Assembly: GCF_003944715.1 (NCBI RefSeq)
Contig: NZ_RWIT01000004.1
Coordinates: 62,001 to 126,000, forward strand
From: Hymenobacter rigui
Lineage (GTDB): Bacteria; Bacteroidota; Bacteroidia; Cytophagales; Hymenobacteraceae
Direction: 5' to 3'
Length of the DNA: 64,000 nucleotides
The position numbers and the translations under genes were made by a program. Positions 1 to 64,000 of this stretch are shown here, in pieces. The notes under the pieces were generated by a model. The model searched no databases. It worked only from the letters and a program-made list of their open reading frames with translations, and had not been told where the DNA came from. How positions within the stretch are numbered: position 1 is the stretch's first letter; each line of letters opens with the position of its first letter.

Positions 1-111
1 AAACGGGCAGGTTTGTTCCACCACAAACACCTCGGAGCGCAGTTGCAGCAGCGCGTACAGCTCCGTGAGCGTGAGGTTGGCGAAAGGCTTGAGAATCCAG
101 GTCAGCGTCAT
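1..111 (-). CDS. ElaA-like GNAT acetyltransferase (partial, N-terminus only)
   Basis: The minus strand opens at an ATG at 111 and runs off the left edge, giving 37 residues. They read like the start of the ElaA branch of GNAT N-acetyltransferases: a short lead, then LTELYALLQLRSEVFVVEQ and a CPF motif. ElaA proteins carry the same LYALLQLR...VFVVEQ segment before the acetyl-CoA domain. The substrate is unknown. The acetyl-CoA binding motif lies outside the window, so the family call rests on the N-terminal signature alone. Confidence 0.7.
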   Translation of the reverse strand, partial: MTLTWILKPFANLTLTELYALLQLRSEVFVVEQTCPF

Positions 112-254
112 GAGGTGAAGGAAAACAGGCGCGTGCTGCAATAGGGGCAGCCGGCCCAAAAGTACAACGCCGGCCACTGAATGACCGCCCGGTAGCGGTG
201 CGAGTGTGAGGTACGCATCGTATTCTTGTCTAAAACTCCCTTTACCTTCTGCGT

Positions 255-695
255 ATGCGTGCTCCCCGGTCGTTTGGCTTGTACACATTGCTGCTGGCAG
301 GTACCATGGGGCTGGGCCTGGCTTCGCGGCGGTTTGGTGGGTGGCTGCCGCCGTTTGTGGCCAGTTATGCCGGTGATGCGCTATGGGCGTTGCTGGTGTA
401 CTGGCTGGTTGGCTTGCTGCGGCCCCGCTGGAGCAGCTGGCGCACGGGTGCCGTGGCCCTCTGCTTTGCCGTAGTTATCGAAATCAGCCAGCTGTGGCAC
501 CCGGCATGGCTGCAGGCCATCCGGGCTACTACGCTGGGCGCGCTGGTGCTGGGCCACGGCTTTCTGTGGAGCGACCTGCTGTGCTACGCCGTGGGCGTAC
601 TGGCCGGCGTGCTGCTGGAGCTGGCAGCGGAGAGGTGGTTCCGCTCAGCTACGCCCGCAGCCACCGGTGCATCCGGGGAAAATCGGATTGGGTAG
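255..695 (+). CDS. DUF2809 family membrane protein
   Basis: This 146-residue protein has four or five hydrophobic segments. It carries the DUF2809 pattern: a GDALWALLVYWLVGLL helix, then an EISQLWHPAWLQAIR segment and a GALVLGHGFLWSDLLCYAVG segment. It is probably an inner-membrane protein of unknown function. The ATG at 255 places the first helix at the N-terminus. The last 47 bases overlap the convergent gene at 649-1149 on the other strand, and both frames look real. A TACCTTCT element at 242-249 loosely resembles a Bacteroidetes -7 box. Confidence 0.75.
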   Translation: MRAPRSFGLYTLLLAGTMGLGLASRRFGGWLPPFVASYAGDALWALLVYWLVGLLRPRWSSWRTGAVALCFAVVIEISQLWHPAWLQAIRATTLGALVLGHGFLWSDLLCYAVGVLAGVLLELAAERWFRSATPAATGASGENRIG

Positions 696-1149
696 TCAGG
701 CCCATCCACACCAGCAGGGGCAGCCCCAGGTAGCTGCCACTCTCAAACTGCTGAATCAGCCACTCGCTCTGGCCCTTGTAGCCCGCCGGATGAAATACCA
801 CGGCCGGCGACAGGTTCAGATGGTGGCAAGCAGCATAGGTCCAGGCCAGGACGGCCATTTCCTCACCTTCTTTCTCCGGGTTGTTTTCGGTGATGTTGCC
901 GCCCAGCGTGGGCCGCTCGGCGGCTGTGGTTACGGCCAGATGGCCTGCTTCGTGCAGAATATCTCCGGCATACAGCAGCCGGCGACGGTCAACTACCAGC
1001 TGGCCTTCCGCAATAAGCAGGCCCGGCAGAAATGTGAGCTGCCGGAGCGGCGCTTCCCGCACCGCAAGGCCGATTTCCTGCACAAAGGCCAGTAATGGAT
1101 CAACCTGCGCAGGCGAGGCCGCCGCAGGGCGGGTAAAAAAGCGGAGCAT
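649..1149 (-). CDS. hypothetical protein with HEAGH motif (putative metalloprotease-like)
   Basis: This is a 166-residue soluble protein with no signal peptide. Near residue 67 it has HEAGH, the HExxH zinc-binding pattern, inside DILHEAGHLAVT. It also has an acidic patch (ENNPEKEGEEMA) and an aromatic C-terminal region. It resembles small conserved hypothetical proteins of Bacteroidetes that keep the HExxH helix; peptidase activity is not shown. Its 3' end overlaps the DUF2809 gene by 47 bases. A perfect TATATTTG -7 box lies 27 bases upstream of the start. Confidence 0.65.
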   Translation of the reverse strand: MLRFFTRPAAASPAQVDPLLAFVQEIGLAVREAPLRQLTFLPGLLIAEGQLVVDRRRLLYAGDILHEAGHLAVTTAAERPTLGGNITENNPEKEGEEMAVLAWTYAACHHLNLSPAVVFHPAGYKGQSEWLIQQFESGSYLGLPLLVWMGLTTQSDFPRMHRWLRA

Positions 1150-1175
1150 GAATACGAGGGCAAGCCGGTGGAGTC

Positions 1176-1183
1176 CAAATATA
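1176..1183 (-). promoter_or_regulatory. Bacteroidetes -7 box (TATATTTG) for the HEAGH gene
   Basis: Read on the minus strand, the site is TATATTTG, an exact match to the Bacteroidetes sigma-A -7 consensus TAnnTTTG. It is 27 bases before the ATG at 1149. No good TTTG -33 box is seen at the usual spacing. Confidence 0.5.
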
Positions 1184-1306
1184 CAGGCCGTTGCACAGAA
1201 AAAGCCGGCTGAACAGTAGCCGCAATGATTCAGGTTTTTTGATGAATATTTGCAGACTGTTCAGCTGTCTGCCCTGCACCGACTGACAGTCGTGAACTGT
1301 AGTACC

Positions 1307-3295
1307 GTGCCCAACCTGTTTCCTATTGCTTTTCTGAACTTCGGCCGCCTCCGGTTGCTGCTGGTGCTGCTGGTACTACCCATGCTCTCGGTGGCCCAGA
1401 CCCGCAAGCCGCTCTGGCATTCCACCCTCGACAGCCTGCAGGCGCTGGAGCGCCTTCCGCAGTCGGATAGCAGCCGCGTGCAGCTGCTGTGCCGCATCAG
1501 CGACCAGCTGTGGGCCTCCGATACGGAAGCGGCGGCGGCGTATTCCCGTAAGGCCCTGGCGCTGGCCCGGCGCACCCACAACCACCGGGGCGAAGGGGCC
1601 GCGCTGAACCGCCTGGGCGCGGCGTTGCGCGAAAGTAATCTGGCCCGCGCCCTGGAGCTATTCCAGACGTCGTTGCGCCTGGCCGAGCAAGTGGGCGACA
1701 CGGCGCTTCAGTCGCAGAACATGCGCAGCATCGGCATTATTTACGTGTACCTGCGCGACCGGCAACTGGGCCTCTCGTACTATTTTCAGGGGTTGCGGCT
1801 GGACAGCCTGCTGCACGATGAGCGCCGCATTGTAGTGGACCTGAGCAACATCGGGCTGGCCTACGACCTGTACAACCAGGTGGATTCGGCTGCCTACTAC
1901 CAGGACCGGGCGTATGCCCTGGCGCAGCGGCTGCACTCATCTACCAACTACATCCTGTACGGGCTGGGCAATGTGGCCCGCAAACAGGCCCGCTTTCCGG
2001 AAGCATTGAGCTACTACCGCCGCAGCGTGGCCGAGTCGAAGCGGCGGCGGCATCTGCGCAGTCTGAACTTTTCTTACTTGGGCATGGCCGCTTTATACCA
2101 GCAGCTGCAGCAGCCCGATTCCAGCATTTACTACGCCCGACTGGGTGTGCAGGCCGCCCGCGCCAACGGCTTCCTGCGGGGCGTGCTCAATGCCAGCGTG
2201 ATTTTAACGCAGGAGTTTGAGCAGCGCCGGCAGCTAGACAGCGCCTTTCGCTATCAGAAAGAGCTGGTGGCCATGAAGGATACGCTCTTCGGGCAGGAGA
2301 AAGTGATGCGCCTGCAAAACGTGAACTACCTGGACCGCCAGCAGCAGCAACAGGCTGCCGCTGACCAGCAGGCGCTGCGCAACCGGTATCAGACGTATGG
2401 CTTACTGGCCGGCGTGGCCGGGCTGCTGCTGCTGCTGGCCCTGCTGGTGCGCCACGACCGGCAGCAGCAGCGTACCAACACGGCCCTGCAAACTTCCCTG
2501 GCGGAGCTGAAGGAAGCGCAGCTGATGCTGGTGCAGCGCGAGAAAATGGCGTTTCTGGGTGAGCTGACAGCCGGCGTGGCGCACGAGCTGCAGAATCCGT
2601 TGAGCTTTGTGAAGCGTTTTGCTGAGGTAAGCACTACGCTGGTTGACGAAATCAACGGGGCCCAGCAACTGGCCCGCGACGGCCGCTTGGAGCGGGAAAT
2701 TCTGGATGGCCTGAAACAGAATCTACAGAACATCAGCCAGCACGGGCAGCGGGCTACGGCCATTATCAAAGGCATGCTGGAGCACGCCCGCACCGGCCAG
2801 CAGCCCCGGCAGCTCACCAACCTCAACCAGCTGGCCCAGGAAAATCTGCGGTTGGCCTATGAGGCCGTGCAGCAGCAGTTTCCGGGGTTTGAGGCGGAGC
2901 TGCAGACGAAGTTTGCGCCCGCGCTGCCCGAAGTCGCCGTGGTAGCCCAGGACCTGGGGCGGGTGCTGCTGAACCTGTGCACCAACGCCCTGTACGCCGT
3001 GCGCCAGCGCCAGCTCAGTGCAGGTCCGGCCTACGTGCCCACCGTGGAAATCGGCAGCCGCCGCCTGCCCGACGGGCCGCTGCAGCTGTGGGTGCGCGAC
3101 AACGGAGCCGGCATGAGCGCAGAGGTACAGCAGCGCATTTTCGAGCCCTTCTTCACCACCAAGCCCGTGGGCGAAGGCACCGGGCTGGGCCTCTCCTTGG
3201 CGCACGATATTGTGGTGAACGGCCACCAGGGCACGCTGCAAGTGGAATCTGGTCCGGAGGAAGGCACCGAGTTCCGGCTGACGCTGCCGGGGTAG
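1307..3295 (+). CDS. sensor histidine kinase with periplasmic TPR repeats
   Basis: From the GTG at 1307 this is a 662-residue protein. It has a signal peptide (hydrophobic core LLLVLLVLPMLSV, then AQ), about 330 residues of TPR-like helical repeats, a membrane helix near 363-384, a short coiled coil, and a HisKA domain with the phospho-acceptor His near 426 in AGVAHELQNPLSF. A HATPase domain follows with the DNGAGM and GTGLGLSLA boxes. TPR-kinases of this layout are common in Bacteroidetes, where the TPR part is thought to sense a periplasmic ligand. No cognate regulator is adjacent. A longer frame opens at a TTG at 1250, but an AATATTTG element there looks more like promoter. Confidence 0.85.
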   Translation: MPNLFPIAFLNFGRLRLLLVLLVLPMLSVAQTRKPLWHSTLDSLQALERLPQSDSSRVQLLCRISDQLWASDTEAAAAYSRKALALARRTHNHRGEGAALNRLGAALRESNLARALELFQTSLRLAEQVGDTALQSQNMRSIGIIYVYLRDRQLGLSYYFQGLRLDSLLHDERRIVVDLSNIGLAYDLYNQVDSAAYYQDRAYALAQRLHSSTNYILYGLGNVARKQARFPEALSYYRRSVAESKRRRHLRSLNFSYLGMAALYQQLQQPDSSIYYARLGVQAARANGFLRGVLNASVILTQEFEQRRQLDSAFRYQKELVAMKDTLFGQEKVMRLQNVNYLDRQQQQQAAADQQALRNRYQTYGLLAGVAGLLLLLALLVRHDRQQQRTNTALQTSLAELKEAQLMLVQREKMAFLGELTAGVAHELQNPLSFVKRFAEVSTTLVDEINGAQQLARDGRLEREILDGLKQNLQNISQHGQRATAIIKGMLEHARTGQQPRQLTNLNQLAQENLRLAYEAVQQQFPGFEAELQTKFAPALPEVAVVAQDLGRVLLNLCTNALYAVRQRQLSAGPAYVPTVEIGSRRLPDGPLQLWVRDNGAGMSAEVQQRIFEPFFTTKPVGEGTGLGLSLAHDIVVNGHQGTLQVESGPEEGTEFRLTLPG

Positions 3296-3341
3296 CTAAT
3301 GCGTAGCATTTCCCCTTTTCTATTTTAACTATATTTTCTAG

Positions 3342-3893
3342 ATGAAACTGACACGAATCACCGATTCCATATTCACGATAGAGGATTTTCTCACGCGCAA
3401 GGAATGCCTGGACTACTTAGTGTTAAGCGAAACTATCGGGTATGAGTTGGCCAAAGTAAATACGGCCAGCGGTAGCCGGGTGCACACGGGCGTGCGGAAC
3501 AACAACCGGGCATTTTATAAAAATGAGGAGCTAGCCCAGACGCTATGGGACAAGGCGCAGCCGTTTCTGCCGGCCCAACTCGGCAACAGCCGGGCCGTGG
3601 GGCTAAACGAGCTGTTTCGGTTTTACCGCTACCAGCGGGGGCATCAGTTCAAAGGACACTTTGACGAAAGCTACATCCGTAGCGAGACGGAAGCCAGTTA
3701 CTACACTTTCATGATTTACCTCAACGATAATTTTCAAGGCGGCGATACTACTTTTCAGAAGCTACACATACAGCCCAGGCAAGGAATGGCATTGATATTC
3801 CTGCATAACCTGTATCATGCCGGCAGCGAGGTAACACAAGGGGTAAAGTATGTGCTGCGCACTGATGTAATGTATCGTACTCAAGCTGTTTAG
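3342..3893 (+). CDS. 2OG-Fe(II) dioxygenase, prolyl 4-hydroxylase type
   Basis: This 183-residue protein has the double-stranded beta-helix iron site of 2-oxoglutarate dioxygenases. H106 and D108 lie in KGHFDES and H159 in NLYHAG. Arg173 in KYVLRTDVMY is the likely 2-oxoglutarate contact. FRYQRGHQF and the YYTFMIYLND strand also fit the P4Hc family. It probably hydroxylates a protein or small molecule; the substrate cannot be read from the sequence. A TATATTTT element at 3330-3337 sits just before the ATG. Its stop codon overlaps the GTG start of the next gene by one base, so the two are probably co-translated. Confidence 0.85.
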   Translation: MKLTRITDSIFTIEDFLTRKECLDYLVLSETIGYELAKVNTASGSRVHTGVRNNNRAFYKNEELAQTLWDKAQPFLPAQLGNSRAVGLNELFRFYRYQRGHQFKGHFDESYIRSETEASYYTFMIYLNDNFQGGDTTFQKLHIQPRQGMALIFLHNLYHAGSEVTQGVKYVLRTDVMYRTQAV

Positions 3894-4624
3894 TGGGTAG
3901 TAAACTGGTCGGCTGTGTAATACAGGCAGCACTGTTAGGCCTGCTCAGCGCCTGCACTTCGCCTGATAAGCCGAAGCAACCAGCCGCTGTCCGCTTCCTC
4001 ACCTACACCGCCGACCCGCAGCGGCAGACGGTGGCCCTGTACTGGCAGGATGACGCCGGCAAGCCCTTCCGCAGCCTGGGCCGCCTGCATAGCTGGCTGA
4101 CACAACGGGGCCAACCGCTGCAGTTTGCCGGTAATGGCGGCATGTACCACGCCGGCAATGTGCCCGTGGGGCTGTACATCGAAAATGGCCGGGAGCTGAC
4201 TCCGCTGGACACGAGCAGGGGCGTGGGCAACTTCTACCTCCGGCCCAACGGCGTGTTCTACCTCACCCGGCAGCGCTTGGCCGGCGTGTGCTCCACTGAT
4301 TCTTTTGCCTCAGTGCAGCAGGTGCGGTACGCCACCCAATCGGGGCCGATGCTGGTGCTGAATGGCCAACTGCACCCGGCCTTCCGGGCCGGTTCCCGCA
4401 ACCGCCAGATCCGCAACGGGGTAGGGGTGCTGCCCGATGGCCGCGTGCTGCTGGTACTATCACGGGAGAAGGTGACGTTTTATGAGCTGGCCCGGTATTT
4501 CCAGGCGCGGGGATGCCGCAACGCGCTGTACCTGGATGGGTTTGTATCGAGGGCGTACCTACCGGCTCAGGGCTGGCGGCAGACCGACGGGGATTTTGGG
4601 GTGATGATTGTCGTGACGGAGTAA
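3893..4624 (+). CDS. phosphodiester glycosidase family lipoprotein (DUF2233/NAGPA)
   Basis: This 243-residue protein starts at a GTG that shares one base with the preceding stop. The N-terminus ends in LLSAC, a lipobox, so it is probably a lipoprotein. The body has NAGPA/DUF2233 motifs: an N-terminal FAGNGGMYH segment, GLYIENG, TQSGPMLVLNG, RNGVGVLPDGRV and a late NALYLDGFVSRAY. The family includes the mammalian enzyme that uncovers mannose-6-phosphate, and several bacterial members act on cell-surface glycans. The substrate here is unknown. It is probably in one operon with the 2OG oxygenase. Confidence 0.85.
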   Translation: MGSKLVGCVIQAALLGLLSACTSPDKPKQPAAVRFLTYTADPQRQTVALYWQDDAGKPFRSLGRLHSWLTQRGQPLQFAGNGGMYHAGNVPVGLYIENGRELTPLDTSRGVGNFYLRPNGVFYLTRQRLAGVCSTDSFASVQQVRYATQSGPMLVLNGQLHPAFRAGSRNRQIRNGVGVLPDGRVLLVLSREKVTFYELARYFQARGCRNALYLDGFVSRAYLPAQGWRQTDGDFGVMIVVTE

Positions 4625-4650
4625 GGCAGATCCGGTAATGGGAGTCAGGC

Positions 4651-4698
4651 GACGCTTCATCCCACTGATCCGACGCTTCGGTAACGGCAAGTTTCAGC
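4651..4698 (+). repeat. 48-bp dispersed repeat, copy A
   Basis: This 48-base segment recurs in the same orientation at 9063-9110 with about 40 of 48 positions identical. It contains two copies of the core GACGCTTC and ends in CAAGTTTCA. Copy A ends 47 bases before the ATG of the TonB receptor at 4746. Confidence 0.75.
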
Positions 4699-4745
4699 GG
4701 CGGTGGCAGTGTGGCAGTTTCGGGTATCACTTCGCCGCTGCCGCT

Positions 4746-6938
4746 ATGAAACGCCTGCTCTGCCTCCTGCTCCTCCTGTTTACCAGCTTCACCTTCGCCC
4801 GTGCCCAAACCGTCAGCCGGCTCCACGGCACCGTGCGCGACGAGCGAAACCAGCCCCTGCCCGGCGTAAACGTGTTTGTGCCGGGTACGTTTGACGGGGC
4901 TGCCACCGACTCGCTGGGGGCTTTCCGCTTCGAAACCAGCCAGACCGGCGCGGCCACGCTGCAGTTGAGCCTCTTGGGTTTTCAGACGCTTACCGTGCCG
5001 CTCAGCCTGCCGGCCGGTCCCGAGCCGCTGCGTCTGGTACTGCGCACCGACCACCATCAGCTGGGCGGCGTGACCATTACGGCCGGGGCTTTCGAGGCCA
5101 GCGACGAAAAGCGCAGCGCCGTTCTGCGTCCCCTCGATATCGTAACCACCGCCGGGGCGCTGGGTGATGTAGCCGGGGCCCTGAACACGCTGCCCGGCAC
5201 CACCCGCGTGGGCGACGAAGGCAAGCTGTTTGTGCGGGGCGGGGCCGCCGGCGAAACCAAAACGTACCTCGATGGGCTGCCCGTGCAAACCCCCTACGGC
5301 GGCACAGTGCCCAGCGTGCCGGCCCGGGGCCGCTTTTCGCCTTTTTTATTCAAAGGCACCGTGTTCAGCACCGGGGGCTACTCCGCCGAGTACGGGCAGG
5401 CGCTCAGTGCCGTAGTGCTGCTGAATACCACCGACCTGGCCCCCGAAACCCAGACCGGCGTGAGCCTGATGTCGGTGGGCGGGAGTCTGAGCCGGGTGCA
5501 GCGCTGGGAGCGGACCTCCCTCGCCGTAACGGCCGACTATACTAATCTGCAGCCCTATTACGGATTGGTACCGCAGAGCTTTGGCTGGCAGCAGGCACCG
5601 CAGGCGTTGGGCAGCTCCGTGAGCCTGCGCCACCGCACCGGGCAGGCGGGTATGCTGAAGCTATACGGCGTATGGCAGCAGCAACGCCTTGCTTTGCGCC
5701 AGCCCGATGCCACGCTGACTACCGAGCAAACCGTGGGTCTGCGCAACGGCAACGGCTATCTTAACGCCAGCTTCCGGAGCCCGTTGCGGCGGGGCTGGAG
5801 CCTGAACACCGGTGCCGCCCTCACCCGCGACGACAACCAGGTACGCCCCGATGATGCCCGCCTGCGGGAGCTGGAAGAAAGCGCCGTAGCCCGACTGGTG
5901 CTCACGAACGACTCGGCCGGCAGCCGCTGGAGCCTGAAGCTGGGTACGGAGCTGCTGGCCCAGCACTACCGGCGCACCTACCAAAGTGCCGCTGGGGCAC
6001 CTGCTTGGCAGGCTGGCCGGTTCCGGGAGCAGCGCGCCGCCACGTTTGCCGAAGCGGATATTAACCTCACCGACCGGGTAGTGGCCCGGGTAGGCGGCCG
6101 GGCTGAATATTCCCGGGTGCTGGGTGAGTGGAATGCTGCCCCGCGCCTGGCGCTGGCCTGGCAGGCCGGCGCGTACGGCACCGTATCGGGCGCATACGGC
6201 CTGTTCTACCAAACGCCCGCCAACGACCTGCTGCGGGTAAGCCGGCAGCTGCGCTTCGAGCGGGCCCGCCACGCGCTGCTCAGCTACCAGTACAGCCACG
6301 ACAACCGCACGCTGCGCCTCGAGGCGTACCACAAAACCTACCGTCACCTCACTGTTTTCGACGCCTCTCAACCCCTCAACCCGCAAGCCTACCAAAGCAC
6401 CGGGACCGGCTACGCCCGCGGCCTGGATGTGTACTGGCGCGACCGGAAAACCCTCAAAAACACCGATTATTGGGTTAGCTACGGCCTGCTCGACACCCGC
6501 CGCCAGGCCCGGCAGGACCCCGTACTGGCTGTGCCCACCTTTGCGGCGCGCCACAACCTGAGCCTGGTGGGCAAATACTGGATTGCCAGAGCCCACACCC
6601 AGGTCGGCTTTACGGCCAGCTACGGCAGCCCCCGCCGCTACCACAATCCTGCCCAGCCCGGCTATAACCAGGGCCGCCTGCCCAGCTACCAAGATGTGAG
6701 TCTGAATGTGAGTTACCTTACCCGCCTTCGGGGGCAGTACACCATCGTGTACGCCTCGGTGAGCAACGTGCTGGGCCGCAACAATGTGTATGGGTACCGC
6801 TACGCCACCCAGCCCGCCACCGATGGTACCCTGGGCCGCACCGCCGTAACACCCGCCGCCCCGCGCATGCTGTTTCTGGGCGTGTTCATCTCCATCAACA
6901 AAAACAAGCCCGCCGACCTGAACAGCGCCCCAGAGTAG
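4746..6938 (+). CDS. TonB-dependent receptor with carboxypeptidase-like N-domain
   Basis: Starting at the ATG at 4746 gives 730 residues with a clear signal peptide (MKRLLCLLLLLFTSFTFARA). The frame opens upstream at 4638, but that stretch is repeat DNA. Residues of about 25-105 form a CarboxypepD_reg-like fold (LHGTVRDERNQPLPGVNVFV). A plug domain follows (LNTLPGTTRVGDEGKLFVRGG, YLDGLPV), then a long beta-barrel ending in an aromatic-hydrophobic strand (MLFLGVFISIN). It should be an outer-membrane active transporter powered by TonB. No SusD partner is next to it, so it is more like a siderophore or small-nutrient receptor than a polysaccharide SusC. The substrate is unknown. Confidence 0.88.
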   Translation: MKRLLCLLLLLFTSFTFARAQTVSRLHGTVRDERNQPLPGVNVFVPGTFDGAATDSLGAFRFETSQTGAATLQLSLLGFQTLTVPLSLPAGPEPLRLVLRTDHHQLGGVTITAGAFEASDEKRSAVLRPLDIVTTAGALGDVAGALNTLPGTTRVGDEGKLFVRGGAAGETKTYLDGLPVQTPYGGTVPSVPARGRFSPFLFKGTVFSTGGYSAEYGQALSAVVLLNTTDLAPETQTGVSLMSVGGSLSRVQRWERTSLAVTADYTNLQPYYGLVPQSFGWQQAPQALGSSVSLRHRTGQAGMLKLYGVWQQQRLALRQPDATLTTEQTVGLRNGNGYLNASFRSPLRRGWSLNTGAALTRDDNQVRPDDARLRELEESAVARLVLTNDSAGSRWSLKLGTELLAQHYRRTYQSAAGAPAWQAGRFREQRAATFAEADINLTDRVVARVGGRAEYSRVLGEWNAAPRLALAWQAGAYGTVSGAYGLFYQTPANDLLRVSRQLRFERARHALLSYQYSHDNRTLRLEAYHKTYRHLTVFDASQPLNPQAYQSTGTGYARGLDVYWRDRKTLKNTDYWVSYGLLDTRRQARQDPVLAVPTFAARHNLSLVGKYWIARAHTQVGFTASYGSPRRYHNPAQPGYNQGRLPSYQDVSLNVSYLTRLRGQYTIVYASVSNVLGRNNVYGYRYATQPATDGTLGRTAVTPAAPRMLFLGVFISINKNKPADLNSAPE

Positions 6939-6982
6939 ATGCATAAGAGAAGGGCCCGCGCCTTCGTCGTGGCCGGGCGGGA

Positions 6983-8962
6983 CTATAGCGGTAGCCGCAC
7001 CCGGAACGTGGAGCCCACATCCAGGGTGCTTTCCACCCCAATACTGCCGCCCCGGTTTTCTACCAGCCGCTTAATGGAGTAGAGCCCCACGCCGGAGCCC
7101 TCCACATGGTCGTGCAGGCGCGTGAACAGGCCAAACAGCTTGCTTTGCTGTTCCGGGGTCAGTCCCAGACCATTGTCCTGCACACGTAACTCCAGCCACG
7201 AGGCCTCGCAGGTAGCCCACAGCTGCACGCGGGCAGGCCGGCTGGCGGAGCGGTATTTCAGGGCGTTGCTGAGCAGATTGAACACAATGCTGCGCACATC
7301 TTTGGGAGAGCTGTGTAGGGTGGGGCAACTCGTCACATCCACCAATAGCTCAGCCTGGGCTTCTGCTAACAGAGGCGCCAGGTCCAGGCGCACGTCTTCC
7401 ACCAGGGCCGCCAGGTCCAGCAACTGCCGGCCTTGGTTGCTGTTCTGCTGATGCACAATGTCGGTGATGTGCCCGATGGTTGCCTGGAAGCGGGTTACGG
7501 CGGTGTCCATCATGGTCAGAATATGCTCTACGTCGCGCTTAATAACGGGCTCATCAAGCAACTCCTGCCGGAGCGCAGAAATCAGACCCTCAATGTTGGC
7601 CACGGGCATGCGCAAATCGTGGGAGGCAGAGTAGATGAACGTATCCAAGTCGGCATTGGCTTGGGTGAGCTTGAGGTTGCTGGCCTCAATAGCCTGGTTG
7701 CGGGCAAGAAGCTCCTGGTTGAGGGCTTCCACCTGCCGGCGTGCTTCCACTTGCTCCGTTACATCCGTCACCAGCGAATAAAACCCCTTCACCGTTTCAT
7801 TCTGCATATCCGGAATAAAATCGGTGCGAATGTGGCGGCTGAAATCGGGGCGGTAGTGCATGGTAGCCTCAAAGCTGACTCGCTCCCCGGCCAGGGCCCG
7901 GTCAATGTATCCCGCGGCCGTGGCGTAGGCTTTTTCGCCCACTACATCCCACACGTGACGGCCCAGCAGGTCGGCCGGTGCCTGATGAAACCAGGCCCGG
8001 TACGCCTCATTGGTAAACTGGTAGCGCCGCTCCTGATCCACGTAGCCAATGAGCACGGGCAGGGCATCGGTGAGCAGGCGCAGACGTTTGGCCCCGGCCT
8101 CCGTAACCAGGCGCGCGGCCACCTGTGCGCTTACCTCGGTGGCAAACAGCGCCACGCCCGCCCGTTGGCCTTCTTCCTCATACGCCTGGTACGTAAAGGT
8201 AAAGTAGTAGGGCCGCGGCGGCTGCCCGTCGGGTTGGGTTGAGAGCAGCAGAACTTCCTCCCCATGCTGAGTTTCCCCGCTCTGGTACACCTGGTCGAGC
8301 AAGGCAACGAAGCCCTGGGCCTGCAAGTCGGGCAGGGCTTCGCCCAGCGGCTGCCCCAGCACCTGCTGCCCCTCAATCAGCTTGTGGGCATGGTCGTTGA
8401 TGTAATCCACAATATGGGTGGGCCCGCGCATTACTAGCACGGCCAGCGGGGCCTGCTGAAACACCTTCAGCACATCCCGGCGCAGCTGCCCCCGCTGCCT
8501 GGTGCTGGCCTCCTGCTCCCGGGCCTGACTTTCGCGCAGGGCCTGCTCCACGGCTGAGCGCGGCTGGTCGTTGGTATCGGTGAAGTTGACGATCAGCACA
8601 TTCTCGTAGCGTTGCGCAACCAGCTGGAAATAGCCGTCGAGGCCATCGGCCTGGTAATTGGTCTGGTGACGCTGCAGCTCGCTGGTTTCATAGGCCCGAC
8701 AGCATTTGGTAAATACTCCGTCGGCCTGGGCGGTGGGAAATAGCGTCAGCAGCGACGCGGCAGGCCGCTCGGGCTGCCGCAGCATCTGCTGCCCGGCCGC
8801 ATTCAGGTATACCCAGTCGAAATCCTGGATATCAGGTTGATCGGTCTTATAACGCGGCTGCAAAACAGCCACGGCCGTCAGCGACATCGTGAGCAGGGCG
8901 TGCAGGAACCCCGTGGGTTGTGCTACATCGGCGGGCAGCATCGGCTCAGAAGCAGTAGACAT
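6983..8962 (-). CDS. PAS-domain sensor histidine kinase
   Basis: Using the ATG at 8962 the product has 659 residues; the frame stays open to 9109 through repeat DNA. Three PAS/PAC-like regions precede the kinase; the clearest spans about 300-400 (DALPVLIGYVDQERRYQFTN...YRAWFHQ) and ends in DVTEQVEARRQ. A coiled coil (EALNQELLARNQAIEASNLKL) leads to the HisKA box with His448 in SASHDLRMPVANI. The HATPase domain has DNGLGL and GSGVGLYSIKRLVE. No membrane helices are seen, so it is probably a cytosolic sensor. A perfect -7 box lies at 8987-8994. It may phosphorylate an unlinked regulator. Confidence 0.87.
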   Translation of the reverse strand: MSTASEPMLPADVAQPTGFLHALLTMSLTAVAVLQPRYKTDQPDIQDFDWVYLNAAGQQMLRQPERPAASLLTLFPTAQADGVFTKCCRAYETSELQRHQTNYQADGLDGYFQLVAQRYENVLIVNFTDTNDQPRSAVEQALRESQAREQEASTRQRGQLRRDVLKVFQQAPLAVLVMRGPTHIVDYINDHAHKLIEGQQVLGQPLGEALPDLQAQGFVALLDQVYQSGETQHGEEVLLLSTQPDGQPPRPYYFTFTYQAYEEEGQRAGVALFATEVSAQVAARLVTEAGAKRLRLLTDALPVLIGYVDQERRYQFTNEAYRAWFHQAPADLLGRHVWDVVGEKAYATAAGYIDRALAGERVSFEATMHYRPDFSRHIRTDFIPDMQNETVKGFYSLVTDVTEQVEARRQVEALNQELLARNQAIEASNLKLTQANADLDTFIYSASHDLRMPVANIEGLISALRQELLDEPVIKRDVEHILTMMDTAVTRFQATIGHITDIVHQQNSNQGRQLLDLAALVEDVRLDLAPLLAEAQAELLVDVTSCPTLHSSPKDVRSIVFNLLSNALKYRSASRPARVQLWATCEASWLELRVQDNGLGLTPEQQSKLFGLFTRLHDHVEGSGVGLYSIKRLVENRGGSIGVESTLDVGSTFRVRLPL

Positions 8963-8986
8963 GGGGCAGGTTGGTCGTGTAGACTG

Positions 8987-8994
8987 CAAACGTA
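8987..8994 (-). promoter_or_regulatory. Bacteroidetes -7 box (TACGTTTG) for the PAS kinase
   Basis: On the minus strand this reads TACGTTTG, an exact TAnnTTTG match, 24 bases upstream of the ATG at 8962. It favours that start over the longer frame to 9109. No clear -33 box is present at standard spacing. Confidence 0.5.
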
Positions 8995-9062
8995 GCAGCC
9001 ACAAAGGAACTGGTTTTTTACTTCTAATGGGTTTTACGAAGAACTGATCAGGCCCCCGCTCC

Positions 9063-9110
9063 GACGCTTCATCCGGGTAATCCGACGCTTCGGTAAGAGC
9101 AAGTTTCAAC
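9063..9110 (+). repeat. 48-bp dispersed repeat, copy B
   Basis: This is the second copy of the segment at 4651-4698, same orientation, with the double GACGCTTC core and terminal CAAGTTTCA. It ends 56 bases before the ATG of the secreted protein at 9167 and lies in the divergent gap shared with the PAS kinase. Confidence 0.75.
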
Positions 9111-9166
9111 AGCCCTGGCCGCGTGGCACCTTTGAAGCATCAACCACCACAAACTCCCTTACTGCC

Positions 9167-9865
9167 ATGAAAACGACCCTGCTTACCCTTGCCCTCGTTG
9201 CCGCTTCCTTCGCCGCCACCGCCCAGGCTCCGGCCCAAGCAGCTACTCCGGCAGCCACTACCGCCTCCGATGCCTACGCTGCCCAGCTGGGCGCTACCAT
9301 TCAGGAGCTGATGAGCACCGGCGACCCGGCTCAGCTGAAGCTGGTGTATGGCAAGCTGGAGCGCGCCGCCGCCGTGGCTCCCCAGGACTGGCTGCCCCGC
9401 TACTACCAGGCCTACGCCCGCGTGGTAACGTGCTTTGTCACCCAAGAAGGTGACGACAGCAAAGACAAATACCTCGACCAAGCCGATGCCGCCCTGAAAG
9501 AGGCCCGTAAGCTGGGCGGCGACGAATCGGAGCTGCTGGTGCTACAAGCCTACATCGGGCAGGGCCGTATGATGGTGTCGCCGATGACGCGCTTTGCCAC
9601 CTACGGCAGTCAGGTTGGGCTGTGCCTCAGCCAGGCCAAAAAACTGAACCCGGCCAACCCACGCCTATACCTGGTAATGGGCAACAACGTGTACTTCACG
9701 CCCGAGCAGTTTGGCGGTGGTGCCGAGGCCGCCAAACCGCTCTACGACGAAGCCCAGGCCCGCTTTGCCACCTTCAAGCCCGCCACCGCCCTGTCGCCCA
9801 ACTGGGGCGAGCGGCAGCTGAAGGGCCGCCTGGCTGCCTACAGTCAAACGGCCGGCACGCACTAA
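9167..9865 (+). CDS. secreted TPR-like conserved hypothetical protein
   Basis: This 232-residue protein has a typical signal peptide (MKTTLLTLALVAASFAATAQA) followed by a helical, alanine-rich body that resembles tetratricopeptide repeats (YGKLERAAAVAPQDWLPRYYQAYARV, then a second block around NPANPRLYLVMGNN). It is probably periplasmic. Similar short TPR-like exported proteins are common in Bacteroidetes without a known role. The 48-bp repeat lies 56 bases upstream. An inverted repeat without a T-run at 9880-9916 may form the end of its transcript. Confidence 0.75.
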   Translation: MKTTLLTLALVAASFAATAQAPAQAATPAATTASDAYAAQLGATIQELMSTGDPAQLKLVYGKLERAAAVAPQDWLPRYYQAYARVVTCFVTQEGDDSKDKYLDQADAALKEARKLGGDESELLVLQAYIGQGRMMVSPMTRFATYGSQVGLCLSQAKKLNPANPRLYLVMGNNVYFTPEQFGGGAEAAKPLYDEAQARFATFKPATALSPNWGERQLKGRLAAYSQTAGTH

Positions 9866-9946
9866 CCTGTCCCGGCGGGGCCCGCACTGCGCCGTGTACC
9901 AGCGGCTGGTGCGGGCTCTGCTGCGGCCTTCTTATCTTGCTGGTAT

Positions 9947-11062
9947 ATGAGTGGAATTTCTGCCGGGGCGCTGCCCCCCGCCGTGCATCCGGACAATGTA
10001 GCCCTGGGTCGGCGCTACATCAGCAGCCGCCTGACGTGGTGGCGCACCTTGCTCATCATGACGCTGCTGGCCCTGCTGGTAACTCTGAGTTCCTGTCCCG
10101 CCTGCGTCCAGAACCCCCGGAAACTCGCCATCAATTTTGCGCACTCCTGGTGCTATACGGTGGGGCTGTGGCTGGTGAACAGCTACCCTCAGGAGTGGCT
10201 GAACCGGCACGTAGACTGGCGGGCCCAGCCCATGCGGCGGTTTCTGGTATCAGTGGGGTTTTCTTTGGTGGCATCCCTGGCCGTCATCCTGCTGATTTCC
10301 GCCGGTTCCATGCTGCTGTTCTGGCACGAGCCCTTGAGTGTGCTGCTGCGGCCCCAGGTGTGGAAGCAGTTTCTGATGCCGCTGCTGATAACCGTGGTGA
10401 TTTCGCTGTTTCTGCACAGTCGCTCGTTTCTGCTGGAATGGCGCGAAGCCTCGGTGCGGGCTGAGCGGCTGGAAAAGGAAAATGCCCAGGCCCAGGCCGA
10501 CAGCCTCCGCCGCCAGCTGGATCCGCATTTTCTGTTCAACTCTCTCAATGCGCTTACCTCATTGGTGGAGGAAAACGACCCGGTCCGTGCTTCCCGCTTT
10601 ATCCGGCAACTCAGTCAGGTGTACCGCTACGTACTCGACTCGCAGGACCAGGAAGTGGTGACGCTGGCCGAAGAGCTGAAATTTGGTGAGGCCTATCTGT
10701 TTCTGCAGCGCACCCGCCTGGGCGAGGGGCTGCAGGTGGAGCGCCACTTCCCGGCTGCGGCCCAGCTGGACAGCTGGTTGGTGCCCCCGCTGGCGCTGCA
10801 GCTGCTGCTGGAAAACGCCATCAAGCACAACGCCACGTCCCAGCGTAACCCCCTGCGCATCACGCTCACCCTCGATGAGGATGCCCGCACCCTCACGGTG
10901 CGCAACTCCCGCCAGGCCCGCCGCCTGGCCGAAGGCGAATCGGCCGGCGTGGGGCTGAAAAACCTGCAGGCCCGCTACGCCTACCTCACGCCCCGGCCGG
11001 TGCTGATAGAGGAGTCGGCGGCCGAGTTTACCGTGGTGTTGCCGCTGCTGGAGCTGCGCTAA
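9947..11062 (+). CDS. LytS/YehU-like membrane sensor histidine kinase
   Basis: This 371-residue kinase has four predicted membrane helices in about residues 30-160 and then a short coiled coil. The His_kinase (PF06580) box follows, with His194 in LRRQLDPHFLFNSLNAL. The HATPase part has LLLENAIKHN and GVGLKNLQARY. It lacks an extracellular sensor domain, so it probably senses membrane state or a ligand within the bilayer. The LytTR regulator 68 bases downstream on the same strand is the expected partner. Confidence 0.9.
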   Translation: MSGISAGALPPAVHPDNVALGRRYISSRLTWWRTLLIMTLLALLVTLSSCPACVQNPRKLAINFAHSWCYTVGLWLVNSYPQEWLNRHVDWRAQPMRRFLVSVGFSLVASLAVILLISAGSMLLFWHEPLSVLLRPQVWKQFLMPLLITVVISLFLHSRSFLLEWREASVRAERLEKENAQAQADSLRRQLDPHFLFNSLNALTSLVEENDPVRASRFIRQLSQVYRYVLDSQDQEVVTLAEELKFGEAYLFLQRTRLGEGLQVERHFPAAAQLDSWLVPPLALQLLLENAIKHNATSQRNPLRITLTLDEDARTLTVRNSRQARRLAEGESAGVGLKNLQARYAYLTPRPVLIEESAAEFTVVLPLLELR

Positions 11063-11130
11063 GCTGCCGCCGCGCCAGGTTTTCACGCAGAGCCGTTTCG
11101 GAGGCCATAACTTCCGCCTACATTCGCAGC

Positions 11131-11925
11131 ATGACTCTCTCTGCTCCGCTTCGCGCTGTCCTTATCGAAGATGAACCCCTGGCTGCTGCCCGCCTGGCGG
11201 GCCTGCTGCAAAAGCAGCCCCAGCCGGTTGCCGTGGTCGGGCAGGCCGAGTCGGTAGCGGAAGCCGTGGAGCTGCTGCAGCGCCTGCAGTCCAACCCGCC
11301 CGATGTGCTGTTCCTGGATATTCATCTGGCCGACGGCCTGAGCTTCGAGCTGTTCGAGCGGCTCAACATTACCAGTCCCGTCATCTTCACCACCGCCTAC
11401 GATAAGTACGCCCTGCGCGCCTTCAAGGTGAACAGCGTGGACTACCTGCTCAAACCCATCGACCCCGAAGAATTGACGGCGGCCCTGGACAAGCTGCGCC
11501 GCCAGCAGCAGACCACCGCGCCCCAGCTGGATGCCGCGCTGCTCGCCCAGATCCTGCGGCAGGCCCAGCCCGCCAAGGAGTATAAAACCCGGTTTGTGGT
11601 GCGGGTGGGGGAGCATCTGAAGGCTATTCCGGTGGAGCAGATTGCGTATTTCGCCAGCCTGGAAAAAGTGACGCTGCTGCACACCCGGGAAGGCCGCCGC
11701 TTCGTGGTCGATTATACCCTGGAGCAGCTGGAGCAGCTGCTGGACCCGCTGGAGTTCTTCCGCCTCAACCGCGCCTACCTGGCCCACGCCGAATCCATTC
11801 AGGACATCATCCATTACACCAACTCCCGCCTGCAAACCATCCTCAAGCCCGCCGCCCCCGACAACGACACGGTGTTGGTCAGCCGCGAGAAGGTAGCCAC
11901 CTTCAAGGCCTGGCTGGATAGGTAG
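11131..11925 (+). CDS. LytTR-family response regulator
   Basis: This 264-residue regulator has an N-terminal receiver domain with acidic pocket E13/D14, phospho-acceptor Asp63 in VLFLDIHLADG, the TTAYDKYALRAF switch region and a Lys in DYLLKPID. A linker follows, and then a LytTR DNA-binding domain (about 150-264; FVVRVGEHLKAIPVEQIAYF, FFRLNRAYL). LytTR proteins bind promoter DNA through beta strands and usually control few genes. It sits directly after the kinase at 9947 and forms a standard two-gene signalling unit with it. Confidence 0.92.
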   Translation: MTLSAPLRAVLIEDEPLAAARLAGLLQKQPQPVAVVGQAESVAEAVELLQRLQSNPPDVLFLDIHLADGLSFELFERLNITSPVIFTTAYDKYALRAFKVNSVDYLLKPIDPEELTAALDKLRRQQQTTAPQLDAALLAQILRQAQPAKEYKTRFVVRVGEHLKAIPVEQIAYFASLEKVTLLHTREGRRFVVDYTLEQLEQLLDPLEFFRLNRAYLAHAESIQDIIHYTNSRLQTILKPAAPDNDTVLVSREKVATFKAWLDR

Positions 11926-12078
11926 GTGCGCAGGGGCCGCGCCCTGGCTCCTGCCGGTCAGGTATTAGCCGGCCGATGGGTATTTACTGCGGTTTGCGTA
12001 TCATCTTTGTGGTAGCGTGTGCCGGCCGTTGTGGCGGCCGCCTGCTTTTCTGCCACTTAGAACCGACGTATCCACGCC

Positions 12079-13970
<1,892 letters not shown>

Positions 13971-13974
<4 letters not shown>

Positions 13975-14750
13975 CCCTCCAGCCAGCTCTTCACCGCCCC
14001 AGCTTTCTCGCGGCTCACCAGCACTTCGTCGCTGGGGGCGGGGTGGAGGTCCACCAGCAGCTTACCGTTGAAGTGCGGATGCAGGCGCTGCACGGCGGGC
14101 AGCTGGGCCAGGAGCTGGCGGTTGAGGCGGAAGAACTGGGCGGGGTCGAGCAGGCTTTCGAGCTGTTCCAGGGTGTACTCCACCACGAAGCGGCGGCCGT
14201 CGAGGGTGCAGAGGGTGGTGGTTTCGTGGCGGCTCTGGAACCAGGCGGCCTGGGTGGCGGCCAGCGGCAGCAGCTGCTCGCCGCTGCGCACCAGAAACCG
14301 GGTTTTGAACTGCCGCTCCGGCCGGGGCAGGGCGTCGAGCAGGCGCTCCAGGCGCTGGGCGGTATCGTCGGGGACGGGTGGGGTGGCGGTTGGGGTGCGC
14401 CATTCCTGCAACTTGGTGAGGGCCGCCGTCAGCTCGGCCAGCTTCACGGGTTTCAGCAGGTAGTCCACGCTGTTGGCCTTGAAGGCCCGGATGGCGTAGG
14501 CATCATAGGCCGTGGTGAAAATGACCGGGCTGCGCACCACCGTCTGCTCAAACACCTCTAGGCTCAGCCCATCGGCCAGCTGGATATCCGACAGAATCAG
14601 GTCGGGGGCGGGGTGCGCGTCCAGCCATTGCAGGGCCCCGGCCACGCTATCCAGCACGGCCAGCACCTGGGCCTCGGGCGCGGCTTGGTGCAGCAGCCGT
14701 TGCAGCCGCTCCGCGGCCGGATATTCGTCTTCGAGCAGGAGGACTTTCAT
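13971..14750 (-). CDS. LytTR-family response regulator
   Basis: This 259-residue regulator has receiver-domain residues E7/D8, phospho-acceptor Asp55 in DLILSDIQLADG, TTAYDAYAIRAF, and a Lys in DYLLKPVK. It ends in a LytTR DNA-binding domain (FLVRSGEQLLPLAATQAAWF, FFRLNRQLLA). It resembles the regulator at 11131 closely enough to suggest an old duplication. Its kinase partner lies upstream on the same strand (14886-15935), with a 24-bp-arm inverted repeat in the gap. The 3' end overlaps the hybrid kinase by 4 bp. Confidence 0.92.
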
Positions 14751-14763
14751 TGGTATATGGAGT

Positions 14764-14889
14764 GTAGCGCGAAGCCTTTGCTTCGCGCACGGCCGAACGC
14801 CAGACGTTCGGCGGTAAGTTAGGTAGTAAGCGTATTCTCGGTGCGGCCCGGACGGGCAACGGACACGCGAAGCAAAGGCTTCGCGCTAC
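14764..14889. repeat. inverted repeat, perfect 24-bp arms (14764-14787 / 14866-14889)
   Basis: The arms are exact reverse complements and each holds a smaller CGCGAAGC...GCTTCGCG palindrome. A second small palindrome (CGAACG...CGTTCG) lies in the spacer. The right arm covers the TAG stop codon of the kinase ending at 14886. The whole element fills the gap between kinase and regulator genes and looks like a small non-coding mobile repeat. Confidence 0.8.
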
Positions 14890-15935
14890 GGGCTGGCGTG
14901 GAGCTGCCGTTTTTCGTCGGGAACCAGCAGCGGCAATTGCACCTGAAACCAGCCGGCTTCCTGCGTTACCGCCACCGGCTGCGGGGCCTGCAGCAGCTCG
15001 TAGCGGTGGCGCACGTTGCGCAGACCGGTGCCGGTGCCGGGGGCGAGGCCGGCAGTGCGGGGGCGCAGGGTGTTGCGCACGGTGAAGTAGCCGGTGACCG
15101 GGTCGGCCGAGAGTTCCAGCTCCAGCGGGTGTTCCCGGGAGGTCACGTTGTGCTTCAGGGCGTTTTCCACCAGCAGCTGCACGCTCAGGGGCGCTACCCG
15201 GGCGGCGTGGGCCGCGGCCGGCACCTGCCAGCGCACCCGCAGATTGTCGCGGAAGCGGGCTTTGTGCAGGGCCAGGTAGGTTTCCACGAAGGCCAGTTCC
15301 TCGCTGAGTGGCACGGTGGGCTGGTCGCGGGCCAGCAGCACGTAACGGTACACATCCGAAAGCTGCTCCACAAAATCCTGGGCGGGCTCGTTGTCGGGCT
15401 CGATGAGGGCCGAGAGGGTGTTGAGCGAGTTGAACAGGAAGTGCGGGTCGAGCTGGCTTTGCAAAGCTTCCAGCTGGCTGCGGGTGCTGGCACTCTGCAG
15501 CTGCTCGGCGCGGCGCACGTTGTCGGCCCACTGCCGGAAGTAGTTCCAGCTTTCGTAGATGAGCTGCACAATGATGGTGGGTACCATGTTCAGGCCAAAC
15601 TCGGTAACCCATACCGAAACCGGCAGGTGAATGCCGCGCAACCTGGCCGAAATAGACAGCAGCACCACCGTTACCACCGCCGTAGTGGTGGTATTGATGC
15701 TGGCGAGCAGCCACAGCCGCTGCCGCGTTTGGTGCATGCCCGGAAACCGCCGGAACAGGATGGCCCACAGGGCCCGGCCCGATAACCAGAATACGGTAGT
15801 GAAGCTTAAAGAAACTGCCCAGGCCGCCAGAAACTCAGGTACCGACCGCACCTGCAGCAGCCCGCGGGGCAGCAGCACCAGCAAAGAGCCGATGGGAATG
15901 CCCCAGAGCAGCAGCAGACGGTCACGAAACGGCAT
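14886..15935 (-). CDS. LytS/YehU-like membrane sensor histidine kinase
   Basis: Taking the ATG at 15935 (a second ATG lies at 15944) gives 349 residues. Four hydrophobic helices fill about 5-130. The His_kinase box follows with His165 in LEALQSQLDPHFLFNSLNTL, and the ATPase domain with LLVENALKHN and GTGLRNVRHRYELL. It is the mirror image of the kinase at 9947. It should work with the LytTR regulator at 13971, although a repeat element separates them. The start overlaps the stop of the DUF2867 gene upstream, so those two are probably in one transcript. Confidence 0.88.
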   Translation of the reverse strand: MPFRDRLLLLWGIPIGSLLVLLPRGLLQVRSVPEFLAAWAVSLSFTTVFWLSGRALWAILFRRFPGMHQTRQRLWLLASINTTTTAVVTVVLLSISARLRGIHLPVSVWVTEFGLNMVPTIIVQLIYESWNYFRQWADNVRRAEQLQSASTRSQLEALQSQLDPHFLFNSLNTLSALIEPDNEPAQDFVEQLSDVYRYVLLARDQPTVPLSEELAFVETYLALHKARFRDNLRVRWQVPAAAHAARVAPLSVQLLVENALKHNVTSREHPLELELSADPVTGYFTVRNTLRPRTAGLAPGTGTGLRNVRHRYELLQAPQPVAVTQEAGWFQVQLPLLVPDEKRQLHASP

Positions 15936-16434
15936 GGGAGGCATACGGGGCCATGAAGCGGGGCCGGGCCCGGCGCAACAGTGCCCGCACCACGGCCCGG
16001 TGAAACGGGGCAATTCCGGCGAAATATACGCGCCCGGCCCAGTTGTGAAACTGTACGGCGGTGGTCAGGGCCACGGTGTGGGGCTCGGCCGTCAGCACGG
16101 CCACCCGGAAGTTGAGGTGCCGGTCGTCGAGGCCCAGCAGAACCTCCGTGGGCTGCACGGCATATATCCGAAAAGGCCCCAGCTGTCCGCCGGGTGCCAG
16201 CTGATCGGGTGCGGGCCCGGGCCGAAGCGTAGACCGTAAGCCTACCCAGGAAGCCAGGGTGTTGCGCAGGGCCAACAGGTGGCGCACCCAGCCCGGAGCC
16301 AAGTCGGGCCCAAACAGCAGGCGGGCAGCCTCCGAAGCCGGCAGAGCGGCCGTTACCGGCAGGCGGTACGTATCGTGGTAGTGCGGGGCGGGTAGGGCCG
16401 CAGCAAGCAGGCGGGCGGAGGCAGGATACGACAT
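15922..16434 (-). CDS. DUF2867 family protein
   Basis: This is a 170-residue soluble protein. Its C-terminal two thirds match the DUF2867 pattern: PGWVRHLLALRNTLASWVGL, then GLDDRHLNFRVAV, TAVQFHNWAGRVYF and IAPFHRAVVRALLRRA. The fold is thought to be a lipid- or ligand-binding barrel, but the function is unknown. Its 3' end overlaps the following kinase start by 14 bp, which suggests translational coupling and possibly a shared role. The 5' flank is AT-rich. Confidence 0.8.
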   Translation of the reverse strand: MSYPASARLLAAALPAPHYHDTYRLPVTAALPASEAARLLFGPDLAPGWVRHLLALRNTLASWVGLRSTLRPGPAPDQLAPGGQLGPFRIYAVQPTEVLLGLDDRHLNFRVAVLTAEPHTVALTTAVQFHNWAGRVYFAGIAPFHRAVVRALLRRARPRFMAPYASHAVS

Positions 16435-16526
16435 CGGCTATAGAAAAATAAAGTGGATGGCAACAACATGTGCGGGCGCGCCCGGTATTCGTTTTATGCA
16501 GCTAGGGCGCTGCATTGTGGTGAAGC

Positions 16527-17471
16527 TTACCGGTTCTTCTGCACGAAGTCGGTTACGACCTGCCGGAACCGGTCGGGCTGCTCCTGGAAGGAGTTGTGCT
16601 TACCGGGCAGCGTAACTATCTGCTGGTGCGGGAAACGGAAGGTGGCGGCCGTAGCACCCGTCGTCCGGTCGTCTTTGCCCAGGATTATCAGCGCGGGCAT
16701 GGTGAGTTGGGCGGTGGCGGGGGCGTAATCCTGACCGTAATCAGCCAGGCGGCCGCTGAATACCTGCTGGGCAAAGTCGGAGTTGGCGGGTACGGCGCGG
16801 CTGGCGCGCATGGCCCGGGCGGCCAGCGAGTCGTGCGAGAATTGCAGCTGGCCGGCCAGCTTCTGCTGTTGCAGCGCACCCATCACCATGCCAAACCGCT
16901 GCATGGCGGGCAGGCCGGGGGCGGGGCGGGCGGCGGCGGGCAGCAGGCGGCTACCGTAGGCCACCATGCTATCCAGCCCGGCCACCGGGTTCAGCACGGC
17001 GTTGGTGAGCACCAGGGCCTGCACCCGCTGGGGGTATTTCTGGGCGTAAGCGGTGGCAATGGTGCCGCCGAAGGAGTGGGCCATGACCACCCATTTCTGT
17101 ACGCCCAGCTGCTGGCGCACTTCTTCCAGATCCTGCACCATGCGGGCCATCGAGTAGTTTTTGGTGCGGCTGCTGCCCGAGCGGCCACTGCCGCGCTGGT
17201 CCAGGTACACCATCTGCAGCTTATCTTCGAGGCGGTTGCCGCCCAGCTTCTCAAACGAGTAGCTACCCGCCCCCGGCCCGCCGTGCACAAACAGGCAGGG
17301 CGTACCCCTGCCCGCTACCTGCACAAATAGCTTCACCGAATCGGAAGTAAGCAGGGTGCGGGGGCCGGCAGCTACTATTGGTTGTCTCTGGGCGCGGGCG
17401 GTACCGGCCAACAGCATCAGGGCCAGCAGGAAAAAAGGAGTACGGACGGCGGAGTTGAGGAAGCGGAGCAT
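16527..17471 (-). CDS. exported alpha/beta hydrolase, proline iminopeptidase-like (S33)
   Basis: From the ATG at 17471 the product has 314 residues with a signal peptide (FFLLALMLLAGTARA). The S33 oxyanion motif HGGPGAG is at 63-69 and the typical DQRGSGRSG at 91-99. The nucleophile is Ser133 in AHSFGGT. The Asp lies in the GKDDRTTG strand and the catalytic His in LPGKHNSF near the end. The family includes proline iminopeptidases and esterases; the true substrate is uncertain. A longer frame to 17528 adds 19 residues before the signal peptide and is less likely. The folded RNA and terminator upstream may bear on its expression. Confidence 0.82.
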   Translation of the reverse strand: MLRFLNSAVRTPFFLLALMLLAGTARAQRQPIVAAGPRTLLTSDSVKLFVQVAGRGTPCLFVHGGPGAGSYSFEKLGGNRLEDKLQMVYLDQRGSGRSGSSRTKNYSMARMVQDLEEVRQQLGVQKWVVMAHSFGGTIATAYAQKYPQRVQALVLTNAVLNPVAGLDSMVAYGSRLLPAAARPAPGLPAMQRFGMVMGALQQQKLAGQLQFSHDSLAARAMRASRAVPANSDFAQQVFSGRLADYGQDYAPATAQLTMPALIILGKDDRTTGATAATFRFPHQQIVTLPGKHNSFQEQPDRFRQVVTDFVQKNR

Positions 17472-17564
17472 GCGAGTAGCGGTAGAGGATGGAAGAGTCA
17501 GAGGTAAGCCGTTAACTGATTCAAACATCCGCTTTCACCGTCGTATCTCCTGGCACAATCAGGG

Positions 17565-17630
17565 CGAAGCGTACCAGCCGCCCAGGTGAAGCGTACCAGT
17601 CGCCCGGGTGAACCGGTAAACGATACCACC
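17565..17630 (-). repeat. tandem terminal-repeat-like motifs (possible IS21-family end remnant)
   Basis: On the minus strand the motif TGGTAnCGnTTnACC or a close form occurs three times, spaced about 30 and 22 bases. Two of the copies form a 22-bp direct repeat (17565-17586 and 17587-17608). IS21-family elements carry several repeats of about 20 bp at each end, so this may be a relic of one. No transposase or second end is present. Confidence 0.4.
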
Positions 17631-17633
17631 AAA

Positions 17634-17676
17634 AAAGGCCCGGCTGCCGGCTCTTTGAGCCGGCAGCCGGGCCTTT
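17634..17676 (-). terminator. strong intrinsic terminator (20-bp perfect stem, 3-nt loop)
   Basis: The arms 17634-17653 and 17657-17676 are perfectly complementary and GC-rich. On the minus strand the stem is followed directly by a run of six T (17631-17636 as A on plus). It ends the candidate RNA and shields the hydrolase at 16527 from read-through. Confidence 0.8.
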
Positions 17677-17875
17677 GGCACCCCTCTCCGGTGCAAGGCA
17701 GGTTCCGGATGCGGGGGCTTCACGGGGTCCGGAACGGTTGCCGGCGGCCACTGCACCCAGCCCGGCGACTGTTGCAGCAGCCTTTGCCCGGTCGAGTAGC
17801 CAACCGTTCCAAACCCCGGAAGTGTGTTGGGCGGCCCGGTGGTTAGGGCCGCCCAACGTTCCCCCTCTCACCTGG
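17634..17875 (-). ncRNA. candidate structured RNA, about 240 nt, unidentified
   Basis: Between the hydrolase and leuB lies a GC-rich segment without a convincing gene. Read on the minus strand it folds into a 12-bp perfect hairpin (17826-17837 / 17846-17857). A long stem of about 20 bp follows (17718-17740 / 17801-17822), then a small 5-bp hairpin (17678-17682 / 17690-17694) and the terminator at 17634-17676. In the long stem the two non-Watson-Crick positions become G-U pairs only on the minus strand, which points to that strand as the RNA. A weak promoter-like TACCTATT lies at 17876-17883. I could not match it to 6S, RNase P, tmRNA, SRP or a known riboswitch. It could also be a cis-acting attenuator for the hydrolase. 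Confidence 0.45.
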
Positions 17876-17889
17876 GAATAGGTAGGCTG

Positions 17890-18018
17890 TTTGAAAAAAC
17901 GCCAGAACGTCATGCTGAGCTTGCCGAAGCATCTCTACCGCTTCGTTGAATTACTACTGCAGCGAAGCGGTAGAGATGCTTCGGCAAGCTCAGCATGACG
18001 TTCTGGCGTTTTTTCAAA
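17890..18018. repeat. long inverted repeat, perfect 56-bp arms (17890-17945 / 17963-18018)
   Basis: The arms are exact reverse complements separated by a 17-base spacer. The inner part (GTCATGCTGAGCTTGCCGAA and on to GCTTCG) is a dispersed repeat seen in part at 26039, 30480 and 33662. It lies just after the leuB stop and may also end that transcript from either side. Confidence 0.9.
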
Positions 18019-18052
18019 AGCCATTCAATCATTCAGCCGTTCCTCCATCCAC

Positions 18053-19177
18053 TTAGATAATCGTGCTCATGCCCAGGCGGATGTTGTTGCGGTGCATCTC
18101 GCAGTCGGCAATGTCCAGCACGGCGTAGGCAATGAAGCTGCCCACCTGCTCGGTGGTGTAGCGGGTGGCAGGGTTCAGCTCGGGCGTCACTACCTGCTGG
18201 TCGAGGGCGTGCTGCACGGCGTCGCGCACGGTGTCGGCTTCTTCCGGCAGCCCGAAGTGGTCCAGCAGCATGGCCGCCGACAGGATGGTGGCAATGGGGT
18301 TGGCAATGCCCTTGCCCTTGGCCTGCGGGTAGGAACCGTGAATGGGCTCGAACAAGGCCGCCGCGTCGCCCACCGAGGCCGAGGGCAGCAGCCCCAGCGA
18401 GCCGGCAATAACCGAGGCTTCGTCGGAGATGATGTCGCCGAACATGTTTTCGGTCAGAATCACGTCGAACTGCCGCGGGTTCAGGATAATCTGCATGGCG
18501 GCGTTGTCCACGAACAGGTAGTCGAGGGCCACGCTGGGGTACTGCGGGGCCAGCTGCTGCACGGTTTCGCGCCAGAGGCGGGAGGTTTCCAGCACGTTGG
18601 CCTTGTCTACCAGCGTGAGCTTGTGGCGACGGGTTTCGGCGGCCCGGAAGGCGCGGTGGGCAATCCGCTCAATCTCCGCCCGCGAGTAGGTGCAGTTGTC
18701 GTAGGCCGAGTTACCATCATCAAAGCGGCCCTTTTCGCCGAAATATACCCCGCCCGTCAGCTCCCGGAAGATGAGGATATCGGTGCCCTGAATCCGCTCG
18801 GCTTTCAGCGGGGAGTGCTCCAGCAGCTGGTCGTAGGCCGTAACGGGGCGAATGTTGGCGTACAGGCCCAGCTCCTTGCGCAGACGCAGCAGGCCCTGCT
18901 CGGGGCGCACCGGGGCGGCGGGGTTGTTGTCGTATTTTGGGTCGCCGATGGCCCCCAGCAGCACGGCGTCGGCCTGGTGGCAGGCGGCCAGGGTGGCGTC
19001 GGGCAGGGGCGCGCCGGTGGCGTCGATGGCGCAGGCCCCCATCAGCTGGTAGTCGAAGTGAAAGGCGTGCCCGAACCGGTCGGCCACGGCGTGCAGCACG
19101 CGCACGGCTTCCCCACATACCTCCGGCCCGATACCATCACCGGGCAACACCACAATGCGTTTGCTTAAAATATCCAT
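18053..19177 (-). CDS. leuB: 3-isopropylmalate dehydrogenase
   Basis: This 374-residue protein oxidises and decarboxylates 3-isopropylmalate with NAD+ to give 2-oxoisocaproate, the third leucine-specific step, in the cytosol. It starts with the classic [14 protein letters not shown]. It then has the [16 protein letters not shown] substrate segment, the [18 protein letters not shown] region and the metal site near [37 protein letters not shown] and the NAD-proximal region near the end complete it. Its start overlaps the leuD stop by 13 bp, so leuD and leuB are translationally linked. It is the last gene of the minus-strand leucine operon. Confidence 0.96.
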
Positions 19178-19764
19178 GTCCGTTGCTGCTCGAAGGTGGT
19201 AATGGCCGATTCCTGGCTCAGGAGAAAATCAATGTCGTCGTAGCCGTTGATGAGGCATTCTTTCTTGTAGGCGTCCAGCTCGAAGTGCATCGGCTCGGGG
19301 CGGCCCGGCACCTGCAGCGTCTGGCTGGGCAGGTCTACCGTCAGCTCGGCCTGGGCATCCTGCGCCACCAGGGCAAACAGCTCCTGCAGCTCCGCGGGCG
19401 TTACCTGCAGCGGCAGCAGGCCGGTATTGAGGGCGTTGCCCCGGAAAATATCGGCGAAGTAGCTGCTGATAACCACTCGAAAACCGGCGTCATACAGGGC
19501 CCAGGCGGCGTGCTCCCGGCTGGAGCCGCACCCGAAGTTCTGGCCCGCCAGCAGTATCTGGTGGCCCTGGTAGCGGGCATCATTCATCACAAAATCCGGT
19601 TTGGGCTGGCCGTCGGCGGCGTAGCGCCAGTCGGCAAATAGGTTCCGGCCGAACCCTTCGCGGGTAGTGGCTTTCAGGAAGCGCGCCGGGATAATCTGGT
19701 CGGTGTCCACGTTTTCGATGGGCAACGGAACCACACCGGAGCGCAGGGTGGCGAATTTTTCCAT
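19165..19764 (-). CDS. leuD: 3-isopropylmalate dehydratase small subunit
   Basis: The ATG at 19764 gives a 199-residue protein, the usual LeuD length; the frame stays open to 19941 across repeat DNA. It begins MEKFATLRSGVVPLPIENVD and contains DTDQIIPARFLK, a FGRNLF segment, and the swivel-domain NFGCGSSREHAAWAL. With LeuC it isomerises 2-isopropylmalate to 3-isopropylmalate. It lies between leuC and leuB. A 43-bp-arm inverted repeat fills the 176-bp gap to leuC. Confidence 0.95.
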   Translation of the reverse strand: MEKFATLRSGVVPLPIENVDTDQIIPARFLKATTREGFGRNLFADWRYAADGQPKPDFVMNDARYQGHQILLAGQNFGCGSSREHAAWALYDAGFRVVISSYFADIFRGNALNTGLLPLQVTPAELQELFALVAQDAQAELTVDLPSQTLQVPGRPEPMHFELDAYKKECLINGYDDIDFLLSQESAITTFEQQRTWIF

Positions 19765-19803
19765 GTGGGTGGGGTGAGAGAGGGGTTGATAAGCTGTTTT
19801 TAG

Positions 19804-19934
19804 AACTAGCTCCCCTCCTTGGAAAGGAGGGGTTGGGGGTGGTTGATTTTTTAGAGCTAAAAAGTAGAAGTAGTTGTCGTTCAAGCGTGGGTCAACCACC
19901 CCCAACCCCTCCTTTCCAAGGAGGGGAGCTAGTT
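19804..19934. repeat. inverted repeat, perfect 43-bp arms (19804-19846 / 19892-19934)
   Basis: Each arm contains CTCCCCTCCTTGGAAAGGAG, itself a short palindrome, then a GGGGTTGGGGGTGGTTGA tail. The element lies between leuC and leuD and the right arm reaches to within 6 bases of the leuC stop. A relative of the same family sits at 58627-58764. Confidence 0.9.
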
Positions 19935-19940
19935 TTAGCA

Positions 19941-21353
19941 CTAGTCTTGGTTCGCGTACTCGAGCACGTACTCCGCCACATCTACCAGCCGGCCTTCCAC
20001 GGCGGTGATGGCGGCTACCAGGGGGGAGGCCAGCAGCGTGCGGGCGCCGGGCCCCTGGCGGCCCTCGAAGTTGCGGTTAGAAGTGGATACGCAGTAGGCG
20101 CCGGCTGGAATTTTGTCCTCGTTCATGGCCAGGCAGGCGCTGCAGCCCGGCTCGCGCAGCTCGAAGCCGGCGGCGGCCAGCACCTGGTCGAGGCCCTCGG
20201 CAATGGCCTGCTGCTCCACCTGCTTGGAGCCGGGCACGATGATGGCCTCCACGTGGGGCGCTTTGCGCTTGCCCCGCACGTAGGCCGCCACCGTGCGCAA
20301 ATCCTCGATGCGGGAGTTGGTGCAGCTACCAATAAACACGTGGCTGATTTCCTTGCCCAGCAGCGACTCGCCGGCCGCAAAACCCATGTACCGCAGCGAC
20401 TTCTCAAAGCTCGGTGCTTCGGCCGCCGCGGCCGGGGCCGGAATGTGGGCGGCCAGCGGCATGCCCATACCGGGGTTGGTGCCGAAGGTTATCATGGGCC
20501 GGATGGCCGAGGCCTCGAAGCGGTGCTCGGCGTCGAACTGCGCGGCCTCGTCCGAAAACAGGGTTTGCCAGTAGGCCACGGCCCGGTCCCAGGCCTCGCC
20601 CTGGGGCGCGAAGGGGCGGCCGTGCAGGTATTCGAAGGTGGTGGCATCGGGGGCAATGAGGCCGCCACGGGCTCCCATTTCGATGCTCATGTTGCACACC
20701 GTCATGCGGCCCTCCATGCTCAGGCTGCGGATGGCGCTGCCGGCGTATTCCACAAAGTAGCCCGTGGCCCCGCCCGTGCCCAGTTGGGCAATTACGTGCA
20801 GAATCACATCCTTGGCCGACACGCCCGGCAGCAGCTCCCCATCCACGGTAATGCGCATGCGCTTGGGCTTATCGAGCAGCAAACACTGCGAAGCCATTAC
20901 CTGCGCCACCTGGCTGGTGCCGATGCCAAACGCAATGGCCCCGAACGCGCCGTGGGTGGAGGTGTGGGAGTCGCCGCACACAATGGTGAGGCCGGGCTGC
21001 GTCACGCCCAGCTCGGGCCCAATCACGTGCACAATACCCTGGTAGGGGTGGCCCAGACCGTACAGCTCCACGCCGTGCCGGGCGCAGTTTTCGGTGAGCT
21101 TTTCCACCTGCGAGCGGCTGAGCGGGTCCTGAATGGGCTGGTCCTGGTGGCGGGTGGGCACGTTGTGGTCGGCGGTGGCCAGCATCTGCCCGGGCCGGCG
21201 CAGCGTCAGGCCCCGGGCCGTCAGCTCGTCAAACGCCTGGGGGCTGGTTACCTCGTGAATCAGGTGCTTGTCGATGTAGAGCACCGACAGCCCGCCGGCC
21301 ACCGCACGCACCACGTGCGCATCCCAGATTTTATCAAATAAGGTGTGAGGCAT
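19941..21353 (-). CDS. leuC: 3-isopropylmalate dehydratase large subunit
   Basis: This 470-residue aconitase-family subunit carries the [4Fe-4S] cluster. The three ligands are Cys344 (IGSCTNSR), Cys404 and Cys407 ([10 protein letters not shown]), close to the E. coli positions. The start [15 protein letters not shown] and the [14 protein letters not shown] segment are typical of LeuC, as are [19 protein letters not shown] and [13 protein letters not shown]. It works as a heterodimer with LeuD. The order leuA-leuC-leuD-leuB on one strand suggests one operon, although repeats occupy the gaps. A near -7 box (TGCCTTTG) lies at 21387-21394. Confidence 0.97.
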
Positions 21354-21422
21354 GAGAGAGGGGTGGGGTGGTTAGGGTAGTGGGAGCAAAGGCACTAATC
21401 TGTCTCTTGCGTTGATGCTGGT

Positions 21423-21537
21423 TGTAGAGACGCAATATTTTGCGTCTCCTCGTTGCTGACGTTGTTATGTCTAGTGTATACAAGTTGTTCATTACCTGGT
21501 CGTTCAACGGCGAGACGCAAAATATTGCGTCTCTACA
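21423..21537. repeat. inverted repeat, perfect 26-bp arms (21423-21448 / 21512-21537)
   Basis: The arms begin TGTAGAGACGCAATATTTTG and end GCGTCTC. Each arm contains its own GAGACGCAA...TTGCGTCTC near-palindrome. It lies between leuA and leuC. The related GAGACGCGACACTTCGCGTC form occurs at 22887-22984 and 30608-30632. Confidence 0.88.
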
Positions 21538-21555
21538 GCTTGTCCAGAGGGCGAA

Positions 21556-22722
21556 TCAACCCGCCGTTACCAGCTGTTGCTGCTCCACCATCACGCGCAA
21601 ATCCTCGTCCACGACCTCCTTTTGACGGTCGGCCAGGACGAGGAAATGGGTGTAGGCTTTGTTGAGGGCCACGCGGTCGAAGTCGTAGCCGATTTTCTGG
21701 AGGCGGTAGGCCAACGCGGCGCGGCCCGAGCGGGCGGTGAGCACAATGCTGGAATCGGGCATGCCCACCTCGCGCGGGTCGATGATTTCGTAGGTTTCGC
21801 GGTGCTTAATCACGCCGTCCTGGTGAATGCCGCTGGAGTGGGCAAAGGCGTTGGCGCCCACAATGGCCTTGTTGGGCTGCACCGGCATGCTCATCAGGTG
21901 CGATACCATGGCCGAGGTTTCGGCCAGCAGCCTGGTGTTGATGCCGGTGCTGAAGTTGAGGTAGGGGTGCTGGCGGAGCACCATCACGGCTTCTTCGAGG
22001 GCCGTGTTGCCGGCCCGCTCGCCCACCCCGTTGATGGTGCATTCCACCTGCCGGGCCCCGCCCAGCACGCCCGCAATGGAGTTGGCCGTGGCCATGCCCA
22101 AATCGTTGTGGCAGTGGGTGGAGAGGCGCACCCGCTCAATGCCGCGCACGTGGTCGGCCAGGTACTTGATTTTGGCCCCGTACTCGGCCGGGAGGCAGTA
22201 GCCGGTGGTATCGGGGATGTTGAGTACGGTGGCCCCGGCCCGGATGGCGGCTTCGCACACGCGGGCCAGAAACTCGTTGTCGGTGCGGCCGGCGTCCTCG
22301 GCGTAAAATTCCACGTCCTCCACAAACGACTTGGCCAGCTTCACGGCCGCCACCGCCCGCTCCAGCACCTGCTCGGGCGTGCTTAGCAGCTTGTAGCGGA
22401 TGTGCGACTCCGAAGTGCCAATGCCGGTATGAATGCGCGGGTAGCGGGCCGCTTTCAGGGCCTCGGCCGCCGTGCGAATGTCGTTTTCCACGGCCCGGGA
22501 AAGGCCGCAGACGGTAGCCTCGCGCGTCTGGGCCGCAATGGCCGCCACCGCCGCAAAGTCGCCGGGGCTGGAAACCGGGAAGCCGGCCTCAATTACATCC
22601 ACGCCGAGTAGCTCCAGCTGCCGGGCAATGAGCAGTTTCTCGTCCCGGTTCAGTTTGCAGCCGGGCACTTGCTCCCCGTCGCGCAGGGTAGTATCGAAGA
22701 TGTGGACTTTCTCGGTAGACAT
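21556..22722 (-). CDS. leuA: 2-isopropylmalate synthase, short form
   Basis: The ATG at 22722 gives 388 residues. It condenses 2-oxoisovalerate with acetyl-CoA, the first leucine-specific step. The N-terminal HMGL-like TIM barrel is complete: [14 protein letters not shown], the [15 protein letters not shown] metal site and the [19 protein letters not shown] motif. A second domain follows with [15 protein letters not shown]. The protein then stops at about 390, so the C-terminal LeuA dimer/allosteric domain (about 110-120 residues in long LeuA) is absent. Leucine feedback through that domain would therefore be missing. A related citramalate or homocitrate synthase is possible, but the leuCDB context favours LeuA. 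Confidence 0.92.
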
Positions 22723-23053
22723 GGGCAATGACTTCGTGGCAGAAGGAAAGCCCCAAGTACACCCCCAGCCCCGGCCCCCCGAAACCGGTTTTCGGCACGC
22801 CTACTATTTCAAAAAGTTGCTGGTGTGGCTGTAAGTTGCTGATAGATAGGGCATAGTCGCTAGGTGGCTTACAAAGGCCAACTGCCGTAGAGACGCGACA
22901 CTTCGCGTCTCAGCGTTGAACGAGCGGCATTGTATGGATTCTGAAACGTCGGCAACGGGCAGACGCGAAGTGTCGCGTCTCTACATCTGCTAGCGTATAC
23001 CAACGTGAATCAGACTATTTTGGGACATTCATCAATACAACTACCCGAATGCC
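22723..23053. other. 331-bp gap between leuA and a small plus-strand orf
   Basis: The stretch holds a 24-bp-arm inverted repeat (22887-22910 / 22961-22984) and an AT-richer segment with a weak -7-like TATTTTG at 23016-23022 facing the small orf at 23054. No gene was seen in it. Confidence 0.6.
22887..22984. repeat. inverted repeat, perfect 24-bp arms (22887-22910 / 22961-22984)
   Basis: The arms carry GAGACGCGACACTTCGCGTC, a near-palindrome shared with a solo copy at 30608-30632. The 50-base spacer has no coding signal. The element lies upstream of leuA. Confidence 0.88.
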
Positions 23054-23317
23054 ATGATTACAGCCGAGCATATCCAAACGTACCGATACTATGCAGGAGA
23101 TATTGACGCTTGGGCCAGATTGAAAAACTCGGAAAGCACGATGACGGACGGCATCTGGTATACCATACAGAATATTTTGCACGACCTGTATCTGACGAAG
23201 CATGCCAACACTTCCGAGATATTCCGCCAACAGCTTTCGAACCAGATAAGGGCAGTTTGTGAGAACCCGCAAGTAGAAAAAGAGCTGCTGGAGTTATCAG
23301 CAGAAACTAATCCGTGA
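23054..23317 (+). CDS. hypothetical protein
   Basis: This 87-residue orf is the only plus-strand gene in the branched-chain amino acid cluster. Its base composition is clearly more AT-rich than its neighbours. The product is helical and acidic (MITAEHIQTYRYYAGDIDAW, then NILHDLYLTKHANTSEIF, ending KELLELSAETNP) with no signal peptide or motif I recognise. It resembles small accessory proteins that arrive by transfer. A weak TATTTTG promoter-like element precedes it. An overlapping minus-strand frame at 23015-23272 looks less protein-like. Confidence 0.6.
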   Translation: MITAEHIQTYRYYAGDIDAWARLKNSESTMTDGIWYTIQNILHDLYLTKHANTSEIFRQQLSNQIRAVCENPQVEKELLELSAETNP

Positions 23318-23494
23318 CTTGGCATCTCAGCCAAAAGCGGTGGCTGAAACCTTTTAAGACGTTTTGCAAAGACACGATTTAGGTTCGCTGTGGAGAACCT
23401 GACTGTGCACGGCGAACCTCTGCGAGAAATTCCGATAGAACGAATGTGATGCTACCGTGAAAAGATTCTTCGCAAGCTCAGGATGACAGACGAT

Positions 23495-24760
23495 TTACAC
23501 CAACAAGCTTAGAAAATCCTGCTTCCCGTTTAGATACTCATACGAAAACCCTTCGGCTACCATGCGCTGTTGGATTTCGGCAATGTCGTGGGGGCGCTGC
23601 ACTTCCAGGCCGACGAAAACGGGGCCTTTTTCCTTGTTGTTCTTCTTAATGTACTGAAACTGGATGATGTCGTCGTCCTCGCGCAGCACGTGGTTCACGA
23701 AGCGGCGCAGGGCCCCGGGCTTCTGGTTGAAGGTAACCAGGAAATAGTGCTTGCGGCCCTGGTGGCGCAGGGCCCGCTCCTTGATGTCCTCCATGCGGGT
23801 GATGTCGTTGTTGGAGCCGCTGAGGATGCACACCACCGTTTTGCCCCGGATCTGGGCGGCGTACTGATGCAGCACCGAGAGACTGAGTGTGCCGGCTGGC
23901 TCCAGCACAATGCCTTCCTCGTTGTACATGCGCAACAGGTCCTCGCACACCTGGCCCTCGGGCACCAGCGCCACCTCATCCAGCAGCTCCCGACAGATGG
24001 CAAATGTCAGCTCGCCGGGGCACTTCACGGCGGCCCCATCCACGAAGCTCTCGATGTGCTCCAGCGGCTGCCGCTGCCCCGTCTGGATGGCGCGGTGCAT
24101 GGAGGGCGCGCCCAGGGGCTGCACGCCCACCAGCCGGGTGGCGGGGCTGAGCTGCCGGAACACGCTGCTCACGCCCGCCGCCAGCCCCCCGCCCCCGATG
24201 GGCATAAACACGAAGTCGATGGGCGCGGGGGCGTCGCGGAGGATTTCCAGGCCCACGGTGGCCTGCCCGGCCACCACGGCCGCATCATCGAACGGGTGCA
24301 CGTACACGCCCTGGCGCTGCTGGCAAAACTCCTGCGCCGCCCTCGACGAATCATCAAACGTGGCCCCGGTCAGCACAATTTCCACCTGGTCGCGCCCGAA
24401 CAGGCGCACTTTGTCCACCTTCTGGGCGGGGGTGGCGGCGGGCATGAAGATGTAGCCGCGCCGGCCCAGCAGCTGGCAGGCGTAGGCCACACCCTGGGCG
24501 TGGTTGCCGGCCGAGGCGCACACCACCGGCCGGGTGGCCTCATCGGCCGGCAGCCCCGCCATCTTGTTGTACGCCCCCCGAATCTTGTAGGAGCGCACCA
24601 CCTGCAAATCCTCCCGCTTCAGATAAATAGTGGCCCCATAGGCCGCCGAAAGCCCCAGATTGTGCTGCAGCAGCGTGGGACTGATGACGCCCTGCAGCGT
24701 GCGGGCCGCCTGCTCCACCAAGGGCAGCGGCAGGGCAGGGGTGAGGGTGGCTGGTTCCAT
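23495..24760 (-). CDS. ilvA: threonine ammonia-lyase (threonine dehydratase)
   Basis: The ATG at 24760 gives 421 residues; the longer frame to 24907 crosses repeat DNA. The PLP enzyme deaminates threonine to 2-oxobutanoate for isoleucine. Lys59 in VVRSYKIRGAYNKM binds PLP, VCASAGNHAQGVAYA contacts the substrate, and the PLP phosphate loop is MPIGGGGLAAG. A C-terminal ACT-like region (HYFLVTFNQKPGALRRFVNHVL) follows, as in single-ACT IlvA proteins of about 400-420 residues. It ends YEYLNGKQDFLSLLV. An inverted repeat separates it from ilvC. Confidence 0.95.
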   Translation of the reverse strand: MEPATLTPALPLPLVEQAARTLQGVISPTLLQHNLGLSAAYGATIYLKREDLQVVRSYKIRGAYNKMAGLPADEATRPVVCASAGNHAQGVAYACQLLGRRGYIFMPAATPAQKVDKVRLFGRDQVEIVLTGATFDDSSRAAQEFCQQRQGVYVHPFDDAAVVAGQATVGLEILRDAPAPIDFVFMPIGGGGLAAGVSSVFRQLSPATRLVGVQPLGAPSMHRAIQTGQRQPLEHIESFVDGAAVKCPGELTFAICRELLDEVALVPEGQVCEDLLRMYNEEGIVLEPAGTLSLSVLHQYAAQIRGKTVVCILSGSNNDITRMEDIKERALRHQGRKHYFLVTFNQKPGALRRFVNHVLREDDDIIQFQYIKKNNKEKGPVFVGLEVQRPHDIAEIQQRMVAEGFSYEYLNGKQDFLSLLV

Positions 24761-24782
24761 AAGTACGATGGTAGCGCCAAAA

Positions 24783-24866
24783 ACTGTCATTCCGAGCAAC
24801 GCGAGGAATCTGAGTTGCTCGCTCGAAGCAGTACACCAGATTCCTCGCGTTGCTCGGAATAACAGT
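24783..24866. repeat. inverted repeat of the GTCATTCCGAGC family (24783-24812 / 24837-24866)
   Basis: The 30-bp arms match with one mismatch. The core GTCATTCCGAGCAACGCGAG is related to elements at 26133-26175, 33826-33862 and 38908-38998. It occupies the ilvC-ilvA gap. Confidence 0.85.
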
Positions 24867-24881
24867 TCAGGCAGATTGTCG

Positions 24882-25976
24882 TTAGTTACCGTCGGCCGTG
24901 AGGGCATAGGCTTCTTCCTGTTCTACTTTTTCGGCGGCGCGGGAGCGTAGCTCGCGCACGGTAGCACCGGTCTGCCACAGCTCCGAGTCGCGCACTTCCT
25001 TCAGCTCGGCTTCCAGCTCTTGGCGGTAGCCGGGCGTAGAGCCGCGCTGAATGGTGCGGGCGGCTTCTTGGCCTGAGGCCACGCTGTCGTACAGCTCGTT
25101 GAGCACGGGTAGGGTGGCCTCGCGGAAGCGGCCTTTCCAATCCAGGGCGCCGCGCTGGGCCGTGACGGAGCAGTTGCTGAACATCCAGTCCATGCCGTTT
25201 TCGCCCACCAGCGGCACCAGGCTCTGGGTGAGCTCCTCCACGGTTTCGTTGAAGGCCTCGGAGGGCGAGTGGCCGCGCTGGCGCAGCACCTGGTACTGGG
25301 CTTCGATGATGCCGGCCAGCGCGCCCATCAGCACGCCCCGCTCGCCGGTGAGGTCGGAGTACACTTCCTTGCGAAAATCGGTTTCGAACAGGTAGCCCGA
25401 GCCCACCCCGATGCCCAGCGCCACGGCCTTCTCGTAGGCGTGGCCGGTGGCATCCTGGTACACGGCAAATGACGAGTTCAGCCCGCCCCCGGCCATAAAC
25501 AGCCGGCGCAGACTCGTGCCGCTGCCCTTGGGCGCTACCAGCACCACGTCCACGTCGGCGGGCGGGATGATGCCCGTCTGGTCGTTGAAGGTGATGCCGA
25601 AGCCGTGGGAGAAGTACAGGGTTTTGCCGGCCGTGAGGTGGGGCTTGAGCGTGGGCCACACGGCAATCTGGCCGGCATCGGAGAGGAGGTTGGCCAGGAT
25701 GGTGCCCCGCTCGGCCGCTTCTTCCAGGCCGAACAGCGTTTCGCCGGCCACCCAGCCATCGGCCTCCGCCTTGCGCCACGAAGCCGAATCGGGCCGCTGC
25801 CCCACAATCACGCGGAAGCCGTTGTCGCGCAGGTTCAGGGCCTGGCCGGGACCCTGCACGCCGTAGCCCAGCACGGCAATTGTCTCGCTTTGCAGAATGG
25901 TGCGGGCCTTTTCCAACGGAAATTCCTCGCGGGTTACAACGTGTTCTTCTACGCCGCCAAAGTTGATGGTTGCCAT
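24882..25976 (-). CDS. ilvC: ketol-acid reductoisomerase (NADP+)
   Basis: This 364-residue protein isomerises and reduces acetolactate or acetohydroxybutyrate. The Rossmann motif is IAVLGYGVQGPGQALNLRDN, a form typical of Bacteroidetes, and VIVGQRPDSASW is the NADPH phosphate loop. The DVVLVAPKGSGTSLRRLF and SDLTGERGVLMGALAGIIEAQ segments contain the Mg-binding acidic residues. A late NCSVTAQRGALDW lies in the knotted domain. It lies between ilvN and ilvA on the same strand. Confidence 0.96.
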   Translation of the reverse strand: MATINFGGVEEHVVTREEFPLEKARTILQSETIAVLGYGVQGPGQALNLRDNGFRVIVGQRPDSASWRKAEADGWVAGETLFGLEEAAERGTILANLLSDAGQIAVWPTLKPHLTAGKTLYFSHGFGITFNDQTGIIPPADVDVVLVAPKGSGTSLRRLFMAGGGLNSSFAVYQDATGHAYEKAVALGIGVGSGYLFETDFRKEVYSDLTGERGVLMGALAGIIEAQYQVLRQRGHSPSEAFNETVEELTQSLVPLVGENGMDWMFSNCSVTAQRGALDWKGRFREATLPVLNELYDSVASGQEAARTIQRGSTPGYRQELEAELKEVRDSELWQTGATVRELRSRAAEKVEQEEAYALTADGN

Positions 25977-26038
25977 GATGGAGTTGGGTTTAGGGTTGGT
26001 AGTTGTTTGTTGCTGGTTGTCAGTTCTGAAAGGACTGT

Positions 26039-26175
26039 CATGCTGAGCGAAGCCGAAGCATCTCTCCCGCTTCGTTCGGGTGATTCACTAGCCCAGGGTT
26101 TAAACCCTGGGCTACGGAGCGGCTAGCTTTGCAACGTCAGCACGCGAGATTCCTCGCGCTGCTCGGAATGACGTT
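26039..26175. repeat. compound repeat: half REP, 26-bp perfect palindrome (26089-26114), second REP
   Basis: The ilvN-ilvC gap holds three repeat pieces. A half copy of the GTCATGCTGAGC family begins at 26039. A perfect palindrome spans 26089-26114 (TAGCCCAGGGTTT and its complement). A GTCAGCACGCGAGATTCCTC half copy lies at about 26137-26175. There is no gene in it. Confidence 0.82.
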
Positions 26176-26184
26176 CTGGTGGGG

Positions 26185-26775
26185 TCACATCGAAAACACC
26201 TTGTCGCGGCGGTCGAGGAACTCGTTTTCGCTCACTTCTTCGCCGGGCTGCTGGCGCTCGAACTCGCGCAGCTTGTGGTGGAAGCCCTGGCTGGTTTTGA
26301 TGATGGCAATGCGGGCCGAGCGCACAAACTCGATGAGGCCGTAGGGATGCAGCACGGCCAGCAGCTTGTCGGTTTCCTCGCGGTGGCCGGTGGTTTCAAA
26401 CACCGTGTAATCCTTGCGGATGAGCACCACCCGGGCCCCGTGCTCGCGCAGCAGCCGCTCCACCAGTGCCCGCTCGGCAATGACGTCGGTGGGCACTTTG
26501 TAGAGGGCCATTTCCTGCCAGATGACTTCCTCGTTGGGGTTGAAGTACACCTTCAGCACCTCCACCTGCTTTTCCATCTGGCGGGCAATCTTGCGCACCA
26601 CCTCCTCCGACTCGTGCACCACAATGTTGAAGCGGTGAATCCCCTCAATCTCCGAAGGTGAGGTGTTCAGGCTCTCGATGTTGATTTTGCGCCGCGAGAA
26701 GATGATGGCCAACCGGTTAAGTAGTCCCACCTGGTTCTCGGTGTACGCCGTGATGTTGTATTCTTGCTTGGACAT
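26185..26775 (-). CDS. ilvN: acetolactate synthase small (regulatory) subunit
   Basis: The ATG at 26775 gives a 196-residue protein beginning MSKQEYNITAYTENQVGLLN; a second ATG at 26790 is possible. The N-terminal ACT domain (about 5-75) has the TENQVGLLNRLAIIFSRRKI and HESEEVVRKIARQMEKQVEV segments. The C-terminal ALS_ss_C part follows, ending FLDRRDKVFSM. It binds IlvB and confers valine feedback. It lies 219 bp after ilvB, the gap being filled by a repeat. Confidence 0.93.
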   Translation of the reverse strand: MSKQEYNITAYTENQVGLLNRLAIIFSRRKINIESLNTSPSEIEGIHRFNIVVHESEEVVRKIARQMEKQVEVLKVYFNPNEEVIWQEMALYKVPTDVIAERALVERLLREHGARVVLIRKDYTVFETTGHREETDKLLAVLHPYGLIEFVRSARIAIIKTSQGFHHKLREFERQQPGEEVSENEFLDRRDKVFSM

Positions 26776-26830
26776 GAGGCGGTGAAGCATGAGAGGTGAG
26801 GCAGACAACCCGCGCAGCATTGCGAACAGC

Positions 26831-26991
26831 GTGTCATTGCGAGCGGAGCGAAGCAATCCTTCCTTTTCAAGGGCAAAAGCTCCGACTTGGTCCAAAGACT
26901 TTCATCAGCAGCTCCGGTCAGGGCTTGTCTTGGTTCGAGGTGAGGCGCTGCGAGAAGGAAGGATTGCTTCGTCGTGCCTCCTCGCAATGAC
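26831..26991. repeat. inverted repeat of the GTCATTGCGAGC family (26831-26866 / 26953-26991)
   Basis: The left arm reads GTGTCATTGCGAGCGGAGCG and runs to the AAGCAATCCTTCCTT core. The right arm is its imperfect reverse complement. The element fills the gap between ilvB and ilvN, with about 86 bases of spacer. GTCATTGCGAGC-type repeats occur in many bacterial genomes. Confidence 0.8.
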
Positions 26992-26994
26992 GCG

Positions 26995-28740
26995 TTACTT
27001 TAAGCGGATTTCGCCCACGCCGCAGCCCTGAGGTACCATCGGGAAAATGTTGTTTTCGCGGGTCACGCGCACTTCCAGCAGGAAAGAGCCGGGGTGAGTG
27101 AGCAGCTGGCGCAGGGCGGGTTGCAGGTCGGGGCGGTGCTCCACGCGGCGGGCAGCAATGCCGTAGCCGTTGGCTACCGTCACGTAATCGGGGCTGGCAA
27201 TTTCCACGGCGGAGTATCGCCGCTCGTGGAACAGCTCCTGCCACTGCCGCACCATGCCCAGGAACTGGTTGTTGAGCAGCAGAATTTTTACCTCGATGCC
27301 GGTTTGCATGATGGTGCCCAGCTCCTGAATCGTCATCTGAATGCCCCCGTCGCCGATGACGGCCACCACCGTGCGATGCGGCGCGCCGTAGCGGGCCCCG
27401 ATGGCGGCCGGCAGGGCAAAGCCCATGGTGCCCAGCCCGCCGCTGGTAATGCTCAGGCGCGGGTGGTTGAGGCGGGCGTAGCGGCAGGCCACCATCTGGT
27501 GCTGGCCCACGTCCGTTACAATGATGGCCTCGCCCAGGGTCAGCTCGTTGAGCTGGTGAATCACCTCGCCCATGGTCAGCTCGTCCTGGGTCGGGAACAG
27601 CTCGTCCTGAATCACGGCGGCCACTTCTTCGGCGTCATGGTCGCGGAAGCGTTGGCGCCACGCGGGGTGTTGGCGGGCGGCTACCAGCTGCGTGAGCAGG
27701 GGCAGGGTTTCCTTGCAGTCGCCCCACACCGGCACGGTGGCCGTCACGTTCTTGTCGATTTCGGTGGGGTCGATGTCGAGGTGGATGATCTGGGCCTGAC
27801 GGGCGTATTTGTCGAGGCGGCCCGTTACCCGGTCGTCGAAGCGCATGCCGATGGCCACGAGCACGTCGCACTCGTTGGTCAGGACGTTGGGGCCGTAGTT
27901 GCCGTGCATGCCCAGCATGCCCACGTTCAGCGGGTGGCCGGTGGGCAGGGCCCCGGCCCCCAGAATCGTCCAAGCCGCCGGAATCCCGCTTTTCTCGATG
28001 AATTCCCGGAACTCGTCCTCGGCCTGACCCAGCAGCACGCCCTGGCCCCAGAGTACCAACGGGCGCTGGGCTTGGTTGATGAGGTCGGCGGCGCGCTGCA
28101 CGTACTCGGGGCGCACCACGGGCCGGGGCCGGTAGCTGCGGATGTGGGTGCAGGGCTCGTAGCCGGCGTGCTCGAACAGCTGCAGCTGGGCGTTTTTGGT
28201 GATGTCGAGCAGAACCGGGCCGGGCCGGCCGCTGCGGGCAATGTAGAAGGCTTTGGCCAGCGCCGCCGGAATATCCCGGGCGTCCGTTATCTGGTGGTTC
28301 CACTTGGTAACGGGCGTGGTGATGTTCAGAATGTCGGTTTCCTGGAAGGCGTCGGTGCCCAGCAAATGCGCAAATACCTGCCCCGTGATGCACACCAGTG
28401 GGGTGGAGTCAATCTGGGCGTCAGCCAGGCCGGTGACCAGGTTGGTAGCACCGGGGCCGCTGGTGGCAAACACCACGCCCACCCGGCCCGAGGCGCGGGC
28501 ATAGCCCTGGGCGGCGTGAATACCGCCCTGCTCGTGGCGTACCAGCACGTGGTTCAGTTGCTCCTGAAAATCATACAGGGCATCGTAAATGGGGATGATG
28601 GCCCCGCCGGGGTAGCCAAAAATCGTGTCCACGCCCTCGGCCACTAGGCCCTGCAACAGGGCCACGGCCCCGGATACCTGCGGGGCGGCCAGGGCCTCAG
28701 GCGAGGCTGGCGCGGACTGAAGCTGCGGGTTCGGGAACAT
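26995..28740 (-). CDS. ilvB: acetolactate synthase large (catalytic) subunit
   Basis: This 581-residue ThDP enzyme starts at an ATG at 28740. It condenses pyruvate with pyruvate or 2-oxobutanoate. It shows the ThDP-activating Glu region [18 protein letters not shown] and [48 protein letters not shown] and the central FAD/TPP-like domain follow. The C-terminal ThDP-binding part has [15 protein letters not shown] and [21 protein letters not shown]. Its first 44 bases overlap the end of ilvD, so the two are tightly coupled. IlvN is the next gene. Confidence 0.96.
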
Positions 28741-30424
28741 GGCGGTGGTCGGCTAAGTCGGTGATGCAGCCGTGGCTGGCGTCGCTCACGGTGCGGATGT
28801 ATTTCAGCAGCACGCCCTGGCTGACCGGGGGCGCGGGCTGCTGCCACTGCTGGCGGCGCAGGGCCAGCAGCTCGTCGCTCAGGGCCACGTTCATGGTATT
28901 GGCGGCGGCGTCCAGCGTAATCCAGTCGTCGTTTTCCACCAGGGCCAGCGGGCCGCCGTCGTAGGCCTCGGGGCTCACGTGGCCGATGACGAAGCCGTGG
29001 GTGCCGCCCGAAAAGCGGCCGTCGGTTAGCAGGGCCACCTTGTCGCCCAGCCCGGCCCCGATGATGGCCGACGTGGGCTTGAGCATCTCGGGCATGCCCG
29101 GCCCACCCTTGGGCCCCACGTACCGAATGACGACTACGTGGCCCGGCTGAATCAGGCCCTGCACAATGCCCTCGTTTAGCTCCTCTTCCGAGTCGAACAC
29201 GATGGCCGGGCCGGCGAAGCGGGTGCCTTCCTTACCGGTAATCTTGGCCACCGCGCCCCGGGGAGCCAGGTTGCCGTACAGAATCTGAATGTGGCCATCG
29301 GGCTTGATGGGGTTGCTGGCGGGGCGCAGAATGTCCTGGTCGGGACCCAGCGGGGCCACGTCGGCCAGGTTTTCGGCCAGGGTGCGGCCCGTTACGGTCA
29401 GCAAATCCCCATGGAGCAGGCCGGCGTTGAGCAGGGTTTTGAGCACGGCCGGCACCCCGCCTCGGGCCGAGAGGTCCTCCATCAGGTACTTGCCGCTGGG
29501 TTTCAGGTCGGCCAGCACCGGCGTCCGGTCGCTCACGGCCTGGAAATCTTCGAGCGTGAGCTGCACGCCGGCGGCGTGGGCAATGGCTATGAGGTGCAGC
29601 ACGGCGTTGGTGGAGCCGCCCAGCACGGTAGTCACCACCATGGCGTTTTCGAAAGCCTCGCGCACCAGAATGTCGCGGGGCTTGAGGTCCAGCTCCAGCA
29701 GGCGGCGCAGGTACGCGCCGGTGCTGCGGCACTCCTGCTGCTTCTCGGCGCTTTCGGCCGGGGACGACGAGGAGTAGGGCACGCTCAGACCCAGCGTTTC
29801 GATGGCGGCGGCCAAAGTGTTGGCCGTGTACATGCCCCCGCAGGCTCCCGGGCCCGGGCAGGCGTTGCGGATGATGCCGCGGTAGTCCTCGTCCGAAATC
29901 CGGCCCTGTAGTTTCTGCCCGTAGGCCTCAAAGCACGACACAATGTTGAGCTGCTGCCCCTTGAACGTGCCGCCCCGGATGGTACCGCCGTACACCATCA
30001 GGCTGGGGCGGTTGAGGCGGGCCATGGCAATGAGGGCCCCGGGCATGTTTTTGTCGCAACCCACCACGCAGGCCAGGGCGTCGTAGTTGTGGGCCCCGGC
30101 CATGGCCTCAATGGAATCGGCAATGATTTCCCGCGACACCAGCGAGTAGCGCATGCCCGGCGTGCCGTTGGTGATGCCGTCACTGATGCCGATGGTGTTG
30201 AAGCGCAGGCCCACCAAGTCCTGCTCCTGCACGCCCTGCTTCACCGCGTCGGCCAGCTGGTTGAGGTGCATGTTGCAGGTGTTGCCCTCGAAGCCCGTGG
30301 AGCAGATGCCCACGAACGGCTTGCGCAAATCGGCCTCCGCAATGCCGGAGCCAATCAGCATGGCCTGCGAGGCCGGCAGACTGTCATCCTGGGTGTAAAT
30401 GCGGCTGTATTTGTTGAGGGCCAT
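28697..30424 (-). CDS. ilvD: dihydroxy-acid dehydratase
   Basis: This 575-residue Fe-S dehydratase of the IlvD/Edd family makes the 2-oxo acids of valine and isoleucine. The Fe-S cysteines are seen in [23 protein letters not shown] and [32 protein letters not shown] and the C-terminal EALELDA-like region are also present. The ATG at 30424 is the only sensible start. Degenerate AATGTGC repeats lie just upstream. The 3' end overlaps ilvB by 44 bp. Confidence 0.96.
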
Positions 30425-30731
30425 GCGGGGGAATGTGCAGAATGTGCTGATGTGTAAAATGTGCTGAATGTTGCCAGCACGTCATGCTGAGCCTTGGGAA
30501 GCAGCTCTACCGCTTCGTTCGGGCGGGTTGCCTCACCCCCCGGCCCCCTCTCCAGGGGGAGAGGGGAAGCCAGACGATTGGTGGGGTAGGCAGACGGGTT
30601 GGTGGTTGTAGAGACGCGACACTTCGCGTCTCGGCGTTGCTGATGTTGTGTGTAAAGAGGATGGATCAGTTGCTTTGGTGTCGAAAACGCTAGTTTCTAG
30701 GTTCTTACTTCTGGATTCTAAGCTCTCAGTT
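30425..30731. other. 307-bp gap between ilvE and ilvD, repeats only
   Basis: The gap holds degenerate AATGTGCTGA-type tandem repeats at 30432-30472 and a solo half copy of the GTCATGCTGAGC family at 30480-30520. A CCCCCTCTCCAGGGGGAGAG hairpin follows at about 30542-30564, then a solo GAGACGCGACACTTCGCGTC copy at 30608-30632. An AT-rich run of TTCTAGGTTCTTACTTCTGG-like imperfect repeats lies at 30690-30760. No gene is seen. Confidence 0.7.
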
Positions 30732-31634
30732 CTAGGCTCTCACCTCTAACCTCTCCGTTCTAACCGACTGGCCCGTGACCAGCGCCTGATAGTGCTGGGC
30801 CAGCATGCCGCCGATAGTTTGCTGGAAGGGGCGCTCGAACACCACGTCATCTATCGAGGCCACGCCGATAACCTCGGCGGCGGTGCCGGTCATGAAGGCG
30901 GCTTCGGCGGTGCGCAGTTCCTCGGGGCCGAAAAAACGCTCCGTGACGGTGATGCCGGCCTCACGGGCTAAGTCGATGATGGTGTTGCGGGTGATGCCGC
31001 GCAGGATGCTGCCGGCTGGGGGCGTAACCAGCTCCCCGTCGCGCTCAAAGAAGAAATTGGCCCCGGGACCTTCGGCGACGTGGCCGTGCATGTCCAGCAG
31101 CAGGGCCTCGTCGTAGCCCCGGCCTTTGGCCTCGGTGCTGGCAATGATGGAATTAACGTAGTGCCCCGCCACCTTTGCCTCAATGGGCACGGCCTTGGGG
31201 TTGGGCCGCTCGTAGGGCGAGACGGTGAGGCGCAGGCTTTGGTCGCCGAGGTACTTGCCCCATTCCCAAACGGCTACCAGCACGTTGCTGGTGCTGGCCG
31301 CCTTCAGGCTCATGTTGGGCGCGCCGGCAAACACCAGCGGCCGGATGTAGGCGTCGGTCAGGTCGTTGCGCTCCAGCACCTCGTAGCTGATGCGGGTGAG
31401 CTCCTCCACCGAGTACGCCAGCGGCAGCCCGATGGCCCGGCAGGAGTAGTGCAGGCGCTCAAAATGCTCCTCGGCCTTGAAAATGCGCGGCCCGGCCGGC
31501 GTGCTGTAGGCCCGAATGCCCTCAAACACGGCGTAGCCGTAGTGCAACGACTGGGCATACACGCCGCAGGTAGCCTGCGCGGCCGGAACAAATTCGCCAT
31601 CCAGGAAGGCAACGGTGTCAGCGGAATAATACAT
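30732..31634 (-). CDS. ilvE: branched-chain amino acid aminotransferase
   Basis: The ATG at 31634 gives a 300-residue fold-type IV PLP transaminase, the last step to valine, leucine and isoleucine. It begins MYYSADTVAFLDGEFVPA and has LHYGYAVFEGIRAYSTPAG. The PLP lysine is near 153 in IEAKVAGHYVNS, then come ASTEAKGRGYDEALLLD and the GPGANFFFERDGELVTP segment, followed by GSILRGITRNTIIDLA. The first gene of the cluster, it is separated from ilvD by repeats and may have its own promoter. Confidence 0.95.
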   Translation of the reverse strand: MYYSADTVAFLDGEFVPAAQATCGVYAQSLHYGYAVFEGIRAYSTPAGPRIFKAEEHFERLHYSCRAIGLPLAYSVEELTRISYEVLERNDLTDAYIRPLVFAGAPNMSLKAASTSNVLVAVWEWGKYLGDQSLRLTVSPYERPNPKAVPIEAKVAGHYVNSIIASTEAKGRGYDEALLLDMHGHVAEGPGANFFFERDGELVTPPAGSILRGITRNTIIDLAREAGITVTERFFGPEELRTAEAAFMTGTAAEVIGVASIDDVVFERPFQQTIGGMLAQHYQALVTGQSVRTERLEVRA

Positions 31635-31753
31635 GAGCAACGAAAACGGGAGTAAGAACGAAGCACCACAAGGCCGGCCGGCCGGGGGGGAAGTCAGGAC
31701 CGGCTGGCGGCCCTGCTCTTGCCCCCCGCGGTCCGCACGGCCGCCTGCCGGAG

Positions 31754-31942
31754 TTAGCGGAGCAGGAAGGGAAAGGTCAGACCCAGACGAGCCGGGACTT
31801 GGTTTGATTCTATTCGGGCCAGGGCGTAGCAGCGGTGCACGGCGCAGCCTGCCGGGGCCGCGCTCAACATGGTGGCGCGCCAGCCGGCTTGGGCGAGGTT
31901 GGAAAATAGTGTGGCCCAGGAGGTGGAGAATTGCGCTGACAT
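31754..31942 (-). CDS. possible small hypothetical protein
   Basis: A 62-codon frame (ATG at 31942) reads MSAQFSTSWATLFSNLAQAG and ends LGLTFPFLLR. It has no known domain and no clear ribosome site, and the local base composition is not decisive. It could be a real small gene or a chance frame in the 455-bp gap between ilvE and the divergent gene at 32090. Apart from this frame, that gap holds a self-complementary CCGGCCGGCCGG tract at about 31675-31686 and an AT-rich palindrome at 32021-32049. Confidence 0.28.
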   Translation of the reverse strand: MSAQFSTSWATLFSNLAQAGWRATMLSAAPAGCAVHRCYALARIESNQVPARLGLTFPFLLR

Positions 31943-32020
31943 GGCATCTTTACGGCTGAATGATGCCGGCAAGTACCATCGTCGGGCAGGCGTTCAAAAA
32001 CTTTTTTCCGCCGGGTGTAC

Positions 32021-32049
32021 TATTTCTAAAAAATGATTTTTTAGAAATA
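32021..32049. promoter_or_regulatory. AT-rich palindrome, possible operator
   Basis: The arms TATTTCTAAAAAA (32021-32033) and TTTTTTAGAAATA (32037-32049) are perfect complements around a 3-base centre. It lies 40 bases before the ATG at 32090, in an otherwise GC-rich genome. This looks like a regulator-binding dyad, although a hairpin terminator cannot be excluded. Confidence 0.45.
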
Positions 32050-32089
32050 AGTAGTTGTATAACAGTTTATTGTGTTTTAGTCTAGTACA

Positions 32090-33634
32090 ATGCCCAACGA
32101 AAGTACCGACCCGGTTTTCCAGCTGATTAAGTCGCTGACCCGCACTGAAAAGCGGCACTTCCGCCTGTTTGCCAACCGCCAGGGCTCCACCGAGGGTCTG
32201 AAGTTTCTGCAGCTTTTCGATGCCCTCGACGGGCAGGAACGCTACGATGAGGAGCGGGTGCTAGCCCAGGTGCCGGCCATCAAAAAAGTACAAGTAGCCA
32301 ATCTCAAGGCGAACCTGTACCGGCAGCTGCTCTCCAGTTTGCGCATGTACCACGCCGGCCACAACCTCGATATTCAGCTGCACGAGCAGCTGGATTTCGC
32401 CCGGGTGCTCTACAACCGGGGCCTCTACCAGCACAGCCTGCGCATGCTGGAAAAAGTGAAAGCCACGGCGCTACAGGCCGAAATGCGCCATATTGTGCTG
32501 CTAGCCCTGGAGTTTGAGAAGCTCATCGAAGGCCAGTACATCACGCGCAGCATCCGGGGCCGGGCCCGGCAGTTATCCGACGAAGCCACCGATACCGTGG
32601 CGCACGTAGGCCGGGAGCATGCCCTGTCGAACCTGGCGCTGCGCATGTACGGGCGCTACCTCAAAATCGGGCATACCCGTAACCAGCAGGATTATGAGAA
32701 GATAACGGCCTATTTCCGCCAGGATCTGCCGCCGCTGGACCCGCGCGAGGCCAGCTTTTTCGAGCAGCTGTACTACTACCAGGCCCACGTGTGGTACTAC
32801 ACCATCACCCAGAACTTCCGGCAGTGCTACCGCTACGCCCAGAAGTGGGTGGATTTGTTTGCCCACAACCAGCTCATGTGCGAGCAGCAGCCCATGCTCT
32901 ACCTCAAAGGCGTGCACAACGTGCTGGTGACTACCTACAACATGCTGTACTACAGTCGGTTTGCGGAGGTATTGGGCCAGCTGGAAGCCTACGCCGCCGA
33001 CCCCGACCGGCGCAGCAACCCCAACCTCGACGCGCTGCTGTTCCTGTACCTGTACACCAACCGGCTCAACGGCTACTTCATGCGGGGCGAGTTTACGGCC
33101 GGCCTGCAGCTGGTGCCCGAGCTGCTGGAAAACCTGGACCGGTTCCGCCTGCAGCTCGACCTGCATCGACGGCTGGTATTCTACTACAAAATTGCCAGCC
33201 TGTACTTCGGCAGCGGCAAGCCCGAGCAGGCCATTGAGTACCTGGAGAAAGTCATCCAGTTTAAGGAATCCAGCCTGCGCGAGGACATCCAGTGCTTTGC
33301 CCGCATCCTCAACCTGATTGCCCACTACGAAGCCGGCCGCGACGAAGCCCTGGAGTACCAGATTCGCTCCGTGTACCGCTTCCTGGGCAAGATGAACGAC
33401 CAGCAGCAAATGCAGGAGGCTATTTTTCGGTTTCTGCGCAACCTGGGCGGCATTGCTCCCTTCCAGCTCAAGGATGCGTTTATCAAGCTGAAAGACCAGC
33501 TGATCCGCATTGCCGAAAACCCCTATGAGCGGCGGCCCTTCCTGTACCTCGACATTATTTCCTGGCTGGAAAGCAAAATCGAAAATGTGCCCGTGCAGGA
33601 CATTATTCGCCGCAAGTTCAGCCGGTTGAAGTGA
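32090..33634 (+). CDS. conserved hypothetical TPR-like protein
   Basis: This 514-residue soluble protein is made of helical repeats resembling TPRs along its length (for example LYNRGLYQHSLRMLEKVKAT, YYQAHVWYYTITQNFRQCYR and KPEQAIEYLEKVIQFKESSL). It has a conserved-looking N-terminal LIKSLTRTEKRHFRLFANRQ block and a basic C-terminus (IIRRKFSRLK). There is no signal peptide or membrane helix. Proteins of this shape recur in Bacteroidetes without a known function. A protein-binding scaffold role is plausible but inferred only from the repeats. The AT-rich palindrome upstream suggests local regulation. Confidence 0.8.
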   Translation: MPNESTDPVFQLIKSLTRTEKRHFRLFANRQGSTEGLKFLQLFDALDGQERYDEERVLAQVPAIKKVQVANLKANLYRQLLSSLRMYHAGHNLDIQLHEQLDFARVLYNRGLYQHSLRMLEKVKATALQAEMRHIVLLALEFEKLIEGQYITRSIRGRARQLSDEATDTVAHVGREHALSNLALRMYGRYLKIGHTRNQQDYEKITAYFRQDLPPLDPREASFFEQLYYYQAHVWYYTITQNFRQCYRYAQKWVDLFAHNQLMCEQQPMLYLKGVHNVLVTTYNMLYYSRFAEVLGQLEAYAADPDRRSNPNLDALLFLYLYTNRLNGYFMRGEFTAGLQLVPELLENLDRFRLQLDLHRRLVFYYKIASLYFGSGKPEQAIEYLEKVIQFKESSLREDIQCFARILNLIAHYEAGRDEALEYQIRSVYRFLGKMNDQQQMQEAIFRFLRNLGGIAPFQLKDAFIKLKDQLIRIAENPYERRPFLYLDIISWLESKIENVPVQDIIRRKFSRLK

Positions 33635-33659
33635 AATGGTGAAGTTGTGAAATTGAAAG

Positions 33660-33807
33660 AACGTCATGCTGAGCTTGCCGAAGCATCTCGCGTGCTGAAG
33701 CATCTCGCGTGCTGAAGCATCTCGCGTGCTGAAGCATCTCGCGTGCTGAAGTTGCAATGGTAAACCCAACGAAGCGGTAAAGATGCTTCGGCAAGCTCAG
33801 CATGACG
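33660..33807. repeat. GTCATGCTGAGC inverted repeat with internal 4 x 17-bp tandem
   Basis: The outer arms begin at 33662 (GTCATGCTGAGCTTGCCGAA) and end at 33807 as the reverse complement. Inside lie four exact copies of AGCATCTCGCGTGCTGA (33682-33698, 33699-33715, 33716-33732, 33733-33749). The repeats are contiguous with no spacers. The element sits in the gap after the gene ending at 33634, and a second, unpaired repeat (GTCAGCACGCGAGATTCCTC) follows at 33826-33862. Confidence 0.88.
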
Positions 33808-33870
33808 GTTAGTTTGGCAACGTCAGCACGCGAGATTCCTCGCTCCGCTCGGAATGACGTTCTTTCAACT

Positions 33871-34707
33871 TCACCACCGCACTAGCGGCATCCCGCGCAT
33901 GGCTTGGATGAACAGGGCGGTAACGGCACTTACGTACACGGCCGTGCCTACCCAAGTGAGCAGGCCGGCGTGGCGGGGCTGCCAGTGGCTGAGGGCCCAG
34001 CCCAGGAGCGGTAGCGCCTGCAAGGCGTGCATACCCAGGAAATGGGCCAGGCGCAGGTCGCCGGCGCGGGTGCTCCAGCCGAGGCCGGGCAGGCCGGGGC
34101 CGCCGTCGGGGGCACCCACGGTGTGCTGGCCCAGCCGGATCATGACGCCGCCCAGCACCGAGCCCACCAGAAACACCAGCAGCCCCAGCCGCACGCCCCA
34201 CACGTAGCCCGCCGGGCCGTGGGGCTGGTAGTGCCACACCAGGTACACGGCCCAGATGGTAGCCAGGGTATTTACCAAAATAAACGTGCCCATCAGCCCA
34301 AATACCAGCCCGTCGAAGGCAGAAGTGGTGTTGTAGTGCGAGGTAGTGCCCCGGGCCGCCTGCACGAAGATGCAGGCCATTTCCACCACCATGCTCAGGG
34401 CCGCCGCTATGCTGACGAGGCGCACGGCCCCGCTGGCCGGGGCCGGCAGGTCGGCCAGCAGCCAGCCCAGCGTCCAGAGGTAGAGCAGGCCGGAAAGGGC
34501 GAATTTGGCCGGCTTCACCCAGGCAGGAACACCCGTTATCAGGCGCTGATCCAGAAACAGCATGACCAGTGCCAGTAGCAGCAGCCCCACGTGCAGCCAG
34601 CCGCTCCAGGCCAGCACGGGGTTGGCGCGGTGCAGCACGCGCAACCAGGTAGAAACGGGCATCAACGCCGCCAGCGCAGCCGTGGGCAGGGGTAGGGTAG
34701 CCGACAT
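33871..34707 (-). CDS. multipass membrane protein, unknown function
   Basis: The ATG at 34707 gives 278 residues, MSATLPLPTAALAALMPVST, with about seven or eight hydrophobic helices. HVGLLLLALVMLFLDQR, LSGLLYLWTLGWLLADL and GLLVFLVGSVLGGVMIRL are clear ones. Charged loops (LDQRLITGVPAWVKPAKF) recall conserved Bacteroidetes membrane proteins. No catalytic motif is recognised. It lies 11 bases downstream of the ABA4-like gene on the same strand, so the two probably form an operon. Confidence 0.75.
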   Translation of the reverse strand: MSATLPLPTAALAALMPVSTWLRVLHRANPVLAWSGWLHVGLLLLALVMLFLDQRLITGVPAWVKPAKFALSGLLYLWTLGWLLADLPAPASGAVRLVSIAAALSMVVEMACIFVQAARGTTSHYNTTSAFDGLVFGLMGTFILVNTLATIWAVYLVWHYQPHGPAGYVWGVRLGLLVFLVGSVLGGVMIRLGQHTVGAPDGGPGLPGLGWSTRAGDLRLAHFLGMHALQALPLLGWALSHWQPRHAGLLTWVGTAVYVSAVTALFIQAMRGMPLVRW

Positions 34708-34718
34708 GATAAGAAGTA

Positions 34719-35180
34719 TTAATAAGGAAGAACCGAAGCAGAGACTGTGGCCTCGCGGCCGTAGAAGCGCCGCACCAGGGCATACAGCAGCAGCCCCACC
34801 GGCCCGAACAGAAACGTGAGCAGTAGGCAGGGCACCAGCAGCAGGTGCGGCACGCCGCGCTGCCGGGCATCCCGGCTTTCCCAGATGCCCAGGCACAGAT
34901 CAAAACACAGGTAATGCACCCAGCCCGCCAGCAGCGCCCAGGGGTTGCGGAACAGTGCGGCCACGTCGGCAAGGGTGCTGAAGCCACCTTCCTGAGCGTG
35001 CGCCCCCAGGTAGTGGCTGCCGATGAGCAAGGCGTAGCAGCCGGCCAGCACCAGGGGCAGCGCACCGCTGAGTACCAGCCGTTGGGTTATGCGCCAGCGC
35101 GGAGCCAGCACCAGCAGGGCCCAGCCCAGCAAGGCCACGGGGTTGGCTAGGGAAAACAGAAAATCAGGAGTGAGGGTCAT
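34719..35180 (-). CDS. ABA4-like family membrane protein (DUF4281)
   Basis: The ATG at 35180 gives 153 residues and four membrane helices. It carries the ABA4-like pattern: LFRNPWALLAGWVHYLCFDL, CLGIWESRDARQRGVPHLLL and VPCLLLTFLFGPVGLLLYAL. Plant ABA4 is needed for neoxanthin formation, and bacterial homologues have been linked to carotenoid ring chemistry, but the reaction of this one is not established. In a pigmented Hymenobacter-like organism a carotenoid role is reasonable. No crt gene is in the window. Confidence 0.78.
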   Translation of the reverse strand: MTLTPDFLFSLANPVALLGWALLVLAPRWRITQRLVLSGALPLVLAGCYALLIGSHYLGAHAQEGGFSTLADVAALFRNPWALLAGWVHYLCFDLCLGIWESRDARQRGVPHLLLVPCLLLTFLFGPVGLLLYALVRRFYGREATVSASVLPY

Positions 35181-35321
35181 GCGCCGCGTGGTTGGTTTGG
35201 TGCTGTAAACATGCACGAAACCCCGTAATCGGCCCGCACAAAACCCGGTGAAGCGCCGTTGTGGCAAGCTGAAACGGTGCTCTGCCGGGGGCGAAACAGC
35301 AACTACTGCCGCGCCTGCCCG

Positions 35322-35329
35322 TACCTTTG
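35322..35329 (+). promoter_or_regulatory. Bacteroidetes -7 box (TACCTTTG)
   Basis: TACCTTTG at this position is an exact TAnnTTTG. It lies 5 to 20 bases before the GTG 35334 or TTG 35349 start of the next gene, so it argues against the longer frame from 35259. A -33 box is not obvious. Confidence 0.4.
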
Positions 35330-35333
35330 GGCC

Positions 35334-36029
35334 GTGGAAGCTGCTTGTTTGCGTACTGTATTGGTTGGGTTGGGGCTGATTGTGGCCCCGGCCGCAGCCC
35401 TGGCTGGCCCAGCTGCGACTGGCACCGATGACAGCACCTTCGTGCGGCAGTCGCACCGGCGGGCAGTATTTCAGTTTGACCAGCGGTTCTCCATTCTTAA
35501 CGGCAAAGTGGTGGGCATCAATGGGCTGAAAGGCGGCATTGAATGGCGCGGACGCTGGCGGGCGGGTCTGGGCGTGTACCGCCTCTCAGGCGGCGTGCCC
35601 ACCCGCATTCCGCAGCCGCTGGAGTTTCCGGCCGGTACCCGCGACGAAGTGCGGTTTCGGTACCTGGCTGCCTATGGCGAGTACGTGTTCATCGGCAACC
35701 GGCGCTGGGAGCTGAGCGCCCCGCTGCAACTGGGCCTTGGTAACTACTACACCAAATACTACTTCCCGGACGGGGGCGTGCTGCGTACCAACCGGCAGGT
35801 GCTCTACATGGTAGAGCCCTCCGTGGCGGCCCACTACCGCGTATTTCGGTGGGTTGGGCTGGGGGCGGGCACCGGGTACCGGCAGGTATTCGCCTCCGGC
35901 GAAAAGCCCGAAGACCAGATCAGCGGCTACATCTTTTTCGGCCGCGTCAAGCTGTTTCTCGGCGACTTCATCAAAGTAGTGCGCGGCCACGAGCGGCTGT
36001 TTTCGCAGCGCGGACTGGATCAGCACTAA
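35334..36029 (+). CDS. exported hypothetical protein, likely outer-membrane barrel
   Basis: There is no ATG start. GTG at 35334 or TTG at 35349 (RTVLVGLGLIVAPAAALAG after it) both put a signal peptide first. The mature part is rich in alternating aromatic and polar residues (RAVFQFDQRFSIL, RYLAAYGEYVFIGNRRWELS, LQLGLGNYYTKYYF, GYIFFGRVKLFLGDF), typical of a small beta-barrel. It resembles conserved exported Bacteroidetes proteins of unknown role. A TACCTTTG promoter box lies just upstream and a terminator just downstream. Confidence 0.7.
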   Translation: MEAACLRTVLVGLGLIVAPAAALAGPAATGTDDSTFVRQSHRRAVFQFDQRFSILNGKVVGINGLKGGIEWRGRWRAGLGVYRLSGGVPTRIPQPLEFPAGTRDEVRFRYLAAYGEYVFIGNRRWELSAPLQLGLGNYYTKYYFPDGGVLRTNRQVLYMVEPSVAAHYRVFRWVGLGAGTGYRQVFASGEKPEDQISGYIFFGRVKLFLGDFIKVVRGHERLFSQRGLDQH

Positions 36030-36033
36030 ATTT

Positions 36034-36088
36034 AAAAGGAGGTAAATCCACACGTCGGTGTTTCGACTTTGTGGACCTACCTCCTTTT
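36034..36088. terminator. bidirectional intrinsic terminator
   Basis: Arms 36034-36052 and 36070-36088 pair with few mismatches (AAAAGGAGGTAAATCCACA and its complement), with A- and T-runs at either edge. It lies between the plus-strand gene ending at 36029 and the minus-strand gene ending at 36114, and can serve both. Confidence 0.7.
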
Positions 36089-36113
36089 TGGGGTTGATAA
36101 CCTGAGAAATGCT

Positions 36114-36548
36114 TTACCGCGGTGCGGCAATACCCTTGGCCGATAACGGCCGGCGCAGCACGTAGCGGCGCACATATTCGCTGGGCTCTCCTTTACTGTA
36201 GTTGATGGGCTGCTCCAGAATCTGCACAATTTCCCAACCCCGGCTACCCATGTAGTTGATGGCGCTGATGGTGGTGGCGAATACCTGAATTTTGCCGGCC
36301 TCGCGCACTACCTGTTCCGAGCCGCCCAGCTTCTCATAGCCGTAGCCGAAGTCCACGTAAATGTCGCCGGACTTCTCTTTCTCGGGCTTGCCCACGTTCA
36401 CGAAGCCCGTGCGCATCAGCTCACAGAACTCGTAGCGAACCGGTTCCGGCGCGGCCGGGCGCGGGGGCGGGGTGGACTGGGCGCGGGCCTGGGTAGTACC
36501 GCCTGCCAGCCCGGCGGCCAGCAGCAACGTGGCGAAGATCTTTTTCAT
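36114..36548 (-). CDS. exported hypothetical protein
   Basis: The ATG at 36548 gives 144 residues with a signal peptide (KKIFATLLLAAGLAGGTTQA). A Pro-rich linker and a compact domain follow (EFCELMRTGFVNVGKPEKEK, DIYVDFGYGYEKLGGSEQVV, NYMGSRGWEIVQILEQPINY). The central part is reminiscent of small conserved Bacteroidetes domains, but I do not recognise a family. No cysteine pair is present. The upstream ATG-less frame to 36620 is not supported. Confidence 0.68.
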   Translation of the reverse strand: MKKIFATLLLAAGLAGGTTQARAQSTPPPRPAAPEPVRYEFCELMRTGFVNVGKPEKEKSGDIYVDFGYGYEKLGGSEQVVREAGKIQVFATTISAINYMGSRGWEIVQILEQPINYSKGEPSEYVRRYVLRRPLSAKGIAAPR

Positions 36549-36629
36549 GGTGGTGAGTGGTTGGGGGCGAAAAGTGCGCAAAGAAAGCGGGTTGTACACC
36601 CCGGTCAGGAGAATGTACAACCCGCCGGT

Positions 36630-38810
36630 CTAGTTATAGTTGGGCAGCAGTCGGTACTGACGGCCATAGTCCAGCATCTGCTGCGAGAAGTCAGTGGGGT
36701 ATTCCAGCTTCACATCCGTGATTTTGCCATCTTTCACCACGGGCACCAGCCGGGGCTGAATGAAACCGGCATACGGGGCAATGTTCAGCTTCTGGTAGCG
36801 GGCCAGCACTTCCTTGTGCAGCGCGGGGTCCACCTTCACGCCGTAGGTTTCGATGAGGGCTTTGCCAGCCGCGTAATCCCCTTCGCTGGTGATGCGCTGC
36901 AGCTCGCGTAGCAACTGCCCGAACAGGCCGCGCAGCTTCTCGTAGTCGTTTACCCGGAAGTAGGTTTTGCCGTCGCGGGTGAGGCGCTCAATTACGTTGT
37001 CCTTCCGGCCCTTCTCAAAGGCCCATTTGGCTACCATCTGGCGGTTGCGCATGTGGGCTTCCTCCACGGTTTCGCCCAGCTGCAGGCGCACCAGCTGGGT
37101 CATCAGGCCGTTGCGGATGTAGTTGTCGTATTCGGCCTTGGCTACCTCGCCGCCGGCGGGCAGCACGCCTAGCTGGGTCAGTTTGGCGTCGGGTAGGTAG
37201 TACAACGCCACCAAGTCGGCGCGGGCTTCTTCCAAGGCCGAAGCGTAGCTTTTCAGCGTTTCCTTGGGCGTGCCCACGCCCTTGTTCAGCTGCCCCGAGG
37301 CATGCCCGATTACCTCGTGCATATCGGTGTGGAGCTTGCCGGCCAGGCCGGCATACTGGCGGGCGCGCTGCTTCTCGGCGTCGTCGAAGGCAAACTCATC
37401 CAGCATCCCGCCGGCGTCGGCGGCACCGTAGGCATCCACAATGTTGCCCAGGTTTACCGATTTGGAGCCGTGCTCCTTCCGGATCCAGCTGGCATTGGGC
37501 AGGTTGATACCGATAGGTGTGTTAGGAGCCGCGTCGCCGGCTTCTACTACCGTGGTAATCACCTTGGCCGTAATGCCAATGACGTTTTTCTTCTTGTGCT
37601 CAGGCTTGATGGGGGAGTTGTCCTCGAACCACTGCGCCTCATCCCCAATGGCCTGAATGCGCTTGGTGGCCTCCAGGTCCTTGAACGACACCACCGACTC
37701 GTAGCTGGCGCGGTAGCCCAGCGGGTCGCCGTACACCTCAATAAAGCCGTTTACCACATCGGTGCGGCTTTTCGTATCGTGTACCCAGGCAATGTTGTAC
37801 TCGTCCCACTTCCGCAGGTCGCCGGTCTGGTAAAACTCGATGAGCTTCTGCAGGGCCAGCTGCTGCTCGGGGGTATCGGCCACGGCGGCGGCTTTCTGCA
37901 GCCAGTAAACCACTTTGCTCAGGGCCCGGCCGTACATGCCCTCCGTGCGCCAGGTGCGCTCCGTGATGCGGTTCTGCTTGTCCTTTACCAGCTTGGAGTT
38001 GAGGCCGTAGGAAATGGGCTGCGGGTCCTTGGCGTTGATGCGCTTCTTGTAGTACGCCTCCACCTCGGTTTGCGTCAGGCCCTCATAAAAGTTGTTGGCT
38101 GAGGTCTTCACCAGATCCTTGCCCGCCTCCTGGTTTACCCGCTTGGGTGCCACGTTCGGGTCGAACAGAATGGGCGTCATTGTGGCCAAGAACTTCGTGA
38201 CCGACTCGCCCGGCTCCAGCGGCAACTGCTTGGAGTCGGTGGCAAAAATCAGCTCTTTGAAGTAGGCCGGCGTGCATTCCGGTACAAACTTGCGGGTGCT
38301 GTAATGGTGATGAATGCCGTTGGAAAACCACACGCGCTTGGCATAGGTGGCAAACTCAGTGGCCTGCTCAATCTGCTGCTGATTGGTGCTGGCGGTACGG
38401 CGCTCCTCATTAGCTTTCCAGACGGCCTCCAAGGTGCGGCGCACACGCAGGTTGTGCTTATAGTTTTGGTCGTAGATGATGTCGCGCCCGCTCAGGGCGG
38501 CTTCGTACAGGTAGTACAGCAGCTCTTTCTGGCGGGGCTCCAGGGTTTCAAAGCCCGGCACCTGGTAGCGCAGAATGCGCAGGTCGGCAAACTGCTCCAT
38601 TACCACCTGGAAAGGAGGCGTGGCAGGTACCGGCGGAGTGACCGGCGCGGCGGCATCAGCGGCGGCAGCCGTTTCTAGTTGTTGCACGGCTGTGGTAGTA
38701 GCTGAGTTAACGGCCGAAGTGGGCGTGGTAGTGGTGCCGGAAGAGCCGGCGCAACCGCCACCCAGTTGAGCCAGCAGCAGCAAAGCCGCCGATACACGGG
38801 TATGATTCAT
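36630..38810 (-). CDS. dipeptidyl-peptidase III family lipoprotein (M49)
   Basis: The ATG at 38810 gives 726 residues with a lipoprotein signal (ALLLLAQLGGGC then AG), so it is probably anchored in an envelope membrane. The M49 zinc site is present: HEVIGH at 498-503 and EEARAD at 527-532. The short spacing of 29 is what the Bacteroides-type DPP III shows, unlike the roughly 50-residue spacing of eukaryotic enzymes. The expected activity is removal of dipeptides from peptide N-termini. The longer frame to 38837 adds a few residues before the signal peptide. Confidence 0.9.
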   Translation of the reverse strand: MNHTRVSAALLLLAQLGGGCAGSSGTTTTPTSAVNSATTTAVQQLETAAAADAAAPVTPPVPATPPFQVVMEQFADLRILRYQVPGFETLEPRQKELLYYLYEAALSGRDIIYDQNYKHNLRVRRTLEAVWKANEERRTASTNQQQIEQATEFATYAKRVWFSNGIHHHYSTRKFVPECTPAYFKELIFATDSKQLPLEPGESVTKFLATMTPILFDPNVAPKRVNQEAGKDLVKTSANNFYEGLTQTEVEAYYKKRINAKDPQPISYGLNSKLVKDKQNRITERTWRTEGMYGRALSKVVYWLQKAAAVADTPEQQLALQKLIEFYQTGDLRKWDEYNIAWVHDTKSRTDVVNGFIEVYGDPLGYRASYESVVSFKDLEATKRIQAIGDEAQWFEDNSPIKPEHKKKNVIGITAKVITTVVEAGDAAPNTPIGINLPNASWIRKEHGSKSVNLGNIVDAYGAADAGGMLDEFAFDDAEKQRARQYAGLAGKLHTDMHEVIGHASGQLNKGVGTPKETLKSYASALEEARADLVALYYLPDAKLTQLGVLPAGGEVAKAEYDNYIRNGLMTQLVRLQLGETVEEAHMRNRQMVAKWAFEKGRKDNVIERLTRDGKTYFRVNDYEKLRGLFGQLLRELQRITSEGDYAAGKALIETYGVKVDPALHKEVLARYQKLNIAPYAGFIQPRLVPVVKDGKITDVKLEYPTDFSQQMLDYGRQYRLLPNYN

Positions 38811-38907
38811 TGAAAACGGGCAGGGTAGAACTTGCACAAATCAACGGATATTTTCACATACCTAATGAGCGAATGGAATCCCGGCCGGGTAAACCCGAAC
38901 GCCATTT

Positions 38908-38998
38908 TGAGGAATCCTGCGTACTGACGTTGGATTACTATTGCAACATCAGCACGCGGGATTCCTCGACTACAGCTGCGTCTTAGCTCGGAATGATG
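38908..38998. repeat. imperfect inverted repeat of the GAGGAATCC family
   Basis: The left part (GAGGAATCCTGCGTACTGAC) and the right part (GTCAGC-like ACATCAGCACGCGGGATTCC) form an imperfect hairpin in the gap after menE. The right half resembles the elements at 26137 and 33826. Followed by a separate hairpin at 39003-39039. Confidence 0.6.
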
Positions 38999-39002
38999 TA
39001 CT

Positions 39003-39039
39003 AAGCTGTGTCTGAAAAACGACTTTTCAGACACAGCCT
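39003..39039 (-). terminator. putative terminator after menE
   Basis: Arms AAGCTGTGTCTGAAAA and TTTTCAGACACAGCCT pair with a short loop. The hairpin is 16 bases past the menE stop codon. T-runs lie inside the stem rather than after it, so termination strength is uncertain. Confidence 0.45.
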
Positions 39040-39055
39040 AACCCGTTACCTCTCC

Positions 39056-40171
39056 TCACTTCACGGTGCGCAGGGTGCTGAGGCGGTCCAGCTTGCCCGA
39101 AGCCGTGGTGCGGAACTCGGGCACGGCCACCAGCTCGCGGGGTACCTCGTACTTATCCAGGCGCTGACGCAGCAAGCTCAGTAATTGTTCCTGCTGGCTG
39201 GTAGAAAGCTTCGCGCCTTCCAGAAAAGCGGTTACCTGTTCACCCAGGCGTTTATCGGGGCGGCCCGCCACAAAGGCCCGCCGGCCCAGGTTCAGCTCCG
39301 TAAGGGCCACTTCCAGGACCAGTTCCACCTTTTCCGCCTGCACCTTCACGCCACCCGTGTTGATCACGAAGTCGGCCCGGCCCAGCCACTCGAAGCTGCG
39401 GCCATCGGCGGCCAGCGCAATCCGGTCGTTGGTGGTGATGAGCTGGTTTTCCGTGACGTCGGCGCGCACCGTGAGGCAGCCGCGCGCATCCTGGCCCACC
39501 GTAATGCCCGGCAGCACCTGGTAGGTGGGCTGCACGGCGGGGCCATTGAGGCGGCGCAGGGCAATGTGCGAGGCGGTTTCCGTCATACCATACGTCACGT
39601 ACACCGGCACCCGCAGCTGCTGAATTTCCTTTTCCAGACTGCGTTCCACGGCCGCGCCGCCGACCAGAATGCCCTTCATGCGGTTCAGGCGCGCGGCGTG
39701 GCCGGCCGCCAGCACCGCCCGTAGCTGCAGCGGCACAAAGGAGGTAAAGTCGAAGTCCGCTGTGGCCGGTACCAGGGCCAGCGGATCGGCGTGGGGCTCC
39801 ACAATGGTCAGGTGCATACGCCGCTCCAGGCCGCGCACCAGCATCATCAGCCCACCCACAAACTCGCAGTTCAAGCACACCAGCATCCGGTCGCCGGGGC
39901 CTAGGTCGAAATAGTCGCCGGTGCGGCTGGCCGAGGCTTCCAGCTGCCGCCGCTTCAGCTGAATCAGCTGAGGCTGGCCGGTGGAGCCGGAGGTGCGCAG
40001 CCCGAACTCCTGGGCCCCGTTCAGCCACTGCCGCACGAAATCCAGCACCCGGGCCTCGTAGCCGTTCAGGTCGCGGGGGGCGCGGGCGGGGTACTGCTGA
40101 ATATCGGCGTAGCGAAATTCGCGGCCATTGAGCAGCAGAGAATCGGGCAGGAGGTCGGTAGCGGCAGCCAT
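39056..40171 (-). CDS. menE: o-succinylbenzoate--CoA ligase-like AMP-binding enzyme
   Basis: This 371-residue adenylate-forming enzyme has the core LRTSGSTGQPQLIQL, VYVTYGMTETASHIALR, WLGRADFVINTGGVKVQAEK and the C-terminal KYEVPRELVAVPEF plus TASGKLDRL with the catalytic Lys. It is shorter than the about 450-residue MenE of proteobacteria, as are many Bacteroidetes MenE. It should activate o-succinylbenzoate to its CoA ester for menaquinone. It lies 5.5 kb from the menI-F-D-B operon and on the same strand. A general acyl-CoA ligase role cannot be excluded. Confidence 0.85.
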   Translation of the reverse strand: MAAATDLLPDSLLLNGREFRYADIQQYPARAPRDLNGYEARVLDFVRQWLNGAQEFGLRTSGSTGQPQLIQLKRRQLEASASRTGDYFDLGPGDRMLVCLNCEFVGGLMMLVRGLERRMHLTIVEPHADPLALVPATADFDFTSFVPLQLRAVLAAGHAARLNRMKGILVGGAAVERSLEKEIQQLRVPVYVTYGMTETASHIALRRLNGPAVQPTYQVLPGITVGQDARGCLTVRADVTENQLITTNDRIALAADGRSFEWLGRADFVINTGGVKVQAEKVELVLEVALTELNLGRRAFVAGRPDKRLGEQVTAFLEGAKLSTSQQEQLLSLLRQRLDKYEVPRELVAVPEFRTTASGKLDRLSTLRTVK

Positions 40172-40325
40172 AGAAGAATGCGGAGAGGAAAGCGCGGCAA
40201 GATAGGTGCCGGAACAACCATCTGCACACCGAAAACTCCTTTGGTATCGGAGAGAAAACCGGGAGCTTCTTGACTTCGAAGGAGTTAAAGATGTATATTA
40301 AGCCAGTCACCAATCTCCAAACGCC

Positions 40326-40544
40326 ATGCTTTCCACCGCACCAAGTCCGTTTGCCCTGGTCAAGACCTACGTGTTCAGGCGCTACATCACGTTTCGCAAC
40401 GAGGTAACCGCTCCGGCCGCCAGCCCCGTTACGGATACGGCCCGCCGGGCCCGCAAGCTGCTGAAGAAACGCGCCAAAAGTGAGCGGCTGCGCAATTTCT
40501 TCGGCTGGTGCGCCGGATGCGAGGCTTATGGCTCCATATTCTAG
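40326..40544 (+). CDS. small hypothetical protein
   Basis: This 72-codon frame has an ATG start, an AT-rich 5' flank and an intrinsic terminator 29 bases after its stop, so an independent transcript is likely. The product is basic (RRARKLLKKRAKSERLRNFF) and ends with two cysteines in GWCAGCEAYG. A known domain was not recognised. It is divergent to menE. The chance-frame alternative is not excluded. Confidence 0.5.
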   Translation: MLSTAPSPFALVKTYVFRRYITFRNEVTAPAASPVTDTARRARKLLKKRAKSERLRNFFGWCAGCEAYGSIF

Positions 40545-40572
40545 ATAAGCGCCAGCGCGTACAGCGTTACAA

Positions 40573-40614
40573 CAAGTGCCTCAGCGCCTGCTTTATCAGG
40601 TGTTGAGGCACTTG
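40573..40614 (+). terminator. intrinsic-terminator-like hairpin
   Basis: Arms CAAGTGCCTCAGCGCCTG (40573-40590) and CAGGTGTTGAGGCACTTG (40597-40614) pair with two wobbles around a CTTTAT loop. There is no strong T-run. It lies between the small gene at 40326 and the convergent DUF305 gene. Confidence 0.55.
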
Positions 40615-40625
40615 CTACATCAAGG

Positions 40626-41081
40626 TTATTTTAACCGGCTAAGTAAACGCTTCATCTCACCTATTTCACGCTTCTGGGTACTAATGATGGAGTCCGCCAA
40701 CTGGCGTACCTCGGGGGCTTTGATGGTGGCCCGCTCACTGGTGAGGATAGCAATGGAATGATGCGGAATCATGGCCTGCATCCAGCGTCGATCATCAACC
40801 AGCGTCTGGCTGCGGACCATCAGCAGGGCCAGGGCAAATACAGCCGTACTACCACCCACAATAAGCATGTTGAGGCGGATATTCTGGTACATATGGTGCA
40901 TTGAGCCCAGCATAATAACGGCCATAGGCGTAATCATTAACACCGTCATATAAAGCCGTGTGAGACTCGGGTACACGTGGTCCAGCGCATACGTGTTCAG
41001 GTACATCACACAGTACATAATCCCGAACGATAAAGCCAGGGTCAGGAAGAAACGGCGGTAAGGTTTGTGAGGGGTGTTCAT
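40626..41081 (-). CDS. DUF305 family membrane protein
   Basis: The ATG at 41081 gives 151 residues. Three or four hydrophobic helices fill the first 95 (RRFFLTLALSFGIMYCVMYL, LYMTVLMITPMAVIMLGSM, MLIVGGSTAVFALALLMV). A short DUF305 segment follows: WMQAMIPHHSIAILTSERA with the His pair, then VRQLADSIISTQKREIGEMK. DUF305 is a ferritin-like four-helix fold often found with copper or metal genes; its function here is unknown. It has lower GC than its surroundings, which hints at transfer. Confidence 0.78.
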   Translation of the reverse strand: MNTPHKPYRRFFLTLALSFGIMYCVMYLNTYALDHVYPSLTRLYMTVLMITPMAVIMLGSMHHMYQNIRLNMLIVGGSTAVFALALLMVRSQTLVDDRRWMQAMIPHHSIAILTSERATIKAPEVRQLADSIISTQKREIGEMKRLLSRLK

Positions 41082-41233
41082 GCGCAAAAGGGGGTGAGGG
41101 AGCTGTATCTATATTTATACGACGGGCTCTGTAGGTGAGCTTCACAATCCCCTGTTATTACCCCTCGTGCAGCCGTATTTTGTATAATCTGGCCGGGTTT
41201 CTGCCGCTGGTGCTTATAAGGTTGAAGCACTGC

Positions 41234-43826
41234 TTAGTAATACACCTGCAGCACATCCACGTCGCCCAGCGGCAGCGAAACCGTGAGCTGCCCGCCGATT
41301 TGCTGAAACCGGAGCACGCCCCGCTGCGCCGACTGTACCCGGCGTACCGTGCGGTCGGCTGCTACGGTAACATCCACCTGCTGTGCCGTGCCGCTCCAGT
41401 TGAGTAGGGTTACGGCCACGCCGCCGACGCTGTAAAGGGCCGGGGCCTCAATCAGAGGCTTGCTGACTTTCACGGGCAGCGCGGCGGCTACCGGCTGAAC
41501 CGGCTGCGTAATCAGCTGCCGCCACCCGGCCGCGAAGCCACTGGCCAGCCCGCCCGTGCTGCCGGTAGCCGAGTGCCGGTAGGAAAGACCGGGGTAGCAG
41601 GCAAACCGCAGAATTTTTCCCTGGCCAACGGTCCGCTCCGTAAGAGCTGGCGTACCATCTTCAAACCGGTAAAGCGTACGCGCTGATGCCTCCGCGGCAC
41701 TGGCTACCGTCAGCTTTTCCCGCTCCCCGAATACCGTCAGGGCGGTGTTATCCAGCATAAGCTGGCCGATGGGTTTGGCATCGGCGTACTGGAAGGCGGG
41801 CAGCCGCAGGGCCGCCGCCGGGGTAACGCCCGCCGCCTGCAGGGCCGTGGGCAGGGGCTGATGATACCGGTCAAACTCCATGGCGCCGGCCACCGTTACC
41901 AGGGTGCCGCCCGCCTGCACCCAGCGCAATACGGCTTCGGTTGATTCCTGCGGCAAATCGGGCGCGGTTACGTACAGCACTTTGGTGGCCTGGAAATCCG
42001 GCTCCGTCAGCTTCTGCTCGTCAACAAACTGCACCGGCACGGCACTGTGCTGCAGTGCCAGAAACAGGCCGTGCATTTCCACCATGTAGCCCATGCGGCC
42101 GGCATCCAGGTACGGGTTAGTGGCATCGATGATGCGCGGCGGATGCGGGAATTCCTCCAAGTCCCAGAGTGGGGAGCTTTGGGGCGTCAGAATAGCCACC
42201 GGCGAGGGTTTCATGCGGCCTGGGTAGAGCAGATCTTCCGCTTTGGCAACCATCTGCATGCCGCGGGCCAGCGGCGCAAATACTGGCAGGTTTTCGGAGT
42301 AGCAGTTGCCCGGAAAGTTATACTCCGGGCCGTAGGTGAAGAACTGGATGGTTTTGGCCCCGTGGCCCACCTGCGCCAGCAGCTTCTGGGCCATGCCCCC
42401 CGGCCGCTGCCCCGAGACGCGCGGAATCACCAAGGAGCCCATGCCTACCTGCCCCAGCTCGGCGGCCGCCCGCAGCCGCGACGCATAAAAGGACCACTGG
42501 GGTGCCATATCATCCCCGAACCAGTCTTCCGTGGCAATGGCAGTAGTGCCCCGTTCCCGGCCAAACTCCAGCCAGTCGTGCTGACCCATGGCGGCGTTAG
42601 GGTCCTGGCCCTGGTCGTTGTTGCCAATGGGGCCCGGCTGGTAGGCCAGTCCCATAAAGTTGTTGAAGTTGACCAGCACCGGCACCTGGGGGCGGATTAC
42701 CTCTTCGTAGGCTCGGGCTACTTCGCCAAAAAAACGGGCCGAGGCCCAGGGGGTAAACCGGTTAGACCAGTAAAACAGCCGCCGCGAGGGTAAGTCGTGG
42801 TATTGCTGCCGGCCAATCAGCTGCACTTCGCTCCAGGAGGTTTTGCCCAGACTGGCGGGGGTGAGGCCCCGGGCCTGCAGGTAGCCGTGGAAAGCGGCCA
42901 GGGCATTTGGGTCCTTGTTAAACTCGTTGTAGCGGGCGGGGTAGTACCAGCCGGGCTCATCACTGGTCACCCAGAATCCAATTTCCTCCTTCTTCCAGCC
43001 GGCCGCCAGCTACGGATTTACCTGGTCCTGCACAAACTTTACAAACTCGGCGTGGCGCTGTGGCCCGAAGTTGAAGGCATAGCCCGGCGGGTTGTACACG
43101 GCCCCCCATATTTTTTGGATGCCGGCCGCCCGCACAGTGCTGGTGAGGTTGGCCGGAACCGGGTGTAAAACATTAAAGCCCAATCCACACAGCCGACGGA
43201 TACCCTCACGCCAGCTCAGGTAGTCATTATCGGAGCCGATGTACCGCTCCCCAAACAGAATTTTCTTCGGCCGCTCCTGCTCCGGCAGAAATGCCGCTTT
43301 CAGAGCCTGGTCGTACACGCGGCGGCCGTGACCGGTAAACGTATCAATGTGGATTTTCTGGTCAGTGCCGCGCCACAGCATCAGCCCGATGCCTGGTCCG
43401 AACAGCTCGGCGGGCGTGGTCGAGGTTTCGCCGCCTCCGATGGCGCTTTGCACCTGTACCGTGAGGTCGGGGAAGGAGGTACTGGTACTGGCTGGCGGGG
43501 TAATGCCCAGGCCCGTGGCTACCTGCCAGAACGAGTTATTGGCGTTGTTGTACGTGGCCAGGGCCTGCTCAATACCTGCGCGCGTGGAGGGTACCCAGGC
43601 GCTCCAGGCGGTGCCGGCAAAGCTGACCACTTGGGGGTTGCCGGCCAGACCCACCGTGAACTTAAGGCTGGCTGCCGGAGCTTTGCCCTGAATGCGGAGT
43701 ACCCGCCCCCGTACTTTGTAGTTCGGAACATCCTTGGCGGCCGGTGCAGCAACTACTACGAACAGCAACTTGTAAGGCAGATGCAAACAACAGGCTCAGG
43801 ATGAGGAATACAATTTGAGGGCGCAT
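41234..43826 (-). pseudogene. glycoside-hydrolase-like gene broken by an in-frame stop and a frameshift
   Basis: Two open pieces on the minus strand lie in the same frame and read as one protein interrupted by a single TAG at 43010-43012. The sequence before it ends FVQDQVNP and the sequence after it resumes LAAGWKKEEIGFWVTSDEPG. A Gln (CAG) would restore it. At the 5' end a signal peptide (ATG 43826, IVFLILSLLFASALQVAV) lies one frame away from the body, so a frameshift sits near 43740-43780. Intact, it would encode about 864 residues. The middle has EDWFGDDMAPQW and a GATase-like/Rossmann region (LYVTAPDLPQESTEAVLRWV), as in GH42-type beta-galactosidases with a trimerisation domain. The family is tentative. 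Confidence 0.8.
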
Positions 43827-43972
43827 GGGCAAGCGGATTGGAGTAAGTAATCGGGAGAGACTAAACTTACGACCCAGCCAATAAAAGCGCGGAGCTCCGC
43901 CGGCAGGCCTGCCCTGTTTCGGGTGGGACCTACTGGCGGAACTCCGCGGAAAGCCAGATGACAACGGGCCGG

Positions 43973-44347
43973 TTACTGCGCTTTTTTCGTTTCCGGCAGC
44001 AGCCGGAAATAGGTGGCCACAAATCGGTTATTTACTACCTGGCCCTGAACTTCGGCCTGCCGGATGGCTTGGCAGAAACCGTCCTTGGCGTGGGCGTCGC
44101 CGTGGGAGTCGATGGTAGTGCCATCCACAAAGTAGGCCTTACCGGCAATGCGCACGGCCAGGTCGCAGCTTTTGCCGGGCAGACCCAGGCGGCACTGCCC
44201 GCACGAGGCTTGCACCACCTGCACCGGCTGGGCCGGGTTCGGAACTGGTGTAGAGCTGATGGCGCTGGAAGCCGTAGCTGGTGCGGTTTGGGCGTGAGCA
44301 GCAGCCGTGGTAACGATGCTTAACAGCAGTAGCAGCAGTTTTTTCAT
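43973..44347 (-). CDS. DUF6370 family exported protein
   Basis: The ATG at 44347 gives 124 residues with a signal peptide (KKLLLLLLSIVTTAAAHA). The mature part holds CGQCRLGLPGKSCDLAVRIA, AYFVDGTTIDSHGDAHAKDG and FCQAIRQAEVQGQVVNNRFV, which match the DUF6370 pattern with its cysteines. It is probably a small periplasmic protein. A strong promoter with TATATTTG lies 16-23 bases upstream. It may bind metal through CGQC, but this is not shown. Confidence 0.8.
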   Translation of the reverse strand: MKKLLLLLLSIVTTAAAHAQTAPATASSAISSTPVPNPAQPVQVVQASCGQCRLGLPGKSCDLAVRIAGKAYFVDGTTIDSHGDAHAKDGFCQAIRQAEVQGQVVNNRFVATYFRLLPETKKAQ

Positions 44348-44362
44348 AGCCGAAGCGCCGCC

Positions 44363-44390
44363 CAAATATATTATGCTGCGGCAGGAGCAA
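44363..44390 (-). promoter_or_regulatory. Bacteroidetes promoter for DUF6370 gene
   Basis: On the minus strand TTG (44390-44388), a 17-base spacer and TATATTTG (44370-44363) match the -33 and -7 elements of the Bacteroidetes sigma factor, with the spacer at the short end. The ATG at 44347 follows 16 bases later. Confidence 0.6.
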
Positions 44391-44548
44391 GGTACGCACA
44401 CATGCTCGAAAGGCGGTTTTGTTGAGCTAAAAAACTGTCCCTTGGGTCATCCATGAATATAAATCCCGAACCAAACTGCACTCGTCATTACGGAAACGTA
44501 CGTGCAAGCATCTGCTTCCCGACGTGTCCTGTAAGGGTGATAATCAAT

Positions 44549-45367
44549 TCAAGCCTGCGGCATAGAGTGCCGGTAGGTACCGAAGTAGCGGTGTAGGGCC
44601 GCAATGGTGGCTACGGGCGCATTCAGATGAGGATAGTGCCCAATTGTATCAATGATATCCAGCGTACTGTCAGCTAGTTTAGAATGCAGATAGCGGCCTA
44701 CTGCTGCAGGTGCTACTGAGTCCTGCGCGCATTGCACAATGAGGGCCGGTACCTGTAGGTTGGGTAAAGCCGAGCGGTAATCAGACAAGAATGCGGCATG
44801 CGCAAACTGCCGGGCCACGGCCGGGTCCACGCTCATGAAGCTGGCCAGCAACTCATCCAGCAGCCCCGGGCGCATATCGCCGCCAATCAGGGAAGGTACA
44901 ATGGCCCGCGACCAGGCCCGGTAATCAAGGTTCAGAAAACCGAGGAGTTCCTCTAAGTCAGCCGGGTCAAAGCCGCCCGGATAATCTCCGTCGTTTACGT
45001 AACAGGGAGACGCTGCTAATAGTACGAGCCGCTCGAACAGCTCGGGTGCCTGAATAGCTGCCAGCACTCCAATCATACCGCTCACGGAATGCCCTACGTA
45101 CATCACCTTCGGCAGATCAAGAGCGCGCAATAAAGTAATCAGGTCCGCTGCGTAGCCATCCAACGTGTGGTAGCGGGAAAAATCATAGGCGCTCCGGTCT
45201 GAGCGGCCCGCTCCGACTAAATCAAACAACACTACCTGATACTGTGATGCAAAAGAAGGTGCCACATACTGCCAGCTATGCTGATCAGTCCCGAAACCGT
45301 GCGCAAACATCAGCGGCTGCTTCCCGGCTCCGTAAGTTGAAACATAGTGGCGTTGAAGGATATCCAT
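44549..45367 (-). CDS. RsbQ-like alpha/beta hydrolase
   Basis: This 272-residue hydrolase (ATG 45367) has the triad Ser94 in VGHSVSG, Asp216 in QCAQDSVAP and His244 in IGHYPHLNAP. These lie within three residues of the B. subtilis RsbQ triad (96, 219, 247). MFAHGFGTDQHSW is the RsbQ-type HGFG motif. RsbQ works with the PAS-phosphatase RsbP in the energy-stress branch of SigB signalling. In Bacteroidetes the same fold is found next to other regulators or alone. No partner is adjacent here. Other names include strigolactone-receptor-like hydrolase. Confidence 0.85.
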   Translation of the reverse strand: MDILQRHYVSTYGAGKQPLMFAHGFGTDQHSWQYVAPSFASQYQVVLFDLVGAGRSDRSAYDFSRYHTLDGYAADLITLLRALDLPKVMYVGHSVSGMIGVLAAIQAPELFERLVLLAASPCYVNDGDYPGGFDPADLEELLGFLNLDYRAWSRAIVPSLIGGDMRPGLLDELLASFMSVDPAVARQFAHAAFLSDYRSALPNLQVPALIVQCAQDSVAPAAVGRYLHSKLADSTLDIIDTIGHYPHLNAPVATIAALHRYFGTYRHSMPQA

Positions 45368-45628
45368 GCGTATCGTGTATCTAAGCATTATCCGAAAAAG
45401 CAACCCAGATAATCCAGCAGTTCCAATCTAGAAATCATAAACTGCTTATAATACAATTAAATAGCAAGTTGTTCCCAATAAAGTCCTGCTTTCTCAATGT
45501 GGGAGGATAGTAGCATTTAAGCCATTTTCTGCTGGCACAGAGCCATATCTGGCACTAGGCACCAAGGACGTACACTGTACATCTCTGATGGATAGTAATT
45601 TTTTGCCTCTATGGTGTATTTAAAAAGC

Positions 45629-45660
45629 AAAAAGGCCTGCTTTTAGTAAAAGCAGACCTT
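45629..45660 (-). terminator. intrinsic terminator after menB
   Basis: The hairpin (AAGGCCTGCTTTT and its near complement, AGTA loop) is followed on the minus strand by a T-rich tail. It ends the menI-menF-menD-menB transcript 25 bases past the menB stop. The rest of the 318-bp gap (45368-45685) is AT-rich and holds no gene. Confidence 0.7.
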
Positions 45661-45685
45661 CTTGCTGACTGATGTTGCAAACCGA

Positions 45686-46510
45686 TTACGGGAACTTGGG
45701 ATACTTGTCGAAATCCGGCTTGCGCTTCTCGATAAAGGCGTTTTTGCCCTCTTTGGCTTCTTCCGAGAGGTAGTACAGCAGCGTAGCGTTGCCGGCCAGC
45801 TCCTGAATACCAGCCTGCCCATCCAGCTCGGCGTTGAAGCTGGATTTGAGCATCCGCAGCGCCAGCGGGCTTTTCTCCAGAATTTTGTGACACCAGGCCA
45901 CGGTGGTTTCTTCCAGCTTGTCCAGCGGTACCACTTTATTTACCAAGCCCATATCGAGGGCTTCCTGGGCGTCGTACTGGTCGCAGAGGAACCAGATTTC
46001 GCGGGCCTTCTTCTGACCTACCACGCGGGCCAGGTACGAGGCTCCGAAGCCGCCGTCAAACGAGCCTACTTTGGGGCCGGTCTGGCCGAAGCGGGCGTTT
46101 TCGGCGGCAATGCTCAGGTCGCACACCACGTGCAGCACGTGGCCGCCCCCGATGGCCCAACCGGCCACCATGGCAATTACGGGCTTTGGGATGGAGCGAA
46201 TCATCTTCTGCAGGTCCAGCACGTTCAGGCGAGGCACAGTGTCCTCGCCCACGTAGCCGCCGTGGCCCCGCACGCTCTGGTCGCCGCCCGAGCAGAAGGC
46301 TTTGCCACCCTCGCCGGTCAGGATAATCACGCCGATATCGGTGCGGTTGCGGCAGATGTCCATCGCCTCAATCATCTCCTGCACCGTGAGGGGCGTGAAG
46401 GCATTGTGCACCTGGGGGCGGTTGATGCTGATTTTGGCGATGCCGCCGTGCTGGGTGAAGAGAATTTCGCGGAACTCCTTGATCGGGGTCCAGGTAAGTT
46501 GTTCGGCCAT
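45686..46510 (-). CDS. menB: 1,4-dihydroxy-2-naphthoyl-CoA synthase
   Basis: The ATG at 46510 gives a 274-residue crotonase-fold enzyme that closes the second ring of menaquinone. Motifs: [57 protein letters not shown] and [20 protein letters not shown]. It ends [16 protein letters not shown], the typical C-terminus of MenB. It follows menD by 16 bp and is the last gene of the operon. A longer frame to 46573 adds 21 residues and overlaps menD. Confidence 0.96.
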
Positions 46511-46526
46511 GAGAGGGGCAGTTACC

Positions 46527-48455
46527 TTATGGAGTGGAAAATGATGAGCGTACCGCCGCGCGGTACTGTTCAAAGAATTCGGCGTTGGTGGGACTGTCGG
46601 TGGTTATTTCGAGCAGCGCCGCGCCGGATTCAGCTGCAAAGAAAACCGGTAGCGCCGACTCTAGTTCAGTAAATGTGGAAACCGACAGGTAGCGCAGCTT
46701 AAAGTCGCGGGCGGTATTCTCGGCTGTGAGGGGCTGGCGGGTTTCAAAAAACTCCTCCAGCTCCGGCTGCTGGCGGGGACCATCAATGAGCCGGAAAATG
46801 CCGCCCGCGTGGTTATTAAACAGAATTACCTTCAGGTTGGGCGTGGGGTAGTTGTGCCAGAAGGCGTTTCGGTCGTAGAAAAACGCCACGTCGCCGGTGA
46901 GCAGTACCACGGGCCGATTGGGTTGGGCCAGGGCCGCGCCCACGGCCGTGCTGGTGCAGCCATCAATGCCACTGGTGCCCCGGTTGGCAAACACCTCTAC
47001 TATGCGGCCCGCCGGTACGCCCAGAATGTTGGCGTAGCGCACGGCCATGCTGTTGGCCAGGTGCAAAGCTGTATGGTCGGGTAGCTGCTGCAAGGCTCGG
47101 TAAATGGCCGTAAACTCGTTAAAAGGCTGATTTGGCTGCTGCATAAACTCCCGCAGAAAGCCGGTGGCCCAGTTTTCGGCGGCCTGCCAGGGGCGCAGGT
47201 ACGCGACTTTGGCCGGAGCATCCGCATCAGCGGAGGCCCACGTCAGGCGAACCGGCTCGCCCAGCGGCTGTGGGCGGGGTGCTACGCGGGTGGCATCCTG
47301 CGAGGTGGCGTGGCCCCGATTGGAGTCGAATCCCTGCGGCTCTGCGGAATTTGTGGGTTCAACTGGAATTGAACCAGCAACGTGCTCTTGCTGAGAAGTA
47401 ACGTGAGAATCTGAGCTTAACTCCGCGAAGAAATCAGCCGGTTCCATGCGCACAATTTTGGTCAGCGACTGGAAGGTGTCGGCTACGGCCCCGGCGGGCT
47501 GAATGTGCCAGTGTTCGGCCGGCTTGGCACCGCGCAGGTACAGCTTGAGGGCCTTTGAAATAAGTGACTGACCGAAGGTGATAAGCAGCTCCGGTTTCAG
47601 CGCCTCCTTCAGACCCGCTTCCGGCACGGCCATAAACACGTCCTGGCGGCCCAGGGGGGCATTGCGCTGGTCGTAGCCGGCGGCGGCGGGCAGGTGCAGG
47701 TTGGCAATCAAATCACCCACCACCGGTACCTGGTAAGCGGCCGCAAACTGCCGCACCGCCAGCAGCAAATCGGCATTGTAGCGGTGCTGGCCGGCCACCA
47801 CCAGTACGCGGCTGGTGTTCCGGATGGCGTCGCGCAGCTCCTGCAGTTGGGCAGCGGGTAGCAGCGAGCGGCCCGGCAACTCCCGCGTTACGCGCACCGG
47901 CCCGAACTGCAGTTCCTCGCCTTGTTTGGGGTAAAACGGCTCCCGCAGCGGTACGTTGATTTGCACCGGACCAGCCGGAAACTGTTCGGCTAAGCCAATG
48001 GCTTCTGATATAAGGCGGGCGGCGTGCCACTGCGCATCGGGATGAGTCGTGTCGGCGGGGAAGGTGAACGAGCCTTTGGCGTGGGCCCCGTACAAATCGG
48101 CCTGGCGGATGGTTTGCCCGTCGAGCTGGTCTATCCACTCCGGGGGGCGGTCGGCGGTAAACACTACCAGCGGAATCTGCTGGAAATAGGCTTCGGCCAC
48201 AGCCGGGGCGTAGTTCAGGCCAGCCGTACCGGACGTGCACACCAGCGCCACGGCCCGCCGTTGCGCCTGGGCCAGCCCCAGCCCGATAAAGGCGGCGGCG
48301 CGCTCATCGGGCACGGTGCGCACCTGAATGTCGGGGTGGCGGGCAAAGGCAATGGTCAGCGGCGCACACCGGCTGCCCGGCGACAATACCACATCAGTAA
48401 TACCCAGCCGGGCGCAGATTTCGGGAATGTTGTGAACGGCTTGCAGGGAAGACAT
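46527..48455 (-). CDS. menD: SEPHCHC synthase with unusual linker insertion
   Basis: The ATG at 48455 gives 642 residues, longer than the usual 550-580. The ThDP enzyme uses 2-oxoglutarate and isochorismate. It shows [54 protein letters not shown] and [15 protein letters not shown]. The C-terminal part has [36 protein letters not shown] and [15 protein letters not shown]. Residues of about 349-395 (around [19 protein letters not shown]) are an extra hydrophilic stretch in the linker between the central and C-terminal domains. This stretch is encoded by DNA that resembles tRNA 3' ends (47310-47378). The frame is open and the motifs are intact, so function is probably retained. Confidence 0.93.
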
Positions 48456-48514
48456 ACAGCGAAATACGTGAACCTTAGGCGGGACGGCGTTGCCCGAGGC
48501 TGTAAGAGGGAAGA

Positions 48515-49735
48515 TTAGGCTAAAATGGCTCCGATGGTACGTAGCTTCAACTCGGTTTCCTGCCACTCCCGGGCTGGCTCTGAGTCGATGGTGAGGCCGG
48601 TGCCCGCGTAGAGAATGGCTTCCTGGGGCCGCAGCTGCAGACACCGCAGGTTTACATACAGGCGGGCCACCCCGGCGTCGGGCAGGTTCACGGGCCCCAG
48701 GAAGCCGGCGTAGTAGGCCCGGTCGTAGCCCTCGTGGTGGCGCAAAAAATCCAGGGCTGGCTGCTTGGGCATGCCGGCCACGGCGGGGGTAGGATGCAGC
48801 AGCCGCAGCATATCGGTGCCGAGGGTAGGGAAGGGTACCTCGTTTAGCTGCACGGCAAAATCGGTGCGCAGGTGCAGCAACTGCCCGGCCGTTACGGTGC
48901 GCGGGCCCTGCTCATCGTACTCCCGCAAACGCAGCTGCTTAAAGCAGTTGACAATGTAGCGGGCCACCATGGCGTGTTCCTCCAGGTCTTTGCCGGCCCA
49001 GCGGGCGGTGGCGGGTTTCATGCCGGGCAGCAGGGGCTGGGTGCCGGCCAGCGCCATCGTCCGGAACACATGGTGCTCATCTACTTCGGCCAGCACCTCG
49101 GGCGTTGCGCCCAGCCAGGTGCCCACGCCCGGCGCACTCACCAACGAAACGAAGGCGTTGGGGTAGCGGGTTTGTAAATCCTCGAAGGCGGACAAGGCAT
49201 CAAACCCAGCTGGCAGCGGCTGCCGCACGGCCCGGCTGGAAACTACCTTGCGCACCGTGCCCGTCTCAATTGCCGCTACGCCGGCCGCTACCAGTGCTTC
49301 ATACTCCTCGCGGGTGGCGGTGGCAGGCACTGGTTGCCGACTTACGTGCCAGGGCAGCGCCTCGGCATCCGCGAGGGCGGCAAACCGCTGGCGCAACTCC
49401 GGCAGGCGGGCGGCGGCGGCGGCGCTTACCTGAATTTCCTCGGGCCGGGCCAAGTCAAAAAACAAGTCGGCGGGCAGGAACAGCGGCGGATTGTGGTCGG
49501 AGTCCCGGAAGGGAAAAAACGCAAAGCCCGCGGGGGCAGTCGGCTCCAAGGCCGGCGGCAGCCCTGCAAAGGCCGAATCCACGTTCAGGCACAGGCACAA
49601 ACGCGCGTGCTCGGCATTGGGCAGCCGCCACAGGGCCACGGGCCGGCCGCTGGTGAGGGCCAGCGCCACCAGTCGCCGCAGCCGGTCGGGCACGGGCAAT
49701 TGGGGCTGCCAGGATATCCGCTGCAACGAACTCAT
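48515..49735 (-). CDS. menF: isochorismate synthase
   Basis: The ATG at 49735 gives 406 residues and shares ATGA with the thioesterase stop. The chorismate-binding fold is visible in GTVRKVVSSRAVRQPL, FVSLVSAPGVGTWLGATPEV and RTMALAGTQPLLPG, then the AGKDLEEHAMVARYIVNCF segment. HLRTDFAVQLNEVPFPTLGT, HPTPAVAGMPKQPALDFL, DRAYYAGFLGPVNL and YAGTGLTIDSEP complete the active site. It makes isochorismate for MenD. The entF-like or anthranilate-type alternatives are less likely in this context. Confidence 0.93.
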   Translation of the reverse strand: MSSLQRISWQPQLPVPDRLRRLVALALTSGRPVALWRLPNAEHARLCLCLNVDSAFAGLPPALEPTAPAGFAFFPFRDSDHNPPLFLPADLFFDLARPEEIQVSAAAAARLPELRQRFAALADAEALPWHVSRQPVPATATREEYEALVAAGVAAIETGTVRKVVSSRAVRQPLPAGFDALSAFEDLQTRYPNAFVSLVSAPGVGTWLGATPEVLAEVDEHHVFRTMALAGTQPLLPGMKPATARWAGKDLEEHAMVARYIVNCFKQLRLREYDEQGPRTVTAGQLLHLRTDFAVQLNEVPFPTLGTDMLRLLHPTPAVAGMPKQPALDFLRHHEGYDRAYYAGFLGPVNLPDAGVARLYVNLRCLQLRPQEAILYAGTGLTIDSEPAREWQETELKLRTIGAILA

Positions 49736-50163
49736 GCCTGCGGTTTGGCTTGGGGCAGGTCGATGACGGCCATGGTAATGCGGCTGATGCACACCAGCGC
49801 CCCGGTTTCTTCGTGGGTAATTCGGATTTCCCACACCTGCGTGCTGCGGCCCACGTGCAGCGGCGTGGCCCGGCCAATCACGTGGCCGTCGCGCACGCCT
49901 TTCAGGTGGTTGGCGTTGATTTCGAGGCCCACGCAGGCTTGTTTGGTGGGGTCGATTTTAGTGGCGGCCCCTACGCTGCCCAGGGTTTCGGCCAGGGCCA
50001 CGGAGGCCCCGCCGTGCAGCAGACCCATGGGCTGATGGGTGCGGCCATCCACGGGCATGCGGCCTTCCAAATAGTCGTCGGTGAGGGCGGTGAGTTCAAT
50101 GCCGAGGGCGTCGGCCAGGGTGGGGCGTTTAGTCACCCAGTGGTTGATTTGCTCCAGCGTCAT
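49732..50163 (-). CDS. menI: hotdog-fold thioesterase, probably DHNA-CoA hydrolase
   Basis: The ATG at 50163 gives a 143-residue hotdog protein of the YdiI/PaaI type: MGLLHGGASVALAETLGSVG carries the expected acidic catalytic residue, then ACVGLEINANHLKGVRDGHV and TQVWEIRITHEETG. The family hydrolyses 1,4-dihydroxy-2-naphthoyl-CoA in menaquinone synthesis. Its place as the first gene of the menF-menD-menB operon, with a 4-bp overlap to menF, supports that. A near -7 box (TACCTTTT) lies at 50260-50267. Confidence 0.85.
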   Translation of the reverse strand: MTLEQINHWVTKRPTLADALGIELTALTDDYLEGRMPVDGRTHQPMGLLHGGASVALAETLGSVGAATKIDPTKQACVGLEINANHLKGVRDGHVIGRATPLHVGRSTQVWEIRITHEETGALVCISRITMAVIDLPQAKPQA

Positions 50164-50369
50164 AGCGGGCGGAAAGAACAGCGGTGCCGGCCGGTAGGGT
50201 AGGGGCGGCAACCTGATAAAGTTTCAAGGGGAGGTACGGTATACAACCGTTTCGGGGCGAAAAGGTACGGTACCTTATGCAGGTTGCAGCCCGGTAGCTC
50301 AACAATCGGTGCATCCGAGTACGCGAAAAGCCCGTACTTTAACGGCGTAACCAGCAAAAGCAGCGGGAA

Positions 50370-50993
50370 ATGAGCGTCAAAAAAATCTACCTCATTCGCC
50401 ACGGGCAGACGGATTTCAACGTGCGCGGCATTGTGCAGGGCAGCGGCGTCGATTCTTCGCTGAACGAGGCCGGCCACCGGCAGGCGGCCCGCTTTTTTGC
50501 GGCCTACCGCCACGTGCCTTTCGATAAAGTGTACACGTCCCTGCTGCAGCGCACCCACCAGTCGGTGCAGGGGTTTCTGGACTTAGGCTTGCCCCACGAG
50601 CAGCACGCCGGCCTCAACGAGATTAGCTGGGGCACCCGCGAAGGCACGCGCATCACGCCCGAGGAAGACGAGGAGTACCACACCGTGCTGCAGGACTGGC
50701 GGGCCGGCCGCACCGCCTCCCGCCTGCAGGGCGGCGAAAGTCCGGAGGAAGTAGCCGCCCGCCAGCGCCCCGTAATTGAGCTGCTGACCGCCCGCACCCA
50801 CGAGGAAACCGTGCTGGTGTGCATGCACGGCCGGGCCATGCGGGTGCTGTTGTGCCAGCTGCTGGGCTACCCCCTGAGCCAGATGGACAGCTTCGAGCAC
50901 CACAACCTCTGCCTCTACCAACTCGACTACACCGGCTCCCTGTTCACGGTCCGCAGCTTCCTCGACGTGCGCCACCTGCAGGAGGTGATATGA
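50370..50993 (+). CDS. histidine phosphatase family protein
   Basis: This 207-residue protein opens with the phospho-His RHG motif (YLIRHGQTDFNVRGIVQG). The second catalytic His lies in VCMHGRAMRVLL and the Arg in VYTSLLQRTHQ. NEISWGTREGTRITPEEDEE is the segment contacting phosphate. It resembles the phosphoglycerate-mutase-like/GpmB or CobC branch; the substrate is unknown. It is divergent from the menaquinone operon. Its last bases overlap the ATG of the next gene (ATGA), so they are co-translated. Confidence 0.9.
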   Translation: MSVKKIYLIRHGQTDFNVRGIVQGSGVDSSLNEAGHRQAARFFAAYRHVPFDKVYTSLLQRTHQSVQGFLDLGLPHEQHAGLNEISWGTREGTRITPEEDEEYHTVLQDWRAGRTASRLQGGESPEEVAARQRPVIELLTARTHEETVLVCMHGRAMRVLLCQLLGYPLSQMDSFEHHNLCLYQLDYTGSLFTVRSFLDVRHLQEVI

Positions 50994-51460
50994 GTACGCT
51001 GCGGCTGGTGGCCCTGAGCGGTTTTCTGGTGCTGCAGTCGGCTGCTGGTTACGGCCAGGCACGTGCCGTACCGAAAGGGCAGGCGAAAGTAAAGGACACA
51101 ACAGAAGCAGAAGTGCCTTTGATATGCTACTTCCCTCCCAATTGTTTTAAGCCGGCAAACCCCGGTCAGCTTCCGCTGTCCATCACCCATGCCCGCCTGG
51201 TCGGGAAGGTATTCGTGAAGTTCACCGTCGATTCCACGCTAACTTTCCGGGGTATGACGGTGGCGTGCGCGCGGCTGAAATGGAAACGGACGGGGAAGCC
51301 CTATGCCCCCGATTGCCAGCACTTAACGGCAACCCAGCGGCGGGAACTCAGTAAACTTACCTTCAGCCTGGTTCGGCAGCTGAAAATGGTTCCTGACCCT
51401 GCAGCCAGCCGTAGCCAGTGCCCGAGCGAAATGTGGACGGTACCCGTAACGGTGAGATAA
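50990..51460 (+). CDS. exported hypothetical protein, weak TonB-C-like resemblance
   Basis: The ATG at 50990 overlaps the previous stop by 4 bp. The 156-residue product has a signal peptide (STLRLVALSGFLVLQSAAGY). A segment near 65-110 (ARLVGKVFVKFTVDSTLTFR, VACARLKW) has the look of the TonB C-terminal fold, but without a strong match. Three of its cysteines could form disulphides. No function can be given. It sits just before the pyruvate dehydrogenase E2 promoter. Confidence 0.65.
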   Translation: MSTLRLVALSGFLVLQSAAGYGQARAVPKGQAKVKDTTEAEVPLICYFPPNCFKPANPGQLPLSITHARLVGKVFVKFTVDSTLTFRGMTVACARLKWKRTGKPYAPDCQHLTATQRRELSKLTFSLVRQLKMVPDPAASRSQCPSEMWTVPVTVR

Positions 51461-51564
51461 GCCATGCGGACTCTCCAACCCGAATAACGAGCGGATGCGA
51501 ATCCAGGAATGTGTGCAGGCGAAAATTCGCTGTTTTGCCGCTGATTTTCGAAGAAAGGCTTTCG

Positions 51565-51595
51565 TTTGCAGCCCCGAATTTTCGGGCTAATTTTG
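51565..51595 (+). promoter_or_regulatory. Bacteroidetes consensus promoter for the E2 gene
   Basis: TTTG at 51565-51568, a 19-base spacer and TAATTTTG at 51588-51595 match the Bacteroidetes -33 TTTG and -7 TAnnTTTG elements with the ideal spacing. The ATG at 51622 follows 26 bases later. Confidence 0.8.
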
Positions 51596-51621
51596 ACCCA
51601 CTCAATCCAACGACGATACCG

Positions 51622-53346
51622 ATGGCCGAACTCATAAAAATGCCCAAGATGAGCGACACGATGACCGAAGGGGTCATTGCTTCGTGGCTCAAAAAAGTAG
51701 GCGACAAAGTAAAATCCGGGGACATTCTGGCGGAAGTTGAAACCGACAAAGCCACGATGGAACTCGAAAACTACGAGGACGGCACTCTTCTCCATATTGG
51801 CCCGAAAGAAGGCGACGCAGTACCCGTAGATGGCCTGTTGGCTATTGTGGGTAAGGAAGGTGAGGATATTTCGGCCCTGCTCAACGGTGGCGGTGCTGTC
51901 GCGGCCGCTCCGGTCGAAGCGCCCAAAGCCGAAGCTGCCCCGGCTCCCGCACCTGCTCCGGCTCCCGAAGCTCCCAAGGCTACTCCCGCGCCGGCTCCGG
52001 CCCCCGCTGCGCCGGCTGCGCCGGCCGGCAACGGCAAAAAAGCCACCATCATCCGGATGCCCAAAATGAGCGACACGATGACGGAAGGTACCATTGCCGC
52101 CTGGCTCAAGAAAGTAGGCGACAAAGTGAAATCCGGCGACATCTTGGCCGAAGTGGAAACCGATAAGGCGACCATGGAGCTGGATAACTACGAGGATGGC
52201 ACCCTGCTCTACATCGGCCCGAAAGAAGGCGAAGCCATTCCGGTAGACGGCGTGCTGGCCATCATCGGTGAAGAAGGTGCCGACGTACAGGCTCTGCTCG
52301 GCGGTCAGTCGGGCGGCAGCGCGGCTCCGGCCGCGGCTGAAGCTGCTCCGGCTGCTGCTACCACCTCGGCCCCCGCGCCGGCCGAAGCGGCTGCTCCGGC
52401 TCAGAACGGTGGTCGTATTTTCGCCTCGCCCCTGGCCAAGAGTATTGCCAAGGATAAAGGCATCGACCTGAGCACCATCAAAGGCTCGGGCGAGAACGGC
52501 CGCATTGTATCCCGCGACCTGGAAGCCGCGCCTGCTGCTGCTCCGGCCGCTGCCGCAGCTTCGGTAGCCCAGCCCGCCGCGGCTCCGGCACCGCAGGCCG
52601 CTCCGGCTGCTGCTCCGGCCCCGGCCGCTGCTACCCCGGCCGCACCCGCTGCTCAGCCCGCCGACGGCACCTACACCGACACGCCCGTATCGCAGATGCG
52701 CAAGGTTATTGCCCGCCGCCTCTCAGAAAGCCTGTTTACGGCCCCGCACTTCTACCTGACCATGGAAATCCTGATGGACCGGGCCATGGAAGTGCGTACC
52801 CAGCTCAACGCCCTGTCGCCGGTGAAGCTCAGCTTCAACGACATGGTTATCAAAGCTGCCGCCGTTGCCCTGAAGCAGCACCCCGCCGTAAACTCCTCGT
52901 GGCTCGGCGATAAAATCCGCCAGAACAAGGTGGTGAACATTGGCGTGGCCGTAGCCGTGGACGAAGGCCTGCTGGTGCCGGTGGTGCGCAACGCCGATGG
53001 TAAAGGCCTCAGCAGCATTGCTACTGAGGTGAAAGAGCTGGCCGGTAAAGCCAAGAGCAAGAAACTCCAGCCCGCCGAGTGGGAAGGCAGCACCTTCACC
53101 ATCTCGAACCTGGGCATGTTCGGCATTGAGGAATTCACGGCCATCATCAACCCCCCGGATGCTTGCATCCTGGCCGTGGGCGGCATCAAGCAGACGGCCG
53201 TAGTAAAAGACGGTCAGCTGGCCATCGGCAACGTGATGAAGGTAACCCTAAGCTGCGACCACCGCGTGGTGGACGGTGCTACCGGTGCCGCCTTCCTCCA
53301 GACGCTGAAAGCCCTGCTGGAAGACCCCATGCGCATGCTCATCTGA
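51622..53346 (+). CDS. pdhC: pyruvate dehydrogenase complex E2, dihydrolipoamide acetyltransferase
   Basis: The ATG at 51622 gives 574 residues; the longer frame to 51418 crosses the promoter. Two lipoyl domains (about 1-78 and 140-220) carry the modified lysines K43 and K182 in ETDKAT. Long Ala/Pro linkers follow. The E3/E1-binding domain (about 270-305) starts IFASPLAKSIAKDKGIDLST. The catalytic domain follows with the PHFYLTMEIL start and CDHRVVDGA, where His547 and Asp551 act. The lipoyl domains and motif favour pyruvate over 2-oxoglutarate or branched-chain complexes. E1 and E3 genes are not in the window. A strong promoter and terminator show a single-gene unit. Confidence 0.93.
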   Translation: MAELIKMPKMSDTMTEGVIASWLKKVGDKVKSGDILAEVETDKATMELENYEDGTLLHIGPKEGDAVPVDGLLAIVGKEGEDISALLNGGGAVAAAPVEAPKAEAAPAPAPAPAPEAPKATPAPAPAPAAPAAPAGNGKKATIIRMPKMSDTMTEGTIAAWLKKVGDKVKSGDILAEVETDKATMELDNYEDGTLLYIGPKEGEAIPVDGVLAIIGEEGADVQALLGGQSGGSAAPAAAEAAPAAATTSAPAPAEAAAPAQNGGRIFASPLAKSIAKDKGIDLSTIKGSGENGRIVSRDLEAAPAAAPAAAAASVAQPAAAPAPQAAPAAAPAPAAATPAAPAAQPADGTYTDTPVSQMRKVIARRLSESLFTAPHFYLTMEILMDRAMEVRTQLNALSPVKLSFNDMVIKAAAVALKQHPAVNSSWLGDKIRQNKVVNIGVAVAVDEGLLVPVVRNADGKGLSSIATEVKELAGKAKSKKLQPAEWEGSTFTISNLGMFGIEEFTAIINPPDACILAVGGIKQTAVVKDGQLAIGNVMKVTLSCDHRVVDGATGAAFLQTLKALLEDPMRMLI

Positions 53347-53369
53347 GCCTGACGCTTTGCTTACCTCCG

Positions 53370-53402
53370 AAAGCCAGCCCCTCGCCGGGGGCTGGCTTTT
53401 TT
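53370..53402 (+). terminator. intrinsic terminator after the E2 gene
   Basis: Arms AAAGCCAGCCCC and GGGGCTGGCTTT pair around a TCGCC-type loop and are followed by a T-run. It lies 24 bases past the E2 stop. Confidence 0.85.
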
Positions 53403-53528
53403 GTTGCCCATTGCGCGAGTTGGTGCCGGGAAAGGCGGATTTCAGGAGAAAACGCCTATACTTACCAGCAGCGGAGCTTGCGCCGGCGACTCTGCGGTTT
53501 GTGTCCCCTTTCACCAATCAGCAGATAT

Positions 53529-56084
53529 ATGAAACAGCCATTACTAGCTCTGACGCTGTGCGTCGTAAGCACCTCTATGGCCTTTGCCCAGGGCCAAACG
53601 CTTACCGGGCAGATACTGGATAGCGCCGGCAAGCCCGTAATTGGGGCTACCGTAGTAGAGAAGGGAACAAACAACGGCACTGCTACCGGCAACGACGGCC
53701 GATTCACCCTGAAAGCCCGTACGGCCAGTCCCCGCCTGCAGGTCAGTTCTATTGGGTATGCCTCTCAGGAAGTTACAGCCAGCGGCGGCGAAATCAAAGT
53801 GAGCCTGGCCGATGCCTCCACCGGCCTCGGGGAGGTGCAAGTGGTGGGCTCGCGCAGCCAGAACCGCTCCGTTACCGATTCGCCTTCCCCGGTGGATGTA
53901 ATTGATCTGCGCGAGGTAACGACCAAAACCGGCCAACTCGATGTAAATCAGCTGCTGCAGTTTGTGGCGCCCTCGTTCAACTCCAACCGCCAGACTGGCT
54001 CCGACGGGGCCGACCACGTGGACCCGGCCACCCTGCGCGGCCTCGGCCCCGACCAGACGCTGGTGCTCGTGAACGGCAAGCGTCAGCATCAGTCGGCGCT
54101 GGTGAACCTGTTTGGCACCCGCGGCCGGGGCAACACCGGCACCGACCTGAATGTGATTCCCGCCGCCAGCATCGAGCGGATTGAGATTCTGCGCGACGGA
54201 GCGGCGGCCCAGTACGGCTCCGACGCCATTGCCGGCGTGATTAACATTGTGCTGAAAAGCTCGGTGAAGGAGCTGACGGCCAACGTGAATTACGGCGCCT
54301 ACGAAGCCAAGTACCGCTTCGACAACCAGATGTTCGACGGGGGCAACTTCAACGCCAACGTGAACTATGGCGTGGGCCTGGGCAGCAAGGGCAGCTTCGT
54401 GAATGCCACCCTCGACTTCAACCAGCGCCAGCACACCCAGCGGGCCAACGTGCCCGCGGGCCCCGATGGGCTGGCCCGCCGCGAGTACGGCGACCCGCAA
54501 ATCCGGAACGTGTCGGCGTACCTGAACTCCCGGTTTGCGCTCAGCGAAAAGTCGTACGTGTACGTGTTTGGGGGCGGCAATAAGCGCAAGGGCGACGCCT
54601 ACGCCTGGACCCGCTTCGCCGACGACGACCGGAACGTGCCCGCCATTTACCCCAACGGCTTCGACCCCATCATCACCAGTGACATCTGGGACGCTTCCGG
54701 CGTGGTAGGCCTGCGCACCCAACTGGGCGGCTGGGAGCTGGATCTGAGCAACAACTTCGGCTCCAACCGCTTCGAGTACGGGGTGAAAAACACGCTGAAT
54801 GCTTCACTGGGGGCCAGCTCGCCCACCAGGTTCTACGCCGGCGGCTTCCAGCTGCAGCAGGACGTGGTGAACCTGGGCCTTACGCGCAACTACAAAACCG
54901 TGCTGCAGGGCCTGAACTTGGCCGTGGGTGCCGAAGCCCGGCGCGAGTGGTACTCCTTATTTGCTGGTGAGGAAGCCTCGTACCGCAACTACGACCCCGC
55001 CGCTACCGGTGGCTCCCAGGGCTTCCCCGGCTTTCAGCCCACCGATGCTATTAAAGCCCACCGGGACAACGTGGCCGCTTATGCCGATGCCGAGCTGAGC
55101 GTAACCCAGCGCTGGCTGCTGGCCGGGGCGCTGCGCTACGAGCATTATTCTGACTTCGGCAGCACCCTCAACTACAAAGCCGCCACCCGCTACAACCTCA
55201 CCGAATTCCTGACCCTGCGCGGCACGTTCAGCACCGGGTTCCGGGCCCCCTCGTTGGCCCAGATCAACTTCAACTCCACCTTCACCAACTTTGTGAACGG
55301 CACGCCGGTGGAAGTGCTGCTGGCCCGCAACAACAGCGCCGTAACCCAGAAACTGGGCATTCCGAGCCTGAAGCAGGAAACCTCCAGCAGCGCCAACGTG
55401 GGCCTTACCAGCCGCATTGGTTCCTCGCTCAGCCTCACGCTGGATGGCTACTACATCAAGGTGAAGGACCGGGTAGTACTCACCAGCCAGTTCTCCTCCG
55501 ACGACCCGGTTATTGGCCCCGACCTGCAGGCGCTGAACGTGGACCAGGCTCAGTTCTTCGCCAACGCCGCCGACACTCGCTCTTTGGGGCTGGATGTGGT
55601 GCTGAGCCATACGGCTACGCTGGGCGAGGGCCGGCTGAACTCCACCGTGGCGGCCAACTTCAACCACCTCAAAATCGACCGGGTACGGACCTCGGGCCGC
55701 CTCACGGGCCGGGAGGAGGAGTTCTTCGGTGCCCGGGAGCAGGCCTTCGTGAAAGCCTCGGCGCCGCCTTCCAAAATCAACCTTACGTTTGATTATCAGC
55801 TGGGCCGCTTTGGGGCGCTGGTGCGGTTTGTACGCTTTGACAAGATTACGCTCATCGACTGGAACGGCGACCCGATGAAGTATGACCCGCGCATCACCAC
55901 CGACCTGACCCTGAACTACGCCCTCACCAACCACCTGCAGCTGATTGTAGGCAGCGCCAACCTGTTCAACCGCTACCCCACGCTGTTCGACCCCCAGCTC
56001 ACAGAAACCGGTGGAGCCTGGGACCCCGTGCAGATGGGCGCCAACGGCCGGTTCTATTTTGCTAAGCTGCAGGCCCGGTTCTGA
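53529..56084 (+). CDS. TonB-dependent receptor, iron-complex type
   Basis: The ATG at 53529 gives 851 residues, signal peptide LLALTLCVVSTSMAFA. A CarboxypepD_reg-like domain (about 22-100; GQILDSAGKPVIGATVVEKG) precedes the plug (QVVGSRSQNRSVTDSPSPVD, LRGLGPDQTLVLVNGKR, IERIEILRDGAAAQYGSDA). The barrel ends in ANGRFYFAKLQARF with a terminal Phe. The plug resembles receptors of the iron-complex or vitamin-B12 branch. It is followed after 199 bp by a DPP IV-type peptidase, so a peptide-linked function is possible. No regulator or SusD is next to it. Confidence 0.9.
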   Translation: MKQPLLALTLCVVSTSMAFAQGQTLTGQILDSAGKPVIGATVVEKGTNNGTATGNDGRFTLKARTASPRLQVSSIGYASQEVTASGGEIKVSLADASTGLGEVQVVGSRSQNRSVTDSPSPVDVIDLREVTTKTGQLDVNQLLQFVAPSFNSNRQTGSDGADHVDPATLRGLGPDQTLVLVNGKRQHQSALVNLFGTRGRGNTGTDLNVIPAASIERIEILRDGAAAQYGSDAIAGVINIVLKSSVKELTANVNYGAYEAKYRFDNQMFDGGNFNANVNYGVGLGSKGSFVNATLDFNQRQHTQRANVPAGPDGLARREYGDPQIRNVSAYLNSRFALSEKSYVYVFGGGNKRKGDAYAWTRFADDDRNVPAIYPNGFDPIITSDIWDASGVVGLRTQLGGWELDLSNNFGSNRFEYGVKNTLNASLGASSPTRFYAGGFQLQQDVVNLGLTRNYKTVLQGLNLAVGAEARREWYSLFAGEEASYRNYDPAATGGSQGFPGFQPTDAIKAHRDNVAAYADAELSVTQRWLLAGALRYEHYSDFGSTLNYKAATRYNLTEFLTLRGTFSTGFRAPSLAQINFNSTFTNFVNGTPVEVLLARNNSAVTQKLGIPSLKQETSSSANVGLTSRIGSSLSLTLDGYYIKVKDRVVLTSQFSSDDPVIGPDLQALNVDQAQFFANAADTRSLGLDVVLSHTATLGEGRLNSTVAANFNHLKIDRVRTSGRLTGREEEFFGAREQAFVKASAPPSKINLTFDYQLGRFGALVRFVRFDKITLIDWNGDPMKYDPRITTDLTLNYALTNHLQLIVGSANLFNRYPTLFDPQLTETGGAWDPVQMGANGRFYFAKLQARF

Positions 56085-56283
56085 TAGGCAGTTGAGAGAA
56101 TCATCACACTACTTCAGCCCGTTATGCTCCAACTTTGGTCGGCATGACGGGCTGAATGGTTGTGGGGACTGCGGAGGATGCAGCCTTACGTGTGTAAACC
56201 CGACCAATAGGCGGTGCGCCGAATGTGTGCTACCTTCCGCTCCCGCCGGAAATAAGCGGTTGTTCCACCCTTCCATCAACACA

Positions 56284-58617
56284 ATGCATACGTATTTACT
56301 GGCCTTTTCGGCCGCGGCAGTGCTGGCTTCGCCCGCCGCCCTGGCCCAGCAGCGGCCCGTTCTCACGGCCCAGGATTACGCCCGGGCCGAGCGTTTCCTC
56401 GGCTACAACACCTCCGCCCTGATAGACGGCAGCGCCGGTCAGCCCAATTGGCTCAGCAACGACCGGTTTTGGTACCGGGTGCTCACGCCCAAAGGCAGCG
56501 AGTACGTGCTGGTAAACCCCACCCGTAAAACCCGCACCACTGCCTTCGACCAGGCCAAGCTGGCCGCCGCGCTGTCCTCGGCCAGCGGCAAAACCTACGA
56601 GGCCGGCCGCCTGCCCATCCGCAGCCTCACGTACTCACCCGACGAGAAGAACATTGCCTTTGCCGCCGCCGGGAAAGCCTGGAAATACGATGTGCTAAGC
56701 GGGCAGTTGACGCCCGACGCGGCTCCGGCCAGACCCTACGTTAATGTCGGCAACGAGGTGGAGTCGCCGAACGGGAAGCTGGCCGCTTTCATCAAGGACG
56801 ATAATCTGTGGGTGCGCGACACCCAGACCAACCAACTCACCCAGCTTACCACCGACGGTGCCCGGGACTACGGCTACGCCACCGATAACGCCGGCTGGAC
56901 CCACAGCGACAAACCGGTGCTGCGCTGGTCGCCCGACTCGCGCAAGATTGCCACTTTCCGCCAGGACCAGCGCAACGTGGGCAGCATGTACCTGGTAAGC
57001 ACCAACATCGGCCATCCCCGCCTCGACAGCTGGAAATACCCGCTACCCGGCGACAAGGATATTGCCATGATTGAGCGGGTGGTAGTGGAGGTGAATCCGG
57101 CCAAAGTGGTGCGCTTCCAGGTGGCTCCCGACCCGCACCGCGGCACTCTCTCCGACGACATTTCCAGCAGCGGCACCTTCGACGACGTGGACTGGAGCCC
57201 TGACACCCGGGAGCTGGCTTTCGTCTCGACTTCCCGCGACCATAAGGAGGAGAAATTCCGCATTGCCGACGCCACCACCGGCACCGTGCGCGAGGTATTC
57301 ACCGAAACCGTGGCCACGCAGTATGAGTCGGGCCAGGGCGCTATCAACTGGCGCTACCTGCCCAAAAGCAAGGAAATTATCTGGTATTCGGAGCGCGACA
57401 ACTGGGGCCACCTGTACCTCTACGATGCCGGCACCGGCAAGGTGAAGCGCCAGATTACCAAAGGCAACTGGGTAGTAACGAAGCTGCTGCGCGTGGATGA
57501 GCAGAAGCGGGAGCTGTACTTTCTGGCCGACGGGCGGGAGCCCGGCAACCCCTACTTCACCCACCTCTACCGCATCGGGCTGGATGGTAAAAACCTGAAG
57601 CTGCTCACGCCCGAGCCCGGCAACCACCAGGTGACCCTCTCGCCCTCGGGTCAGTACTTCATCGACACCTACTCCCAGCCCAATAAGCCCGGCCAGACGG
57701 TGCTGCGCGCCGCCGATGGCAAGCTGGTGTCCACCCTGGAGAAAACCGATATTTCCCGCCTTACGGCCACCGGCTGGAAAGCCCCCACGTCCATCACCGT
57801 AAAAGCCGCCGACGGCCAGACCGACCTCTATGGGCTGATGTTCACGCCTGCTAACCTGGACGCGGGCAAAAAGTACCCGGTTATCGACTACATCTACCCT
57901 GGCCCGCAGGGTGGGGGCGTAGGCAGCTGGGCCTTCTCGGCGGCCCGCTCCGACCATCAGGCCTTGGCCGAGCTGGGCTTTGTGGTAGTGGTGATTGAGG
58001 GCAGTTGCAACCCGCTGCGCTCCAAGAGCTACCATGATGCCTGCTACGGCAACATGGCCGAAAACACCCTGTCGGACCAGATTTCCGGTATTAAGCAGCT
58101 GGCCCAGAAGTACCCGTACATGGACGTGAACCGGGTAGGCATCTGGGGACACTCGGGCGGGGGCTACGCCACGGCCGCGGCCATGTTCCGCTACCCCGAG
58201 TTCTTCAAGGTGGGCATCTCGGAATCGGGCAACCACGAAAACCGCAACTACGAGGACGACTGGGCGGAGCGCTACATCGGTCTGCTCAAGCCCAACGCCG
58301 ACGGTACTACCAACTACGACAACCAGGCCAACGCCCCCTACGCCAAAAACCTGCAGGGCAAGCTCATGCTGGCCCACGGCCTCATGGACGACAATGTGCC
58401 GCCTTACAACACGTGGCTGGTGGTGGATGCCCTCACCAAAGCCAACAAAAGCTACGACCTGGTAGTATTTCCGCAGGCCGTGCACAGCTACGGGGCCAGC
58501 TCATTCTACATGATGCGGCGCCGCTGGGACTATTTCGTGCAGAACCTCGCCGGGGCTGAAGCCCCGCTGAACTACGAAATAAAGCCCGTTCCCGACCCTC
58601 GCATTGCGGCGCAGTAA
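56284..58617 (+). CDS. exported S9 peptidase, dipeptidyl peptidase IV-type
   Basis: The ATG at 56284 gives 777 residues with a signal peptide (YLLAFSAAAVLASPAALAQQ). An N-terminal beta-propeller (about 80-490) precedes the alpha/beta hydrolase domain with Ser624 in WGHSGGGYATA, Asp702 in HGLMDDNVPPYNT and His734 in QAVHSYG. These are offset by exactly six from human DPP IV (630, 708, 740). It should cleave X-Pro or X-Ala dipeptides in the periplasm. Bacteroidetes use such enzymes to digest peptides. A weak TACCTTCC box lies at 56231-56238. Confidence 0.92.
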   Translation: MHTYLLAFSAAAVLASPAALAQQRPVLTAQDYARAERFLGYNTSALIDGSAGQPNWLSNDRFWYRVLTPKGSEYVLVNPTRKTRTTAFDQAKLAAALSSASGKTYEAGRLPIRSLTYSPDEKNIAFAAAGKAWKYDVLSGQLTPDAAPARPYVNVGNEVESPNGKLAAFIKDDNLWVRDTQTNQLTQLTTDGARDYGYATDNAGWTHSDKPVLRWSPDSRKIATFRQDQRNVGSMYLVSTNIGHPRLDSWKYPLPGDKDIAMIERVVVEVNPAKVVRFQVAPDPHRGTLSDDISSSGTFDDVDWSPDTRELAFVSTSRDHKEEKFRIADATTGTVREVFTETVATQYESGQGAINWRYLPKSKEIIWYSERDNWGHLYLYDAGTGKVKRQITKGNWVVTKLLRVDEQKRELYFLADGREPGNPYFTHLYRIGLDGKNLKLLTPEPGNHQVTLSPSGQYFIDTYSQPNKPGQTVLRAADGKLVSTLEKTDISRLTATGWKAPTSITVKAADGQTDLYGLMFTPANLDAGKKYPVIDYIYPGPQGGGVGSWAFSAARSDHQALAELGFVVVVIEGSCNPLRSKSYHDACYGNMAENTLSDQISGIKQLAQKYPYMDVNRVGIWGHSGGGYATAAAMFRYPEFFKVGISESGNHENRNYEDDWAERYIGLLKPNADGTTNYDNQANAPYAKNLQGKLMLAHGLMDDNVPPYNTWLVVDALTKANKSYDLVVFPQAVHSYGASSFYMMRRRWDYFVQNLAGAEAPLNYEIKPVPDPRIAAQ

Positions 58618-58626
58618 GGAAGCTAG

Positions 58627-58764
58627 AAGCTAGTTCCCCTCCTTGGAAAGGAGGGGTTAGGGGTGGTTGATGCGTTGAACGGTTGCTAGAACTAACTCTA
58701 AAATCCGCTCTGACGCAAGGTCAACCACCCCTAGCCCCTCCTTTCCATGGATGGGAACTAGCTT
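58627..58764. repeat. inverted repeat with 44-bp imperfect arms (58627-58670 / 58721-58764)
   Basis: The arms carry CCCCTCCTTGGAAAGGAGGG and a GGTTAGGGGTGGTTGA tail and differ at a few positions. They belong to the same family as the element at 19804-19934 in the leuC-leuD gap. It lies after the DPP IV gene. Confidence 0.85.
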
Positions 58765-58826
58765 TTTAGCTTCATTCAGCATAGCTCCAGTATCGGCTCC
58801 GGCTGGGCGTTGCGGCCGGATTCCCG

Positions 58827-58834
58827 TAGCTTTG
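58827..58834 (+). promoter_or_regulatory. Bacteroidetes -7 box (TAGCTTTG) for hslV
   Basis: TAGCTTTG is an exact TAnnTTTG match, 45 bases upstream of the hslV ATG. A TTG lies 14 bases further upstream, at a shorter than usual spacing. Confidence 0.5.
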
Positions 58835-58878
58835 CGCCTTCCTGTTGAAAAACCACCCGTCTAGTTTCTGATTTCGCC

Positions 58879-59415
58879 ATGAGAATTCGTTCCACTACCG
58901 TTCTGGGCGTACGCCACAACGGCCAGATTGCCCTCGGGGCCGACGGCCAGGCCACCATGGACAAGCACGTGGCCAAGAGCAACGTGCGCAAGGTGCGCCA
59001 ACTCCACGACGGCAAAGTGGTGACTGGTTTTGCCGGCTCCACCGCCGATGCCTTCATGCTGCTCGATAAGTTTGAAGAGAAGCTGGGCGGCTACGGCGGG
59101 CAGCTGCGCCGCGCGGCTATTGAGCTGGCCAAGGAGTGGCGCAAAGACCAGTACCTGCGCAAGCTGGAAGCCATGATGGTAGTGGCCGATAAGGACGAGC
59201 TGCTCATCATTGCCGGCACCGGCGACGTGCTGGAGCCCGATTCCGACGTGGCCGCCATCGGCTCGGGGGCCATGTACGCCCAGGCCGCCGCTTTGGCCCT
59301 GAAAAAGCACGCCCCCCACCTCACGGCCCGCCAGATGGTGGAAGAAGCCCTGCACATTGCCGCCGACATCTGCATCTACACCAACCACAACCTCATGATT
59401 GAGGAGCCTGTATAG
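58879..59415 (+). CDS. hslV: ATP-dependent protease peptidase subunit HslV
   Basis: This 178-residue N-terminal-nucleophile protease makes the proteolytic core of HslUV. After processing, the mature enzyme should start at Thr6 in MRIRSTTVLGVRHNGQ. It has GADGQATMDKHVAKSNVRKV, VVTGFAGSTADAFMLLDKFE, GTGDVLEPDSDVAAIGSGAM and the C-terminal EALHIAADICIYTN. The ATPase gene hslU is not in the window, so it must lie elsewhere. A -7 box precedes it. The neighbour at 59558 is a DHS-like enzyme. Confidence 0.94.
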   Translation: MRIRSTTVLGVRHNGQIALGADGQATMDKHVAKSNVRKVRQLHDGKVVTGFAGSTADAFMLLDKFEEKLGGYGGQLRRAAIELAKEWRKDQYLRKLEAMMVVADKDELLIIAGTGDVLEPDSDVAAIGSGAMYAQAAALALKKHAPHLTARQMVEEALHIAADICIYTNHNLMIEEPV

Positions 59416-59417
59416 GG

Positions 59418-59554
59418 TAGTGCTTAGTGCTTGGTGCTTAGTGCTTAGGCAGTAGGCGGCGAGTAGCTAAGCTCCACTCAGTTGATTTTTTTCGTACCGC
59501 TCAGGCTGCCAGTAGTAAACGCTGCTAAGCACCAGGCACTAAGCACCAAGCACT
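59418..59554. repeat. inverted repeat of TAGTGCTTAGTGCT units, right arm at the start of the next gene
   Basis: The left part (59418-59448) repeats TAGTGCT about four times. The right part (59524-59554) is its near reverse complement (CTAAGCACCAGGCACTAAGC) and ends three bases before the ATG at 59558. The ribosome-binding region of that gene thus lies in a possible hairpin arm. Confidence 0.8.
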
Positions 59555-59557
59555 AAC

Positions 59558-60529
59558 ATGCAAATCACCAACTTCCTCAAGCACCACTACCGCCACTTCA
59601 ACGCCGCCGCGCTGATTGACGCCGCCGAGGGCTACAACAAGCACCTGGCCGAGGGCGGTAAGATGATGATTACCCTGGCCGGCGCCATGAGCACCGCCGA
59701 AATGGGCATCCAACTGGCCGAGCTCATCCGCCAGGATAAGGTGCAGATCATCAGCTGCACGGGTGCCAACCTGGAGGAGGACATCTTCAACCTGGTTGCC
59801 CACGACTTCTACGAGCGGGTGCCCAACTACCGCGACCTGACCCCCGCCGACGAGCAGGCCCTGCTGGAGCGCCACATGAACCGTGTAACCGACACCTGCA
59901 TCCCCGAAGAGGAAGCCATGCGCCGCCTCGAGCACTCGGTACTGAAGTTCTGGGAAAAGGCCGACAAGGCCGGCGAGCAGTATTTCCCCCACGAGTTCTT
60001 CTATCAGATTCTGAAGTCGGGTGAGTTGGAGCAGTACTACCAGATTGACCCCAAAGACAGCTGGATGCTGGCCGCCGCCGAGAAAAACCTGCCCATCATC
60101 TGCCCCGGTTGGGAAGACAGCACGCTGGGTAACATCTTCGCCGGCCACGTGATTTCGGGCGACATCAAGAACGTGCACACCGTGCGCACTGGCATCGAGT
60201 ACATGATTTACCTGGCCGACTGGTACACCCAGCAGGCTACCGAGGAAAGCAAAGTGGGCTTCTTCCAGATTGGCGGCGGTATTGCCGGCGACTTCCCCAT
60301 CTGCGTGGTACCGATGCTGCACCAGGACCTGGGCCGCACCTCGGTGCCGCTGTGGGGCTACTTTTGCCAGATTTCGGACTCCACTACTTCGTACGGCTCG
60401 TACTCCGGCGCCGTGCCCAACGAGAAAATCACCTGGGGTAAGCTGGGCCAGGATACGCCCAAGTTCATCATCGAATCGGACGCTACCATCGTAGCGCCGC
60501 TGGTGTTTGCCATGGTGCTGGGCCAGTAA
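59558..60529 (+). CDS. deoxyhypusine synthase family protein
   Basis: This 323-residue protein matches the DHS family along its length: MITLAGAMSTAEMGIQLAEL, SCTGANLEEDIFNLVAHDFY, HEFFYQILKSG, then NVHTVRTGIEYMIYLADWYT. IGGGIAGDFPICVVPMLHQD is the NAD-proximal glycine-rich segment. The catalytic Lys that takes up the butylamine group corresponds to Lys295 in ITWGKLGQD, and is present. Bacteria lack eIF5A, so a bacterial homologue more likely acts on polyamines, for example as a homospermidine synthase. The product is not known here. A strong bidirectional terminator follows. Confidence 0.88.
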   Translation: MQITNFLKHHYRHFNAAALIDAAEGYNKHLAEGGKMMITLAGAMSTAEMGIQLAELIRQDKVQIISCTGANLEEDIFNLVAHDFYERVPNYRDLTPADEQALLERHMNRVTDTCIPEEEAMRRLEHSVLKFWEKADKAGEQYFPHEFFYQILKSGELEQYYQIDPKDSWMLAAAEKNLPIICPGWEDSTLGNIFAGHVISGDIKNVHTVRTGIEYMIYLADWYTQQATEESKVGFFQIGGGIAGDFPICVVPMLHQDLGRTSVPLWGYFCQISDSTTSYGSYSGAVPNEKITWGKLGQDTPKFIIESDATIVAPLVFAMVLGQ

Positions 60530-60548
60530 TTGCAGCAGCCAGATCAGA

Positions 60549-60589
60549 AAAAAGGCCCGCCGCTGATGTTCAGCGGCGGGCCTTTTTTT
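60549..60589. terminator. bidirectional intrinsic terminator
   Basis: Arms AAAGGCCCGCCGCTGA and TCAGCGGCGGGCCTTT pair perfectly around a TGT-type loop, with A- and T-runs at the edges. It lies between the DHS-like gene (plus) and the EEP gene (minus). Confidence 0.88.
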
Positions 60590-60606
60590 CCCGGAAGCGC
60601 CGGCTC

Positions 60607-61446
60607 TTATGGCCACGCCAAGCGGCAGTACACGGCCGGATGGTCGGAGGTGCCTACGCTGCGGGGCGCAACGCCTACTTCCCGGGTTTGGAAGCGCCCG
60701 GCCGAAAAATAGATCCGGTCGATGCTTCGCAAGGGTGGGGAAGTGGTGTGCAGCACATCGGTGTACTCGGCGGGCAGTAGCTCAGGAACCGAATCCAGAT
60801 TGAAGTCGCCCAGGATAAGCTGCGCCTCACTTCGCCGCTCCCGGAAATACGTGGCGGCCGTGGCGGCAGCGGTAGGCAGTGGATCGAAGTGAAGCGAATA
60901 CACCCACACCGGCCGGCTGCCCACCAGCACTTCGGCAGCCAGAATGCTGCGCCGCCGCCATTTACTGACGTATTCGTTTTCGTGGTTTTCGAGGCTGCGG
61001 ATGGTGAAGCGGGTCAGGATGGCATTGCCCCACTCGCCCTTGGGAGGCTGCACGCCCCGCGCCTCGTTGTGGCCGTGGGCCCCGAAAGCGTAGTTCATGT
61101 GCAGCCGCGCGGCCAACTGCTCGGTGAAGTTTAGGGTGGCGGAGTTGGAGCGGTTACGGGGCACCTCCTGAAGGCAGATGATATCCGGCTGCACCCGCCT
61201 CAGCACCTGCGCGATGCTATCGAGCTGCGCGGCCGAGCCGCCCTGCTGCGACGCATCCCAGGGGTCTTGGCCGTCGCGGAAACCTAGCTGCACATTGTAG
61301 GTCACGCACGTCAACAGACTGTCGGGGGCACCGGTGCCCACTGGATTCTGGAAATAAGAAGTACGGGTTTTGTAGTCGGGGAACAGCTTTTTGCAGCTGC
61401 TCAGCAATGCCATAGTCAGCAGCAGTAGCAATCGAATGGAAACCAT
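60607..61446 (-). CDS. endonuclease/exonuclease/phosphatase-family lipoprotein
   Basis: The ATG at 61446 gives 279 residues, with a lipobox in LLLLLTMALLSSCKK. The EEP fold is seen in TCVTYNVQLGF, DIICLQEVPRNRSNS, AILTRFTIRSLENHENEYVS, VYSLHFDPLPTAAATA, LILGDFNLDSVPELLP and SDHPAVYCRLAWP with the catalytic Asp/His. It could be a nuclease, phosphatase or sphingomyelinase-like hydrolase. It is probably envelope-attached. A near -7 box (TAGCTTTC) lies at 61492-61499. Confidence 0.85.
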   Translation of the reverse strand: MVSIRLLLLLTMALLSSCKKLFPDYKTRTSYFQNPVGTGAPDSLLTCVTYNVQLGFRDGQDPWDASQQGGSAAQLDSIAQVLRRVQPDIICLQEVPRNRSNSATLNFTEQLAARLHMNYAFGAHGHNEARGVQPPKGEWGNAILTRFTIRSLENHENEYVSKWRRRSILAAEVLVGSRPVWVYSLHFDPLPTAAATAATYFRERRSEAQLILGDFNLDSVPELLPAEYTDVLHTTSPPLRSIDRIYFSAGRFQTREVGVAPRSVGTSDHPAVYCRLAWP

Positions 61447-61583
61447 AGGTAGCAGCGTATTGGCAGAGAATCGGGCAGAATGGGAGTAGCAGAAAGCTAT
61501 GTTACACAAGGGCGGTGGAATGTCCGTCGGTACCGCCGTCAGCTTCAAAGGTGTGGTTCAAATTCCACATCATGGAAGCCGTT

Positions 61584-61646
61584 CGGCAACGCGCACAGAA
61601 AAGCCCGCCGCAGATATGTAGTGGCGGGCTTTTCTGTGCGCGTTGC
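61584..61646 (-). terminator. long hairpin (27-bp arms) after the DUF3667 gene
   Basis: Arms 61584-61610 and 61620-61646 pair with one G-U. The hairpin starts 8 bases past the stop of the DUF3667 gene on the minus strand. T residues lie within the stem. Confidence 0.65.
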
Positions 61647-61653
61647 CAGGTGC

Positions 61654-62547
61654 CTACTCCGGCCGGGGCGTGACCTTGGCAGTTTTGGCCTGTTGCTGCA
61701 TCTGCTGCTGCATAGCCCGTTTGAACGTCGTCCAGTTGAGGGCGTAGGTGATGACGATCACCACCACGATACAGGTAATATAGCCCAGCATGTAGGTCAT
61801 GAAGCCGCGCCAGAGGCGGCCTGCCAAGCCCATGCCGGTATGCTTCAGCAGGCTGCCGTACGCCCAAGTAGCATACCCAAAAACTGGCAACATGAGTCCT
61901 AAACTGGCGGTACCAATCTGGGGCGTACCGCTGTAGCAGTAGGTCACCGGCAGGTAAAGCACCGCGAAGAAGTTCATGATAGCCGTGATGAAGGCCGCGA
62001 TAATCAGGCACTCGGCGTAGTTGTAGCCGCCACGCCGCAGAAACCAGCGTGCAAACAGTGCCCAGATGGGCACCGAGGCTACGTAAAACCAGCTCAGGTA
62101 CTTCATCATGAAGCCGGTGGAGGCTTGCTGCATCTGCCACACTGCCTCAGGCACGGTCGGGTCGCGGGGCGGCAGCACCTGAATATGCAGCACCGACGAG
62201 AGCAGTGCATATAGCCCCGTTATCATAAACAGCAGCGCCAGGGGCCGAAAGTGGTCGACGCGCTTGCCGGCCAGATACTCCCGGATAGTGCGGCCGGGCC
62301 GCCGGACCATCGTGCGCAGCGTGTACAGAATGCCTTTATCGATGTGCCAGATGCTGTGCAGCACGTCGTGGGGCATGTCGGCCATCGTGAAGCGGTGGGT
62401 GTGGTGGGCGTCCTGCCCGCACTGCCCGCAAAACCGGATGTCCACCGGCTGCCCGCAGTTCAGGCAGGCCTGGGCAGGGTGCTCGTGTAAGGAAGCAGCG
62501 GCAGGATGGACGGCAACAGACTCAGGGGAAAGAGAAGCGGAGGACAT
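61654..62547 (-). CDS. DUF3667 family membrane protein
   Basis: This 297-residue protein has an N-terminal zinc-ribbon-like segment with two CxxC pairs (CLNCGQPVDIRFCGQCGQ). The DUF3667 core follows: HRFTMADMPHDVLHSIWHID and YTLRTMVRRPGRTIREYLAG, with KRVDHFRPLALLFMITGLYA. Four or more membrane helices come after it (for example FITAIMNFFAVLYLPVTYCY, YMLGYITCIVVVIVITYALN). The function is unknown. DUF3667 is common in Bacteroidetes. It lies in the same direction as the EEP gene but has its own terminator. Confidence 0.85.
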   Translation of the reverse strand: MSSASLSPESVAVHPAAASLHEHPAQACLNCGQPVDIRFCGQCGQDAHHTHRFTMADMPHDVLHSIWHIDKGILYTLRTMVRRPGRTIREYLAGKRVDHFRPLALLFMITGLYALLSSVLHIQVLPPRDPTVPEAVWQMQQASTGFMMKYLSWFYVASVPIWALFARWFLRRGGYNYAECLIIAAFITAIMNFFAVLYLPVTYCYSGTPQIGTASLGLMLPVFGYATWAYGSLLKHTGMGLAGRLWRGFMTYMLGYITCIVVVIVITYALNWTTFKRAMQQQMQQQAKTAKVTPRPE

Positions 62548-62610
62548 ACTGCGGCTGGCAGAGAACAGGTGGCTGGATGATTGAAGAATTAATAATAGTG
62601 AATACTACAT

Positions 62611-62647
62611 AAAAAGTCCGCCGCTGAACGTCAGCGGCGGACTTTTT
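62611..62647 (-). terminator. intrinsic terminator
   Basis: Arms AAAAAGTCCGCCGCTGA and TCAGCGGCGGACTTTTT pair perfectly with a three-base loop. On the minus strand it follows the small gene at 62677-63123 by 30 bases. Confidence 0.85.
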
Positions 62648-62676
62648 AGGGGGGCGTAGCGTAACAATTCAGTTGC

Positions 62677-63123
62677 TTACGAATCTTCCAGAAACGAGCT
62701 GGCATCAAGACCAAGATCTGCTTTCATCTTGGTGCTGATATCTGCTGAGAATGTCTGGATGAATTGTATCAATTCTTCCCGGCCTACATAAGTCGCTTGC
62801 TCATATTCACCCCATTCGGAGGAGAATTGGAAGCCTAAATCAGCATGCCGGAGGGTGAACAATTCTCTTGATTCTGAGTCCATACAGTCAAACTGAAAGT
62901 CGGTAGCAAATCCTGGTTTCAGCCACATAATCAGCTGCGCAGCCAATTGCCCTACATTCCAGTATGGGGCTCGAAGCAGGCATACGTTATCCTGCCAAAA
63001 CTCGAAATCAGCCTCGGTACAGGCCACCACAATACACCCCATCTTGTTGCGAGCCAAGTCAGGCTCGTGTAGGTATTGCGCTGGGCATGACACGGAGAGG
63101 GCAGCAACTTTATAGTGTAGCAT
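62677..63123 (-). CDS. hypothetical protein
   Basis: This is a 148-residue soluble protein, MLHYKVAALSVSCPAQYLHE, in a clearly AT-richer stretch than its neighbours. It contains GCIVVACTEADFEFWQDNVC and WGEYEQATYVGREELIQFIQ and ends DASSFLEDS. No known domain, signal peptide or membrane segment was recognised. The separate terminator and different composition suggest an independent, possibly transferred gene. Confidence 0.65.
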   Translation of the reverse strand: MLHYKVAALSVSCPAQYLHEPDLARNKMGCIVVACTEADFEFWQDNVCLLRAPYWNVGQLAAQLIMWLKPGFATDFQFDCMDSESRELFTLRHADLGFQFSSEWGEYEQATYVGREELIQFIQTFSADISTKMKADLGLDASSFLEDS

Positions 63124-63256
63124 ACTGGTAAACTTATAGCTCCGCTACCTCCCGCACCGCTTGCGGCGGGCTCACGGCTTCAAACTTTTCTCAGGAACCC
63201 GCTGCCGGCCCTCTGCATCCCGTACCTTCGCCTCGTTCCACCCTCAGCCCGCCGCC

Positions 63257-63586
63257 ATGCCCATCGACCTCGCCAGCTTCCTGCACCACACCCCCGAGAG
63301 TGAGAAAACTACGGTGTACGTACACCTCGACGAGGACGAAATAGCTGCCTACGATGCCCTGCTGGTGGCTCAGACGCGGTTTCGCAAGCTCTACATTACC
63401 CTGGAGCCCCGCCGCCGCTACCTCGTGCACACCCAACACCCCGACGAAGAAGAGGTGGAAATCGACTTCCTACAGGACTACGAAGAAGTGGAGGCGCTAC
63501 TGGAAGACGCCGGCCTCGACGGCATCCACGACGGCGAGCAGGGCATCCTCTACCACAACCTGCTGTACCTGCTGATGAACCCGTAA
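63257..63586 (+). CDS. small acidic hypothetical protein
   Basis: The ATG at 63257 gives 109 residues, MPIDLASFLHHTPESEKTTV, rich in Asp and Glu, with VYVHLDEDEIAAYDALLVAQ and IDFLQDYEEVEALLEDAGLD. It could be a small regulatory or chaperone-like protein, but no family is recognised. A TACCTTCG box lies at 63223-63230. The ORF start at 63161 is upstream of that box and was not used. Confidence 0.65.
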   Translation: MPIDLASFLHHTPESEKTTVYVHLDEDEIAAYDALLVAQTRFRKLYITLEPRRRYLVHTQHPDEEEVEIDFLQDYEEVEALLEDAGLDGIHDGEQGILYHNLLYLLMNP

Positions 63587-63723
63587 TTCAGTTGTTAGTT
63601 GATCGTTTTCAGTTGTTTGTTGTTGGATTTTCAGAAGGAAAAGGACAGGATTCCTTGGCTCTGTCTTCGCCTGACATGACGACCATCCTGGCCGCTGACA
63701 ACTGATAACCGGCAACTAACAAC

Positions 63724-64000
63724 TCACCGCCCGGTATAATCGGCCAGCAGGCCTTCGTAAATCCAGTTAGCTAGGGCCTGGCGGTTATCGGCTACCACGA
63801 AGCGGCGCTGGTCCTTGGCGTTGCGGATGTTGCCCAACTCCATAAATACAGCCGGGGCATGGCTGGTGCGCACCTCGTAGAGGCTGCCGCGCTCCGACAC
63901 GTTGCCGGAGTAGGGGCGGTTAGGCTGGGCGCGCTTGTAGCGGTTGGTGAACACCTTATGGATGTTCTTGGCCAGCCGTAGCCCGGCCTGGCTGTTGGCG
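63724..64000 (-). CDS. N-acetylmuramoyl-L-alanine amidase (C-terminal part)
   Basis: The minus-strand frame runs off the right edge. The last 92 residues match Amidase_3 C-termini: NSQAGLRLAKNIHKVFTNRY, then PAVFMELGNIRNAKDQRRFV with the catalytic Glu in MELGNI. It should cleave the amide between MurNAc and L-Ala in peptidoglycan during division. The N-terminal catalytic half is outside the window. Confidence 0.8.
   Translation of the reverse strand, partial: ANSQAGLRLAKNIHKVFTNRYKRAQPNRPYSGNVSERGSLYEVRTSHAPAVFMELGNIRNAKDQRRFVVADNRQALANWIYEGLLADYTGR

Follow-up and report, generated by a model that had tools for sequence, protein, structure and literature searches.

A very narrowly distributed candidate structured RNA in the 3' untranslated region of leuCDB in Hymenobacter

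Known 3' hairpins and the leuCDB locus

One described parallel to the element analysed here is int/sib of phage lambda, where a retroregulatory hairpin at the 3' side is cut by RNase III. Like sib, the long hairpin behind leuCDB lies in a 3' untranslated region, downstream of the coding region, and is of a length that RNase III can bind; unlike sib, it belongs to a chromosomal biosynthesis operon and lies before that operon's terminator. The length expected of a sib-like element behind its regulated gene, a hairpin spanning at least two helical turns, is reached with 22-23 stem positions in four species. A second parallel is offered by small RNAs that derive from 3' untranslated regions and end at intrinsic terminators, putative examples of which are reported for Bacteroides thetaiotaomicron (PMC7366714). 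These share with the leuCDB element the 3' position and the terminator end, but the intergenic small RNAs of that paper average about 35% GC, whereas the leuCDB element is a long GC-rich duplex. The same source states that Hfq and ProQ lack an obvious homologue in Bacteroides. REP-like and miniature palindromic repeats are likewise palindromic, intergenic and located behind stop codons; the long stem differs from them in its single copy per genome, its fixed locus, its invariant inner motifs and its G-U bias. Finally, comparative genomics has produced lineage-restricted candidate structured RNAs (PMC2864571, PMC8040213), which also have a conserved fold without known function, although the long stem comes from only four species and its covariation support is thinner.

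The window, a 64-kb stretch of the 5.28-Mb Hymenobacter rigui genome, encodes on its minus strand, in this order, leuC, leuD, leuB, the structured segment, an alpha/beta hydrolase, a DUF2867 protein, a His_kinase sensor and a LytTR response regulator. The segment from 17883 to 17631 is the 3' untranslated region of leuCDB and closes with the terminator of that operon. Its features and those of its surroundings are as follows.

18053-19177, minus strand: leuB (3-isopropylmalate dehydrogenase; Pfam Iso_dh, 6.4e-124), last gene of leuC-leuD-leuB
17888-18020, no strand assigned: dispersed palindromic repeat directly behind leuB, arms of 64 nt, 95% complementary
17826-17857, minus strand: 12-bp hairpin, arms 17826-17837 and 17846-17857 (12 nt, 100% complementary), loop of 8
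17718-17822, minus strand: long-stem element, with outer stem P1 (17822-17801 with 17740-17718), inner stems, tip and internal-loop motif
17769-17778, minus strand: invariant tip GCUGCAACAG, a GCUG-CAA-CAGY hairpin in the consensus fold, identical in all four carriers
17741-17747, minus strand: invariant CCGCCGG, 3' side of the internal loop in the consensus fold, identical in all four carriers
17678-17694, minus strand: small hairpin (GCACC-GGAGAGG-GGUGC, loop G-rich) immediately before the terminator; its exact sequence occurs once in the genome
17631-17676, minus strand: intrinsic terminator of leuCDB, perfect 20-bp stem (17634-17653 with 17657-17676), loop of 3, six T at 17636-17631
17522-17606, minus strand: hydrolase upstream region, with TTCRCCC direct repeats at 17563-17606 (a third copy lies upstream) and the -7-like GATGTTTG at 17529-17522

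A sequence-only reading of this DNA had described three minus-strand structures, namely the 12-bp hairpin, a stem of about 20 bp and a terminator with a T-run, and all three are present. An inverted-repeat scan gives the long stem as 17723-17740 with 17801-17818 (18 nt, 89%, gap of 60), and with one bulge it extends to 22 pairs between 17801-17822 and 17718-17740. The two plus-strand mismatches of this stem both become G-U pairs on the minus strand, as that reading had said. The segment folds at -171.8 kcal/mol on the minus strand (z -8.85) and at -158.1 kcal/mol on the plus strand (z -6.84), and in neither case did any of 200 dinucleotide shuffles do as well. The terminator consists of a GC-rich stem followed by a T-run on the transcribed strand, at a position kept in relatives; a simple consensus terminator scan listed no site here, despite the plain hairpin and T-run. 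The 12-bp hairpin was seen only in the window's species, and the other three carriers of the long stem, H. perfusus (G093), H. metallilatus (G085) and genome G006, have a different sequence at that spot.

The palindrome adjoining leuB, about 130 bases long and near-perfect, lies outside the conserved element. It occupies at least about 40 places in the genome (80 hits on both strands, with 40 of 182 candidates scored), and it is found at leuB only in the window's species. The 3' side of leuB holds palindromes in several other species as well.

The earlier reading had been unable to place the segment among 6S RNA, RNase P, tmRNA, SRP RNA or riboswitches. This holds up against Rfam 15, whose covariance models gave no match at gathering score anywhere in the 64-kb window. 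With permissive filters, the window's stretch and the copies of two relatives returned sub-threshold hits only, the best for the window's stretch being Scr3202 at 26.1 bits of the 52 needed. The adjoining palindrome (17877-18025) comes nearer to a threshold, with AaHKsRNA41 at 85 bits against 97, and is still below it. ARAGORN found no tRNA or tmRNA gene in the window. A coding origin of the long stem was rejected: its lengths of 103, 105, 107 and 107 in the carriers mean that no reading frame is common to them. Among the papers listed by a literature search on small or structured RNA, none names Hymenobacter, which says little, and among those listed for leuB and 3'-derived small RNAs no title deals with this subject in Bacteroidota.

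Distribution and preserved pairing of the long stem

A covariance model (R1) built from the three other carriers, with the window's copy left out, recovered the window's copy from its own genome (E=4.1e-8, 45.1 bits). At E up to 0.001, R1 matched four of 204 family genomes, once each; searches of more than 40 genomes used strict filters, which weak relatives could escape. Thus, the stem is a single-copy feature of each carrier genome, unlike REP- or MITE-like elements with their many copies. Used as DNA queries, the copies of H. perfusus and G006 gave strong matches only in carriers, the H. perfusus query additionally matching the shared small hairpin. Three further R1 hits, at E up to 0.1 in genus genomes, were inspected and rejected: one is another palindrome (G071), one lacks the tip (G030), and in the third (G005) the inner part alone matched, far from that genome's leuB. 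Multi-copy hits to the inner part in G028 and G109 fell in long repeated coding-like DNA, by eye a transposase, and were dropped as chance (six of ten listed places examined). In the sequence search behind these hits, run at E up to 1, at least 118 of 120 genomes were hit; the hits followed were those next to the hydrolase (G094, G093, G006) and those in multiple copies, and the remainder were taken, uninspected, as noise of a GC-rich query.

In a leuB DNA tree, the non-carrier H. pini (G094) is sister to the four carriers (support 100/100), and within these the window's species groups with G006 and H. perfusus (82/87). A hydrolase protein tree has a somewhat different order, pairing the window's species with H. 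metallilatus (89/90) and leaving the rest open. Just 86 bases separate leuB from the T-run in H. pini, and the long stem is absent. Most simply, then, the stem would have been gained once, in the ancestor of the four Hymenobacter species, after the split from H. pini.

In H. metallilatus the long stem is interrupted at its top by a transposon of about 9 kb, with leuB on the far side of the insertion (locus L103, about 1705 to 2201, and locus L071, 1 to about 3727). The transposon has exact 33-base inverted ends and, by eye, resolvase-like coding and a 5-base target duplication; we take it to be of the Tn3 kind. When the flanks are joined across it, the same stem results. The split makes the element dispensable in that species and, together with the absence from the sister species, implies that any role it has is dispensable.

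How well is the pairing kept where the letters differ? In a hand alignment of the four carriers the outer stem pairs at 22, 22, 23 and 22 of 23 positions. Between the window and H. perfusus, 12 of 22 letters differ in one arm and 15 of 23 in the other (27 of 45 in all), and yet eleven pairs are kept with both sides changed, three are kept with one side changed and a single pair is broken. When the same number of changes was placed at random, 22 pairs were reached in none of 20,000 trials. The minus-strand consensus fold of the four rows scores -49.2 with a conservation index of 0.84 (z -12.4, 0 of 300 column shuffles as good), against -26.4, 0.53 and z -5.3 for the plus strand; without the window's row the values are z -8.0 and -4.4. 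These figures come from an alignment that was fitted by hand to the structure, which favours the pairing result, and the covariation support comes from four sequences. The three similar rows on their own (H. perfusus, G006 and H. metallilatus) contain one compensated pair, and their pair count does not exceed that of shuffles (157 of 500); G006 and H. metallilatus differ at only 2 of 46 arm letters. An ungapped scan sees arms of 26 in G006 and 30 in H. perfusus, with some mismatches. For the inner part of the window's copy the best fold differs from the shared fold, which costs 0.6 kcal/mol more.

The mispairs of the long stem also bear a strand sign. On the minus strand its wobbles, 16 cells in 8 columns, are all G-U and none is A-C, while in 19 other palindromes behind leuB (20 were scanned) G-U and A-C stand at 11 to 7. 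The one-sided probabilities are 0.004 (binomial) and 0.048 (Fisher, against the 19 palindromes), for columns that are not fully independent. This bias favours selection on RNA but is no proof, since strand-biased C-to-T mutation could mimic it. The minus-strand structured RNA proposed from the sequence gained ground from the comparison with relatives, the check that the sequence-only reading itself had named, which brought out both conservation and pairing-preserving change. Because the pairing persists while the letters change, the long stem is probably a real but lineage-specific RNA element, and we regard it as a credible candidate structured RNA of very narrow distribution.

The main rival is that the stem is a DNA-level palindrome that does nothing as RNA: either a hairpin formed or an inverted repeat inserted at a tolerated spot behind leuB, and template switching during replication keeps its arms complementary. 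The spot does gather palindromes, including the dispersed repeat of the window and inverted repeats before the terminator in G095, G034, G003 and G104, and template switching is described as both making and mending hairpins (PMC8794818). The two arms of the window's copy have been rewritten wholesale. Third positions of leuB are 80-82% alike between the window and the other carriers and the stem arms are far more changed, so that a rewrite of the whole stem by template switching is plausible, and its pairs may stem from a few such events instead of many compensations. The transposon that interrupts one copy and the lack of covariation above shuffles in the three similar rows fit the same account. 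Against it, every one of the 16 wobble cells reads as G-U on the mRNA strand, the tip and internal-loop motifs are invariant, and the long stem is single-copy. Moreover, copying from an unchanged arm would leave one arm ancestral, but the change affects both arms of the window's copy and not one, so a single simple template switch would be insufficient, though several would do. On balance we give this account a minor but serious share of the probability. Should the stem be a mere palindrome, it would still be an example of how misleading statistics on base pairing can become where template switching readily occurs.

A possible action on the leuCDB message

The explanation that we favour, with about even confidence, is that the long stem is a young structured element of the leuCDB 3' untranslated region, which probably acts on processing of the mRNA 3' end or on mRNA stability. 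A -7 box of the form TAnnTTTG with 5 of 6 letters was sought between leuB and the stem in the carriers (in H. metallilatus, in the left flank), and none was found; the consensus is the one quoted in PMC7366714. With no promoter-like box there, and with a terminator right behind, the element is most likely carried on the leuCDB message, and we infer co-transcription with leuCDB and action in cis.

What could such a stem do on the message? RNase III-type double-strand RNases can bind duplexes of 22 bp or more. The stem reaches this length, which makes control of 3'-end cutting or decay its likeliest action. A double-strand RNase such as RNase III might cut the long duplex, or the duplex might instead protect the message from exonucleases; either way, the stem would set the place and speed of 3'-end cutting or decay, in a manner resembling retroregulation. 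The invariant tip and internal loop could serve as recognition sites, and the small hairpin and terminator would perhaps remain as a stable 3' fragment. In E. coli, RNase III sites occur in mRNAs, and cutting at them speeds decay, as PMC5371410 reports.

If this reading is right, the origin of a structured RNA could be dated at this locus, since four sister species have it and the next lacks it, and the copy interrupted by the transposon would serve as a natural knockout. The leucine genes would then also be subject to 3'-end control in the phylum of Bacteroides. A bolder version is a long shot: the stem would belong to a recent class of structured RNA that senses a partner, or is bound, through its tip and internal loop and sets the fate of the leu mRNA from the 3' side, the window's stem having been rewritten by a few template switches with pairing kept. 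Were this true, the locus would be a natural test case for RNA stems jumping through sequence space.

Small hairpin, terminator and hydrolase control region

The long stem is followed by two structures with a wider distribution. A strong leuB match was present in 89 genus genomes, and we surveyed the 3' side of the best 30 of these leuB loci. In 21 of the 30 (L117-L137), all with leuB identity of 87% or more, the terminator is preceded by a small hairpin whose loop reads GGGG or GGAGAGG; in the other nine (identity of 85% or less) no small hairpin was seen in the stretch inspected by eye. The hairpins were identified by eye from single-sequence folds, the one in H. metallilatus being imperfect. 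Their stem letters vary and still pair, as in ACCCCA/UGGGGU, ACCUCA/UGGGGU, GGGU/ACCC, GUACC/GGUAC and GCACC/GGUGC. The small hairpin and the terminator are older than the long stem.

Attempts to follow the small hairpin beyond leuB gave little. When six genomes were searched for the pattern of the GGGG-loop hairpin, exact matches lay only at leuB (G095, G104), and with two mismatches allowed there were 49 matches against 43 for a reversed control. Model R2, for which 16 of the 17 distinct sequences of small hairpin and terminator were used (a near-duplicate was omitted), captured the terminator stem alone and was left unused for searching. Kissing of the G-rich loop with the C-rich internal loop, considered by eye, was rejected, the window's copy being without matching letters.

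A G-rich loop of this kind could also belong to a regulatory small RNA cut from the 3' end of leuCDB, in which the stem is processed and a 3' piece pairs with other messages through the tip or the G-rich loop. The strong terminator at the end and the presence of the loop in 21 of the 30 leuB loci are in keeping with such an RNA, and putative 3'-derived small RNAs are reported for B. thetaiotaomicron (PMC7366714). On the other hand, the long stem is missing from 17 of the 21 small-hairpin loci, so it would be an accessory to that RNA, and we consider this account improbable.

The gene that follows the terminator is the alpha/beta hydrolase. Among 30 hydrolase loci, leuB stands upstream in tandem in 14, the window included, within the 1.5 kb of flank examined, and in all 14 syntenic loci a GC-rich hairpin with a T-run was seen by eye behind leuB; in H. 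metallilatus, leuB is separated from the hydrolase by the transposon. Seen from leuB, the hydrolase comes directly after it in 20 of the 21 small-hairpin loci (one with the transposon between) and in none of the nine others. In the remaining small-hairpin locus (G137) the best hydrolase match reaches only E 8.9e-12.

The hydrolase ATG is at 17471, 160 bases downstream of the terminator's end. The GATGTTTG box has 5 of 6 letters of the -7 consensus and a poor -33 partner. In 11 of 14 loci the box is GATGTTTG, and in the other three GAGGTTTG or GAAGTTTG, that is, GA(T/G/A)GTTTG. The TTCRCCC repeats stand 21-22 bases apart in 13 of the 14 syntenic loci, and the last repeat starts 39 bases before the box in 12 of the 14. 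Together, repeats and box resemble a control region that belongs to the hydrolase itself. The TTCRCCC repeats may be the operator of the LytTR response regulator, which is encoded nearby together with a His_kinase sensor (13971-16013).

Two further accounts of the segment take up suggestions of the sequence-only reading. One is a trans-acting RNA gene with a promoter of its own, which is so far unsupported and very improbable: a strong isolated fold plus a terminator would suit it, but the position behind leuB is fixed, a scan of 17300-18200 found no sigma-70-like site, and the -7 box with 5 of 6 letters sought upstream of the stem did not appear in the carriers (in H. metallilatus, in the left flank). 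The other is a cis element of the hydrolase at 16527, either an attenuator, as that reading had suggested, or a gate for read-through from leuCDB. The shared strand, the terminator upstream of the hydrolase and the pairing of small hairpin plus terminator with an adjacent hydrolase in 20 loci speak for it, the nine loci without the hairpin having no hydrolase adjoining leuB. However, these 21 small-hairpin loci also rank highest in leuB identity, so the hydrolase association can be put down to relatedness too, and kinship and neighbourhood cannot be told apart here. The long stem itself occurs in four species only. A promoter-like box and TTCRCCC repeats occupy the 160 bases between terminator and hydrolase, and relatives share this layout; the hydrolase's promoter-like region is therefore beyond the terminator, which makes an attenuator unlikely; we see scant chance for either form of hydrolase control.

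A more distant group of leuB loci (L138-L140, L145 and L146, from G091, G082, G060, G084 and G068) has another shared terminator, with CCCAGTCTGGG-like or ACCAGTCTGGT-like tips.
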